52,054 nucleotides of DNA from Candidatus Limnocylindrales bacterium. GTDB lineage: Bacteria > Chloroflexota > Limnocylindria > Limnocylindrales > CSP1-4. This document shows positions 1-52,054 of the stretch, piece by piece. The notes under the pieces were generated by a model. It did not search any database. It was not told where the DNA came from and saw only the letters and a list, made by a program, of their open reading frames with translations. The stretch is from contig JANWLH010000128.1 in the NCBI GenBank assembly GCA_025450915.1, positions 1-52,054 on the forward strand. The letters are read 5' to 3'. Both the position numbers and the translations under genes were made by a program. Position 1 is the first letter of the stretch, and every line of letters starts with the position of its first letter.

Positions 1-1
1 C

Positions 2-787
2 ATCATCGCGCCGTTCATCGACTCGCTCGTCCTGGTCGACATCCGCGAGTTCCCGCGACCGGGCGATCGGCAGGAGGTCATCACCAAGGACAACGTCGTC
101 GTCGCGGTCAACGCCACGATCTTCACCCAGGTCGTCGACGCCAAGCAGGCGCTCTTCTCGATCGCGAACTTCGATGTCGCGATCGACGCGCTGGCGCGGA
201 CCGCCCTCCGCTCCGTCATCGGGACCCTATCGCTCGACGAGGCGCTGTCCGAGCGCGAACGGATCAACGTCGACGTCCAGGAGCAGATGGAGGCCGTCAC
301 CGACAAGTGGGGCATCCGGATCAACCGGATCGAGATCGTCGAGATCACGCCGCCGCCGCAGATCCTCCAGGCGCTGGCCCTCCAGAAGCAGGCCGACCAG
401 GAGAAGCGGGCCAAGATCCTCCAGTCGGAGGGCCTCCAGCAGGCGGCGGTCAACGTCGCCGACGGCAACCGGCAGGCGGCGATCAAGAGCGCCGAGGGCG
501 AGCGCCAGTCGGCGATCCTGCGCGCCGAGGGCAACCGGCAGGCGGCGATCCTCGAGGCCGAGGGCCGGGCGCAGGCGATCAAGACGGTCTACGACGCGAT
601 CGCCCTGGCGAACCCCAGCCCGACCCTGGTCGCGATCCTCCAGCTCGACACCCTGTCCAAGTTCGCGGCCAGTCCGAACGCCAAGCTGATCATCCCGGCC
701 GAGTCGGCCGCCCTCCTGGGAGCCGCCGCGGCCCTGCGCTCGGTCATGGGCGACGTGCCGACCGAGAGCAATCCGCCGACCGCCTGA
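2..787 (+). CDS. SPFH/band-7 (stomatin-like) membrane scaffold protein, 5' truncated
   Basis: The reading frame is open from base 2, so the N-terminus and its expected membrane anchor lie outside the window; 261 residues are visible. The visible part starts inside an SPFH domain (IAPFIDSLVLVDIRE, then DNVVVAVNATIFTQVVDAKQ, the band-7 core) and runs to about residue 130. A long alanine/glutamate-rich coiled coil follows, built on repeats of the type AEGxRQxAIxxAEG, then a hydrophobic Ala-rich tail. This is the architecture of QmcA/stomatin-type proteins, which oligomerise at the membrane and organise or protect membrane proteins. An NfeD partner often sits upstream in such operons but would be off the window. 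Family assignment is secure; the specific client is unknown. Confidence 0.88.
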   Translation: MIAPFIDSLVLVDIREFPRPGDRQEVITKDNVVVAVNATIFTQVVDAKQALFSIANFDVAIDALARTALRSVIGTLSLDEALSERERINVDVQEQMEAVTDKWGIRINRIEIVEITPPPQILQALALQKQADQEKRAKILQSEGLQQAAVNVADGNRQAAIKSAEGERQSAILRAEGNRQAAILEAEGRAQAIKTVYDAIALANPSPTLVAILQLDTLSKFAASPNAKLIIPAESAALLGAAAALRSVMGDVPTESNPPTA

Positions 788-866
788 GGCGATCTCGGGT
801 TGAGGGTGGGCCGCGGGTCCACCCAGGACCCGTTGCCCGGTCACCTCTCGTATCCTTGGCGATCGA

Positions 867-1985
867 ATGGTGACTGAGCGCGACTATTACGAGATCCTCG
901 AGATCGAGCGGACCGCCGGCGATGCCGAGATCAAGCGATCCTTCCGGCGACTGGCCCAGAAGTGGCATCCCGACGTCAATGCCGACGCCGGCTCCGAGCT
1001 CCGCTTCAAGGAGATCAACGAGGCATACCAGGTCCTGTCCGATCCGACCAAGAAGCAGGCCTACGACATGTTCGGCAAGGCCGGCGTCGACGGCGCCGGC
1101 GCCGGGGCGGGCTTTGCCCAGGGCTTCGGCGGCCTCGGTGACATCTTCGATGCCTTCTTCGGCGGGGCCGCCGCTGGTGGCCGGCGCACGGGCCGGGCCA
1201 ACAGCGGCTCCGATCTTCGCTACGACCTGCGGATCACGTTCGCCGAGGCGGTCCTGGGGACCGACAAGGAGATCGAGTTCCCGGTGCTCGACCGCTGCGC
1301 GACGTGCAACGGGACCGGGGCGAAGCCGGGCAGCGACGTCAAGACCTGCCCCCAGTGCGAGGGCCGCGGCGAGGTCCGCAGCGTTCGCCAGACGATGCTC
1401 GGCCAGATGGTCAACGTCCAGCCCTGCCCGCGTTGCCACGGCGAAGGCCGGATCGTCGAGACGCCGTGCGAGACGTGCCGTGGCGACGGCCGGGTCGAGA
1501 AGCGCAAGAAGATCCGGGTGAACGTGCCCGCGGGAATCGACGAGGGCCACCAGATCCGGCTGTCGGGCGAGGGCGAGGTCGGGCCGCACGGCGGGCCGTC
1601 GGGCAGCCTCTACGTCGCCATTCACATCCAGGCCCACAAGACGCTCAAGCGCGAAGGCACCGAGCTCTTCCTGGAGCGCGAGATCTCGATCGCCCAGGCC
1701 GCGCTCGGGACGCGGGTGACGATCCCGACGATCGAGGGCGACGAGCAGGTCGAGATCAAGCCCGGCACCCAGCCCGGCGCCGAGATCCGGTTGCGCGGCA
1801 AGGGCGTGCCCCACCTCCGGCGGGCCAACGTCCGCGGCGACCTGCACGTCTTCGTGAAGGTGGCCGTGCCGACGAAGCTGAACAAGAAGCAGCGCGAGCT
1901 GCTCGAGGCGCTCGCAGCCGCGTCGGGTGAGGCGGTCACCGGCGGCAGCGGGATCCTCGACCGGGTCAAGGACGCGCTTGGCTGA
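867..1985 (+). CDS. dnaJ: Chaperone protein DnaJ (Hsp40, type I)
   Basis: This 372-residue protein has all domains of a type I Hsp40. There is an N-terminal J domain with the HPD tripeptide at residues 34-36, a Gly/Phe-rich linker (about 72-102), a zinc-finger domain with four CxxCxGxG motifs at 144-151, 161-168, 187-194 and 201-208, and a C-terminal substrate-binding beta domain. It stimulates the DnaK ATPase and delivers unfolded clients in the cytoplasm. ATG at 867 is used; a GTG at 870 is equally possible. A -10-like TATCCT lies at 851-856. No hrcA, grpE or dnaK is present in the window, but the overlapping downstream prmA preserves the common dnaJ-prmA order. Confidence 0.95.
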   Translation: MVTERDYYEILEIERTAGDAEIKRSFRRLAQKWHPDVNADAGSELRFKEINEAYQVLSDPTKKQAYDMFGKAGVDGAGAGAGFAQGFGGLGDIFDAFFGGAAAGGRRTGRANSGSDLRYDLRITFAEAVLGTDKEIEFPVLDRCATCNGTGAKPGSDVKTCPQCEGRGEVRSVRQTMLGQMVNVQPCPRCHGEGRIVETPCETCRGDGRVEKRKKIRVNVPAGIDEGHQIRLSGEGEVGPHGGPSGSLYVAIHIQAHKTLKREGTELFLEREISIAQAALGTRVTIPTIEGDEQVEIKPGTQPGAEIRLRGKGVPHLRRANVRGDLHVFVKVAVPTKLNKKQRELLEALAAASGEAVTGGSGILDRVKDALG

Positions 1986-2958
1986 GGACTCCCGCTCGGA
2001 TGCCGATCCCGGCCCGCCCGACGACGAGGGGCTGAGCGCCGGTGATACCTGGATCGAGCTCTCGGTCCGGGCCGATCTCGAAGCCGTCGAGGCCGTCAGC
2101 GAGATCCTGTCGCGGTTCGCCCCGGGCGGCACGAGCGTCCAGCCGGGGTTCGAGCTGATCGACGAGGGGCTTGGTGCGCGCGTCGATCCGAACCAGCCGG
2201 CGATCGTCCGGGCCTACCTGCCGGGCCGGAACCGGAGCGCCGCGCGGGCCGCCGTTGGTGAGGCCCGCCGGGCCCTCGGCCATCTCCAGGCGTTCGACCT
2301 GCGGCCGATCGGCGAGCTCGAGGTCTCGGTGGTCCACGAGGCCGACTGGGCCCATGCCTGGAAGGCCCATTTCCCGGTCCTGCGGGTCGGCCGGCGGCTC
2401 GTCATCCGGCCCACCTGGCGGCGCCATCGACGATTGCCGGGCGATGTCGTCATGGCCCTCGATCCGGGGATGGCCTTCGGGACCGGCCTCCACCCCACGA
2501 CCCAGCTGTGCCTGGCGGGGATCGAGCATTGGTCGGATGAGGGGCTCATCGCCGGCGCCCGGATCCTCGACGTCGGCTGCGGGTCGGGGATCCTGATGAT
2601 CGCGGCGGGCCTGTTCGGAGCCGGGGAGCTCCACGGGCTCGACACCGATCCGATCGCCGTCGAGGCGAGCGTCGCCAATGCGGCCCGGAACCACCTGGCT
2701 GTGCAGGTTCGAAGCGGCAGCCTGCCGAGCCGGAGCGGCCCGTTCGACCTCGTCGCCGCGAACCTGATCGCGAGCGTCCTGATCGCCCTCGCGGCCGACC
2801 TGGCGGGGGAGCTGCGGCCAGGCGGCCGGCTCCTCGCGTCGGGCATCTTCATCGATCGCGAGCCGGAGGTCCGCGCTGCCCTCGAGGGTGCCGGGCTGCG
2901 CCAGCTCGAGCGCACGGCGGAGGGCGACTGGGTGGCCCTCGACCTCGAGCGGCCGTAG
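1978..2958 (+). CDS. prmA: Ribosomal protein L11 methyltransferase
   Basis: PrmA trimethylates ribosomal protein L11 using S-adenosylmethionine. The family signature AFGTGLHPTT is at about residues 166-175. SAM motif I, LDVGCGSGIL, is at 197-206, followed by an acidic loop (GLDTDP) and the NLIASVL motif IV. An N-terminal substrate-recognition ferredoxin-like domain precedes them. A longer open frame begins at an ATG at 1927 inside dnaJ, but the residues encoded there look like out-of-frame dnaJ sequence. I chose the TTG at 1978, which overlaps the dnaJ stop by 8 nt and gives 326 residues, typical for PrmA. Translational coupling to dnaJ is likely. Confidence 0.9.
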   Translation: MAEDSRSDADPGPPDDEGLSAGDTWIELSVRADLEAVEAVSEILSRFAPGGTSVQPGFELIDEGLGARVDPNQPAIVRAYLPGRNRSAARAAVGEARRALGHLQAFDLRPIGELEVSVVHEADWAHAWKAHFPVLRVGRRLVIRPTWRRHRRLPGDVVMALDPGMAFGTGLHPTTQLCLAGIEHWSDEGLIAGARILDVGCGSGILMIAAGLFGAGELHGLDTDPIAVEASVANAARNHLAVQVRSGSLPSRSGPFDLVAANLIASVLIALAADLAGELRPGGRLLASGIFIDREPEVRAALEGAGLRQLERTAEGDWVALDLERP

Positions 2959-2993
2959 GTCCCGGTCCAGGCGGCCCGCGCTCGAGGCCCGAC

Positions 2994-2999
2994 TACAAT
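2994..2999 (+). promoter_or_regulatory. Candidate -10 element (TACAAT), leaderless
   Basis: TACAAT matches the sigma-70 -10 consensus in 5 of 6 positions. It ends exactly 7 nt before the GTG at 3006, so the expected transcription start coincides with the start codon. No clear -35 is visible. The same geometry occurs before other genes in the window. Confidence 0.5.
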
Positions 3000-3005
3000 C
3001 TGGCC

Positions 3006-3461
3006 GTGCCCTGGCTCCCGATCCTGCTCGTCATCCACATCGGCCTGGCGATCACCTTGCTGACGCCTTCGCTGCTGCTGCCGTTCGCCCTGCGGACGCG
3101 CCGGGCGACGGTCGATTCGGACAATCGATTCGTGCAGCTCCTCTTGCGCATGCAGGATCGGGGCACCCTGGTGATCGGCCTCGGCGTGGCGATCACCGGG
3201 ATCGTCCTGATCCTCGTCCTGGGCTACCGGCTGGCGACCCAGACCTGGCTGCTCGTGGCCCTGGCGATCTACGCGGTCGACCTGGCAATAGCCTTCTTCA
3301 TCCAGCGCCCGAGCCTCCACCGGCTCGTCGGGATCCGGGCCGCCTGGGACGACGAGGTCTGGCGAGCCCGCGCACGCCGGCAGCGCTACATCTCCTACGC
3401 GATGGCCGGCCTCGTCGCGACGATCGGCTTCCTCATGAGCACGAAGCCGGAGCTGTGGTGA
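3006..3461 (+). CDS. Small integral membrane protein, DUF2269-like
   Basis: This 151-residue protein has four predicted membrane helices: about residues 4-28, 53-75, 80-98 and 131-147. A conserved-looking charged segment with a QRPSLHRL motif lies between helices three and four. It resembles small DUF2269-type membrane proteins of unknown function, though the match is by general pattern only. It begins with GTG right after a -10-like box and shares a 4-nt GTGA overlap with the HIT gene downstream, so it heads a three-gene operon (membrane protein, HIT hydrolase, lipoprotein). No catalytic motif is visible. Confidence 0.6.
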   Translation: MPWLPILLVIHIGLAITLLTPSLLLPFALRTRRATVDSDNRFVQLLLRMQDRGTLVIGLGVAITGIVLILVLGYRLATQTWLLVALAIYAVDLAIAFFIQRPSLHRLVGIRAAWDDEVWRARARRQRYISYAMAGLVATIGFLMSTKPELW

Positions 3462-3814
3462 GGGCGGCGGATCCGGCCTGCCTGTTCTGCCGGATCGTCG
3501 CCGGCGAGATCCCGGCGACCCGCGTCCACGACGACGAGGCGCTGATCGCGATCCGGGACATCGCCCCGCGAGCGCCGACGCATGTCCTGTTCATGCCCCG
3601 CGAGCACATCCCCTCGGCGGCCGACCTGACGGCGGACGACGGCCCGATGCTCGGTGCCCTCTTCGGGGCAGCGGCCGAGTTCGCCCGCTCGGAGGGCATC
3701 GCCGATACCGGCTACCGGATGGTCACCAACATCGGCGCGTGGGGTGGCCAGACCGTGGACCATCTCCACGTCCACCTGCTCGGCGGCCGGTCCATGAGCT
3801 GGCCGCCCGGATGA
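3458..3814 (+). CDS. HIT family nucleotide hydrolase/transferase (Hint-like)
   Basis: This 118-residue histidine-triad protein carries the catalytic motif HLHVHLL near the C-terminus and the N-terminal CLFCRIVAGEIPA signature typical of the Hint branch, with two Cys (CLFC) that can bind zinc. Such enzymes hydrolyse nucleoside phosphoramidates such as AMP-lysine. The GTG at 3458 overlaps the preceding stop (GTGA) and gives the usual Hint length. A much longer upstream open frame is a shadow of prmA and the membrane gene. The end overlaps the next start by ATGA. Confidence 0.92.
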   Translation: MRAADPACLFCRIVAGEIPATRVHDDEALIAIRDIAPRAPTHVLFMPREHIPSAADLTADDGPMLGALFGAAAEFARSEGIADTGYRMVTNIGAWGGQTVDHLHVHLLGGRSMSWPPG

Positions 3815-4356
3815 GGTTGTTTCGTGGGTTTGGCGAGCGCCTCGCGGGGCTGACGCTCGTCCTGGTGATGGTCGCCGGCTGCGGCATCGCCGCGAACGGC
3901 GGCGCGGCGCCGACCGTGGCGACCACCCCCCAGGCGAGCCTGAGCGCGACCCTCCAGATCTGCTGGAACCAGCTGACGACGACGCTCAATGCCGCGGGCC
4001 TGCCGCTCATCCATCCGCCGTCGCCCGTCCGGCCGGGCGAGTCACCGTTGCTGACGGCCGCGCCGCGGACCGTCGGCCAGGTGATCCTGCCGGGCGACCC
4101 GGATCACGGCTTCATCGTCCTGTACGAGTTCCCCGACCCGGCCAGCGCCTACACCGCGGCGCAGCAGCAGGCCGCGTACATCGGCGGCGGCGAGGGCCGG
4201 ATCCAGTTCCTGCCCGACAGCCAGTTCACGCTCCGTCAGGACGGCTCGTGCGTGCTCTTCTATGCATGGGCGCCATCGGTCTCGACCGACCCGCGCTCGC
4301 CGGACATTGCCACGGCGCTCCAGACGTTCGGCGTCGGGATCCCGGTCCCGCGCTAG
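3811..4356 (+). CDS. Secreted lipoprotein of unknown function
   Basis: The ATG at 3811 overlaps the HIT stop (ATGA). The 181-residue product starts with a classical lipoprotein signal: basic n-region, hydrophobic stretch LTLVLVMVAGC, lipobox VAGC. A soluble extracytoplasmic domain follows. It is rich in Ala, Pro and Thr, has two further cysteines (CWNQ and SCVLF) and contains no motif I recognise. Co-transcription with the membrane protein and HIT gene is likely. It converges with the acyl-CoA ligase gene, with only 4 nt between the stops. Confidence 0.72.
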   Translation: MRLFRGFGERLAGLTLVLVMVAGCGIAANGGAAPTVATTPQASLSATLQICWNQLTTTLNAAGLPLIHPPSPVRPGESPLLTAAPRTVGQVILPGDPDHGFIVLYEFPDPASAYTAAQQQAAYIGGGEGRIQFLPDSQFTLRQDGSCVLFYAWAPSVSTDPRSPDIATALQTFGVGIPVPR

Positions 4357-4360
4357 ACGA

Positions 4361-6088
4361 TCAGCCCTGGCGGACGGGGAGGGGCTCGTCGACGGCGGCC
4401 CAGGCGCGGACCTGGTCGCGCTTCACCTTGAGGGTGTGGGTCCGGGGAAAGTCCGCCTCCGGCCAGAGCCGCCAGGCCGCGAGCCGCTGGTGGACCGCGA
4501 GGGTGGCATTGGCGGCCTTGACCGCAACCTCGATCTGGGCTCGCAGGGCGGCCGGGTCGATGCCGTCGGCAAGCGGCCCCTGGGCATTGCGGACGGGGAT
4601 GTCGCCGCCCTGCGGCAGGGCGTGGGAGCCCGGTGCGAGGACGATCGCTTCGATCCGGCCCGGCCGCGTCTCGACCACGACGCTGTCGCGGATCCCGGCG
4701 ATCCGCAGGGCGTTCTCGATATCCTCGGGATAGACGTTCAAGCCGTTGGGCAGGACGATGATGTCCTTGGTCCGGCCCATCAGGATCAGGTGGCCCGAGG
4801 CGTCGTGGCGGCCGATGTCGCCGGTCCGATACCAGCCGTCGGGCGTGAACGCCTCGGCCGTTGCCTCCGGCTCGTGCCAGTAGCCCGAGAACAGGGTCGG
4901 GCCACTGACCTGGATCTCGCCGTCCTCGGCGAGGCGGACCTCGATCGGCGGGATCGTCCGGCCGACCGTTCCGAGGCCGTGGTCCTCCTTGGTCGTCACC
5001 GAGGCCATCCCGCATTCGGTCGCCCCGTAGCCCTGCATCACGACCACGCCCAAGTCTTCCCAGGCCTGCTGGAGCTGGGGTGGCAGGAACGCCGCGGCGC
5101 AGACGAGCAGGTTCAGGCCGCCGCCCAGCCGCTGATGGACGCGCCGGAAGATGAGCCGGCGGGCGCGATACGGCAGGCGGCGGGCAATCGCCCGGAGCCG
5201 GTTGAAGTTGGCCACCTGGCCCTGGGCCTCGACCTCGCGTTCGACGGCGCCCCAGAACAGGTCGAGGATCTGGGGCACCACCAGCATCGTCGTGACCCGG
5301 TGGTCGCGGATCGCCTCGAAGATCACCCGCGGATTCCTGCTTCGGACGTACAGGATGTCGCCGCCGACGGTCAGCGCATAGAAGAGCGCGGCGACCTGCT
5401 CCATCAAGTGCGAGAGGGGCAGGAGCGAGACGAGCCGGTGCTCCTGGGGCGGGATCACGTGGTGGATGGCCCCGACGGTCTCGGCGATCATCCGATGGGT
5501 CAGCATCACGCCCTTCGGACTGCCGGTCGTCCCGCTCGTGAAGATGACCTCGAAGAGATCCTCCGGCTGGGGACGTGGCCAGGCCAGGACCTGGGCCTCC
5601 CAATCGGCCGGGAACGCGACGCCCGAGTCGCCCTCGTTCGGCTCCGCGGCGAGGGACTCCACCGTCGAGGTGGGGAAGCGCTCGAGGCGGGCATCGCGGG
5701 GATCGGGCGAGTCCCGCCCGGTGCCGATCGCCAGCCGGCTCGCGTCCGCCCGGGCGGCGATCCGCTCGATCGCGTCGGGTGCCATCCGCAGGTCGAGGGG
5801 CACAACGACCACGCCCGCCCGGATCGCGCCGTAGTAGACGGCGGGCAGCTCGGGCGTCGAGGGCGACCAGGTGAGGAGCCGGTCGCCCGGCTGCAGGCCG
5901 AGGGCCCGCAGGCGCCAGGCGACGATCCGGGTGCGCCGGTCGAGCTCGCGGAAGCTCCAGCGCATCGAGCTCCCATCGTCCCGGCGCAGGCCGAGGGCAG
6001 GCCGATCCCCGTAGCGATTCGCGGCGTCGTCGAGGATGTCAAGGAGGGTGGACCAGCTTGGGCCGGGCCTGGGCGAAGGGTCGGTCAC
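4361..6088 (-). CDS. AMP-dependent acyl-CoA synthetase/ligase
   Basis: This 575-residue member of the adenylate-forming superfamily activates a carboxylate (probably a fatty acid) as acyl-AMP and then transfers it to CoA. Visible motifs in order are the P-loop-like FTSGTTGSPKG (183-193), YGATECG, GWYRTGDIGRHD, and the hinge/C-domain core GRTKDIIVLPNGLNVYPEDIE (21 residues, of which R, K, N and E are the landmarks). A basic lysine-bearing C-terminal segment (TLKVKRD) follows. GTG at 6088 was chosen because further upstream the frame would overlap the divergent hydrolase; residues before it look non-coding. Substrate chain length cannot be told from motifs. Confidence 0.87.
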   Translation of the reverse strand: MTDPSPRPGPSWSTLLDILDDAANRYGDRPALGLRRDDGSSMRWSFRELDRRTRIVAWRLRALGLQPGDRLLTWSPSTPELPAVYYGAIRAGVVVVPLDLRMAPDAIERIAARADASRLAIGTGRDSPDPRDARLERFPTSTVESLAAEPNEGDSGVAFPADWEAQVLAWPRPQPEDLFEVIFTSGTTGSPKGVMLTHRMIAETVGAIHHVIPPQEHRLVSLLPLSHLMEQVAALFYALTVGGDILYVRSRNPRVIFEAIRDHRVTTMLVVPQILDLFWGAVEREVEAQGQVANFNRLRAIARRLPYRARRLIFRRVHQRLGGGLNLLVCAAAFLPPQLQQAWEDLGVVVMQGYGATECGMASVTTKEDHGLGTVGRTIPPIEVRLAEDGEIQVSGPTLFSGYWHEPEATAEAFTPDGWYRTGDIGRHDASGHLILMGRTKDIIVLPNGLNVYPEDIENALRIAGIRDSVVVETRPGRIEAIVLAPGSHALPQGGDIPVRNAQGPLADGIDPAALRAQIEVAVKAANATLAVHQRLAAWRLWPEADFPRTHTLKVKRDQVRAWAAVDEPLPVRQG

Positions 6089-6123
6089 GCTCGACAGGGT
6101 ACCGGGCCGGGCGGCGCTGGGCC

Positions 6124-6129
6124 TAGACT
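6124..6129 (+). promoter_or_regulatory. Candidate -10 element (TAGACT), leaderless
   Basis: TAGACT ends 7 nt before the ATG at 6136, the same spacing as at 2994. The same hexamer recurs at 17656 and 45802, also upstream of genes. A -35 is not obvious. Confidence 0.45.
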
Positions 6130-6135
6130 CAACGC

Positions 6136-6975
6136 ATGAGTGAGGGCTCCGACGCTGCGGTCGCCCCGGACCCACGCTGGACAGCCAGCGGACCGCTCGG
6201 CGCGCCACTGATCGTGATGATCCACCCGACCCGGATGAACCGGACCTACTGGACTCCCCAGGTCGAGGCGCTGGCCCCGACCAATCGCATCCTCGTCATG
6301 GACCTGCCCGGGCATGGCCACCTCGAGCGTGAGCCGTTCACGCTGGCGTCGGCCGTGGCCGTCGTCCGTGCGGCGATCGAAACCGAGCGCGTCGCGATGG
6401 GCGACGCGGTGCCCACCGTGGTCGTTGGCCTCTCGCTCGGCGGCTACGTCGCGATGGCCCTCGCGGCCGAGGCACCCGAGCTCGCCGATGCCCTGGTCCT
6501 CGCGGGCGCGACCGCCGAGCCGACGGGACCCCGGGCCCACCCGTTCCGGGCCCTGGCCCTGGCCTACGAACGGGCCCACCACCTGTCCGTCGGCCGGCTC
6601 ACCGCTGCGTTCATCCGGCGGCGCTATCCCGGTGGCCTGGGCGATCTCCTTGTCACGTCGGGTTTCGCCTATCGAGGCGGGTCTGAGGCCCTCCGTTCAC
6701 TCGCGGGGGAGCCGTTCCTGCCTCGCCTGGCGTCCTATCCGGGCACGGTCGTCCTCGTCAACGGGGCCCGGGACGTCGCCATGCGACCGGGCGAGCGGCG
6801 CTTCCTCGAGAAGGCCCGCCACGGCCGCCTGGTCCGGCTGCCGGGCGCCTACCACCTCTCGAGCCTCGACCGGCCGGCCGAGTTCACCGCGGTGATCCGC
6901 TCCGCAGTCGCGGAGGCGGTCGCTTCAAGGCAGGCCGCCGATCCGGAGACCCCGGCCTCGATCCCGGACCGGTAA
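6136..6975 (+). CDS. Alpha/beta-hydrolase
   Basis: This 279-residue alpha/beta-hydrolase fold protein has a complete candidate triad. The nucleophile elbow GLSLGG places Ser100, Asp213 lies in NGARDVAM, and His240 lies in GAYHLSS. An oxyanion-region HPTRMN motif follows the first core strand, and DLPGHG is typical of the fold. There is no signal peptide, so it is probably cytoplasmic. Substrate is unknown (esterase, lactonase or similar). It is divergent from the acyl-CoA ligase gene, with 47 nt between the two start codons. The stop codon directly abuts the first palindromic repeat. Confidence 0.85.
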   Translation: MSEGSDAAVAPDPRWTASGPLGAPLIVMIHPTRMNRTYWTPQVEALAPTNRILVMDLPGHGHLEREPFTLASAVAVVRAAIETERVAMGDAVPTVVVGLSLGGYVAMALAAEAPELADALVLAGATAEPTGPRAHPFRALALAYERAHHLSVGRLTAAFIRRRYPGGLGDLLVTSGFAYRGGSEALRSLAGEPFLPRLASYPGTVVLVNGARDVAMRPGERRFLEKARHGRLVRLPGAYHLSSLDRPAEFTAVIRSAVAEAVASRQAADPETPASIPDR

Positions 6976-7143
6976 TTCCGGTTTACCAGCCCGGGTAGTG
7001 GTAAGGAAGGATCGACCTCAAACCTGGCTCCCGCAGCCTCCCCGAGCGGCCGATTCGTGCGTGAGTGCCGGCCGCCTGGACTTGAAGCGAGCCCAATCCG
7101 TCTCGACTCCTTGCTTACGACCACCTGGGCTGGTATCTCGGAA
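6976..7143 (+). repeat. Long imperfect palindrome, copy A (168 bp)
   Basis: The element starts one base after the hydrolase stop. The outer 34 bp (6976-7009) match the reverse complement of 7110-7143: TTCCG, TACCAGCCC, GGT and GTAAG are shared in register. A core TTCGTGCGTGAG lies at 7054-7065, centred exactly on the element midpoint (7059.5). Copy B has the same length and the same core offset. Strand is arbitrary because the element is palindromic. Confidence 0.75.
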
Positions 7144-7390
7144 GAATCGGCTGTGGCACCGGCCCCACCTGTCGAATCATTGGCCAGCGCGCCGGTTCAT
7201 CCAGCGGATATATCGCGCAGCCGCCGGCGAGGGGCGCACGTCTCCTGGCCGGCCCGGGGCGCTACGCCGGGCTCGGGAGGGGACGCTCGCCGAGGCGGGC
7301 AAAGATCGTGTCGCGAACCTCGGCGCCTGGAGGTAGCCGGAACGCGTGGTGCCACTCCGGCGCCGTGCACGTAGACCAGCGTGGGCCCGC

Positions 7391-7452
7391 GACGCGCCCT
7401 ATCCCAGCCTCGCTGTTCGAAGCGGATCGCTGCGCCAAGGATAGGGCGCGTC
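7391..7452. repeat. Perfect 14-bp inverted repeat with 34-nt loop
   Basis: GACGCGCCCTATCC at 7391-7404 is the exact reverse complement of 7439-7452. It lies in the non-coding 316-bp interval between palindromes A and B. There is no T-run after it, so it is not an obvious intrinsic terminator. Otherwise I see no convincing gene in 7144-7459. Confidence 0.7.
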
Positions 7453-7459
7453 ACGGTTC

Positions 7460-7627
7460 TTCCGGTCTACCAACCGGGGTGGTGGTAAGGAAGATTCAGA
7501 CGGTCGTCGCCTTGGCCGGCGGACGTCCGCGAGTCGATTCGTGCGTGCGGATGCATCTCGTCGGCCCGAAGTGGCCTGGATCCGGCTCCATTCCTTCCTT
7601 ACCACCACACCCGCTGGTATCTCGGAA
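7460..7627 (+). repeat. Long imperfect palindrome, copy B (168 bp)
   Basis: The arms are 7460-7493 and 7594-7627. GTGGTGGTAAGGAAG on the left matches the reverse complement of the right arm almost perfectly. The core CGATTCGTGCGTG (7535-7547) is identical to that in copy A at the same offset (75 bp from the left end). The right-arm flank GGTATCTCGGAAGAATCGGC is also identical in A and B. The copies differ elsewhere, so they are diverged homologues, not a recent duplication. Confidence 0.75.
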
Positions 7628-7674
7628 GAATCGGCAGCCGACGGCCGATCTGGGGGGTGGATCGCCCTCAGAAA

Positions 7675-7832
7675 CTGGCGAATATCAGTCCCCGTAGTGA
7701 TAGTCCGGATCCGAACCCCTCCCGAGCCTCGGACGAGCCCGGCTCGTGCACGAACCAGCGCGCCGTATCCACCACATCGCCGGATTCGGGGTCGAATCTC
7801 CGCGCAGCACCACGTCCACTAGTAATCGCCAG
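7675..7832 (+). repeat. Long imperfect palindrome, copy C (about 158 bp, diverged)
   Basis: The left arm (about 7675-7703) resembles the left arm of A without gaps over about 23 bp (shared CAG, CC, GTAGTG, TA). It pairs with 7804-7832 (reverse complement CTGGCGATTACTAG and so on). The centre has the palindrome CTCGTGCACGAA (7743-7754), a variant of the A/B core, about 5 bp from the midpoint. The remaining 7833-7922 shows no gene. Confidence 0.55.
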
Positions 7833-7922
7833 GTTCCGCGCCGGCGCGGGGGCCAGGCCCGTGCCGTGGCGCGGCGCGGCCCAGACCCCAGCCACTCCTC
7901 GGGAATAGGCAACTGAGCGTGG

Positions 7923-7951
7923 TTGACCGACCGGGAGGCCTCGTCTATGCT
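7923..7951 (+). promoter_or_regulatory. Sigma-70-type promoter of rpsU
   Basis: TTGACC (7923-7928), a 17-nt spacer, and TATGCT (7946-7951) form the best -35/-10 pair seen in the window. The predicted start near 7958 gives a leader of roughly 105 nt before rpsU. Confidence 0.7.
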
Positions 7952-7967
7952 CCGCCAGCCGTTCGAC

Positions 7968-8058
7968 GAGCGTGGATTCCACGCTCCCGAAGCCTCCTCG
8001 GGCCCCTCCGGCCACGAGCCCGAAGAGTGCAGCTGACCCTGGCCGTAGGAGGTGATCC
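7968..8058 (+). promoter_or_regulatory. Structured rpsU leader with perfect 12-nt Shine-Dalgarno
   Basis: Two hairpins precede the gene. GAGCGTGG-ATT-CCACGCTC (7968-7986) has 8 perfect pairs and a 3-nt loop. TCGGGC (7998-8003) pairs with GCCCGA (8018-8023). Then AGGAGGTGATCC (8047-8058) is complementary over 12 nt to the canonical bacterial 16S 3' tail (GGATCACCTCCT). Such an extreme site suggests regulation through the anti-SD, as reported for rpsU in Flavobacterium. Confidence 0.65.
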
Positions 8059-8063
8059 GGGAA

Positions 8064-8249
8064 TTGGCAGAAGTCCGCGTGGGTGAAAACGAGACCTTCG
8101 AGAGCGCCCTCCGCCGCTTCAACAAGAAGATCCAGCAGAGTGGAATCCTTGCCGAGGCTCGCCGTCGCGAGCACTACGAGAAGCCGAGCGTCAAGCGCAA
8201 GCGCAAGGAAGCCAAGCGCAAGAAGGCCGCCCGCACGTCGCAGAGCTAG
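8064..8249 (+). CDS. rpsU: Small ribosomal subunit protein bS21
   Basis: This is a 61-residue, lysine/arginine-rich bS21, which sits near the 16S rRNA 3' end and helps initiation. The start TTG at 8064 gives the standard N-terminus ([20 protein letters not shown]). The open frame extends to a GTG at 8052, but that codon is inside the Shine-Dalgarno, so it is rejected. The C-terminal basic tail ([14 protein letters not shown]) is typical. It has its own promoter, and yqeY follows 51 nt later; rpsU-yqeY is a widespread gene pair. Confidence 0.93.
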
Positions 8250-8300
8250 GTCGAGAGACCTGCTCCGCACCGGGCGACCCGCCCGAGGTGCCAGCAACCG

Positions 8301-8753
8301 GTGACCCTCAAGGAACGCCTCCAGTCCGAGACGACCGCCGCAATGCGGTCGGGTGATTCGCTGCGCCGCGACACCCTTCGGATGGTCCAGAACTCCGCCT
8401 ACAACCTCGAGAAGAAGAGCGGCAAGCCGCTCACCGACGAGGAGCTGCTGGCGGTCGTCTCGCGCGAGGTGAAGACCCGCCGCGAGTCAGTCGAGGCGTT
8501 CCGCAAGGGCCATCGCGAGGATCTCGCTACCAAGGAAGAAGCCGAGATCGCGATCCTCGGCGAGTTCCTGCCCGAGCAGCTCGGCGAGGCCGAGATCCGG
8601 GACCTCATCGAGCAGGCCGTGAAGGCCACCGCCGCCGAGACGCCCCGGGACCTCGGCAAGGTGATGGGCTGGCTCGCGCCGCACACTCGCGGCCGGGCTG
8701 ACGGCAAGCTCGTCAGCTCGCTCGTGGCCGCGCGACTGGCCGGGGCCGGTTGA
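8301..8753 (+). CDS. yqeY: GatB/YqeY domain protein
   Basis: This 150-residue protein matches the YqeY family across its length: TLKERLQSETTAAMRSGD at the N-terminus, a middle helical region with EEAEIAILGEFLPEQL, and the C-terminal domain with DLGKVMGWL and GRADGKLVSSLV. The C-terminal helical domain is related to the tail of GatB, which binds tRNA in the Asp/Glu-tRNA amidotransferase. The role of stand-alone YqeY is not established. It starts with GTG at 8301 and lies directly behind rpsU. Confidence 0.9.
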   Translation: MTLKERLQSETTAAMRSGDSLRRDTLRMVQNSAYNLEKKSGKPLTDEELLAVVSREVKTRRESVEAFRKGHREDLATKEEAEIAILGEFLPEQLGEAEIRDLIEQAVKATAAETPRDLGKVMGWLAPHTRGRADGKLVSSLVAARLAGAG

Positions 8754-8760
8754 GCCGCCG

Positions 8761-10953
8761 ATGAACGGCATGCTGGTCCAGCGACCGGCGCGGGCGATCC
8801 CCTTCACCCGGCGCGACCTGGTTCGACTGCTCATCTCGTCGATCCTGCTGATCGTCGCGCTGACGGCGGTGCTGGCATCGGACATCGTGCCGACCAAGCT
8901 CAGCGTGACCGCCGGCCAGGTGGCCACGGCCGACATCGTCGCGCCTCGAGCGACGACGTTCACGAGCCAGACCCTGACCCAGGAGGCGCGCGACGCGGCG
9001 AGCCAGGCGGTCGCACCGCAATACGACTACACCCCGGCCAAGGGCGACACGGTGGCCCAGGCCGCCACGGTCGAGCTCAACAGCGAGATCGCGCCCGCCG
9101 ACGCGGCGTTCTCAGCGACGCTCACCGAGGCAGCCCGCAAGGCCCTCCTCAAGAACGCGATTCCGGGCCTCTCCGACGAGTCGCAGGCGAACTTGCTGGC
9201 AATGACCCCGGATCGCTGGCCGGCGGTTCGCGACGAAGCCCGCCGCCTCCTGGCCCAGCTCGAGGGGTCCGAGCTCAGGGACACGGACCTCGACAGCACC
9301 CGGGCGAACCTCGCCGGCCTCGTCCTGGGCGGCCTCCAGGCCTCGGAGCGCCAGCTCGTGGCCGAACTCGTCTCGCCCGTGCTGACCGCGAACTCGTCCT
9401 ACAGCGCGGACCTCACCACCGCCGCCCGCGAGCAGGCTGCCGAAGGGGTCGCGCCGGTGACGGTCACCCTCAGCCAGGGTCAGACGATCGTGCGCAAGGG
9501 CGATCCGATCGGTGCCCTCGAGATCGAGGAAGTCCAGGCGTTCGGGCTCACGGATGCCCGCGTCGACGTGGCCCGCCTGGCCGGCTGGGCGCTCCTCGCG
9601 ATCCTGATCGTCGGGCTCGTCCTGGCCTGGATCTGGCGGTTCCGGCCGACGCTCTGGCACCGGACCAACGTCCTCGTCCTGATCGGGATGCTCCTCGTCT
9701 TCACGACCCTCGCCCTGAAGCTGACTGCCGGGCGGTCGGTCCTGCCGTTCTTCGTGCCCACGGCGGCGGCGGGGATCCTGATCGCGATCCTCCTCGACGC
9801 CAGTGCGGCGGTGATCCTCACTGCGGTGATCGCCGTCCTGGGCGGTGCGGTCAACGGCAACTCGCTCGAGATCACCGCCTACATCTTCCTGGGCGGGCTG
9901 GCCGGCATCGTTGCCGTCCGGCGGGGTGACCGGCTCAACGCGTTCGTCCAGGCGGCATTCGCGATCTTCGTCGTCAACGCCCTGGTCGTGTCGACCTTCT
10001 CATTGCTCGGTGAGCGCGACATCACCGGCGTCCTCCAGCTCTACGGCGCCTCGGCCGCGGCCGCCGGGGGATCGGCCATCGCGGCGGTCGGCAGCTTCGC
10101 GGTGATCGGCAACCTGTTCGGGATCCTGACCGTCTTCCAGCTGCTCGAGCTGGCCAATCCGTCGCAGCCGCTCCTCCGCCGCCTGCTGATCGAGACGCCT
10201 GGCACCTACCACCACTCGATCATGGTCGGGAACCTGGCCGAGCGAGCCGCCGAGGCGATCGGCGCCGATCCGCTGATCACCCGCGTCGCCGCTTACTACC
10301 ACGACGTCGGCAAGCTGGCCAATCCGCAGGCGTTCATCGAGAACCAGGCCGGCGGCGACAACGTCCACGACGAGCTCGATCCGGACGTCTCGGCGACGAT
10401 CCTCAAGGAGCACGTCGGCGACGGCATCGAGATCGCCTACCGGGCCCACCTGCCCAAGCCCCTGATCGCGTTCATCCCGCAGCACCACGGCACCGCCCGG
10501 CTGAGCTACTTCTACGCCAAAGCGCGCGACGAGGCCGCCGCGCCGTATGGCGGCCTGGACACGGCAGAGGGCGAGAAGGCGGCCGACGCCATCGACCAGC
10601 GGCTCTACCGCCATAACGGCCCCAAGCCACAGAGCCGCGAGGCCGCCCTGCTGATGCTCGCCGACGGGGTCGAGGCGTCGGTTCGGTCGCTCTCGTCACG
10701 CGACGAGCCGGCGATCCGGGCGATGGTCAACCGGATCATCGGCGAGCGCCTCCAGGACGGCCAGTTCGACGAATGCGACCTGACGCTGCGTGACCTCGAG
10801 CGGATCCGGGAGGCGTTCGTCGCCCAGCTGCTCGGGATGTACCACCAGCGGATCGCCTACCCGCAGTCGAAGATCGTCGAGCTCGAGTCGCGACGGCTCG
10901 CCGCCGGCGGCGGAACGGTCGAGAGCCACGGTCCGTCGAGCGATGGGGCCTGA
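8761..10953 (+). CDS. 7TM-HD phosphohydrolase (PgpH-like cyclic-di-AMP phosphodiesterase)
   Basis: This 730-residue membrane enzyme has one N-terminal helix (about residues 20-40), an extracytoplasmic 7TMR-HDED-type domain (about 45-275), a seven-helix membrane block (about 280-480) and a cytoplasmic HD domain. Metal ligands are visible: HH at 484-485, His514-Asp515 in YYHDVGK, and HH at 575-576 in IPQHHGT. Family knowledge assigns PgpH proteins to c-di-AMP hydrolysis. The order yqeY, 7TM-HD, ybeY agrees with the common pgpH-ybeY linkage. No diadenylate cyclase is in the window. Confidence 0.88.
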   Translation: MNGMLVQRPARAIPFTRRDLVRLLISSILLIVALTAVLASDIVPTKLSVTAGQVATADIVAPRATTFTSQTLTQEARDAASQAVAPQYDYTPAKGDTVAQAATVELNSEIAPADAAFSATLTEAARKALLKNAIPGLSDESQANLLAMTPDRWPAVRDEARRLLAQLEGSELRDTDLDSTRANLAGLVLGGLQASERQLVAELVSPVLTANSSYSADLTTAAREQAAEGVAPVTVTLSQGQTIVRKGDPIGALEIEEVQAFGLTDARVDVARLAGWALLAILIVGLVLAWIWRFRPTLWHRTNVLVLIGMLLVFTTLALKLTAGRSVLPFFVPTAAAGILIAILLDASAAVILTAVIAVLGGAVNGNSLEITAYIFLGGLAGIVAVRRGDRLNAFVQAAFAIFVVNALVVSTFSLLGERDITGVLQLYGASAAAAGGSAIAAVGSFAVIGNLFGILTVFQLLELANPSQPLLRRLLIETPGTYHHSIMVGNLAERAAEAIGADPLITRVAAYYHDVGKLANPQAFIENQAGGDNVHDELDPDVSATILKEHVGDGIEIAYRAHLPKPLIAFIPQHHGTARLSYFYAKARDEAAAPYGGLDTAEGEKAADAIDQRLYRHNGPKPQSREAALLMLADGVEASVRSLSSRDEPAIRAMVNRIIGERLQDGQFDECDLTLRDLERIREAFVAQLLGMYHQRIAYPQSKIVELESRRLAAGGGTVESHGPSSDGA

Positions 10954-11518
10954 GTCGGTCTCAGCCTCGCGGTCGATCTACCTCCGCCCATGGCGGATCG
11001 ACATCACCACGCGGCCGGGCGTGCCGACCCTCGTGCCGTTCACCCGCCTGGCTCGGACGATCGGGGCCGCGCTCGAATCCGCGGACGCCCCACACCCGGC
11101 CTCGATCGGGCTGATTCTCGCCGATGACTCCGAGCTGGCAAGCCTGAACGTGGCCCATCTGGGCAAGGACGGAGCAACCGACGTGCTGTCCTTCCCGCTG
11201 CTGCCGGCCAATGCGTATCCGGCCCATCCCGGAGCGTCGCACCCCGGGAACCTGGCCGGCCCCGACGCCATTCCGTTTGCCCTGCCGCCCGGGCGACGCC
11301 CGCACCTCGGGGACATCGTGGTCTCGGTCGAACGAGCGACCGAGCAGGCCGAGGCCGGCCGCGGCGGCCAGACGGGCGATGTCCGCTGGTCGCCGGCCGA
11401 CGAGCTGCGCCTCCTCGTCAGCCACGGCACGCTCCACATCTGTGGCTGGGATCACGCCGAACCCGAGGAGGAGGCCGCGATGCGCGCCCTCGAGCAGCAC
11501 CTCCTCGTCGGGGGCTGA
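10943..11518 (+). CDS. ybeY: Endoribonuclease YbeY
   Basis: This zinc-dependent RNase takes part in 16S rRNA 3'-end maturation and ribosome quality control. The 191-residue product carries the family motif HGTLHICGWDHAE, whose three His bind zinc, and the upstream SVERATEQA segment. ATG at 10943 overlaps the 7TM-HD stop by 11 nt. The N-terminal half has an insertion between VLSFPLLP and GDIVVS (about 40 residues, Pro/Gly/His-rich) that makes it longer than the usual 150-165 residues. Its presence near the bS21 gene places two 16S-3'-end factors in one stretch. Confidence 0.92.
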   Translation: MGPESVSASRSIYLRPWRIDITTRPGVPTLVPFTRLARTIGAALESADAPHPASIGLILADDSELASLNVAHLGKDGATDVLSFPLLPANAYPAHPGASHPGNLAGPDAIPFALPPGRRPHLGDIVVSVERATEQAEAGRGGQTGDVRWSPADELRLLVSHGTLHICGWDHAEPEEEAAMRALEQHLLVGG

Positions 11519-11665
11519 TTCTCGGTGCGCCGGGCGGGCCCGCCCTCAGCCACTCGCTCGCGACGCTGATACCATCGTCCAGGGCCCGCCGCGGACGGTT
11601 TGGGTCCTGTCAGCGTGCACGCGCAACGGCGCGGAGCGCGCCCTTTGGCATGTCGCGGAGCGTTC

Positions 11666-12364
11666 GTGAAGATCGTCGTCGGCCTGGGAAACCCGGGCAG
11701 CCAGTACGCGAAAACCCGTCATAACGCCGGTTGGATGGTCCTCGACAAGATCGCCGATCGAGCCGGCTGGTCGGGTCGCGGCCGGACCCGCGACGCAAGC
11801 TCGGTGGTCCAGGGCCGGTTCCGCGGCCTCGACCTGATCCTCGTCAAGCCGCTCACGTTCATGAACGATTCGGGCCTGGCCGTGCGCAAGGTGCTGGCTC
11901 GCGAGCACGCCCCGCTCGTCGACCTGCTCGTGGTCGCCGACGACTTCGCCCTGCCGTTCGGCAAGCTGCGCTTCCGCGAGGGTGGCAGCGGCGGCGGACA
12001 CAACGGCCTCGGCTCGATCATCGACGAGCTCAGCAACGAGGGCTTCAGCCGGCTGCGAATCGGGATCGGCGATCCCGAGCATCGCGCCATCGACCACGTC
12101 CTGTCCGCGTTCACGCCCGACGAGCAGGCCCGGATGGACGAGCTCCTCGAGGCCGCCGCCGACGGCGTCGAGGCGTGGGCCCGCGACGGGACCTCGAAGG
12201 CCGCCAACCGGTTCAACAGCTTCCTGCTCCGACCGGCCGATGCCGAGCGGCAGGCGGCGCCCGGCGAGATCGACGGGCCACCCGGCGTCGACGGTGTCCG
12301 CCGGACGAAGACCGGCTGGCGCAAGCCGCGACCGATCGATCCCAACGGCGAGTCCGGCGAATGA
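11666..12364 (+). CDS. pth: Peptidyl-tRNA hydrolase
   Basis: Pth recycles peptidyl-tRNA by cleaving the ester bond. The 232-residue protein has the diagnostic blocks GLGNPGSQYAKTRHNAGW (with the catalytic His of RHNAG), KPLTFMNDSG, DDFALPFG and GGGHNGLGSI. GTG at 11666 was chosen because the conserved VKIVVGLGNPG start follows at once and GGAG lies upstream. The C-terminus carries about 45 extra, charged residues beyond the usual end (AERQAAPGE to GESGE), of unknown meaning. Possible -10-like TACCAT is at 11570-11575. Confidence 0.93.
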   Translation: MKIVVGLGNPGSQYAKTRHNAGWMVLDKIADRAGWSGRGRTRDASSVVQGRFRGLDLILVKPLTFMNDSGLAVRKVLAREHAPLVDLLVVADDFALPFGKLRFREGGSGGGHNGLGSIIDELSNEGFSRLRIGIGDPEHRAIDHVLSAFTPDEQARMDELLEAAADGVEAWARDGTSKAANRFNSFLLRPADAERQAAPGEIDGPPGVDGVRRTKTGWRKPRPIDPNGESGE

Positions 12365-12381
12365 ACGAGCCTCGCGAATGA
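12361..12381 (+). CDS. Possible six-codon coupling minicistron (MNEPRE)
   Basis: ATG at 12361 overlaps the pth stop as ATGA. It encodes MNEPRE, and its own stop overlaps the mfd ATG as a second ATGA. The arrangement arises from a tandem 17-bp unit: GAATGAACGAGC occurs at 12359-12370 and again at 12376-12387. It could carry terminating ribosomes from pth to mfd. Whether it is translated is not known. Confidence 0.3.
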   Translation: MNEPRE

Positions 12382-15300
12382 ACGAGCGCCCGCCGTTTCG
12401 TGGCAAGCGCGGGGCCGAGCGCCGCCTCGTCGAGCGCATCTCGACCGAATACGCCGAACGCAAGACCCGCACCGAGGCGACGGCGGTCGACTTCGACGTG
12501 GCGGCGGTCGATTCCGAGGTCGGCGACCTTCGCAGGGCAGAGGCCGCCGAGGCCGCCCGGACGGCCGCGGCCCGGGTCGCCGCGACGAAGGCGGCGGCGT
12601 CGCGCTCGGCACGGCGGATTCCGGACCTCTCCGTCCTGCCGCCGCTCCTCGTCGGAACGGGGTCGTTCGCCTCGCTCCAGGAGCGGATCGGTTCGGCGAC
12701 CGCGGCCGTCCCGGTTGGCGGCCGGCACGCCGGCCTCACGACGATTCCCCACGGCGCGAAGAGCTTCCTCGGGGCAGCGCTCGCGGCGACGGGTGAGCGG
12801 CTCGTCTGGATCGCCCGCGACTCGGAGATCGGCGACCGGCTGGCCGAGGAGCTCGCGGCCTGGCTGGGCGACCCCGAGTCAGTGGTCGTCCTGGAGCCGA
12901 GGACCGCCCTCGCCTATGAGCGCAGCGAGCTCGTGCCCGACGAGACGGCGGCCCGGGTCGCAGCCCTGGCTGCCTGGCGGAGCGGCGCGGCCCGGGTCAT
13001 GGTCGCCAGCGTCCAGGCGCTCCTCCAGCACACGCTGAATCCGGCCGACCTGCCGGCCGAGCCGCGCCACCTCAAGCCCGGCGATCGGCTCGTCCTGGAC
13101 CGGTTCCTGCTCGAGTTGCTGGGCCTCGGCTACCAGCCGGTCATCGAGGTTGCCGGCCGGGGCGAGTTCGCTCGCCGGGGCGGGATCGTCGACGTCTTCC
13201 CGCCGGGCTCGGCGTTGCCGGTGCGCATCGAGCTCTTCGGTGACGAAGTCGATTCGCTGCGCAGCTTCGATCCGACCGACCAGCGGACGACCGAGCGGAT
13301 CAGCTCGGTGAACCTCCTGCCGGCGACCGAGTTCCTGGTCCCGACCGGCGGGATCGACGAGATCCGCGCCGGCCTCGGACGCGCCGCGAACCGGCTTCCC
13401 GAGCGGCTCCAGGCAGATCTCGCGCGATTCGAGGGCGCCCGGTCGGAAGGGGCCCAGGCAGCTCCCGGCCCGGCCGGGGCGAGTGGCACCGGTCGGGCGC
13501 TCCACGCCGGTGATGCCGCCGAGATCTGGGCCGGGATCATCTGCCCGGCGAACGGCTTCGACCATGTCCCACTCGAGACGCTGCTGGTCCTCGATGAGCC
13601 TGCCGACCTGGCCGAGGCGGCCCAGTTCCTGTGGCGGCAGGCGGATGAACGGCGGGCGGAGCTCGTCGAGGGCGGCGAGCTACCCAAGGACTGGCCGGTC
13701 ACGTACCTCGGGCCGCGGGACTGGAAGAGCCGGCTGGTGCGCTCGCGGACCCTCGAGCTGACCTGGGAATCGGAGGGCGTCCTCGCCCCGGGCACCGCGA
13801 TGGCGGCACGCGGGCTCTCGTCCGGCGACCTGTTCGGCTGGCGGGAGCCGGTCGTTCCTTCTGCCCGCACCGGGCGGCTCGCCGAGGCGCTCGACGCGTG
13901 GCGCTCGGAGGGCGCCCGGATCGTCCTCGCGTCGGACCAGGCACCGCGCCTCGCGGAGCTCCTCGCCGAGGCCGGCCAGCCGACCGGGGTCACGAGCCGG
14001 CTCACCGTCGCGCCGCCGCCCGGGGCGGTCGCCCTGATCGAGCGGAGCCTGAACGGTGGCTTCACCGGCGGCCCGGACGGCCTGGTGGTGATCACCGACC
14101 GGGAGCTGTTCGGCTCGGTCCGCGTCCGCCGCCCGAAGGCCCTCCGGCGAGTCGTGCCACGGGACATCCTCGAACGGCTCAAGACCGGCGACCTCGTCGT
14201 CCACATCGACCACGGCGTCGCCCGCTACGAGCAGATGCTCCGGCGCGGAGGCTCGGGCGAGGAGCGCGACTACCTCGAGCTGAGCTTCGCCGGCGGCGAT
14301 CGGATCTACGTCCCGGTCGAGCAGATCGCCCGGGTCAGCCGCTACTCGGGCGGCGAGCATCCCACGCTCAGCCGGCTGGGCGGCACCGACTGGCTGCGGA
14401 CGAAGCAGCGGGTCAAGAAGGCCGTCGACGATCTCGCCGAGGAGCTCCTCGAGCTGTACGCGACACGAGCCGGCGCCGAGGGCCACTCGTTCGCCGCGGA
14501 CACGCCCTGGCAGGGCGAGATGGAGGCGAGCTTCCCGTACGAGGAGACGGTCGACCAGCTCCGGGCGATTGCCGAGACGAAGGCCGACATGGAATCACGC
14601 CGGCCGATGGATCGGCTCGTGGTCGGAGACGTTGGCTACGGCAAGACCGAGGTCGCGATCCGGGCGGCGTTCAAGGCGATCCAGGACGGCCGGCAGGTCG
14701 CCGTCCTCGTGCCCACGACCGTCCTCGCCGCCCAGCACGACACGACGTTCTCGCAGCGCTTCGCCGCCTTCCCGATCACGGTCCGCCTGCTGAGCCGGTT
14801 CGTGCCGGCCAGGGAGCAGGCCGAGACGATCGAGGGTCTCGCGAGCGGCGCGGTCGACCTCGTCATCGGCACCCACCGGCTGCTCTCGCGGGACGTCAAG
14901 TTCCGCGACCTCGGCCTCGTGGTCGTCGACGAGGAGCAACGGTTCGGTGTCGCCGCGAAGGAGCGCCTGAAGCGCCTCCGCCGCGAGGTGGACGTCCTCA
15001 CCCTGTCGGCGACGCCGATCCCGCGGACGCTCAACCTGGCCCTGGCCGGGGTTCGCGACCTGAGCGTCATCGAGACCCCGCCCGAGGATCGCCTGCCGAT
15101 CCAGACCCGGGTCGCCGCGGCGACCGCCGGCCTGGTCCGCGACGCGATCGAACGGGAGCTCGACCGCGGCGGCCAGGTCTTCTACGTCCACAACCGGGTC
15201 GAGACGATCGAGGCCCAGGCCCAACAGCTGCGGGGCATGCTGCCCGACGCCCGGATCGTCGTCGGCCACGGCCAGATGCCCGAAGGCAGCCTCGAGCAGG

Positions 15301-16232
15301 TCATGATCACGTTCGCGGGCGGGGCGGCGGATGTCCTCGTGTGCACCACGATCATCGAATCGGGCCTGGACATCCCGAACGCCAACACGATCATCATCGA
15401 CCGCGCCGACACCCTCGGCCTTGCCCAGCTCTACCAGCTCCGTGGCCGGGTCGGGCGCTCGAGCCGCCGCGCGTTCGCCTACCTCCTGTACCGCCGCCGC
15501 GAGCGCCTCTCCGACGAGGCCCGCAAGCGACTCCAGGCGATCTTCAATGCCTCGGAGCTTGGGGCGGGCTTCCAGATCGCCCTCTCCGACCTGGAGATCC
15601 GGGGCGCCGGCAACATCCTGGGCGGCGAGCAGTCCGGCCACATGGCGGCCGTGGGCTTCGACCTTTACAGTCGCCTGCTGGCCGATGCGGTCGAGGAGGT
15701 CAAGGCGCGTCGCGAACGGCGTGAGCCGAACCTGGCCCCGACCCAGGCGGTCCTCGACCTGCCGATCGACGCCCACCTGCCGGACGACTACGTCTCCGAC
15801 GAGGCCCAGAAGCTGGAGCTCTACCGGCGCCTCGCCCGAGCCCGCAACACCGAGGACCTCGATGCCTTCCGCCGGGAGGCGGCCGACCGCTTCGGCCCGC
15901 TGCCGCCGCCGGTCGAGCGGCTCGTCGAGGTCGCCGGGCTGCGCCTGGCGGCCGAGGCGGCCGGGATCGCCTCGATCTCGCGTGAGGAGGGCCAGCTCGT
16001 CGTCCGCTTCGGGGCCCTGAGCCGGGCCACGGCGATGCGCCTCCTGGCGCCGCTGGGCGGCGGTCCGCGGGCGGTCGGTCTGGGCCTGCCCGGCGTCCGT
16101 CCCGGCGACGTCACGTTCGCGAGCAACCAGGTCCGGATCCGGCTGCCGCGCGATCCGCGAGCGGGCTGGCTGCTGACCCAGGCGGTGGTGGCTCGCCTCT
16201 CGGAGGCCGAGCCGGAGCCGGCCAATGCCTGA
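12378..16232 (+). CDS. mfd: Transcription-repair coupling factor
   Basis: Mfd dislodges stalled RNA polymerase and recruits UvrA. The 1284-residue product has the expected order. There is a UvrB-like N-terminal region (about 110-400), a CarD-like RNA polymerase interaction domain at about 595-690 (TGDLVVHIDHGVARYE), and a RecG-like translocase with Walker A GDVGYGKT at about 750, DEEQ, SATPIPRT and QLRGRVGRSSRRA. The C-terminal TRCF domain is LPIDAHLPDDYV. A degenerate Arg/Ala-rich N-terminal extension of about 80 residues precedes the UvrB-like part. I start at ATG 12378; the frame further upstream is a shadow of pth. Confidence 0.96.
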   Translation: MNERPPFRGKRGAERRLVERISTEYAERKTRTEATAVDFDVAAVDSEVGDLRRAEAAEAARTAAARVAATKAAASRSARRIPDLSVLPPLLVGTGSFASLQERIGSATAAVPVGGRHAGLTTIPHGAKSFLGAALAATGERLVWIARDSEIGDRLAEELAAWLGDPESVVVLEPRTALAYERSELVPDETAARVAALAAWRSGAARVMVASVQALLQHTLNPADLPAEPRHLKPGDRLVLDRFLLELLGLGYQPVIEVAGRGEFARRGGIVDVFPPGSALPVRIELFGDEVDSLRSFDPTDQRTTERISSVNLLPATEFLVPTGGIDEIRAGLGRAANRLPERLQADLARFEGARSEGAQAAPGPAGASGTGRALHAGDAAEIWAGIICPANGFDHVPLETLLVLDEPADLAEAAQFLWRQADERRAELVEGGELPKDWPVTYLGPRDWKSRLVRSRTLELTWESEGVLAPGTAMAARGLSSGDLFGWREPVVPSARTGRLAEALDAWRSEGARIVLASDQAPRLAELLAEAGQPTGVTSRLTVAPPPGAVALIERSLNGGFTGGPDGLVVITDRELFGSVRVRRPKALRRVVPRDILERLKTGDLVVHIDHGVARYEQMLRRGGSGEERDYLELSFAGGDRIYVPVEQIARVSRYSGGEHPTLSRLGGTDWLRTKQRVKKAVDDLAEELLELYATRAGAEGHSFAADTPWQGEMEASFPYEETVDQLRAIAETKADMESRRPMDRLVVGDVGYGKTEVAIRAAFKAIQDGRQVAVLVPTTVLAAQHDTTFSQRFAAFPITVRLLSRFVPAREQAETIEGLASGAVDLVIGTHRLLSRDVKFRDLGLVVVDEEQRFGVAAKERLKRLRREVDVLTLSATPIPRTLNLALAGVRDLSVIETPPEDRLPIQTRVAAATAGLVRDAIERELDRGGQVFYVHNRVETIEAQAQQLRGMLPDARIVVGHGQMPEGSLEQVMITFAGGAADVLVCTTIIESGLDIPNANTIIIDRADTLGLAQLYQLRGRVGRSSRRAFAYLLYRRRERLSDEARKRLQAIFNASELGAGFQIALSDLEIRGAGNILGGEQSGHMAAVGFDLYSRLLADAVEEVKARRERREPNLAPTQAVLDLPIDAHLPDDYVSDEAQKLELYRRLARARNTEDLDAFRREAADRFGPLPPPVERLVEVAGLRLAAEAAGIASISREEGQLVVRFGALSRATAMRLLAPLGGGPRAVGLGLPGVRPGDVTFASNQVRIRLPRDPRAGWLLTQAVVARLSEAEPEPANA

Positions 16233-17658
16233 CGGTGCCGTCGAGGCGCTCGACAGCGGCAGGCCGACCGCCCACGTCGGGCTGTTCGAGCCGGGACGCC
16301 GGAGCCTGACCCTCGGGCTCGTCCTGACGGTCACCCTCGTCGCCTTCGAATCGCTGGCCGTCGCCACGGCGATGCCGATCGTCGCCCGCGAGCTCGGCGG
16401 GATCGAGCTCTACGGCTGGGTCTTCAGCCTCTTCTTCCTCGGCGACCTCGTCGGCATCGTCTCGATGGGCCTGCTGATCGACCGCGGCGGGTTGATCCGG
16501 CCGTTCGCCCTCGGCCTCGGGCTCTTCGCGATCGGCCTGCTGATCGGCGGGACGGCCCCGTCGATGGCCGTCCTGATCGGCGGCCGGCTGCTCCAGGGAT
16601 TCGGTGCCGGAGGGATCGCGCCGGTGGCCTACGTCGCGATCGCCCGGGCCTTGCCGGCGGATCTCCGGCCGCGGATGCTGGCGGTGCTCTCGACGGCGTG
16701 GGTCGTGCCGGGCGTGATCGGCCCGGCGCTCAGCGGCGTGATCGCCGAGCACCTCAGCTGGCGCGTCGTCTTCCTGGGCCTCCTGCCGCTCGTCGCGATT
16801 GCCGCCGTGCTCACCATCCCGGCGCTCTCGCGGGTGGCTCCGGCACCGGCGACGGAGGCTCCGACGAGTGCCAGTGAACGGCGGCGCCTGGTCGGGGCAA
16901 TCGTCCTGGCCGTCGGGGCGGGCCTCCTCCTCGTCGGGTTGACAAACGCGACGCTGTTCCCCGGCCTCGTCCTCGCGCTGATCGGCGTCGTGATCGGCCT
17001 GCCGGCCTACCGGGCGCTGACGCCGGCCGGGACGCTCTCCGCCCGGCGGGGCCTGCCGGCCGCGACGCTGATCCGCGGCCTGCTGACGTTCGCCTTCTTC
17101 AGCGTCGACGCGTACGTTCCCCTCCTGCTGATCGGCTGGCGGGGGATCGACGCGAGCACCGCGGGGATCGCCCTGACGGTCGCCACCCTGACCTGGACCG
17201 GTGCCGCCTGGGTCCAGGCCCGCTACGTCGTCCGCCTCGGGGCCGGACGGTTCGTCACGGCGGGCTTCTGCGTCGTCCTCGTCGCGGTGGGCATCCTCGC
17301 GCTCGTGCTCTCGCCGGCCGTCCCGATCGTCGTCGCCTCCGTCGCCTGGGGAATCGCCGGGATCGGCATGGGCCTGGGCTACGCGCCGCTGACCCTGATC
17401 GTGCTGGCCGAGGCGCCGCCCGACGGCCAGGGCATGGCGACCGCGGCGCTCCAGCTCAGCGACGTGCTGGGGACGGCCCTCGGCACGGGGACGGGCGGGG
17501 CGGCGATCGCCTTCGCCGCCGGGGCCGGCCAGCCCGCCTGGGTCGGCTTGGCGGGCGCGTTCGCGATCGGCACGGCGGTCGGGTTCGTGGGCCTGGGACT
17601 GACCGGACGGCTGCGCAGCGCGAGCGTCCCCATTCGCACGGCGCTGGAGGCGCGGTAG
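16225..17658 (+). CDS. MFS family transporter (DHA2-like)
   Basis: This 477-residue polytopic protein has about 13-14 hydrophobic helices. The MFS motif A-like loop is GLLIDRGG between helices 2 and 3. GRLLQGFGAGGIAP (motif B region) and VPGVIGPALSGVI (motif C, antiporter type) follow, which favours a proton-driven drug or metabolite exporter of the DHA2 group. Start ATG at 16225 overlaps the end of mfd by 8 nt, an unusual partner for a repair gene. Substrate unknown. Confidence 0.87.
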   Translation: MPDGAVEALDSGRPTAHVGLFEPGRRSLTLGLVLTVTLVAFESLAVATAMPIVARELGGIELYGWVFSLFFLGDLVGIVSMGLLIDRGGLIRPFALGLGLFAIGLLIGGTAPSMAVLIGGRLLQGFGAGGIAPVAYVAIARALPADLRPRMLAVLSTAWVVPGVIGPALSGVIAEHLSWRVVFLGLLPLVAIAAVLTIPALSRVAPAPATEAPTSASERRRLVGAIVLAVGAGLLLVGLTNATLFPGLVLALIGVVIGLPAYRALTPAGTLSARRGLPAATLIRGLLTFAFFSVDAYVPLLLIGWRGIDASTAGIALTVATLTWTGAAWVQARYVVRLGAGRFVTAGFCVVLVAVGILALVLSPAVPIVVASVAWGIAGIGMGLGYAPLTLIVLAEAPPDGQGMATAALQLSDVLGTALGTGTGGAAIAFAAGAGQPAWVGLAGAFAIGTAVGFVGLGLTGRLRSASVPIRTALEAR

Positions 17659-17661
17659 ACT
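17633..17661 (+). promoter_or_regulatory. Candidate promoter of the apt-mtnA-GNAT-ahcY operon
   Basis: TTCGCA (17633-17638), a 17-nt spacer and TAGACT (17656-17661) lie at the very end of the MFS gene. The start would fall near 17668, about 57 nt before apt, whose leader contains GGAGG near 17710. Confidence 0.45.
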
Positions 17662-17724
17662 GCAACGGCCGCAGTCGGTCCCGCTGCGAGGAAGCCAGCC
17701 ACCTCATCGGAGGCCCCAGCCGAT

Positions 17725-18246
17725 ATGTCCGCCGAGGAACTCCGCGCAAAGATTCGCGAGATCCCCGACTTTCCCAAGCCCGGCATCCTGTTCTACGACA
17801 TCACCACGCTGCTCAAGGATCCGGTCGCGTACAAGGAATCGATCGACCTGATGCTCGCGCCGTGGCGCGATGACAAGGTCGACCTCGTCGTGGGCATGGA
17901 GTCGCGCGGCTTCATCTTCAGCGCCCCGATGGCCTACCTCCTCGACGCGGGCCTGGTGCCCGTGCGCAAGCTGGGCAAGCTGCCGGCCGAGACGATCACG
18001 GTCGAGTACGCGCTGGAGTACGGCTCGAACACCCTCGAGATCCACCGCGACGCGATCCAGCCGGGCCAGCGGGTCCTGGTCGTCGACGACCTGCTCGCGA
18101 CGGGCGGCACCGTGCGTGGCACGATCGACCTGGTCGAGCGGCTCCAGGGCGAAGTGGTCGGCCTGGGCTTCCTCGTCGAGCTCGAGTTCCTCAAGGGCCG
18201 CGACCGGCTCCAGGGCCTGCGGGTCGAGAGCGTCGTTCGCTACTGA
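17725..18246 (+). CDS. apt: Adenine phosphoribosyltransferase
   Basis: This 173-residue enzyme converts adenine and PRPP to AMP. The PRPP-binding signature VLVVDDLLATGGT is at about residues 115-127, and the N-terminus (KIREIPDFPKPGILFYDIT) and GMESRGFIF segment are characteristic of Apt. It is first in an operon with mtnA and ahcY. Adenine is the by-product of methylthioadenosine breakdown, so Apt fits as the purine arm of the methionine salvage pathway. All flanking genes are on the same strand; mtnA starts 11 nt after its stop. Confidence 0.94.
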   Translation: MSAEELRAKIREIPDFPKPGILFYDITTLLKDPVAYKESIDLMLAPWRDDKVDLVVGMESRGFIFSAPMAYLLDAGLVPVRKLGKLPAETITVEYALEYGSNTLEIHRDAIQPGQRVLVVDDLLATGGTVRGTIDLVERLQGEVVGLGFLVELEFLKGRDRLQGLRVESVVRY

Positions 18247-18257
18247 GCCAGAGTACG

Positions 18258-19799
18258 GTGAGCGACGCGACAACCGACGATCCAGCGGGCCAGGGACCCC
18301 TCCCGGGCGGCACCGCCGCGTCCGCCCCGCCGGCCCCCGACGCTCAGCCCGTCCCCCCCGGCGCCTCCGCCGGCCAGCCGGTGCCCGAGGTCGATCTCGG
18401 CCGGCGGTTCTTCTTCCGCCAGTTCGCCGCCGAGGTGATCCACTCGGCAGCGACCGCCGCCGGGGCCGCCGGGGCCCTCCAGCGCGCCGCGACCGACGCC
18501 GCCGGGGCGCTGCTCAATCCGGAGTCCGCGTTCGGCAACAACCAGGCGCCGACGACGGTCAACCCGATGCTCGCCGCGACGCGCCTGTTCGAGCCGACGC
18601 CCGCCCTGGTCAACCCGGCTCCCGGCGAATCGCGCGGCTTCCGGACGGCCTTCCGGATGGACCACGATCGGATCCTGTTCATCGACCAGCGCAAGCTGCC
18701 GGGCGAGCTCGTCGAGTACTCCTGCGCCGATGGTCCCGAGGTGGCTGTCGCGATCCGCGAGATGGTCGTGCGCGGTGCGCCCGCTCTCGGTCAGGCCGCG
18801 GCCTATGGCCTGGCGCTGACCGCCCAGCATTCGCGAGACCGCGCGAATCCCGAACGTCGTGCCCGGATCCGCGGTGCCGCGACCGAGCTCCGGGCAAGCC
18901 GCCCGACGGCGGTGAACATCGCCTGGGCACTCGACCGGATGCTTGCCCGAATCGAGCGGCTTGGCGACCTCGCCGACAACGGTGACGTCGTCGCCGGCGT
19001 CCTGCGGGTCGAGGCCGACGCGATCTGCGCCGAGGCGACCCGCGATCACGGCGCCCTGGCCGATTTCGGCCTCGCCCTGCTGCCCCAGACGCCCGGCCGC
19101 GAGCTGCGCCTCCTCACCCATTGCAACACCGGGCCGCTGGCCTGCGGCCAGTTCGGGACGGCGCTGGGCATCGTCCAGGCCGCCTGGGCCGCGAACCGGC
19201 AGCTCGAGGTCTTCGTCGACGAGACCCGGCCCTACCTCCAGGGCGCCCGGCTGACAGCCTGGGAGCTCGTCCAGGCCGGCGTCCCCTACACGCTCATCGC
19301 CGACGGTGCCGCCGGCTCGCTGCTTGCCTCGGGCCAGGTCGACGCGGTCCTCGTCGGCGCCGACCGGATCGCCGCGAATGGCGATACCGCCAACAAGATC
19401 GGGACCTACCCGCTGGCCGTCCTGGCCGCCCGCCACCGGGTGCCGTTCTACGTCTGCGCGCCGCTCAGCTCGGTCGACATGGCCACCTCCGAGGGGTCGA
19501 TGATCCCGATCGAGATGCGCTCCGAGGACGAGGTCTTCAGCTTCGCCGGCGTGCGCACCGCCCCGCGCTTCGGCAAGGCCTGGAATCCGGCCTTCGACGT
19601 GACGCCCGCGTCGCTGATCAGCGCGATCGTGACCGAGGAGGGCGCCCTGCGAGCCCCGTTCGGTCCGGCCCTCGAGGCAGCGGTTGGCGCGAAGGCCGAG
19701 CATGATGCGGCGGCCCGCCTCGCCCAGTACGCGACGCCCGCCACCGTCCCGATGCAGCCCGCGAACTCGCCGGCCGACCCGCCCGGGGTGGTCGCCTGA
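18258..19799 (+). CDS. mtnA: Methylthioribose-1-phosphate isomerase with N-terminal extension
   Basis: MtnA isomerises methylthioribose-1-phosphate to methylthioribulose-1-phosphate. The catalytic part begins near residue 128. It contains VRGAPALGQAAAYG (172-185), THCNTGPLA with the catalytic Cys289, and VGADRIAANGD with Asp369. The protein has 513 residues against about 340-360 for typical MtnA. The extra 125 N-terminal residues comprise a Pro/Ala-rich stretch (1-45) and then an amphipathic block with RRFFFRQFAAEVIHSAAT (49-66). That block starts with twin arginines but has no hydrophobic signal core afterward, so export is unlikely. GTG at 18258 is the first plausible start. Confidence 0.9.
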   Translation: MSDATTDDPAGQGPLPGGTAASAPPAPDAQPVPPGASAGQPVPEVDLGRRFFFRQFAAEVIHSAATAAGAAGALQRAATDAAGALLNPESAFGNNQAPTTVNPMLAATRLFEPTPALVNPAPGESRGFRTAFRMDHDRILFIDQRKLPGELVEYSCADGPEVAVAIREMVVRGAPALGQAAAYGLALTAQHSRDRANPERRARIRGAATELRASRPTAVNIAWALDRMLARIERLGDLADNGDVVAGVLRVEADAICAEATRDHGALADFGLALLPQTPGRELRLLTHCNTGPLACGQFGTALGIVQAAWAANRQLEVFVDETRPYLQGARLTAWELVQAGVPYTLIADGAAGSLLASGQVDAVLVGADRIAANGDTANKIGTYPLAVLAARHRVPFYVCAPLSSVDMATSEGSMIPIEMRSEDEVFSFAGVRTAPRFGKAWNPAFDVTPASLISAIVTEEGALRAPFGPALEAAVGAKAEHDAAARLAQYATPATVPMQPANSPADPPGVVA

Positions 19800-20668
19800 T
19801 GGCCAGCATCGTCGTCTCGCGGCGGGACACCGGCCTGGTCACCCGGACCACGACCGACCGTGTCCTGCTCCGCCAGTTCCTCGAGCACGATCGCCTGTTC
19901 GCGGCCTATGCGATCTGCGATCTCGATGACCGCGAGTTCAGCCGCACCCGCTGGGGTGGGGCGTTCGTCGGCACCGACCTCGTCGCCGTGGCCCTCGAAT
20001 ACGCCGGCCTGTCGCCCCAGCCGCTGTTCGTGATGGGCCGCAACGACGGGATCGAGGCCGCGCTGCGCGACCTCGTCAAGCCGCGCGCTGCCTACGTGGC
20101 GGCCCTGCCGGCGGCGATGCCGGCCGTCGAGACGAGCTATCGCGTCGATCCGGGCCCGCAGATGGTCCGGATGTGGGTCGATCGGTCCACGTTCCGGCCC
20201 TATCCCGCCGACACCCGTCGCCTGCTGCCGATCGAGGTCGGCGACCTGAACCGGCTCTACCAGCTCGGCTTTGCCTCGTGGCTCGGCTCCGGCGCGATCG
20301 CGAGCGGCGTCTACTACGGCGTCCGAGTCAACGGCCGGCTCGTCGCCGCGGCCGGCACCCACGTCGTCAGCGCGTCAGCCCGGCTGGCCGTCGTCGGCAA
20401 CGTCCTGACCCAGGCCGAGTACCGCGGCCGGGGCTACGCGACGGCGACCACCGGCGCGGTCACCGCCGAGCTGCTGCGCTTCTGCGACCAGGTGGTCCTC
20501 AACGTCCGGGCGGACAATCCGCCCGCTCTCCAGGCCTATCGCCGGCTCGGCTACCAGGAGCACGTCCGGTTCGAAGAGCGGCTCATCCACCGGGTCGGGA
20601 CGTCCTGGCCGAGCCTGCCCGGGCCGCTCCGACGCTTCCTCTCACCCCGCAAGGAGACCGATCTCTGA
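19799..20668 (+). CDS. GNAT family N-acetyltransferase
   Basis: This 289-residue protein has a C-terminal GNAT domain (about 175-270). Motif A is [18 protein letters not shown], with the acetyl-CoA pyrophosphate loop RGRGYA, and motif B is the [13 protein letters not shown] stretch. The N-terminal half (1-140) looks like a degenerate second GNAT-like domain, as in two-domain acetyltransferases. The start shares 1 nt with the mtnA stop, and its stop shares 1 nt with the ahcY start (TGATG at both junctions). Substrate unknown; operon context suggests a link with methionine or nucleoside salvage, which is inference. Confidence 0.84.
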
Positions 20669-21948
20669 TGACAGCCCCCACCACGCAGCTTCCGGCGCAC
20701 GACGTCGTCGACCTCGGCCTGGCCGGCGAAGGCGTTCGGCGGATCGAATGGGCGGCTCGAGAGATGCCGGTCCTGCGCCTGATCAGCGAGCGCTTCGAGC
20801 GTGAGAAGCCGCTCGACGGCCTGCGCATCGGCGCCTGCCTCCACGTCACCACCGAGACAGCCAACCTGATGCGGGCGCTCAAGGCCGGCGGAGCCGAGGT
20901 CACCCTGGCGGCGTCGAACCCGCTCTCGACGAAGGACGATGTCGCCGCGGCCCTGGTTGCCGCCTACGGGATCAGCTGCTACGCCCGCCACGGTGAAGAC
21001 CGCGACACCTACTACGGCCATCTCAACAAGGTCGCCGACACCCATCCGCAGATAACGATGGACGATGGCTGCGACCTCGTCGGGCTGCTTCATGAGCAGC
21101 GGCCCGAGCAGCTCAAGGAGGTCCTGGCCGGCACCGAGGAGACGACGACCGGCGTGATCCGGCTCAAGGCGATGGCCGCCGACGGCGCCCTCCGCTTCCC
21201 GGTCGTCGCCGTCAACGAGGCCCAGACGAAGCACCTCTTCGACAACCGCTACGGAACGGGCCAGTCGACCCTCGACGGGATCCTCCGGGCGACGAACATC
21301 CTCATCGCGGGACGCCAGGTCGTCGTCGCCGGCTACGGCTGGGTGGGCAAGGGGATCGCGGCGCGGATGGCCGGCCACGGCGCCCACGTCGCGGTCATCG
21401 AGGTCGATCCGATCCGTGCGCTCGAGGCACTGATGGACGGCTTCCAGGTGATGACCGCCGAGCAGGCCGCCGGGTGGGGCCAGCTGTTCATCACCGCCAC
21501 GGGCAACGTCAACGTCTTCCGGCGCGAGCACTTCGCCGCGATGCGCGAGGGCGCGATCATGGCCAACTCCGGCCACTTCGACGCCGAGCTCGACCTGGCC
21601 GCCCTGCGCGAGATGGCCGAAGGGCATGTGCGCGAGGTCCGCGACAACGTCCAGGAGTTCGACCTCGGTGGCAAGCGGGTCAACCTGATCGCCGAAGGGC
21701 GGCTCGTCAACCTGGGCGCTGCCGAGGGCCACCCCGCCGCCGTCATGGACATGAGCTTCGCCAACCAGGCGCTCTCGGCGGAGTACGTGGCGCTCCATCA
21801 CGCCGAGCTCGAGGCCCGGGTCTACGTCGTTCCCGAGGCGATCGACGCCGAGGTGGCCCGGCTCAAGCTGGCCGCCCTCGGAATCACCCTCGACCCGATG
21901 ACCCCCGAGCAGGTCGCCTACATAGCCTCCTGGCAGCACGGCACCTGA
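20668..21948 (+). CDS. ahcY: S-adenosylhomocysteinase (SAH hydrolase)
   Basis: AhcY splits SAH to adenosine and homocysteine using bound NAD. The 426-residue protein has the substrate domain ([20 protein letters not shown]), the [18 protein letters not shown] segment, and the NAD Rossmann motif [11 protein letters not shown] at about residues 219-229. [11 protein letters not shown] and the C-terminal QVAYIASW are also family hallmarks. It lacks the long insertion of eukaryotic-type enzymes, resembling the shorter archaeal/thermophilic type. ATG at 20668 overlaps the preceding stop. The longer upstream open frame is a shadow of the GNAT gene. Confidence 0.94.
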
Positions 21949-22076
21949 CGTCCCAGATCGCTGTCCGTCGAGCCGGGCAAGCTCCCGCCACGCTCGATTC
22001 GCGCTCGCTCCATGAGCATTCCGAGGCCAAGCCGACCCACTGACGGCTCGCCGAAGGCTCGCGGCACGAACGGACC

Positions 22077-22922
22077 CTACGGACGGGTCGCGACCAGGCC
22101 GAACGACAACGGCAGCCTCGAGCGCTCCTCGGGGAGGATGTCGGCGTGGCCGCTCCACCAGTCGCGCGGGTATTCCACCAGTCGCTCGATCCGCAGGCCG
22201 GCGCCAGCCACGGCCGTGACGACCTCGCCGAGGGTCCAGGCCCGCGAGAACTTCCAGTGCTGCGCGCCGTCGGGGATCGAGAGGTGGTCGATGAAGCCGG
22301 GCGACCAGCCGCGCGACGCCTCGGGACCGGCGAAGTAGTCGTAATCGGTCAGGGTCCAGTGGCCGTCCTCGTCACCGTCGACGAGCCATTCGAACGGATG
22401 CCCTTCGAACAGGACCAGCCGGCCGCCCGGCACCAACAACCGGGCCACGACCGCGGCCCACGCATCCAGGTCCTGGAGCCACAGCAACGAGCCGCGGCCC
22501 GTGTAGACGAGGCCGGCGCTGCCGTCCAGCGAGTGTGGCGTGTCGAGCACGTCCGCAACGAACCACGTGGCCGGTGCGCCAGTGGCTGCGGTGAGCCGCG
22601 AGGCGAGATCGATCATCCGCGGGCTCAGGTCGATGCCCACGACCTCGCCCGCCCCAAGGCGCCAGAGCGAGAGCGTGTCCCGCCCGCCGGCGCATTGCAG
22701 GTGGATGGCCCGGCGGCAAGCATGGAGGTCGCCCAGCAGCTCCTCCTCCTCCGGGAAGAGGTTGCTCCCGCCGCCACGAATCAGCTCGATGGCTTCCTCG
22801 AGCCAGCCCTCGTAGCGCTCGGCCGCCTCGTCCCAGGCCTTGCCGGTCGCCGCGTGCATCGCCCGAACGTCTGCCGCCTCGGCCGGCGTCGCGGGGCGCA
22901 CATCGGAATCGTCGGCATCCAC
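22077..22922 (-). CDS. Class I SAM-dependent methyltransferase
   Basis: This 281-residue protein has a class I methyltransferase core. Motif I is degenerate (HLQCAGGRDTLSLWRLGAG, with GG in place of the usual GxGxG), then GIDLSPRMIDLA, VADVLDTPHSL and the motif IV region LLWLQDLDAW. The C-terminal half (HPFEWLVDGDEDGHW, DYFAGPEASRGW) is Trp/Asp-rich and typical of small-molecule methyltransferases of this type. Start ATG at 22922. It converges with ahcY across a 128-bp gap in which I see no clear terminator. Substrate unknown. Confidence 0.83.
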   Translation of the reverse strand: MDADDSDVRPATPAEAADVRAMHAATGKAWDEAAERYEGWLEEAIELIRGGGSNLFPEEEELLGDLHACRRAIHLQCAGGRDTLSLWRLGAGEVVGIDLSPRMIDLASRLTAATGAPATWFVADVLDTPHSLDGSAGLVYTGRGSLLWLQDLDAWAAVVARLLVPGGRLVLFEGHPFEWLVDGDEDGHWTLTDYDYFAGPEASRGWSPGFIDHLSIPDGAQHWKFSRAWTLGEVVTAVAGAGLRIERLVEYPRDWWSGHADILPEERSRLPLSFGLVATRP

Positions 22923-22946
22923 CTAGCGAGGGTACCGCGCCCGAAG

Positions 22947-23120
22947 GTTGGGACCGATGTCGGCAGGGGACGCATTACGCCCAAGTCCAGGGCCGCGACG
23001 GCCCTCGGGCGGACGCTGGTGGCCGCTTTCGTGCACGGACTCAGCTGCTGATCCGCTGCAGGGCCTCCCCGCCTGCGCCGGCCTGGACGTACCGCGTCTG
23101 ATGACGACAATCGTCCCAAG
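22947..23120 (+). repeat. Long imperfect palindrome, copy D (174 bp)
   Basis: GTTGGGACCGATGTCG (22947-22962) pairs with CGACAATCGTCCCAAG (23105-23120) as an imperfect inverted repeat. The core CGTGCACG (23030-23037) is centred exactly on the midpoint (23033.5). It lies upstream of the methyltransferase gene in non-coding DNA. Copy E matches it in length, arm sequence and core offset. Confidence 0.6.
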
Positions 23121-23179
23121 TCGGGCCCGGGAGCTGAGTGGGCGGAGTCGCCGGAGACCCCCGTCGACTGCCCTCAGAC

Positions 23180-23353
23180 GTTGGGAAGAATGTCGCCCGC
23201 AGCCGCATTGCGGTGGAGTCAGGGGTCAGCGAGGCCCGTGACAACGTCCACTTCGCCGAGTTCGTGCACGAGCGAGCCGGTTGCCACGCCCGATTCGAGC
23301 CCAATTGGCGAGATCTTGACGGCAACGCGCCTGGGGGCGGCATTCGTACCAGG
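23180..23353 (+). repeat. Long imperfect palindrome, copy E (174 bp)
   Basis: The left arm GTTGGGAAGAATGTCG (23180-23195) is a direct match to the left arm of D. The right arm CGGCATTCGTACCAGG (23338-23353) matches the right arm of D at 12 of 16 positions. The core TTCGTGCACGAG (23261-23272) sits exactly on the midpoint. Internal blocks such as GCATT at +31 and GGCCC at +55 align with D without gaps. Open frames crossing 22923-23408 look like chance. Confidence 0.58.
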
Positions 23354-23408
23354 TCAGGCCGGTGGCGGGGGCCGCGGGCCTTGCCGGTGGGCTGGGACGA
23401 ATGCGCTC

Positions 23409-24089
23409 CTAGAAGGCAGGCGACACCGACGGGCCCGGGGCGAGGCCGCTCAGGTCGATCGTCGTGTTGCCGCTGCCGTAGATCCGGTTGCACACCGTGG
23501 CGAGGGCCGCGGAGAGGATCGCGTAGTTCGCGTCGCCGATGTTGTTCGTGTTGTTGGCCGCGTCCATCAGCGCACCGACGCCTGGGACGTCCTCGGCGCT
23601 CACGTCAACGCTGCAGTAGACATCGCCTTTGAGCGCGGCGAACGCAGGCGATTCATTGTTGCTATCCCACATGGCCTTGTCGCCAACTCCTGGCAGCGGG
23701 GCAGGGCTGGCGAACTCCGAGACATCGCTGTCGTACTGGGCCGTCCCGTCCGAGCCGCCCGCGACTTGCACGTCGACGTTCACGCTCGCGTCGGCCGCCT
23801 CGAACCGGCACTCCTGGCCCGTGCCGCTGAGGCCGAACGCGGTGACCGCGACCTGGGTGATCGGCGCGTCGAGCAACGGCTGAACCTGGTCGAATGTGAG
23901 CTGCTTGCACGTGGCGCTCGTGCCGCCCGTCGGTGCGACGGAGGCCCCTGGGGCAGCCGACGAGCCGCCGTCGCTCGACGACCCCGCGGCCGGCGAGCCG
24001 CCGGAGCCTCCCGAGCTGCCTGAGCAGCCGGCGAGGACGACCGCCGCGACGATCAGGCCGGCCGAGCTGGTGCGAACGAAGCGATGCAT
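23409..24089 (-). CDS. Secreted lipoprotein of unknown function
   Basis: ATG at 24089 follows an AGGAGA ribosome site; a longer frame to 24116 is possible but lacks one. The 226-residue product has a lipoprotein signal ending in the lipobox LAGC (AAVVLAGCSGSSGG), then a Ser/Gly-rich linker to about residue 55 and a globular domain. Four cysteines (CKQLTF, QECRFE, VYCSVD, TVCNRI) could form two disulfides. The size and the Cys pattern are like small actinobacterial-type DUF3558 lipoproteins, a weak similarity. Divergent from lacZ. Confidence 0.75.
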   Translation of the reverse strand: MHRFVRTSSAGLIVAAVVLAGCSGSSGGSGGSPAAGSSSDGGSSAAPGASVAPTGGTSATCKQLTFDQVQPLLDAPITQVAVTAFGLSGTGQECRFEAADASVNVDVQVAGGSDGTAQYDSDVSEFASPAPLPGVGDKAMWDSNNESPAFAALKGDVYCSVDVSAEDVPGVGALMDAANNTNNIGDANYAILSAALATVCNRIYGSGNTTIDLSGLAPGPSVSPAF

Positions 24090-24170
24090 CGGATTCTCCT
24101 GGTGGCAGCGGGCCACTTGAACGGCGCCGATTGCCTCGACGCTCGCCCAAGTTGCGATACGCCGATCGCA

Positions 24171-24200
24171 ATTCGATCGCAGGATCGAATCCGCTACCGT
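24171..24200 (+). promoter_or_regulatory. Palindromic operator candidate next to -10-like box upstream of lacZ
   Basis: ATTCGATC (24171-24178), a 4-nt spacer and GATCGAAT (24183-24190) form a perfect 8+8 bp dyad. A -10-like TACCGT follows at 24195-24200, so the dyad covers the expected -35 position. This is how a LacI- or GntR-type repressor site would lie. No regulator gene is adjacent. Confidence 0.4.
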
Positions 24201-24203
24201 TGA

Positions 24204-27293
<3,090 letters not shown>

Positions 27294-27295
27294 CG

Positions 27296-29518
27296 ATGCC
27301 GATCGAGTGGGATGCATCCGCGCGCCAGCTCCACCTGCGCAACGACCAGGTCAGCTACCTGATCCGGGTCCTCGAGGACGGCTCGATCGGCCAGCTCCAT
27401 TTCGGTGCGCCGCTCGCCGACGGTCGGTCGTATCGCCATCTTGGGCGGGCCGGGTTCCAGGGCTTCACGAACCGGCTCGACGACCCGATCGCCCTCGAAT
27501 ACCCGACGGCGGGCGGCGGCGATTTCCGGATGCCGGCCCTGGTCGTGGAGCAGGCCGACGGTTCGAGCAGCCTGCGGCTCGAGTATGCGAGCCACCGGAT
27601 CTTCCCCGGAAAGGCGTCGATCGATGGCCTGCCCTCGACCTACGCCGAGTCGGCCGGCGAGGCGACCAGCGTCGAGATCGAGCTCGTCGATCGGCCCAGC
27701 GGCGTGCAGGTCGCGCTGTCGTACACGATCTTCCGCGACGCGCCGATCGTGGCCCGCCACGTCCGGATCCGGAACGGGGGTTCGGCCCGCCTTCGGGTGA
27801 CGACCGCGATGAGCGCCTCGCTCGACCTGCCCGATGACGCGTGGACGCTCGTCCAGCTGAGCGGTGCGTGGGCGCGTGAGCGGCATGTCACCGACAGGCG
27901 GCTGGCTCCCGGCCGCCAGTCGACGGCCAGCCTGCGCGGCGCCAGCGGCCACGAGCACGATCCATCGCTGATCCTGCGCCGCCCGACCACGACCGAGACA
28001 AGCGGCGAAGCGTACGGCCTCAGCCTCGTGTATTCGGGCAACTTCCTGGCCGAAGCGGAGGTCGGGCTGTATGGCACGACCCGTGCCCGGCTCGGGATCA
28101 ACCCGGAAGGGTTTGCCTGGACGCTCGAACCGGGCGCGGATTTCAACACGCCCGAGGCCGTCCTCGCCTGGTCGAACGACGGCCTCGACGGCCTGAGCGC
28201 CGCCTACCACGGGCTCTATCGCGAGCGGCTCGCCCGGGGCTCCTGGCGCGACAGGCCCCGGCCCGTCCTCATCAACAACTGGGAAGGGACGTACTTCGCC
28301 TTCGACGAGCAGAAGCTCGTCGACATCGCGACGGTCGCCCGGGACCTGGGGATCGAGCTCTTCGTCCTCGACGACGGTTGGTTCGGGGCGCGCGACGACG
28401 ACACGTCCTCGCTCGGCGACTGGGTTGTCGACCGGCGCAAGCTGCCCAATGGGATCGACGGCCTGGGCCGCCGGATCGAGGATCTCGGGATGCGCTTCGG
28501 GCTGTGGATCGAGCCCGAGATGGTCAGCGAGAAGAGCCAGCTCTTCGCCGCGCATCCCGACTGGGCGATCGGCGTGGCCGGCCGGCCACGGACGGAGAGC
28601 CGCCAGCAGCTCGTGCTCGACCTCTCCCGGCCCGAGATCGTCGACCACCTGTTCACGGTCATCTCGGAGGTCCTGGCGAGCGCGCCGATCTCGTACGTCA
28701 AATGGGACATGAACCGGAACATCACCGAGCCGGCCAGCCTCGCGTTGCCGGCGGAGCGCCAGGGCGAGTTCTTCCATCGCTACATCCTTGGCCTCTACGA
28801 TCTGTACGGCCGGCTGACCGGAGCGTTCCCCGAGATCCTCTTCGAGTCGTGCGCGGGCGGCGGCGGCCGCTTCGATCCGGGCATGCTGGCGTACGCACCG
28901 CAGGCCTGGACGAGCGACGACACCGACGCGATCGAGCGCCTCCGGATCCAGTGGGGCGCCTCGCTGCTCTACCCGACGAGCTCGATGGGTGCCCACGTCT
29001 CCGCTGTCCCCAATCACCAGACCGGCCGCCGGACGCCAATCGCCACCCGGGCGGCGGTCGCCTTCTTCGGGGTCTTCGGCTACGAGCTCGACGCGACGAG
29101 CCTCTCGGGCGCCGAGCGGGCCGAGGTCGCCGACCAGGTGGCCTTCTACAAGGACCACCGCGAGCTCGTCCAGCGCGGCCGTTTCGTGCGCCTGCGCAGC
29201 CCGTTCGAGGGCGATGGCAACGAGACGGCGTGGATGTCGGTGTCCGATGATCGCCGCCAGGCCGTCGTGGGCTTCTACCAGACGCTGACCCGCCCGAACC
29301 CCGGGGTGAACCGCCTGCGCCTGCGCGAGCTCGACCCGTCCGCGCGCTATCGGATCACCCTCTGGCCGGCCCGCGCCGACACCGTCGAGCGCGACAACGC
29401 CCTGGTCCGGGGCGGTGACGAGCTGACCGAGGTGGGGCTGTTCCTCGACGTCGACCGCCACGAAGTCGCGAATCACGGGGACTACTGGGCCCAGCTCTTC
29501 ATCCTTCGGGCCGAGTAG
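27296..29518 (+). CDS. Alpha-galactosidase, GH36 family
   Basis: This 740-residue enzyme removes terminal alpha-1,6-galactose from raffinose-type sugars or galactomannan fragments. It has an N-terminal beta-supersandwich (about 1-300), a TIM barrel starting with [12 protein letters not shown], and a C-terminal sheet domain. The nucleophile is Asp471 in YVKWDMNR, and the acid/base lies in WTSDDTD (Asp541/Asp542). [16 protein letters not shown] is another family hallmark. ATG at 27296 starts 2 nt after the lacZ stop; the frame continues upstream into lacZ but only as shadow. It is cytoplasmic (no signal). The pair suggests use of plant-type galactosides. Confidence 0.93.
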
Positions 29519-29571
29519 GGGCCGGGCCGCAGGGCCCGTGCTACCCTGCCCGGAGCACAGCAGGAGGCCGC

Positions 29572-30768
29572 TTGACCACGATCCTGGACGCCGCCGAATA
29601 CCTCTTCACGTCCGAGTCGGTGACCGAAGGGCATCCCGACAAGATGTGCGACCAGATCAGCGACGCGATCCTCGACGCGATCATTCGCGCGGATCCCAAC
29701 GCCCGGGTCGCCTGCGAGACGGCGACCACCACGGGCCTCGTCGCGGTCCTCGGCGAGATCAGCACGACGACCTACGCCGACTTCCAGCAGATCGTCCGGG
29801 AGACGGTTCGCGAGATCGGCTACACCCGCGCCGAGTACGGCTTCGACTACCAGACCTGCGGCGTCCTGGTCAGCGTCAAGGAGCAGTCGCCGGACATCGC
29901 GATGGGCGTGGACGGACACGAGCTCGGGGCCGGCGACCAGGGGATGATGTTCGGCTTCGCCTGCCGCGAGACGCCCGAGCTGATGCCCCTGCCGATCGCG
30001 CTCGCCCACCGGATGGCCCGGCGGCTTGCCGAGATGCGCAAGACCGGCCAGCTCCCGTACCTGCGCCCGGACGGCAAGACCCAGGTCACCCTCGAGTACG
30101 AGCACGGCGTGCCGCGCCGGGTGAAGACCGTCGTGGTGAGCACCCAGCACGATCCGGACGTGACCGTCGAGCAGATCGGCGACGACATCGCCGAGGCGGT
30201 GATCCTGCCGAGCCTGCCCCGCGAGCTGCGGGCGAGCGACCCGGTCATGCACATCAACCCGACGGGGCGCTTCGTCACCGGTGGCCCGATGGGCGATGCC
30301 GGGCTGACCGGCCGCAAGATCATCGTCGACACGTATGGCGGGATGGCCCGCCACGGCGGCGGCGCGTTCAGCGGCAAGGATCCGACGAAGGTCGACCGGT
30401 CGGCCGCCTATGCCGCCCGCTGGGTCGCGAAGAACGTCGTGGCCGCCGGGCTCGCCGACCGCTTCGAGATCGAAGTCGCCTACGGGATCGGCATCGCCCG
30501 GCCGGTGAGCGTCTCGGTCGAATCGTTCGGGACGGGCAAGATCCCGGACGAGCGGATCCAGCACCTGATCGCCGAGCACTTCGACCTCCGGCCGGCGGCG
30601 ATCATCGAGGCGCTCGACCTGCGCCGGCCGATCTACCGCCAGACGGCCGCGTACGGCCACTTCGGGCGGCCCGACCTCGACCTGCCCTGGGAGCGGACGG
30701 ATCGTGCCGCGCTCCTGGCCGATGCCGCGGGACGCGCCCTGCCGGAGCCCGTCGCCGAGGCAATCTGA
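29572..30768 (+). CDS. metK: S-adenosylmethionine synthetase
   Basis: MetK makes SAM from methionine and ATP. The 398-residue protein has [17 protein letters not shown] at the N-terminus, [13 protein letters not shown] (the ATP-binding hexapeptide GAGDQG), and the [20 protein letters not shown]-loop-like motif. TTG at 29572 is preceded by AGGAGG with good spacing. It sits 53 nt behind the alpha-galactosidase and ahead of the GDP-mannose genes. With ahcY and mtnA elsewhere in the window, three SAM-cycle genes are within 12 kb. The leader is too short for a SAM riboswitch. Confidence 0.96.
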
Positions 30769-31840
30769 CCTGTACGCCGTCATCCTGGCCGGCGGCGGAG
30801 GCACCCGCCTGTGGCCGCTGTCGTCACCCGAGCGCCCCAAGCCGTTCCTGCCCCTTCTTGGCGAGCGGACGCTGCTGCAACTGACGGCGGATCGGCTCGA
30901 AGGTCTCGTCGATCCAGACTCGGTCTTCGTCGTGACGGATCAGCGCTACGCGAGGCTCGTCGGTGAGCAGTTGCCGGACGCAACGGTCCTTGCCGAACCA
31001 ATCGGCCGGAACACGGCTCCGGCAATCGCGCTGGCGACCGTCGCGATCGATCGCGCCGACGACGAGGTGATGCTGGTGCTGCCGGCCGATCAGACCGTTG
31101 AGCGGGCAGAAGCCTTCGCGGAGGTGCTCCGCGACGCCGAGCGCGACCTTGCCCGTGGCGCCTTTGGCCTGGCCGCACCGCTCGTGACCCTGGGAGTCCA
31201 GCCGACGCGACCCGCGACCGAGTTCGGCTACCTGATCCCGGACCTCGATCAGCACCAGGCGGGCCGGATCGATGCCTATCGGCTGAAGTCGTTCCAGGAG
31301 AAGCCGAGCATTGATCGCGCGACGGAGCTGCTGGTCCAGCCCGGCGTCGCCTGGAATGCCGGGATGTTCATGTGGCAGCGCCGCGCGATCCGGGCCGCCC
31401 TCCAGGCGTTCGCCTCCCGGTTGCTCGATCCGATCGAGCTCGCTTTCGGCTCCGGCGCGCTCGTGGAGATCTACTCGTCGATCGAGTCGATCTCGATCGA
31501 CTACGCCGTGATGGAGCCTGGGGCGGCTGCCGGCCAGGTGGTGATGGGCTCCATGGATGTCGGCTGGAACGACCTCGGGAGCTGGACGTCACTCCTCGGC
31601 GAGCTGGGGATGCCCAGCATCGAGGCGACGATCGCGCCGGCCGGCGAGCCGTTCGAGGCCGGCGCGGGTGACCTCGCGATCTGGCGGTCGCCCTCCGGTC
31701 GGCTGGCCTCCGCGAGCGGCGTGGACGCTACGATGGTCGAGACGACCGGGCCGGTCGCGATCCTGAGTGGAGCCCACCAGCTCACGGCCCGGATCGACGC
31801 CCTGCTCGCCCGTTGCTCAATCCCGGAGGCTCCTCAGTGA
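30722..31840 (+). CDS. Mannose-1-phosphate guanylyltransferase
   Basis: This nucleotidyltransferase forms GDP-mannose from mannose-1-phosphate and GTP. The signature [17 protein letters not shown] and the PKPFLPL segment mark the active site. [33 protein letters not shown] and [11 protein letters not shown] complete the ManC pattern. The start is uncertain. ATG 30722 overlaps metK by 47 nt, and residues before LYAVILAGG do not look conserved. A CTG at 30770, just after the metK stop, sits where homologues have Met. The product is about 356-372 residues, without the fused isomerase domain, which is instead supplied by the cupin gene downstream. Confidence 0.87.
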
Positions 31841-33318
31841 CCACGATCAGCCAGGTCCCCCAGCCCACGAAGATCGTCTTCGGCACCGACGGCTGGCGGT
31901 CGAAGGTTGCCGACGACTACACCTTCGAGAACGTCCGGCGCTGCGCCGACGGCGTCGCGAAGTACGTCGTCGGCCGGGGCGAGCAGGCCAAGGGCGTCGT
32001 GATCGCGTATGACCGGCGCTTCGCGTCCGAGCACTTCGCCGCGGCCGCGGCCGAGGTGCTGATGGCCCAGGACATTCCCGTCGCGTTCGCCCGGCATGCC
32101 GTGCCCACCCAGATGTCGTCATATGAAGTCGTCGAGCGCGGCAGCGCGGCCGGAATCGTCATCACCGCCAGCCACAACCCGTGGACCGACAACGGCTTCA
32201 AGGTCAAGGCACCGACCGGCTCGGCGGCCGGGCCCGAGATCCTGGCCGTCCTCGAGGCGACGATCGCCACGAACGGTGGAACGGCCATCCCACGCCGGCC
32301 GTTCGCCGACGCCGAGGCGGCCGGCCTCGTCGACTGGTACGACCCCTACCCGGGCTACGAGCAGTACGTCCGGCGGACGGTCGATCTCGACGCGCTCAAG
32401 GCAGCCGACGTGAGCGTCCTCGTCGACCCGATGTACGGCGCCGGTGCCGACTGGCTGCCGCGCCTCCTGGCCGGCGGCAAGATCCGGATTCGCGAGATCC
32501 ACAGTGAGCGGAACCCGTACTTCGGCGGGATCAACCCCGAGCCGATCCGGCCGAACGTCGATGAGGCGCTGGGGATCCTGGCCGGCGGTGGCTACGACAT
32601 GGGCCTGCTCCTCGACGGCGACGCCGACCGGGCCGGGGCCGCCGACGAGCAGGGCAACTTCATCCATCAGCTCGAGGTCACGGGGCTGCTGATGTACTAC
32701 CTCGCGGAGCATCGCGGCTGGCGCGACCCGATCGTCGAGAGTGTCAACAACACGTCGATGGCCCGGACCCTGGGCAAGCATTACGGCATCCCGGTCTACG
32801 AGACCTCGGTGGGCTTCAAGTTCATCGGCCCGAAGATGATCGAGACGGGGGCGATGATGGGCGCCGAGGAATCCGGCGGCTACGGCTTCGGGATGCACCT
32901 GCCCGAGCGCGACGGCGTCTACGCCGACCTGCTCCTGCTCGACCTGTTCCTGCGCGAGAAGGCCGCTGGCCGCTGGCCGGTCTCGAAGGCCCTGGCGGCG
33001 TTCCACGAGCTGGCCGGGCCGTCGTTCTATCGGCGGATCGACGTCCATGTCGAGGCCGGCCTGTACCCCGCGGTGAAGGAACGGCTGATGGTCGAGCTCA
33101 AGGCCCACGCGCCGGCGACCCTGGCCGGTGCGCCGGTCATCCGGACCGACGCGCTCACGACGAACGACGGCTTCAAGTTCTTCACCGCCGACGGGTCGTG
33201 GATGCTGATCCGGTTCAGCGGTACCGAGCCGCTCGTGCGGGTCTACACGGAGGCGGTCACCGGCGAGATCCGCGACGAGATGGTCAAGGCCGGCGAGGCC
33301 CTGGTCCGTGCCGCCTGA
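31837..33318 (+). CDS. Phosphomannomutase/phosphoglucomutase (alpha-D-phosphohexomutase)
   Basis: This 493-residue enzyme interconverts hexose 6- and 1-phosphates. The phosphoserine loop VITASHNPWTDNG holds Ser112. The metal loop LLDGDADRAG holds Asp260, Asp262 and Asp264. The sugar loop is EESGGYGFG and the phosphate-binding loop is RFSGTEPLVRV. GTG at 31837 overlaps the previous stop (GTGA) and is preceded by GGAGGC. An alternative TTG at 31813 is less likely. It lies between the guanylyltransferase and a phosphomannose-isomerase-like cupin, so phosphomannomutase is the likely main activity, although the sequence alone does not exclude phosphoglucomutase. Confidence 0.9.
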   Translation: MTTISQVPQPTKIVFGTDGWRSKVADDYTFENVRRCADGVAKYVVGRGEQAKGVVIAYDRRFASEHFAAAAAEVLMAQDIPVAFARHAVPTQMSSYEVVERGSAAGIVITASHNPWTDNGFKVKAPTGSAAGPEILAVLEATIATNGGTAIPRRPFADAEAAGLVDWYDPYPGYEQYVRRTVDLDALKAADVSVLVDPMYGAGADWLPRLLAGGKIRIREIHSERNPYFGGINPEPIRPNVDEALGILAGGGYDMGLLLDGDADRAGAADEQGNFIHQLEVTGLLMYYLAEHRGWRDPIVESVNNTSMARTLGKHYGIPVYETSVGFKFIGPKMIETGAMMGAEESGGYGFGMHLPERDGVYADLLLLDLFLREKAAGRWPVSKALAAFHELAGPSFYRRIDVHVEAGLYPAVKERLMVELKAHAPATLAGAPVIRTDALTTNDGFKFFTADGSWMLIRFSGTEPLVRVYTEAVTGEIRDEMVKAGEALVRAA

Positions 33319-33679
33319 GGCCGAGCGGCGGGTCCCCAAGCCCTGGGGCCACGAGCTGATCTGGACCCAGACCGATCGCTACGTCGGCAAGCTGATCGTC
33401 ATCGAGGCCGGCAAGCGGCTCTCGCTCCAGAAGCACCTGCGCAAGGATGAGTCGATCCTCGTCGTTTCGGGCCGGTTGAATCTCAGCCTCGAGGACCAGG
33501 ACGGGAAGATCGAGCAGATCGAGATGGGGCCCGGCGATCACCACCGAATCCCGGTAGGCCGGATCCACCGGTTCGCCGCGATCGAGCGCACCGAGCTCGT
33601 CGAGGTGTCGACACCGGAGCTCGACGACGTGATCCGGATCGAGGACGACTTCGGGCGCCAGGGCACGAGCAACCCGTAG
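33308..33679 (+). CDS. Cupin, mannose-6-phosphate isomerase type II-like
   Basis: This 123-residue single-domain cupin matches the C-terminal isomerase part of bifunctional ManC/AlgA proteins. The N-terminus KPWGHELIW is typical. The cupin motif 1 region is LSLQKHLRKDESILVVSGRL with a metal-type His/Glu pattern, and motif 2 is GDHHRIPVGRIHRF. GTG at 33308 overlaps the mutase stop by 11 nt. Together with the guanylyltransferase and the mutase it would complete a path from fructose-6-phosphate to GDP-mannose. Confidence 0.8.
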   Translation: MPPEAERRVPKPWGHELIWTQTDRYVGKLIVIEAGKRLSLQKHLRKDESILVVSGRLNLSLEDQDGKIEQIEMGPGDHHRIPVGRIHRFAAIERTELVEVSTPELDDVIRIEDDFGRQGTSNP

Positions 33680-33816
33680 ACCGGCAACTCGCAGACCAGC
33701 CACCACTGGACGGGCGGGAGTATCGTTGGGGGAGCGACCGCCATCACCGGTCGATCGTGCAGGATCGGACGGCGGCCTCGTCAACGCCCGGGACAGGGCG
33801 ATGGAGGTCCAGGCGC

Positions 33817-34092
33817 ATGCACAGTTCGCTCATCGGCAAGGTCGAGAAGGCAAATCGCTATGCCCGCGAGCTCGATCGGGTCTCGATCGACCAGCTTTCA
33901 CTGACGTTCCGTGGCGACAACGACACCCATCACGTCACCCTGAGCTCCGGTAAGTGGCGCTGCACCTGCCACTATTTCGAGAGCTGGGGCAGCTGCGTGC
34001 ATCTCCTCACGATCCACAAGATGCTGGGGGTGATGGTCCCGGCGGAACCGGACTTCCTCGTGTCCCATGAACCCCAGGCCGTCACGGCCTGA
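33817..34092 (+). CDS. SWIM zinc-finger mini-protein
   Basis: This is a 91-residue protein with a single SWIM-type zinc finger: CxC in WRCTCHYF, then CVH about 9 residues later (SCVHLLTIH). SWIM fingers bind DNA or proteins and usually sit in larger proteins such as SWI2 helicases or transposase-like proteins; here the finger stands alone. ATG at 33817 follows GGAGGT by 8 nt. A longer frame from 33757 lacks a ribosome site. A -10-like TATCGT is at 33721-33726. The gene converges with the lipoprotein gene 10 nt away. Confidence 0.8.
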   Translation: MHSSLIGKVEKANRYARELDRVSIDQLSLTFRGDNDTHHVTLSSGKWRCTCHYFESWGSCVHLLTIHKMLGVMVPAEPDFLVSHEPQAVTA

Positions 34093-34102
34093 GTCGCGGC
34101 GG

Positions 34103-35089
34103 TCAGCGGACCGCCAACCAGCTCACGACCGCCCGGTTCGCCCCACGCGGGAGCTCGAACCGGGCGATCTCATGCCAGGGACGATCGAGCGCGACGATCC
34201 GGATCGCTGCCGCATCGCCGTTCGCATCGGCCAGCACGATGGCCAGCTCCTGACCGTCGGGTGACGGCACGGCCACCAGGGCCGCTCCCTCCGTCGAACC
34301 GCCGGGCAGCGCAGGCGGCGCCACTCCGGCCAGCCAGGCCGCAACTCGTCCGGCGTGCGCGATTCCGCCGGCATCGATCGTCGCCACGACGCCGGCCGCC
34401 GTCCCGATCGAGCGCGGCGGCGGCACATCGAGCGTCGTGATCCGCCCGGTCTGCGGATCGACGAGCAGGGTCTCGGGCCGATCCGCGCGATCACGGCCGA
34501 CGACCGCGAGCCGGCCGTCGGGCAGCCACGCGGGCGCACCCTCGGCCGGCCGCGCCAGGGTGATCGACCGAGTCTCGCCGCCGTCCCAGGCTGCCACAGT
34601 CACGCGCCCGGGACCACCCGAACCTGGGTTGCCCTCGACGAAGGCCAGCCGCCGCTGGCCGGGGATGCCGGCGGCCGCCGACGCCGGTTCGAGGGTCGCG
34701 AACGCGCGCAACGGTTGGGAGCCGGCGAGAGTGCCGGGTGGCGGCGCAAGGTCGGTCAGGCTGCCGACCAGGAGCCGTCCGTCGAGGGTCGTCACGACGA
34801 AGCTCGAGCCATCGCCCGACAGCCAGGCCGCGTCGGGCGGCAGTGTCACGCGGTCGATGGGTCCGAGGCCTCCGCCCCTGACGTCCGCCGCGACGAGCGC
34901 CATGGCCCCGACCGTCCCGACCAGGGCCACCAGCCGCGGTGCGCCGGCAGCGGGCGCGCTCGCGACCGGACTCGCATCCGGACTCGGTCGGGCCATTGGG
35001 CGGGATGAGGTCGGGACGGCCGCGCACGCGGCCACGCAGGTGCCGACGAGCGCAACCGCCCCGATGATCGACACAAGTCGACGGATCAC
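34103..35089 (-). CDS. Lipoprotein with beta-propeller-like repeats
   Basis: This 328-residue protein has a lipoprotein signal with the lipobox VAAC at about residues 19-22 (VGTCVAACAA), a Pro/Ser-rich linker, and then a mostly beta domain. Repeated blade-like phrases occur: WLSGDGSSFVVTTLDGRLL, PAWLPDGRLAVVGRD and VAVPSPDGQELAIVLAD. These are typical of WD40/TolB-like propellers. It is the last gene of a three-gene minus-strand operon. Its ATG overlaps the upstream stop (ATGA). It probably binds a partner on the cell surface; no enzymatic motif is visible. Confidence 0.7.
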   Translation of the reverse strand: MIRRLVSIIGAVALVGTCVAACAAVPTSSRPMARPSPDASPVASAPAAGAPRLVALVGTVGAMALVAADVRGGGLGPIDRVTLPPDAAWLSGDGSSFVVTTLDGRLLVGSLTDLAPPPGTLAGSQPLRAFATLEPASAAAGIPGQRRLAFVEGNPGSGGPGRVTVAAWDGGETRSITLARPAEGAPAWLPDGRLAVVGRDRADRPETLLVDPQTGRITTLDVPPPRSIGTAAGVVATIDAGGIAHAGRVAAWLAGVAPPALPGGSTEGAALVAVPSPDGQELAIVLADANGDAAAIRIVALDRPWHEIARFELPRGANRAVVSWLAVR

Positions 35090-35961
35090 TCGAGGACGTC
35101 ACCGCCGAGGGGCAGCCCGGTGCCGGCATCGAACGCCAGCTCGAGCCCGGCCAGCTGTCCGGCGAGCGCCCCGCTCGTCGTGACCCGCACGACCCAGGCC
35201 AGGCGGAGGGTGCCTGCCGGTCCGGCCGGGAGCGGATCGCCGAACGTGTCGTTCGGGGCAACCCAGGCCTTGGCCACCGACGCGACCGTCGCCTCGCCCT
35301 GGACTTCGCCCGTGAACCAGGCCGCCAGCCGCGCGTCGGCGAGGAGCCGAACGCGAGCCTCGTCGATCGTGCTTGCCGGAGCCGGGGCCAGTGGGTGCTC
35401 CGTTCGGACGATCGCGTGAAACGCCCCGTCCCCCGCGACCTGGACCGTGACACCGTCGCCGGGCGCCGGGACCGAACCGATCAGGCGGGGCCAGCGAACC
35501 AGCCAGCCACCGGCTGCCCGGGCCGTGACGGCCGGAGAGCCGGTGACGGCCACGCCGAGGTGGCTCGCGATCGTCGCCGCTCCGGCCGCGGCCGCACCCT
35601 GCGTGACGGGCGTGCCGGTCGGCAGCGCGTAACCGAGGCGGACCGACGACACGAGGTTGCCCGACAGGTCGAAGCGGGTGATGGCCGTGGGCATGCCGCC
35701 CAGATCGAGATCCGTGACCTCGTCGAGCGACTCGCCGGTCGCGGTGTCGGTGACCCGGGCGACGCTCCGGCCGGCCGGGACCGGCAGGCCGAGCCGCTCG
35801 TCGACGACGGTGGCCAGGGCTGTCGTCGTGGCCGCGGCAACTGCCGTCAGGTCCATCCGGCCTGCGTTGGGCCACCGGGTCTCCCCGATGAGCATCGACC
35901 CACCTCCGACGACGAGCAGACTGACGATGGCGATCGGCCAGGCACGACGCCGCGCGCTCAC
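35086..35961 (-). CDS. Single-pass membrane protein with extracytoplasmic domain, unknown function
   Basis: The GTG at 35961 overlaps the upstream protease stop (GTGA) and gives 291 residues. A short basic N-terminus (SARRRAWP) leads into one hydrophobic helix (about residues 8-24, AIVSLLVVGGGSMLIG). The rest is an extracytoplasmic alpha/beta domain with no cysteines and no recognised motif. The C-terminal LELAFDAGTGLPLGGDVLE and the DARLAAWFTGEV segment slightly resemble PepSY-type repeats, a weak impression. Its fixed place between a clan-CD protease candidate and a propeller lipoprotein suggests a partner, inhibitor or substrate role. Confidence 0.6.
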   Translation of the reverse strand: MSARRRAWPIAIVSLLVVGGGSMLIGETRWPNAGRMDLTAVAAATTTALATVVDERLGLPVPAGRSVARVTDTATGESLDEVTDLDLGGMPTAITRFDLSGNLVSSVRLGYALPTGTPVTQGAAAAGAATIASHLGVAVTGSPAVTARAAGGWLVRWPRLIGSVPAPGDGVTVQVAGDGAFHAIVRTEHPLAPAPASTIDEARVRLLADARLAAWFTGEVQGEATVASVAKAWVAPNDTFGDPLPAGPAGTLRLAWVVRVTTSGALAGQLAGLELAFDAGTGLPLGGDVLE

Positions 35962-36722
35962 TGGTTGCCTCCTGCGACGAGGCAGCGCTGGCAGCCGGTG
36001 GCCGCGCCGGCCCGGCCGGACCACGTGTACGTTCCCCACCAGTCGGCATCGAGGGGATGGGTGAAGTTCTGGTCGGCACCGAGATCGAACGCCGCGCCGA
36101 CGCTCAAGCCGCGCTCCAGGGCCGACCAGAAGGCCTTCTCGAACGTCTGCTCGTCGTTGTCGTAGGCGATCCCGGCATAGCCCAGGTAGAAGTGGCTGCC
36201 GCCGGTCTGGGATTTCGTCCGCGAGATCCCGAAGGCCCCCGGGAGCGTCGTTGCCGGATCGGCGTTGTGACAGGTGGAGACCACCACCAGGTTCGTGAAC
36301 CGGCCGGCCCGGGCCGCGGCGATCTCCGAGGAGAAGATGACGGCCTGGTTGCAGTCGCCCGAGTCCTCGCGGAAGCCGTTGTAGCGTCGCTGGGCCGCGG
36401 CATTCCAGTACTCGTCACCGTGCGAGTGGACGTAGAAGCCGTAGTCGTTGACGGTCCGGGCGAGAACCGCGGCACGGTTGAAGCCCGTGCCCGAGAAGCT
36501 CGAGACGGCATAGCCGAGCGAGCGCAGCCCGGTCACGGCCAGCGACAGCATCTGGGCCGGATGGCTGTCCGAGAATCCGACGCACGGACCCCGGAAGGCC
36601 GACACGTTCGAGTCCGCGCTGGCCTGGTAGCTGGCGAGCGCCGGCCTGGCCGATGGACCGAGCAGGACAATGACGGCGAGCAATGGCAGGACGGCGCGCG
36701 GCAATCGCACGCGAGCACCCAC
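35958..36722 (-). CDS. Secreted clan-CD (caspase-like) cysteine peptidase candidate
   Basis: GTG at 36722 is preceded by GGAGGAGG (5-nt spacing) and gives 254 residues. A signal peptide runs to about residue 30 (LPLLAVIVLLGPSARPALA). Two motifs fit clan CD: a hydrophobic strand ending in His-Gly (YGFYVHSHGDE, His99/His101-Gly102), and a hydrophobic strand ending in Cys (NLVVVSTCHNA, Cys151). The block-then-HG and block-then-C layout is that of caspases, gingipains and clostripains. The Gly-rich AFGISRTKSQTGGSHFYLGYAG segment follows Cys151. The C-terminus has a CQRC pair. No close family is recognised. Confidence 0.6.
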   Translation of the reverse strand: MGARVRLPRAVLPLLAVIVLLGPSARPALASYQASADSNVSAFRGPCVGFSDSHPAQMLSLAVTGLRSLGYAVSSFSGTGFNRAAVLARTVNDYGFYVHSHGDEYWNAAAQRRYNGFREDSGDCNQAVIFSSEIAAARAGRFTNLVVVSTCHNADPATTLPGAFGISRTKSQTGGSHFYLGYAGIAYDNDEQTFEKAFWSALERGLSVGAAFDLGADQNFTHPLDADWWGTYTWSGRAGAATGCQRCLVAGGNQ

Positions 36723-36906
36723 GAGAACCTCCTCCGGCAGGATCCGCGGCGGACCGTTCGGGCGGGGAATGCGGCGGCGATCTGGGTTGTCGGCGGCACG
36801 ATCGAGCGAGGATTGCAGGCCGGCCTTATCTGCCGGACATCGCCTCGTGGCGTTCGAATTGGGCTCGGGCGGCCCGCGATCGTTGACCGCCGTCACCGCC
36901 GGCGGC

Positions 36907-36912
36907 TAGGCT
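36907..36912 (+). promoter_or_regulatory. Candidate -10 element (TAGGCT), leaderless
   Basis: TAGGCT ends 7 nt before the GTG at 36919, repeating the spacing seen at 2994 and 6124. No -35 can be named. Confidence 0.4.
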
Positions 36913-36918
36913 TGGCGG

Positions 36919-37623
36919 GTGACGCCCTTGCGCCCACGGACGGCCGGGACCGTCCGGCTCCCCCTGCTCCTGGCCGCCGGATTGCTTGTCCTGTCCGGCT
37001 GCGGCCTCGGCACGCCGACGACCGCGCCGGCCACCGCAGGCGGCACCAGCCAGCCCCCGAGCCTCTCACCCAGCACCGAGCCCAGCGTCGGGCCGAGCGT
37101 TCCGCCAAGTGACGAGCCGAGCGCATCGGCGTCGGCCGGTCCCAGCCCGAGCGAAGTTGTCGAGCCGTCGCCGTCCGAGGCGGGCGAATCGCCGAGCCCG
37201 TCGAGCTCGGCCGCCGTCTGCTCAGGCGCCAAGGACACGCCCGATTTCTACGAGGCATTCGCCGGATCCGTCAGCTTCCCGGTCTACTGCGCGGTCCTGC
37301 CCGCGGGCTGGTCGCTCGTCTCGGGGCAGTACCGGCTCGCGAACGGGGGGCACATCACGATCAGCTTCCGGCGCAAGGCAGACAACGCGACGTTCGAGCT
37401 CGACGAGGGCTCGTTCTGCGCCGACAGCACTGGCTGCGTACCGGCCGGCACGGCCAGTGGCTCGGGCCCGTTCGGTGACCTGAGCGGCAACCTCGTCCAG
37501 ACCTCGAGCGGCTTCGCCCTGGTCGTCGCAAAAGGCGAGAAGCCGAGCTGGCTGGCGATCGGCAACGGCCTCGACCAGGCAGCGTTCCTCGCCCTGACGG
37601 GCGCCCTGCACGCGGTCAACTAG
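36919..37623 (+). CDS. Secreted lipoprotein with Ser/Pro-rich linker
   Basis: This 234-residue protein begins with a lipoprotein signal (LLLAAGLLVLSGCGLG, lipobox LSGC). A low-complexity Pro/Ser/Glu linker of about 70 residues (repeats of PSxEPS and SPSPS type) would span the cell wall. The C-terminal domain (about 100-234) is a compact alpha/beta domain with four Cys (VCSG, VYCAV, SFCAD, GCVP) and no named family. It is separated by 15 nt from the aminotransferase gene and may be co-transcribed. Divergent from the caspase-like operon (196-bp gap). Confidence 0.72.
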   Translation: MTPLRPRTAGTVRLPLLLAAGLLVLSGCGLGTPTTAPATAGGTSQPPSLSPSTEPSVGPSVPPSDEPSASASAGPSPSEVVEPSPSEAGESPSPSSSAAVCSGAKDTPDFYEAFAGSVSFPVYCAVLPAGWSLVSGQYRLANGGHITISFRRKADNATFELDEGSFCADSTGCVPAGTASGSGPFGDLSGNLVQTSSGFALVVAKGEKPSWLAIGNGLDQAAFLALTGALHAVN

Positions 37624-37638
37624 CCCGCCGGCGACCCG

Positions 37639-38766
37639 ATGAAGATCGCCGACTTCGAGCTCGAGCGCTATTTCGCCCGCTGGGAGTTCGCGGTCCGGCA
37701 CCTCCTGTGTGCCTCGGACCTCGAGGGGTACCCGATGGCCGCGCTGCTCGAGCTCGCCGACGACGAGACCCGCGGGCTGTGGCACGACCTCCGGCTGGGC
37801 TATACCGAATCGAGCGGCCACCCGCTCCTGCGGGCCGCGATTGCCGGCCTGTACGAGACGGTCGACCCCGACGAGGTCCTCGTCTTCTCGGGTGCCGAGG
37901 AAGCGATCTACTGCCTGCTGAGCGTCGCCGTGGGCGCCGGCGATCACGTGATCGTGACCTGGCCTGGCTACCAGAGCCTCTACGAGGTGGCCCGGGTGGC
38001 CGGTGCCGACGTCAGCCTCCACGAGCTCCGGCAGGCCGACGGCTGGGCGCTCGACGTCGACCGGATTCGGGCCGCCGTCCGGCCAACGACCCGCCTGATC
38101 GTCGTGAATGCTCCGCACAACCCGACCGGGATGCTGCCATCCCACGCCGAATGGCGGACGCTGACCGAGCTGTGCGCCGAGGCCGGCGTGACGCTTTTCG
38201 CCGACGAGGTCTACCGGTTCCTCGAATACGACGACGCCGACCGCCTGCCGGCGGGCGCCGACGCCCTGCCGGCCGGGATCAGCCTGGGCGTGATGTCGAA
38301 GTCGTTCGCGATGGCCGGCCTGCGAATCGGCTGGCTGGCGACCCACGATCGGGCCCTGCTCGAGCGCTGCGCGAGCTTCAAGGACTACACCACGATCTGC
38401 CCGTCTGCCCCGGCCGAGATCCTCAGCCTGATCGGGCTCCGGGCCCGCACGAGCGTCCTCGAGCGATCGCGGGCGATCATTTCCACGAACCTTGCCGTCC
38501 TCGATCGGCTGGTCGCCGAGCGACCCGAGATCCTGACCTGGGTCCGGCCGCGGGCGGGCTCGGTCGCCTATCCGGAGCTGACCCTGGCCGGCCGGTTCAC
38601 GGGCTGGGACGCGGATCGATTCGCGGCCGAGCTCGTCGAGGCGGAGGGCGTCCTCCTCCTTCCGGGTTCGCGCTTCGGCCAGCCCGGCAACCACGTCCGG
38701 CTCGGCTTCGGGCGGCTCGACCTGCCGGAGGCGGTCGCGGGCCTGGAGCGCTTCGCCGCCGGCTGA
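37639..38766 (+). CDS. PLP-dependent aminotransferase, class I/II
   Basis: This 375-residue fold-type I aminotransferase has YTESSGHPLLRAAIAG (substrate/PLP region), NAPHNPTG with Asn161, Asp189 in FADEVYR, and the Schiff-base lysine Lys221 in VMSKSFAMAGLRIGW. Arg residues near the C-terminus (NHVRLGFGR) bind the substrate carboxylate. The N-terminus (DFELERYFARWEFAVRHLLC) is of the type found in unusual amino-acid aminotransferases, for example arginine-hydroxylation-pathway PLP enzymes. Substrate is not predictable. The stop lies 4 nt from the convergent ECF S gene. Confidence 0.86.
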   Translation: MKIADFELERYFARWEFAVRHLLCASDLEGYPMAALLELADDETRGLWHDLRLGYTESSGHPLLRAAIAGLYETVDPDEVLVFSGAEEAIYCLLSVAVGAGDHVIVTWPGYQSLYEVARVAGADVSLHELRQADGWALDVDRIRAAVRPTTRLIVVNAPHNPTGMLPSHAEWRTLTELCAEAGVTLFADEVYRFLEYDDADRLPAGADALPAGISLGVMSKSFAMAGLRIGWLATHDRALLERCASFKDYTTICPSAPAEILSLIGLRARTSVLERSRAIISTNLAVLDRLVAERPEILTWVRPRAGSVAYPELTLAGRFTGWDADRFAAELVEAEGVLLLPGSRFGQPGNHVRLGFGRLDLPEAVAGLERFAAG

Positions 38767-38770
38767 GGGA

Positions 38771-39535
38771 TCAGGCCGGGGTCGCGCTCGACGCTGCCAC
38801 GAATCTGAATGACGACCTGGCGCGGAGCCGGGCGAGGGCTGCGAGGACCGGCGGTCCCAGGGCCAGGATCATCAGCGCGTTCCCGACGCCGCGGAACGCG
38901 TCGTAGCCGGCCGACGTCAGCAGGTAGAACTGGCCGAACCGGGCGATCGTGCCGCCGGTGCCCAGCCCGGCGACGTAGCCGAGCTCGGGCGCGCCCTGGA
39001 AGAAGGCCCAGTCCCAGAGATCCATCGCCGCACCGAACGCGAAGCCAGCCACGATGCCGTACGCCGCCAGGAGGACGAAGTCGCGCCGGGTCGGCCGCCG
39101 GTCGAGGCCACCGCTGATGATCCCCGCTCCGAGCCCAACCCAGCCCGCGGCGAAGATCTGGTACGGCAGCCACGGCCCGAGGCCGCCGCTGACGATCGCC
39201 GATACGAGCATCGCGACGGTTCCTGTCAGGAAGCCATAGCTCGGGCCGAAGACGTAGCCGGCACACAGGACGAGGAAGAAGAACGGGCTGAAGCCGGCGA
39301 GGCCGGTGATCAGGGCCAGGCGCATCGCGGCGGCGAGGGCCGCCAGGCAGGCCAGCAGGGCGATGCCCTTGGCGTCGAGCCGTCGTGTTCCGATCTCGAT
39401 CGAGCCCAGGGCGACGATCGTCGCCAGGGCCACCGTCGCCGGGATCGATCCGCTCGGCGGCTCGATCCCGAGGTATGGCAGCAGGAAGAGCAGGCCGCCG
39501 ACGATCGACGCGAGGAGCAGCCCGGCGGCGGTCAC
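38771..39535 (-). CDS. ECF transporter S component, probably for cobalamin (CbrT-like)
   Basis: This 254-residue protein with about six membrane helices is the last gene of the riboswitch operon. Features of an S component include SPFFFLVLCAGYVFGPSYGFLTG between helices (long central segment) and the loop GGLDRRPTRRDF. S components bind the vitamin and topple to release it inside. Sequence alone does not tell the vitamin, but the upstream cobalamin riboswitch and transcobalamin-like proteins point to B12 or a related corrinoid. ATG at 39535 overlaps the ATPase stop (ATGA). Confidence 0.8.
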   Translation of the reverse strand: MTAAGLLLASIVGGLLFLLPYLGIEPPSGSIPATVALATIVALGSIEIGTRRLDAKGIALLACLAALAAAMRLALITGLAGFSPFFFLVLCAGYVFGPSYGFLTGTVAMLVSAIVSGGLGPWLPYQIFAAGWVGLGAGIISGGLDRRPTRRDFVLLAAYGIVAGFAFGAAMDLWDWAFFQGAPELGYVAGLGTGGTIARFGQFYLLTSAGYDAFRGVGNALMILALGPPVLAALARLRARSSFRFVAASSATPA

Positions 39536-40956
39536 GACGCCTTCGCCTCGAGCACTGGGCCGACGGTTGGAGGCTCGGACTCCGTTACCCGGCCGTCCGC
39601 GATGACGAGCACGCGATCGGCGACCTCGGCAACCAGGTCCCGGTCGTGGGTCGCGACCACCACCGAGCAGCCGTCTGCCCGGAGGCGATCGAGCACCCGG
39701 GCGAGCGACCGGCGGGCGAGCTCGTCCATGCCCCGGGTCGGCTCATCGAGCAACGCGATCGCAGGGTTGCCGGCGAGGATGACCGCCAGCGCGCCGCGTT
39801 GCCGCTCGCCGGCGCTGAGATCGCGCGGGTCACGCTCCGCGAGCTCGGCCAGCCCGAATTCCGCGAGGGCGGCCCGGCCGGCGGCCTCCAGCTCGCCCTG
39901 ACCACGTGCTGGCCCAGGGCGATTGGTGGCCGCTCGCTCGAGCGTCCAGAGGACCTCGGCCAGCAGGCTCGGGCGGTGGAGGAGCGCCCCGGGATCCTGG
40001 GGCAGGTACGCGGTCCGGCCCGGGAGTCGGTCGACCGAGCCCGAGAGCGGCGGGAGCAGGCCGGCGATCGCCCGCAACAGCGTCGTCTTGCCGCTGCCGT
40101 TCGCACCGGTCAGGGCAAGGACCTCACCAGGCTGTCCGCTCAATCCGCCACAGGAGACCAGGGGAATGCCGCCGGGTCCGACGACGAGCTGATCGGTCGA
40201 CCAGGCCGGCTGATCCGCGCTTGCCGATCTCGCTGCCGGCGGCCGTAGCCGGGCCGGCGGTCCGACGAGGATCGGCCGCCCTGCCGGAGCGTCGACGCGG
40301 CCCCCGGCCAGCCTGACAAACGATGTGGCCACCGGCACCAGCCGCTCGAGCCGGTGCTCGGCGATCAGGATTGCGGTGCCACCGGCGGCGAGGTCGAGGC
40401 ACCCGTCGAGGACGGCCGCCTCGCCGCTTGCGTCCAGCTCTGAGGTCGGCTCATCGAGGACGATGAGTCGCGGCGCCATCGCGAGGACCGAGGCGATCGC
40501 CACGCGCTGGCGTTCGCCGCCGGACAGGGTGCCGACCCGTCGGTCGCGCAGGCCTTCGAGCCCGAGGCGTTCGAGCGCTGCGCCGACGCGCAGGACCATC
40601 GCGGCGCGGCCGATGCCCAGGTTCTCGAGCCCGAATGCGACCTCGCGCTCGACGCTGCCGTAGACGACCTGCCGCTCGGGGTCCTGGAAGACGAAGCCGA
40701 CGTCACGGGCGAGGACCCGGGTCGCCGTGCGGCTGACGTCGTGGCCGAAGACGGTCGCAGTCCCGCCGATCCGGCCGCCGTGGAAGTGGGGGATCAGGCC
40801 ATTGAACAGGCGCAGCAGCGACGACTTGCCGCCCCCGGAGGGTCCGACGACGACGGTCAGGCCGGGCTCGAGCTCGAGGTTCACATCGACCAGGGCGGGA
40901 ATCTCTCCCGGATACCAGTAGGAGAGATCGTCCAGGCTCGCGAGTGCGTCGCTCAT
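39532..40956 (-). CDS. ECF transporter energising ATPase, fused EcfA-EcfA'
   Basis: One 474-residue chain holds two ABC ATPase domains. Domain 1 has Walker A GPSGGGKS (38-45), signature LSGGERQ (144-150) and LIVLDEP. Domain 2 has Walker A GANGSGKT (284-291), signature LSAGERQ (380-386) and ALLDEP. This is the usual fused pair of ECF transporters. ATG at 40956 overlaps the T-component stop. A longer upstream frame (to 41502) is a shadow of that gene. ATP hydrolysis drives toppling of the S component. Confidence 0.93.
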   Translation of the reverse strand: MSDALASLDDLSYWYPGEIPALVDVNLELEPGLTVVVGPSGGGKSSLLRLFNGLIPHFHGGRIGGTATVFGHDVSRTATRVLARDVGFVFQDPERQVVYGSVEREVAFGLENLGIGRAAMVLRVGAALERLGLEGLRDRRVGTLSGGERQRVAIASVLAMAPRLIVLDEPTSELDASGEAAVLDGCLDLAAGGTAILIAEHRLERLVPVATSFVRLAGGRVDAPAGRPILVGPPARLRPPAARSASADQPAWSTDQLVVGPGGIPLVSCGGLSGQPGEVLALTGANGSGKTTLLRAIAGLLPPLSGSVDRLPGRTAYLPQDPGALLHRPSLLAEVLWTLERAATNRPGPARGQGELEAAGRAALAEFGLAELAERDPRDLSAGERQRGALAVILAGNPAIALLDEPTRGMDELARRSLARVLDRLRADGCSVVVATHDRDLVAEVADRVLVIADGRVTESEPPTVGPVLEAKAS

Positions 40957-41768
40957 GGCCAGATCGCCACGGCCGGCAGCAGCGCAGCGACGAACATGGC
41001 CGGGCTGACCGGGGGGATCGAGAGGCCCGGGTAGGGATACCAGTCGACGGCGACGCCGGCCGCCCGCGCCCACACGGCCAGGGCGATTGCGGCGACCGAG
41101 ACGACGACGACGATCGAGTCGCGCAGCCTCCAGGCCCGCGGCGCGTACCGGCTGCGCGGTCCCGAGCCGAACGCCCGCGACTCCATGGCTTCGGCGAGCT
41201 CGAGCGAGCCTTCGACGGCGGTGATCGCGACGGGCACGATGACGTCGGCCCACGACCGGAGGCCGGCTGGTCGCCAGCCGCGCATCGTCTGGGCGTCGCG
41301 CACCTGGCCGAACGACCGTCCGATCCCGGGCACCAGGTTGAGGGCCGCGGCTACGACGATGCCCGCCCGCTCGAGGACCTTGGGCAGCGCGTCGACGAGC
41401 TCGGCCGGCTCGAGGACGTAGGACAGCGGCGCGACGACGAGCACCGCCGCGGCCAGGCCCAGCGCGGCGTCGCTCCCGTAGGCGATCGATTCGAGGGTCC
41501 ATGGGCCACCGATGACCGGCCAGCCGCCGGGCAGCGAGATGAGCGCGGTATCACCAAGATGCCCGACCGCCACGTTGAGGAAGACGGCGCCAACGGTCGT
41601 GAATGCGATCGCCCGGACTAGGAAGCGGAGGTCCTGCTCGGGCCGGCTCCAGGTCCGCAGGACGTTGACCGCGATCAGGGCGATCAGGGCGCGATAGATC
41701 GGGTTCGTCGTGGACAGGGCGACGACGAGCCCGGCAAGCGACCAGACGATCAGGGCGCGGGCGTTCAC
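40953..41768 (-). CDS. ecfT: ECF transporter transmembrane T component
   Basis: This 271-residue membrane protein has about six helices. It carries two cytoplasmic coupling-helix motifs of Ala/Ser-Arg-Gly type: QTMRGWRP at about 160-167 and MESRAFGSG at 195-203. They contact the ATPases. GTG at 41768 overlaps the preceding stop (GTGA). It couples the fused ATPase downstream with the S component. All five genes from 43779 down to 38771 are spaced by 2 nt or overlap, so they form one transcript. Confidence 0.9.
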   Translation of the reverse strand: MNARALIVWSLAGLVVALSTTNPIYRALIALIAVNVLRTWSRPEQDLRFLVRAIAFTTVGAVFLNVAVGHLGDTALISLPGGWPVIGGPWTLESIAYGSDAALGLAAAVLVVAPLSYVLEPAELVDALPKVLERAGIVVAAALNLVPGIGRSFGQVRDAQTMRGWRPAGLRSWADVIVPVAITAVEGSLELAEAMESRAFGSGPRSRYAPRAWRLRDSIVVVVSVAAIALAVWARAAGVAVDWYPYPGLSIPPVSPAMFVAALLPAVAIWP

Positions 41769-42619
41769 CGGGTTGGTCCGCCCGAGCCGGGCCGGCGCCT
41801 GAGCATTGCCAGTCCGGCGAGGCCCGCGATCGCCACGATCGCGGCCACGAGGGCCGGTGTCCCGTCCCCGGTTGAACCGGTGGGGGAGTCAGCATTGCCG
41901 CCACCCACGACCGGGCTCGACGGTCCTGGAGTGGCCTCGATCGCGGCGACCGCGCCGCTCCCGGCCGGCGTCGGGGGAACCGAAGATGCCGCCGGGCCAG
42001 CGCTCGACGCCGCCGGCTGGGACGGCGCCGTAGAGCCCGGGGGTGGCGGCGTGACGGGCCGGGGCGTCGCGGTCTGCGTCGGTGCCTGAGTGGCGGTTGG
42101 CCGCGGCGTCGGCCTGGGCGTGACGCCCGGCGTCGGCGTTGGCGACGGGCAGTTGCCCAGGCTGCTCGGCGGCGACATTCCCGTCTGCGCTTCGAAACGG
42201 AAGCCTTCCGCGTCGCCGTCGCCGAAGACCAGGGCGGAGACGCCCAGATTGGAGCTCGCCCAGCTTCCGCCTTTGCGAGCGACGAAAATCTCCCAAAACG
42301 GGCTGTTGCTCGTCCAGCAGCCCGACGGAATCTCGGCCGGCTCGCCGTCGATCCAGCAGATCGCATTACTCAAGCCGCCGAAGTCCATCGTCACGTACTT
42401 GACGCCCGATGCGATGAGGACCTGCTCTCCGGTCAGTGACGAGCCGCTGAACGCGATACATCGAGTCACCGTGGAGCCGTCGCCGTGCTCGACGACGAGG
42501 GCGACGTGGTGGCTTCCGGTCGCCGCGTCGCAGGTCGCCGCCGGCCTCGACCAGGCAATTGCCATGATCGGGACCTGGACGGCGACCGCGACGAGGACCG
42601 CCAGGAGCAGGTTCCGCAA
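41765..42619 (-). CDS. Surface-anchored DUF4430-like (transcobalamin C-terminal-like) protein
   Basis: This 284-residue protein has a signal peptide (about 1-24) and a beta-rich domain at about 38-145. The domain pattern VVEHGDGSTVTRC, LTGEQVLIASGVKY, ICWIDGEPAEIPSGCW, SPFWEIFVARKGGSW and GDGDAEGFRF resembles DUF4430 domains, which are homologous to the C-terminal domain of intrinsic factor/transcobalamin. A Pro/Thr linker (157-250) and a C-terminal membrane helix (254-272) followed by RRR anchor it to the cell surface. TTG at 42619 begins 2 nt after the preceding stop. Predicted role: half of a corrinoid-binding clamp. Confidence 0.75.
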   Translation of the reverse strand: MRNLLLAVLVAVAVQVPIMAIAWSRPAATCDAATGSHHVALVVEHGDGSTVTRCIAFSGSSLTGEQVLIASGVKYVTMDFGGLSNAICWIDGEPAEIPSGCWTSNSPFWEIFVARKGGSWASSNLGVSALVFGDGDAEGFRFEAQTGMSPPSSLGNCPSPTPTPGVTPRPTPRPTATQAPTQTATPRPVTPPPPGSTAPSQPAASSAGPAASSVPPTPAGSGAVAAIEATPGPSSPVVGGGNADSPTGSTGDGTPALVAAIVAIAGLAGLAMLRRRPGSGGPTR

Positions 42620-42621
42620 CC

Positions 42622-43779
42622 TCAGCGTGAGAGCCGCCTCGACCAGAGGCGGAGGCTGGCGCCGAGTGCCGCGAGGCTGAGCATCAGGAGCACGGGCAGC
42701 AGGCCGCCGTCAGCTGGCGTCTGACCCAGCGGCGCCGCAGCTGCCGTCGCGGGTGGGGTGGCCCCGGTCGGCCGGGGAGTCGCGACCGCCGCGCACACGG
42801 CCGCCGGCAGGGCCGCACCCGCCGTCCACGTCGTGCTTCCCGGGAACGGGACCTTGGCGAGGCCCGCCGGGACCTGGCTCGTCGTGAAGGCGTCGGGACC
42901 GGGATTGCCCGGGAAGGTGAAGCCGCCGTTGGCCTTGGACTGGAACGTCAGCAGGTTGGTCAGGGCGGTGTGGCCACTCTTGGTCCAGCTCGGCGCCGAC
43001 GGGTTCTCACCGGCGGCCACCAGCCCCTGGATCACGTTCGCATCGGAGTCGGGGTCGCTGAACGGCGACCCGAACGCGGCGCTGTACGGGAATCCACCAT
43101 CGCTGAGCTGCTGGGCGTGGAGGTAGGCCAGGGCGCTCGTGATCGAAGCGTCGGACGTCGGCGTCCCCGCGGCGACGAGGGCCTCGAGCGCGATCGCCGT
43201 CGAGTTCGTGTCGCCGCCGCCGACGGCATCCTTGACGCCCTGGAAGTCCCACGAGCCGTCGGTGTCCTGGGCCGCGATCAACTCGGTCACGGCGCCGGCC
43301 GGCAGGGGATGGCCCGCATCGGCCGCCGCCACCAGGGCGAGGATCGCCAGCGACTGGGTGTACGTCTGGCCGTCACCATAGGCGTGGGTCGTCGAATCGA
43401 ACGTCGCGTCGAGCGCCGTCAGGAGATCGTGCCCGCCGAATGCGGTCGGGTCGAGCTTGGCGTCGATCGCCGCGAGGGCCTCCTTCGCGACGAGTGACGC
43501 GTTCGTCAGCGAGCCGCCGATGCCCGCCTCGAGGTAGTCGAACGCCGTGCTGCCGCCGGACTTCTCGAGAATCGTGGGGTCGAAACCGGCCGCGGCCGCT
43601 CCGAAGACGTAGTCGGCTGTCACGCCCGGCGCTCCGCCGACGGACCCGTCACTGGCCTGTCCCGAGGCGAGGAACTGGAGCGCGCACGTCGCCGGATCCG
43701 GCGCTGCCCAGGCAGCTGGGACGTTGATGAGAAGGAGTCCTGTGGCCAGTATCGCGCTGGCCCACCTGAGTCGACCCAC
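42622..43779 (-). CDS. Surface-anchored alpha/alpha-barrel repeat protein (transcobalamin N-terminal-like)
   Basis: GTG at 43779 follows GGAGGA (43786-43791). The 385-residue product has a signal peptide (cleavage near AWA-APD, residue 26). Prenyltransferase/squalene-oxidase-type repeats follow: ASDGSVGG, DTDGSWDF, LSDGGFPY, ANGGFTFP, each paired with helices such as TNSTAIALEALVAAG and SDANVIQGLVAAGENP. A short Pro/Thr linker leads to a C-terminal helix (359-376) and RRLSR tail. This is the alpha6/alpha6 barrel fold of the N-terminal domain of intrinsic factor and transcobalamin. Being first behind the cobalamin riboswitch supports B12 capture. Terpene cyclase activity is unlikely for a secreted protein. 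Confidence 0.78.
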   Translation of the reverse strand: MGRLRWASAILATGLLLINVPAAWAAPDPATCALQFLASGQASDGSVGGAPGVTADYVFGAAAAGFDPTILEKSGGSTAFDYLEAGIGGSLTNASLVAKEALAAIDAKLDPTAFGGHDLLTALDATFDSTTHAYGDGQTYTQSLAILALVAAADAGHPLPAGAVTELIAAQDTDGSWDFQGVKDAVGGGDTNSTAIALEALVAAGTPTSDASITSALAYLHAQQLSDGGFPYSAAFGSPFSDPDSDANVIQGLVAAGENPSAPSWTKSGHTALTNLLTFQSKANGGFTFPGNPGPDAFTTSQVPAGLAKVPFPGSTTWTAGAALPAAVCAAVATPRPTGATPPATAAAAPLGQTPADGGLLPVLLMLSLAALGASLRLWSRRLSR

Positions 43780-43816
43780 GGTGGTTCCTCCGACGGCGAA
43801 CGGCCCACACCGCGGA

Positions 43817-43834
43817 AACCTGCCGTCAGAGGTT
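43817..43834 (-). promoter_or_regulatory. Possible anti-P1 hairpin of the riboswitch
   Basis: AACCT (minus strand, from 43834) pairs with AGGTT (to 43817) around an 8-nt loop. The hairpin uses bases of the 3' strand of P1 (43821-43826), so the two are mutually exclusive. It could be the alternative fold in the unbound state. Short, so uncertain. Confidence 0.3.
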
Positions 43835-44016
43835 CATCTACCGATCTGCGCGGGTGGGATGACACATCCCGTTCGACCAGGTCTCCTGGCTCGCGGATCG
43901 ACACGTCCGGCCGCCTTCCCGGGCTCACGCCCAGTGGCATCACTGGCCGGCCGTTCCCCGCTGACAGTTGCGCGACAGCGCCGGATTTCCACCGGCTTCC
44001 CTTGGGTCAAACGGCA
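43821..44016 (-). ncRNA. Cobalamin riboswitch
   Basis: Read on the minus strand, the region contains the classic core: GGGAAGCCGGTGGAAATCC, then CAACTGTCAGCGG, and the B12 box GCCAGGAGACCT (43879-43890). The closing P1 helix TGCCGT (44011-44016) pairs with ACGGCA (43821-43826). It controls the five-gene operon starting at 43779, 42 nt downstream. There is no T-tract terminator, so control of translation is more likely than attenuation. Confidence 0.93.
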
Positions 44017-44034
44017 CTATTCAGTTGTCCGGCC

Positions 44035-44064
44035 ATGGTACTCGCCGAACGATTCCCCGGTCAG
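44035..44064 (-). promoter_or_regulatory. Promoter of the cobalamin operon
   Basis: On the minus strand CTGACC (44059-44064), an 18-nt spacer and TACCAT (44035-44040) form a -35/-10 pair. The start would lie near 44028, 12 nt ahead of the riboswitch P1 helix, which is the expected place. Confidence 0.5.
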
Positions 44065-44165
44065 CGCCCTCGGTGGGGTCGTTGTCGCACGCAGATCGAC
44101 AAACAGCGCGGTTCTGAGCTGACCGACGGGTTCTGGCTCAGTCACGCGGTGGATTCGTCGCTGTG

Positions 44166-44183
44166 TTAGCCGCCAACGGCTAA
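44166..44183. terminator. Hairpin between gcvT-like gene and riboswitch
   Basis: TTAGCCG, loop CCAA, CGGCTAA: a perfect 7-bp stem about 100 nt downstream of the GcvT-like stop (minus strand). There is no U-tract, so termination is only possible. The rest of 44065-44282 shows no gene. Confidence 0.35.
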
Positions 44184-44282
44184 TTCCGGCAAGCCGAGCG
44201 AGTTTGGGCGGCTCAGAACGGGCGATTTGTCACGTGGCCCGGGACATCCAACCCGATCCGCCCGCGAGGGACGACGACGCGG

Positions 44283-45476
44283 CTACGCGCGCTTGCGCTG
44301 CAGGTCCAGGAAGGGCAATTTGACGACCGTCGCGGCGACCCGGCCGCGGCGGGCCTCGACCGTCCACTCTGCCTGGAGCTGCGTGCCGGGCCGCTCGTAG
44401 GCGGGGGGCACCGAGGCGAGAGCGATCGGCTTCTTGAGGATCGGGCTCCAGCCGTGGCTCGTGATCCGGCCGACCTGCCGACCGCCGGCATCGTAGAGCG
44501 GGATCGCGGAGCGATCGACCACGGCCGGGGCGCCCGGAGGCAGGCCCTGGGCGTTGTACATCGCGTCGATGTCCGGCCAGCTGATCTCGAGCCCGACGAG
44601 CCGTCGGCGTGGCCCGCCCCGACGACGCTCCTCGAGCAGCGCACGCCGCCCGACGAAATCGCCCTTCTCGAAGTCGACGAGCTTGCCCAGCCCGATCTCC
44701 CCGGGCGAGTAGGCCTGGTCGGCGTTCATCGCATGGCGGGCGCTCGTGTAGTCGACCTCGAGGAGGATGAGCCCGGCCTCCAGCCGGACGACGTCGAGGG
44801 CGATCATCCCGGCCGGCCGGATCCCGTACGGCTTGCCGGCCGTAATGACTGCATCCCACAGGTCGACGGCGCGCTCCGCCGCGACCCACAGCTCATAACC
44901 GAGGTCGCCGGTGTAGCCCGTCCGGCTGATGTCGATCGGGATGCCCGCGATCGTCGCCGTGCGTCGCCGGAAGTAGCGCAGATCGGCGAGGTCGCCGGCC
45001 CCGGCCGCCTCGAGGACCGCCCGGCTGAGCGGCCCCTGGAGGGCCAGCGCGGCAGTCGCCTCGGAGGTGTCGTCGATCGTCACGTCGAGCCCGGCCGCGT
45101 TGAGGCTGAGCCAGCGGAATTGCGGATCGGCCGCGGTCCAGCGGAACCGGTTCGGCCCGAGGCGGTGGATCGTGCCGTCATCGACGACCTTGCCGTCCTC
45201 GTCGCACCACGGGCCGTAGAAGACCTGCCCGACCTTCAGCTTTGTCGCGTCACGAGTGATCACCCGGTCGACGAGCTGCTCCGCGTCGGGTCCGTGGACC
45301 TCGTACTTGTAGAGCGGCGAGACGTCGATCAGGGCCGCCTGCTCGCGGATCGCGTTGTACTCGATGTCGTGGAAGTCGGCGTAGACGCTGGCGGCGAAGT
45401 AGCCCGACCACTCCCGCCATTGCATCTTCCGGTTGTACGCCAGGGTGCGGGCGTGAAAGGCGGTCCCGACGCTCAA
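44283..45476 (-). CDS. GcvT-family aminomethyltransferase
   Basis: This 397-residue protein has the GcvT fold: an N-terminal HARTLAYNRKMQWREWSGY segment, AALIDVSPLYKYEVHGPDAE, CDEDGKVVDDGTIHRLG, LALQGPLSR and RTGYTGDLGYELW, and a C-terminal barrel (GRITSHGWSPILKKPIAL). Relatives transfer C1 units to tetrahydrofolate (glycine cleavage, dimethylglycine or DMSP demethylation). No GcvH or GcvP is nearby, so it is probably a paralogue with another methyl donor. TTG at 45476 follows GGAGG at 45484-45488. It is divergent from two flavoprotein genes that could form the oxidative partner. Confidence 0.85.
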   Translation of the reverse strand: MSVGTAFHARTLAYNRKMQWREWSGYFAASVYADFHDIEYNAIREQAALIDVSPLYKYEVHGPDAEQLVDRVITRDATKLKVGQVFYGPWCDEDGKVVDDGTIHRLGPNRFRWTAADPQFRWLSLNAAGLDVTIDDTSEATAALALQGPLSRAVLEAAGAGDLADLRYFRRRTATIAGIPIDISRTGYTGDLGYELWVAAERAVDLWDAVITAGKPYGIRPAGMIALDVVRLEAGLILLEVDYTSARHAMNADQAYSPGEIGLGKLVDFEKGDFVGRRALLEERRRGGPRRRLVGLEISWPDIDAMYNAQGLPPGAPAVVDRSAIPLYDAGGRQVGRITSHGWSPILKKPIALASVPPAYERPGTQLQAEWTVEARRGRVAATVVKLPFLDLQRKRA

Positions 45477-45875
45477 GCTGGCTCCTCCGATTCGGCCACC
45501 GGCGACTCCGGCGGGCCAAGTATGCAGATTTCCTATTCACTCTGGATGGCACGAGCCGGAACTTCGTCCGGATGTCGCCGGCAGACGCTGCGGGCGAGGA
45601 TCCGGCCGAATTGGTCGGCAGAGCTCAATTCCTCGGTGTCAACCGTGCCCGACCGCCGGTCACCGAAGGGCGAATCGGAGGACGACAAGCCCAAACCTGG
45701 CGGACCGCGTCTGGTGACGACATTTGGACGAACCTCGCCCGGGCGAGTTCCGGAGCGACCGACCGGGCAACAGGTCGCCCTCGGCACGTCCGCCGAGCCG
45801 CTAGACTGCATACGTTCCATCCACCTTGCATAGGGCCGCGGCGCGTCCTGACGGCAAGTCTCGAGCGGAGGATCC
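45477..45875 (+). other. Divergent intergenic region with -10-like box
   Basis: This 399-bp gap separates the GcvT-like and flavoprotein genes. TAGACT at 45802-45807 could be the -10 of the flavoprotein operon, leaving a leader of about 60 nt with GGAGG (45867-45871). No convincing gene, repeat or hairpin is seen in the remainder; frames crossing it look random. Confidence 0.4.
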
Positions 45876-47471
45876 GTGGCCAGGACGTACGACGCGGTGA
45901 TCATCGGCGGCGGCCACAACGGCCTGGTCAGTGCGGCCTACCTGGCCCGCGCGGGTCTCAGCACGCTCGTCCTCGAGAAGCGCGAGCTGCTGGGCGGGGC
46001 CGCGGTGACCGAGGAGATCTTCCCCGGCTTCCGCTTCTCGGTCGCCTCGTACGTCGTCAGCCTCCTCCGGCCAGAGATCATCCGGGAGCTCGACCTGCCG
46101 GCCCACGGGCTCGACATCCTGCCCCTCGACGGCACGTTCACGCCCCTCCAGGGCGACTACCTGTGGCGGGTCAACGACCATGGCCGGACGATCCGCGAGC
46201 TGCGTCGCTGGTCGAAGCTGGACGCCGAGGCGTACGAGGAATACGGCCAGCTGATGGTCGAGATGGCCCGCTTCATCAAGCCGATCCTGTCGATCGTCCC
46301 GCCCGACCCGACCGGCTTCGATCCTCGCCAGTTCACGCCCCTGGCCGGCCTCGCCCGCTCGTTCCAGCGGCTGCCCGAGAAGCAACAGGCGGTCTTCGTC
46401 CAGCTGATGACGATGAGTGCCGCCGATTTCCTGGCCCAGTGGTTCGAGACCGACCCGCTGATGGCGACGATGTCGGCGTCGGGGATCATCGGCACCTACC
46501 AGGGCGTGAAGTCGCCGGGAACCGCCTACGTCCTCCTGCATCACTACATGGGTGAGATCGACGGCGCGTTCCGGGCCTGGGGGATCCCCCGTGGCGGGAC
46601 GGGCGGAGTCTCGAATGCAATCGGCAACGCCGCGCGGGCGCAGGGCGCCGAGATCCGCCTCGAGGCGCCGGTGGCCCGGATCATGACCCGCGACGGCCGG
46701 GCCGTCGGCGTGGCCCTCGAGTCGGGCGAGGAGATCTACGCCCATCACGTCCTCTCGTCGGTCGACTCGCGGCTGACCTACCTCGGACTGCTCGAGCCGG
46801 GCTCGCTCGAGCCGGAGTTCGAGGACGAGGTCCGCCGCTTCAAGTTCCGGGGCTCGTCGGGCAAGGTCAACCTCGCGGTCGACGGGCTGCCGGACTTCAG
46901 CTGCCTGCCCGGCGAGGGCGACCACCTCCGCGGAGCGATCAGCTACAGCGCCTCGATCGAGGACATGGAACGCGCCTACGACGACGCGAAATACGGCCAC
47001 TGGAGCCGGCGGCCGTACATCGACATGATCATCCCGACGCTCGTCGATCCGTCGATGGCACCACCCGGCAAGCACGTCATCAGTTGCTTCGTCCAGTACG
47101 CGCCGTACCACCTCGATCCGGCGCTCGGGAGCTGGGATGACAACCGCGAGGCGTTCGGCGACGCGGTGATCGACCGGATCGCCGAGGTCGCCCCGAACAT
47201 CCGGGACATCATCCTCCATCGCCAGGTCCTCACCCCGCTCGACATCGAGCGCCGGTTCGGGCTCACCGAGGGCAACATCTTCCAGGGTGAGCTGAGCCTC
47301 GAACAGCTCTTCTTCAACCGGCCGATGCCCGGCTATGCCCGCTTCAAGACCCCGATCCGGGACCTCTGGCTGTGCGGCTCGGCGACCCATCCGGGGGGCG
47401 GGATCATGGGTGCCAACGGCCGGATCGCGGCGATGGAAGTGCTCCGGGCGACCGGCCGGAAGGTGGCCTGA
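45876..47471 (+). CDS. Phytoene dehydrogenase-like FAD oxidoreductase (PYROXD2-like), copy 1
   Basis: This 531-residue flavoprotein has an N-terminal dinucleotide motif DAVIIGGGHNGLVSAAYLA (residues 6-24), then LEKRELLGGAAVTEEIFPG. Its C-terminal FAD-binding block is LWLCGSATHPGGGIMGANG. It follows the PYROXD2/phytoene-desaturase-like pattern. Such proteins oxidise hydrophobic or amine substrates, and exact reactions are mostly unknown. No carotenoid genes are nearby, so carotenoid desaturation is not favoured. GTG at 45876 with GGAGG. The next gene is a diverged tandem paralogue 2 nt downstream. Confidence 0.88.
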   Translation: MARTYDAVIIGGGHNGLVSAAYLARAGLSTLVLEKRELLGGAAVTEEIFPGFRFSVASYVVSLLRPEIIRELDLPAHGLDILPLDGTFTPLQGDYLWRVNDHGRTIRELRRWSKLDAEAYEEYGQLMVEMARFIKPILSIVPPDPTGFDPRQFTPLAGLARSFQRLPEKQQAVFVQLMTMSAADFLAQWFETDPLMATMSASGIIGTYQGVKSPGTAYVLLHHYMGEIDGAFRAWGIPRGGTGGVSNAIGNAARAQGAEIRLEAPVARIMTRDGRAVGVALESGEEIYAHHVLSSVDSRLTYLGLLEPGSLEPEFEDEVRRFKFRGSSGKVNLAVDGLPDFSCLPGEGDHLRGAISYSASIEDMERAYDDAKYGHWSRRPYIDMIIPTLVDPSMAPPGKHVISCFVQYAPYHLDPALGSWDDNREAFGDAVIDRIAEVAPNIRDIILHRQVLTPLDIERRFGLTEGNIFQGELSLEQLFFNRPMPGYARFKTPIRDLWLCGSATHPGGGIMGANGRIAAMEVLRATGRKVA

Positions 47472-47473
47472 CG

Positions 47474-49111
47474 ATGGCCCAGACCGGCAGGTCGTGGGAC
47501 GCGATCGTCGTCGGCGGCGGCCACAACGGGCTGGTTGCCGCGGCGTACCTGGCCAAGGGCGGCCTTTCGACGCTCGTGCTCGAGCGCCGCGAGCGGGTTG
47601 GTGGGATCGCCGACACCCACGAGCTCAAGCCCGGCGTCCGGGTGCCCGCGGTCGCCCACACCGTTGGCCGGCTCAGGCCGTCGGTGGTTCGCGACCTCGC
47701 GCTGCGCAGCCACGGCCTGCACCTGATCGCGCCGGAGGTGCGGGTCTTCGCACCGGCCCCTGATGGCTCCGCGATCACCCTGTACGACGACATCCAGCGG
47801 ACCGCCGACGGGCTCCGAGCCCGGTCCGGCCAGGACGCAGCGAGCTACGCCGGCTTCGATCGCCTCGTTCGCTCGCTGGGCCGCTTCCTGGCCGAGCTCG
47901 GTGGCGCGGCGCCGCCGGACATCAACGCGCCGAGTTTTGGCGACGCCCTCACCGGGCTGAAGCTGACCCGCTCGTTCCGCGGCCTCGGCAAGCACGACGG
48001 CCGCTCGATCCTGCGCGTCCTGCCGATGGCGATCGCCGACTTCGTGGCCGAATCGTTCGAGACCGACGCCCTCCGCGGGATCCTCGCCGCACGGGGCATC
48101 CAGAACACGGCGATGGGGCCCTGGTCGGCCGGCACGACGGCGGTCTTCCTGGCCGATTCCGCAGGCAACGACGGCGGGGCTGCCGGCCAGACGGTCTATG
48201 CCCGGGGCGGCCCGGGCGCTCTCTCGGCAGCGCTCGCGGCCGCGGTCCGGGCAGCCGGTGGCGAGATCCGCACCGACGCCGACGTCGTCAAGGTGACGAG
48301 TCGCGACGGCCGGGCGACCGGCGTGGTCCTCGGCTCGGGCGAGGAGATCACTGCCCGGGTCGTCGTTGCCGGAATCGATCCGAAGAAGGTCCTGACCCGT
48401 CTCGTCGACCCGGTCGTCGTCGGCCCCGGCCTGCGCTGGCGGGCCGCCAACATCCGCACGCCGGGCACCGTGGCCAAGGTCAACCTGGCCCTCTCCGGCC
48501 TGCCCGTCTTCCCGGCGGCCGGGGCGGGCCCCGACGGCGAGCGTCTCCTGCGGGGCAGGATCGTGATCGCGCCCGGCATCGACTACGTCGAGCGGGCTTT
48601 CGACGCGTCGAAGTACGGCGGGATCAGTGCGGCGCCCTATCTCGAGGCGACGATCCCGTCACTCGTCGACCCGACCCTGGTCGACGACCCGAAGTCCGGC
48701 GCACGCCGGCCCGCCCGCCACGTCATGAGCATCCATCTCCAATACGCGCCGTACCACCTTGCCGAGGGAACCTGGCCGGCCCGCCGTGACGAGCTGGGCG
48801 ATCTCGCGATCCAGACGCTCGAGCAATACGCCCCGGGGATCGGCAAGCTCGTCGTCGCCCGGCAGGTGCTGACGCCGCTCGACCTCGAACGCGACTACGG
48901 CCTCACCGGCGGCCATCCATATCACGCGGAGCCGAGCCTCGACAGCTTCTTCCTGTGGCGGCCGCTCCTCGGCAGCGCCCGCTACCGGCTGCCCGTCGAG
49001 GGCCTCTACCTCGCCGGCTCAGGCGCCCATCCGGGCGGCGGCGTCACGGGGATCCCCGGCCAGAATGCCGCTCGCGAGATCCTCAGCGACTGGAAGAAGC
49101 GCCGGCGCTGA
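47474..49111 (+). CDS. Phytoene dehydrogenase-like FAD oxidoreductase (PYROXD2-like), copy 2
   Basis: This 545-residue paralogue of the preceding gene has DAIVVGGGHNGLVAAAYLAKG at the FAD motif (GGGHNG), LERRERVGGIADTHELKPG, and the C-terminal YLAGSGAHPGGGVTGIPGQN. ATG at 47474 follows the first gene's stop by 2 nt; the longer frame upstream is shadow. Identity is clear at the motifs but modest between, so the duplication is old. The two may form a heteromer. It overlaps the convergent permease gene by 29 nt. Confidence 0.88.
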   Translation: MAQTGRSWDAIVVGGGHNGLVAAAYLAKGGLSTLVLERRERVGGIADTHELKPGVRVPAVAHTVGRLRPSVVRDLALRSHGLHLIAPEVRVFAPAPDGSAITLYDDIQRTADGLRARSGQDAASYAGFDRLVRSLGRFLAELGGAAPPDINAPSFGDALTGLKLTRSFRGLGKHDGRSILRVLPMAIADFVAESFETDALRGILAARGIQNTAMGPWSAGTTAVFLADSAGNDGGAAGQTVYARGGPGALSAALAAAVRAAGGEIRTDADVVKVTSRDGRATGVVLGSGEEITARVVVAGIDPKKVLTRLVDPVVVGPGLRWRAANIRTPGTVAKVNLALSGLPVFPAAGAGPDGERLLRGRIVIAPGIDYVERAFDASKYGGISAAPYLEATIPSLVDPTLVDDPKSGARRPARHVMSIHLQYAPYHLAEGTWPARRDELGDLAIQTLEQYAPGIGKLVVARQVLTPLDLERDYGLTGGHPYHAEPSLDSFFLWRPLLGSARYRLPVEGLYLAGSGAHPGGGVTGIPGQNAAREILSDWKKRRR

Positions 49112-50369
49112 CCGCCTCGTCCTCGACCTCGGGGTCAATTCCCGGCCGCGGCTCGGTGGGCACCCGGACCCGGCGACCCTCGCGCTTCTCGACGCGCCGG
49201 GCCGCCCGCTGGGCGACCGTCTCGCCGGATTGCTCCTCGAGGTAGTGCCAGAAGAAGGCGGTGACGATCGCCGCAATCGGGATCCCGAAGATCGCCCCGG
49301 CGACCCCGGCAATCTTGCCGCCGATGAGGACCGAGCCCAGGACCACGATCGGATGAAGCCCGACCGCGCCGGCCATCAGGCGCGGCTGGAGGACATTCAT
49401 CACGACGAACCAGCCGATCCCGATCAGGACGGCGACCGGCAGCAGCAGGTCGGGGTTGAAGATCAGGGCATCGAGGACCGGTGGCAGCCACGCGACGAAC
49501 GGCCCGAAGAACGGGATCGCCATGAGCACGCCGGCGGTCGTCGCCGTGATCGGCACCAGCTTCAGGCCAAAAACGACCGAGACGGCCACCGTGATCGCCC
49601 CGTAGACGGCGCCCATGATCACCTGCCCGCGCAGGAATCCCCCGAACGATCGGTTGACGCTGACCCGCAGGAGCTCGGCCTCGGCTCGGTACGCGGTCGG
49701 CGTCAGCCGGAAGAGGAACGCCAGGATCCGCTTGCGGTCGATCGCGATGTAGATCGACAGGATCGAGATGATCAGGACGGTGCCGATCACGCTGATGCTG
49801 GCAACCGCCACCTGCTGGATCGGCCCGACGAGGTCCACGGCACCGGTCTGGAGGTTGTCGAGCAGCGAGTGGACGAGGGCCACGAGGTCGACCGACAGGC
49901 CCAGCCCGTTGAGCCGCTCCTGCCAGGGGGCCAGGTACTGGCCCAGGTTCTGTTCGATCTGGGGGATCGACTGGACGAACTGGCCGATCGAGCTGGCCAG
50001 GTTCGCGGCCACGACGAAGATCGCCAGGAGCAGGGCGCCGATCGCCACGACGTACACGATCAGCACGGCGGCCGCCTGGGGGAGGGGCCCGACGAGGCGC
50101 TTCAGGGCCGACGCGAAGGGGGTGACGATGAACGCGATCAGCCAGGCCAGGAAGAAGATCAGGACGATGTCGCCAAAGGCGAAGATCGCCGAGCCGACGA
50201 CGGTGATCGCGAAGTAGACCGCGATCACGGTGGCGCTCACGAGGAGCGCGGCAAACCAGCGCGGATCGCGGCCGAGGATCCGGCCCAGGTCGGTGGCGGC
50301 CTCCGAGACGCTGTTCAGCCGGCCGTCGTCGCCCGGTGTGTGCCGTTCCTGCCGATCCGGTTCGGTCAT
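49083..50369 (-). CDS. AI-2E family transporter (TqsA/PerM-like permease)
   Basis: This 428-residue protein has about eight membrane helices. It includes the family core EWTRAT-like segment VSVNRSFGGFLRGQVIMGAV, FFGPFVAWLPPVLDAL, and GLHPIVVLGSVLIGGKIAG. Members export autoinducer-2 or, in other lineages, exchange cations or fatty acids; the substrate here is unknown. ATG at 50369 was chosen over an earlier ATG (50402) that overlaps trpS. The C-terminal tail crosses the stop of the convergent flavoprotein gene. trpS ends 10 nt upstream, so the two are probably co-transcribed. Confidence 0.88.
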   Translation of the reverse strand: MTEPDRQERHTPGDDGRLNSVSEAATDLGRILGRDPRWFAALLVSATVIAVYFAITVVGSAIFAFGDIVLIFFLAWLIAFIVTPFASALKRLVGPLPQAAAVLIVYVVAIGALLLAIFVVAANLASSIGQFVQSIPQIEQNLGQYLAPWQERLNGLGLSVDLVALVHSLLDNLQTGAVDLVGPIQQVAVASISVIGTVLIISILSIYIAIDRKRILAFLFRLTPTAYRAEAELLRVSVNRSFGGFLRGQVIMGAVYGAITVAVSVVFGLKLVPITATTAGVLMAIPFFGPFVAWLPPVLDALIFNPDLLLPVAVLIGIGWFVVMNVLQPRLMAGAVGLHPIVVLGSVLIGGKIAGVAGAIFGIPIAAIVTAFFWHYLEEQSGETVAQRAARRVEKREGRRVRVPTEPRPGIDPEVEDEAVSAGASSSR

Positions 50370-50379
50370 CGCCTGACCC

Positions 50380-51399
50380 TCAGCGGAGCCCCATCTTCGC
50401 ATGGACCTCGGCGAGGGTTGCCTCGGCGAGCGGCTTGAGCCGGGCCGCCCCCGCGGCCAGCACCTCGTCGACCATGGCGGGCTTCGAGATCAGCTCGAGG
50501 TAGCGCTCCCGGGCCGGCGCGTAGTAGGCGATGATTCGCTCTGCGAGGAGTTTCTTCGTATCGACGCAGCCCGTCCGGGCGGTTCGCTCGCCGTCCCAGA
50601 TCTCCTCGTAGTCGGCGCCGAAGTGGCGGTGGAGCTGGCAGACGTTGCAGACCGCCGGGCGGCCCGGGTCCGTCCGCAGGATCCGCTTCGTGTCGGTGAC
50701 CATCGACATGACCTGCTTCCGGATGAGCTCCGGCGCGCCAAAGATGTCGATCGTGTTGCCGATCGACTTGCTCATCTTCCTGACGCCGTCGGTGCCCAGC
50801 ACGACCGGCGCGTCGGTGAAGACGGCCTGCGGCTCCGGGAAGGTGGGGCCGTAGCGGGCGTTGAACGCGCGAACGATCTCCCGGCTCAGCTCGAGGTGGG
50901 CGGCCTGGTCGCGACCGACCGGGACGACGGTGGCCTTGTAGATCACGATGTCGGCCGCCTGGAGGACCGGGTACGTGAGCAGGCCGTGGTTCACGTCGTC
51001 GGGCTGGTTGAGCTTCTTCTCCTTGTAGGTCGGCGTCCGCTCGAGCCAGCTCACCGGCGTGACCGTGGCCAGCAGCCAGGCGAGCTCGGTGTGCTCCGGC
51101 CGGTCGCTCTGGACGAACAGCGTGCAATGCTCCGGGTCGAGGCCCAGGGCCAGCAGCGATGCGGCCATCTCGCGGGTCCGCTCGCGCAGGAGCGTCCCGT
51201 CGTGGGTCGTCGTCAGCGCGTGGTAATCGACGATGCAGTAGATCGCGTCGTAGTCGTACTGCAGCCGGACGTAGTTGCGGACGGCTCCGAGGTCGTTGCC
51301 GAGGTGGACGATCCCCGATGGCTGGATCCCGCTGAACGCCCGCGGGCGTTCGCTGGCCAGGGGCGCCAGGGCGGGCGATGGGGCGAGCTCGAGGGCCAT
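50380..51399 (-). CDS. trpS: Tryptophanyl-tRNA synthetase
   Basis: This class Ic synthetase of 339 residues charges tRNA-Trp. It has the HIGH-like signature GIQPSGIVHLGND and the KMSKS signature RKMSKSIGN. A CNVCQLH...GC cysteine pattern near the C-terminal half (AVCNVCQLHRHF and TGCVDTKK) resembles zinc-binding or iron-sulfur-type TrpRS variants. The ending ARLKPLAEATLAEVHAKMGLR (R last) is typical for bacterial TrpRS. ATG at 51399. Divergent from the homoserine dehydrogenase gene. Confidence 0.94.
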   Translation of the reverse strand: MALELAPSPALAPLASERPRAFSGIQPSGIVHLGNDLGAVRNYVRLQYDYDAIYCIVDYHALTTTHDGTLLRERTREMAASLLALGLDPEHCTLFVQSDRPEHTELAWLLATVTPVSWLERTPTYKEKKLNQPDDVNHGLLTYPVLQAADIVIYKATVVPVGRDQAAHLELSREIVRAFNARYGPTFPEPQAVFTDAPVVLGTDGVRKMSKSIGNTIDIFGAPELIRKQVMSMVTDTKRILRTDPGRPAVCNVCQLHRHFGADYEEIWDGERTARTGCVDTKKLLAERIIAYYAPARERYLELISKPAMVDEVLAAGAARLKPLAEATLAEVHAKMGLR

Positions 51400-51475
51400 T
51401 GCCCGGAGTGTAACGGCCGACCGTGCGTGGGGAACGCCGCCGGCCGACGAGCGGCGGCCGGGATTGGGCGTCGGC

Positions 51476-51481
51476 TACCAT
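51476..51481 (+). promoter_or_regulatory. Candidate -10 element (TACCAT), near-leaderless
   Basis: TACCAT ends 8 nt before the ATG at 51489. The same hexamer serves as -10 for the cobalamin operon and possibly pth. No -35 is clear. Confidence 0.4.
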
Positions 51482-51488
51482 TCCGCCC

Positions 51489-52054
51489 ATGCCCGTCCCA
51501 ACGCCCCACGCGCCGCTGCGTGTCGGCCTGCTCGGCGCCGGAACGGTCGGCTCGGCGGTCGCCCGTGCCTTCCTCGACGACGCGGACCGTCTCGCGCCCT
51601 TCGGCGGGGCGCGCCTCGTCCTTGCCGGCGTCGCGGTCCGTGACACGACCCGGGCCGCTGCCGCGGGCATTCCCGAAGAGCTGCTCACCGACGCCCCGGC
51701 GCACCTCGTTGCCTCGCCGGAAGTGGACGTGATCGTCGAGCTGCTCGGCGGCGACGAGCCGGCGCGAACGCTGATCGCCGCTGCCCTGGCGGCGGGCAAG
51801 CCGGTCGTGACGGCGAACAAGCACGTGATCGCCCATCACGGACCGGTCCTCGAGGCGCTCGCCCGCTCGATGGGCACGCCACTCCGCTTCGAGGCGGCCG
51901 TCGCGGCCGGGATCCCGATCCTCGGTCCGCTCGCCGCGGACCTCGCGGCCAACCGGATCGAGCGTGTCCGGGGCATCGTCAACGGCACGACGAACTTCAT
52001 CCTCAGCGCGATGACCGAGCGCAAGCGGGCCTACGAGGCGGTCCTCCAGGAGGC
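51489..52054 (+). CDS. hom: Homoserine dehydrogenase, 3' truncated
   Basis: The frame is open to the window end; 188 residues are visible. The N-terminal NAD(P) Rossmann motif is VGLLGAGTVGSAVA, followed by VDVIVELLGGDEPA, the catalytic-domain start VTANKHVIAHHGPVLEALA, and the substrate motif EAAVAAGIPI. GIVNGTTNFILSAM is a family hallmark. The enzyme reduces aspartate semialdehyde to homoserine on the path to threonine and methionine. There is no N-terminal aspartokinase domain. Rest of the gene and any ACT domain are outside the window. Confidence 0.93.
   Translation, partial: MPVPTPHAPLRVGLLGAGTVGSAVARAFLDDADRLAPFGGARLVLAGVAVRDTTRAAAAGIPEELLTDAPAHLVASPEVDVIVELLGGDEPARTLIAAALAAGKPVVTANKHVIAHHGPVLEALARSMGTPLRFEAAVAAGIPILGPLAADLAANRIERVRGIVNGTTNFILSAMTERKRAYEAVLQE

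Follow-up and report, generated by a model that had tools for sequence, protein, structure and literature searches.

Animal transcobalamin, intrinsic factor and haptocorrin share an α/α toroid and a β-grasp domain carrying an extra β-hairpin after its helix, the two being joined in one soluble polypeptide. Unlike other ABC importers, ECF importers work without a soluble binding protein. For ECF-CbrT of Lactobacillus delbrueckii (6FNP), which uses an ECF module for B12 uptake, binding and transport of the vitamin have been measured and CbrT alone, without a clamp, binds cobalamin with nanomolar affinity; the parts of that report used here describe an ECF module shared with other S components and neither a toroid nor a lid (PMC5997447). 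B12 scavenging was predicted by Burroughs et al. (2007) for bacterial SLBB/DUF4430 surface proteins encoded in operons with CbiO/CbiQ, in systems known mainly from low-GC Gram-positives, planctomycetes and some archaea, which include toroid–β-grasp fusions, operons with ECF genes and sometimes a second β-grasp protein (PMC1796856). Within Chloroflexota, a B12 transporter was predicted from a cobalamin riboswitch in Herpetosiphon aurantiacus, a species without B12 synthesis, and a surface pair is not described in the sections of the source drawn on here (PMC3766115). A search of the open-access literature found no experimentally shown two-protein B12 clamp in bacteria.

The locus described here lies in a window of 52,054 nucleotides from a soil bacterium (phylum Chloroflexota) whose genome assembly comprises 2.48 Mb and is 69.6% complete. 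Its minus strand carries, in order, a cobalamin riboswitch, a toroid gene, a lid gene and the genes for EcfT, a fused double ATPase and an S component (Table 1). While the animal carriers are single soluble proteins, toroid and lid are here two separate and, by prediction, membrane-anchored proteins encoded together with an ECF importer; and in contrast to ECF-CbrT, the importer has a dedicated five-gene operon and a fused ATPase. From the computed riboswitch, folds, relationship to CbrT, conserved gene company and natural fusions, we consider it probable that the locus is a riboswitch-controlled B12 (cobamide) uptake operon with a split-transcobalamin capture pair.

Table 1. Features of the probable cobamide-uptake locus (positions in the window; domains, signal sequences and anchors are predicted)
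Feature	Positions	Strand	Description
Cobalamin riboswitch aptamer (RF00174)	43859..44025	-	cmscan 106 bits (gathering threshold 31.5 bits), E 1.3e-25, full length 1-189
11-bp hairpin	43787..43832	-	RNA fold; arms CCUCUGACGGC / GCCGUCGGAGG; GGAGG ribosome-binding site of ORF1 (43791-43787) buried in it
ORF1	42622..43779	-	385 aa, GTG start; signal sequence, toroid, Pro-rich linker, C-terminal membrane anchor
ORF1 α/α toroid	42793-43704		
ORF2	41765..42619	-	284 aa, TTG start; signal sequence, β-grasp domain, Pro/Thr/Ser-rich linker, C-terminal membrane anchor
ORF2 β-grasp domain	42149-42544		
ORF3	40953..41768	-	271 aa, EcfT/CbiQ transmembrane coupling protein; PF02361 32.9 bits, cut-off 25
ORF4	39532..40956	-	474 aa, fused EcfA-EcfA' ATPase; PF00005 and TIGR04520
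ORF5	38771..39535	-	254 aa, CbrT-like S component (CbrT: S component for vitamin B12)

The operon arrangement is far beyond chance: of 20 loci in the same class, 18 show it again together with the riboswitch, and the two misses lie at contig ends. As the sequence-only reading had proposed, the five genes are tightly coupled, with a 2-base gap between ORF1 and ORF2 and 4-base overlaps at the following three junctions, and they are preceded by a cobalamin riboswitch, which is the sole Rfam match in the window, lies 80 bases upstream of ORF1 and is the only cobalamin riboswitch of the genome assembly. The promoter placed ahead of it in that reading was not recovered: a sigma-70 consensus scan of 38600-44300, which does not reach other promoter types, was empty, and so was an intrinsic-terminator scan of the locus. 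The predicted hairpin that buries the ribosome-binding site forms a stronger duplex than shuffled sequences at this locus (p 0.027) and in 15 of the 26 loci tested, and its arms differ from the class consensus (CCUCCGGCGGC / GCCGCCGGAGG) by a paired change; the folded leader end as a whole is unremarkable (z-score -0.50). On this RNA model, the hairpin is probably the translational expression platform of ORF1.

The AlphaFold2 model of ORF1 (pLDDT 94.1, pTM 0.92) is a closed α/α toroid of 13 helical elements whose fold matches in the PDB are likewise toroids. The model is excellent but generic, since transcobalamin appears only at rank 30 (E 2.3e-4) of a fold search headed by squalene/terpene cyclases, and by this ranking ORF1 does not resemble transcobalamin more than it does cyclases or prenyltransferases. 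ORF1 and ORF2 each begin with a hydrophobic stretch and end with another that is followed by basic residues, which makes membrane anchoring of both a fair prediction.

For ORF2, the relationship is visible solely by profile–profile and fold comparison. The protein gives no match to Pfam DUF4430 (PF14478, curated cut-off 23.8 bits), only one of 35 homologues matches that model (E 0.17), a family profile found nothing among PDB sequences with hmmsearch, and the direct Pfam and phmmer matches of ORF2 (aldehyde dehydrogenase, E 0.15-0.3) are noise. Aligned by hhalign, however, the ORF2 family and genuine DUF4430 proteins score 92.4% (E 5e-7), against 0.2% for an unrelated control. The AlphaFold2 model (pLDDT 87.7, pTM 0.83) has the element order β-β-α-hairpin-β-β-β, that is, a β-grasp with a β-hairpin inserted after the helix, as in the transcobalamin-like clade of the SLBB superfamily, and its best 18 fold matches in the PDB are transcobalamin, haptocorrin and intrinsic factor together with the bacterial structure 3u7z. 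The modelled domain is thus best described as a distant, divergent relative of DUF4430 and the C-terminal domain of transcobalamin; a simple search detected no sequence similarity of the pair to the animal B12 carriers. The anchored barrel and anchored DUF4430-like protein put forward from sequence alone are therefore upheld in their predicted folds (a toroid at pLDDT 94 and a transcobalamin-type β-grasp) and predicted anchors, while the Pfam DUF4430 model itself does not recognise ORF2. Among relatives, weak P0002 matches in many genomes of the class (E 1e-3 to 1e-7) fell mostly on the Pro/Thr-rich linker and were discarded, as were low-scoring lid matches on the toroid ORFs of three loci (L052, L054 and L055).

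The identification of the remaining genes as EcfT, fused EcfA-A' and an S component was borne out. ORF4 contains two PF00005 stretches (166 bits), matches the ECF ATPase model TIGR04520 with 250 bits and displays two Walker A motifs and two signatures of the LSGGERQR/LSAGERQR type. ORF5 stays below the Pfam threshold for an ECF S component and matches CbiM weakly, but a profile of 29 homologues compared with solved structures retrieved 6fnp_A (CbrT) first (E 8.9e-17), followed by FolT (E 4e-4), and the homology to CbrT spans profile positions 48-240, the S-component domain.

Across Chloroflexota the toroid/lid pair is co-located with ECF genes and cobalamin riboswitches. Of 12 loci scanned across the phylum, nine have a riboswitch; the SCO2322 model alone detected 20 loci across the phylum, every one of which has both toroid and lid; and among 177 genomes, 24 contain lid and S component together, against 4 expected. 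No cobalamin riboswitch was found at ten more remotely related ECF loci, among them those of Dehalococcoidia and Lokiarchaeota; true DUF4430 proteins adjoin related ECF genes in other lineages. In three Chloroflexota loci the domains are fused in a single protein, as toroid–toroid–lid (L094 and L099) or lid–toroid–toroid (L091), and a Streptomyces plasmid operon has the same gene order, its own cobalamin riboswitch and a lid–toroid–toroid fusion, its proteins being annotated as 'squalene oxidase repeat' and 'hypothetical'. This barrel/lid fusion and the plasmid's lid protein match the SCO2321 and SCO2322 families of Streptomyces (NCBIfam NF053823 and NF040672), which are named without a function, and the SCO2322 model reaches the Chloroflexota lids with E down to 3e-11; all of these matches lie below the curated cut-offs, for which reason family membership is not claimed. 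The Chloroflexota lid described here differs from the proteins of Burroughs et al. in that its divergence puts it beyond the DUF4430 model and in that it is separate from the toroid.

Taken together, the ECF and riboswitch company, the cobC and cobS neighbours of some relatives, the fusions and the Streptomyces plasmid order make B12 uptake very likely, with a cobamide as the presumed ligand. A cobalt transporter of the CbiMNQO type under B12 control would also account for the membership of ORF3 in the CbiQ family, and cobalt transporters are often preceded by cobalamin riboswitches according to the portion of the literature consulted (PMC3766115). ORF5 is nevertheless CbrT-like, with a merely weak match to CbiM, large capture domains are unnecessary for Co2+, and the genome search revealed no corrin-ring methyltransferases, which would leave imported cobalt without a B12 pathway to enter; at about 70% completeness, B12 synthesis may lie in the missing part. 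The only TP_methylase present is RsmI, BtuC is absent above the cut-off and three proteins contain B12-binding domains, which speaks for a need for B12. We reject the cobalt reading as very improbable, and regard as slightly less probable still that ORF1 is a squalene/terpene cyclase-type enzyme in an operon unrelated to B12 capture. Sequence matches to squalene-hopene cyclase in Pfam (SQHop_cyclase_C, PF13243, 26.9 bits, barely past the cut-off) and the PDB, the cyclases at the top of the fold search and the database label 'prenyltransferase/squalene oxidase repeat-containing' speak for such an enzyme, but the acid motif DXDDTA of class II cyclases reads DTNSTA in ORF1, Asn standing in for the middle Asp, and close homologues from Chloroflexota look similar when aligned, so that the DXDD catalytic motif of class II terpene cyclases (SHC) is lacking; predictions make ORF1 a secreted, anchored protein, and its genome context is B12 throughout.

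Two further possibilities retain the importer. ORF1 and ORF2 might bind corrinoid, or cell wall, separately and act as a surface store or relay by which B12 would be concentrated close to the S component. The structure 5np4, one of the fold matches of ORF2, is an isolated β domain of human transcobalamin with bound cyanocobalamin; a few genomes (L090 and L096) have the lid gene between the ATPase and S genes, away from the toroid; and L033 and L057 retain riboswitch, lid and ECF genes without an intact toroid, none being found elsewhere in the 92% complete genome of L057 (G036). The barrel can therefore be dispensable and the clamp may not be obligatory, nor is it required in principle, given that CbrT binds cobalamin unaided. 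Since the natural fusions and transcobalamin itself pair the same domains, joint binding is favoured and separate binding appears unlikely. The ligand, on the other hand, could be a corrinoid precursor or another cobamide, such as cobinamide, taken up for salvage by the same architecture, a reading that overlaps with the one we prefer. It is suggested by cobC and cobS, genes of lower-ligand assembly, which stand between lid and EcfT in five of the 20 loci detected with the SCO2322 model, by a cobyric acid synthase near the operon in L036 and by the transport of cobinamide by CbrT; but the operon in the window shows neither cobS nor cobC, and the affinity of CbrT for cobinamide is about four times lower than for cobalamin (PMC5997447). 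We judge it improbable, slightly more so than separate binding.

In the split-transcobalamin explanation that we prefer, the riboswitch would turn the operon off, probably at translation, and the secreted, membrane-tethered ORF1 and ORF2 would be the barrel and the lid that capture one cobamide between them outside the membrane. The cobamide would then be handed to the CbrT-like ORF5, with import driven by ORF3 and ORF4 (EcfT and the double ATPase). Such a two-protein clamp, including its closing and the hand-over, seems reasonably likely, and on balance we lean towards the fuller picture of a transcobalamin in two pieces, whose tethered proteins may assemble around the cobamide and feed a CbrT-type ECF transporter.

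B12 scavenging by such domains was already predicted by Burroughs et al. (2007) (PMC1796856); what is new here is that the lid family is divergent and had gone unrecognised, and that barrel and lid are split. If true, the proposal would provide a capture device for a class of transporter usually described without a separate binding protein, suggesting a way for ECF importers to capture scarce B12. The split device would be common across Chloroflexota and would extend to Actinomycetota, in which annotation calls the lid hypothetical and describes the barrel as a repeat protein of squalene-oxidase type, and a testable function would be offered for two families of Streptomyces and Chloroflexota labelled 'SCO2321/SCO2322 family', 'hypothetical' or 'squalene oxidase repeat'. 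It also bears on the origin of the animal B12 carriers: since a single phylum contains the two domains as separate proteins and as fusions in both orders, with one barrel or two, the order of their assembly could be traced.

As the sequence-only reading had described, the operon follows a cobalamin riboswitch and comprises five tightly coupled genes; its minus-strand ORFs are separated by a 2-base gap or joined by 4-base overlaps. The riboswitch is the sole one of its kind in the assembly (2.48 Mb, 170 contigs, 69.6% complete), of which the window forms a single contig. The promoter that had also been placed ahead of it was not recovered, a scan of the operon region returning neither a sigma-70-like promoter nor an intrinsic terminator. 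Between the aptamer and the start codon of ORF1, the RNA folds into an 11-bp hairpin that was found again across the class; relative to the consensus there, the window carries a paired change (G-C to A-U). The SD-covering duplex exceeded shuffled controls at p<0.05 in 15 of 26 loci (p = 0.027 in the window); the leader end of the window folds with an unremarkable z-score (-0.50), and support for the hairpin therefore comes from the comparison across loci. Its recurrence, the paired change and the duplex statistics make control at the level of translation likely. Upstream, approximately 260 bases from the riboswitch, the same strand carries a GcvT-type aminomethyltransferase gene that has no evident link to B12.

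Features of the operon region
Feature	Coordinates	Strand	Remarks
Aminomethyltransferase gene	44283-45476	minus	
Cobalamin riboswitch RF00174	44025-43859	minus	106 bits, E 1.3e-25
Hairpin, CCUCUGACGGC with GCCGUCGGAGG	43832-43822 with 43797-43787	minus	RNA fold; covers the ribosome-binding site of ORF1
ORF1, toroid	43779-42622	minus	
ORF2, lid	42619-41765	minus	
ORF3, EcfT	41768-40953	minus	
ORF4, fused EcfA-EcfA'	40956-39532	minus	
ORF5, S component	39535-38771	minus	

The assignment of the last three genes to an ECF transporter was confirmed. ORF3 matches EcfT/CbiQ (32.9 bits) and ORF4 a double ABC ATPase in Pfam; for ORF5, sub-threshold in Pfam, a profile of 29 homologues gave 6fnp_A as the best match (E 8.9e-17), with FolT far behind (4e-4). 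This entry is the Lactobacillus delbrueckii S component for B12, CbrT, and transport of B12 and cobinamide by ECF-CbrT has been measured (PMC5997447). An S component 87% identical to ORF5 occurs in the MAG of isolate palsa_1033, a 'Chloroflexi bacterium' (locus L032), which places the window organism in that phylum; names of this sort suggest a soil habitat for it.

ORF2 is built on the plan of ORF1, with a signal, in its case a small domain, a Pro/Thr-rich linker and a hydrophobic anchor. Its AlphaFold2 model (35 homologues; pLDDT 87.7, pTM 0.83) displays the predicted order strand-strand-helix-hairpin-strand-strand-strand, that of the transcobalamin-type beta-grasp (Burroughs et al., PMC1796856). 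Foldseek's first 18 PDB matches all belong to transcobalamin, haptocorrin, intrinsic factor or a Ruminococcus protein, 3u7z. Among them are complexes of transcobalamin with CD320, its beta domain on its own (ligand-free or with cyanocobalamin bound) and the transcobalamins of rat and cattle; from rank 19 on, the folds are unrelated. The earlier description of this protein as DUF4430-like stands on this fold match and on comparison of its family profile with bona fide DUF4430 domains from the loci (92.4%, E 5e-7, where the toroid alignment, serving as control, reached 0.2%), but not on a direct Pfam DUF4430 match, which ORF2 lacks.

The ORF1 model (22 homologues; pLDDT 94.1, pTM 0.92) most resembles squalene-hopene and other class II cyclases in the PDB (Foldseek), transcobalamin ranking 30th (E 2.3e-4, TM 0.58), and its Pfam match is SQHop_cyclase_C (26.9 bits; cut-off 26.1). 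An active terpene cyclase is unlikely, since the acid motif DXDDTA reads DTNSTA. The toroid fold is by itself insufficient to assign a function, which is given by gene company.

Homologues of ORF2 were used to fetch 20 loci of the class. Gene order in these is toroid, lid, T, A, S throughout where the contig permits, and the riboswitch is present in 18, the other two (L051 and L062) being truncated by the contig end. Lid and S component co-occur in 24 of 177 genomes against about 4 expected by chance, with a p-value that is indicative only, the genomes being related. One locus (L033, 2015-2727) has the riboswitch, lid and ECF genes without a toroid; another (L057, 5421-6622) keeps riboswitch and lid, its toroid gene being a stub that retains the signal, the first helix and the tail, and no other toroid was found in its genome (92% complete). 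This stub may be an assembly collapse or could be a real deletion; together, the two loci suggest that the barrel is usual, yet perhaps not indispensable. L047 (6302-8518) encodes two tandem toroids in one protein, in the split format; tandem barrels also occur in fused proteins of L091, L094, L099 and L138.

The NCBIfam model SCO2322, itself uncharacterised, was run against 251 genomes from the phylum and matched in 30 of them, always below cut-off. A toroid accompanies the lid in all 20 such loci whose surroundings were fetched, mostly with ECF genes; nine of the 12 scanned carry a cobalamin or AdoCbl riboswitch, and five (L085, L086, L087, L093 and L097) have cobC and cobS between lid and EcfT. 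In L083 (4652-6712), two consecutive lid-type proteins lie by one toroid, a pattern reminiscent of Firmicutes operons, from which beta-grasp proteins have been described in pairs. Single polypeptides read toroid-toroid-lid-anchor in L094 and L099, and lid-toroid-toroid, beside a second lid, in L091; these fusions are the best indirect evidence for ORF1 and ORF2 working together. The five-gene order recurs on Streptomyces plasmid NZ_CP016083, adjoining metE (annotated 'prenyltransferase/squalene oxidase repeat', 'hypothetical', EcfT, ATPase and S component), where the first protein is lid-toroid-toroid and separate riboswitches precede the operon and metE. On this plasmid (locus L138, Streptomyces sp. 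SAT1), metE, the B12-independent methionine synthase (9790-12500), has its own cobalamin riboswitch and is convergent with the uptake operon, from which a further toroid-like protein, annotated hypothetical (296-1708; a similar one in L140), diverges. At distant ECF relatives in Dehalococcoidia and Peptococcaceae, the lid position is held by true DUF4430 proteins by Pfam (44-47 bits), which in Dehalococcoidia are accompanied by toroids; a scan found no cobalamin riboswitch at these loci. Cobyric acid synthase (cobQ) lies near the DUF4430-plus-ECF operon of a Peptococcaceae MAG (L036, 10811-12364).

The genome encodes three B12-binding-domain proteins, two of which look like corrinoid proteins and the third like the small subunit of methylmalonyl-CoA mutase; its sole tetrapyrrole-methylase-family protein is RsmI by sequence, and no BtuC-type permease was found above cut-off. 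In a genome 70% complete, this is suggestive of an organism that uses B12 without making it.

Cobamide uptake is very probably the role of the operon, and a two-protein clamp of ORF1 and ORF2 is the somewhat favoured reading. Upon B12 shortage the ribosome-binding site would be freed; the tethered barrel and lid would catch one cobamide between them outside the membrane and pass it to the CbrT-like S component, for the EcfT/ATPase module to move inward. Of these steps, we infer ligand binding, ORF1-ORF2 contact and hand-over. No published demonstration of such a clamp was found in the open-access literature searched. Burroughs et al. (2007; PMC1796856) had already tied toroids, CbiO/CbiQ operons and the transcobalamin-like domains of bacteria to B12 scavenging, and a riboswitch-controlled B12 transporter was assigned to one Chloroflexota species in PMC3766115 (2013). 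What is new is that the lid family has diverged beyond the reach of DUF4430 and is paired with a barrel on a separate protein; the tie to a CbrT-like S component is new as well, as is the extension of the range to Streptomyces.
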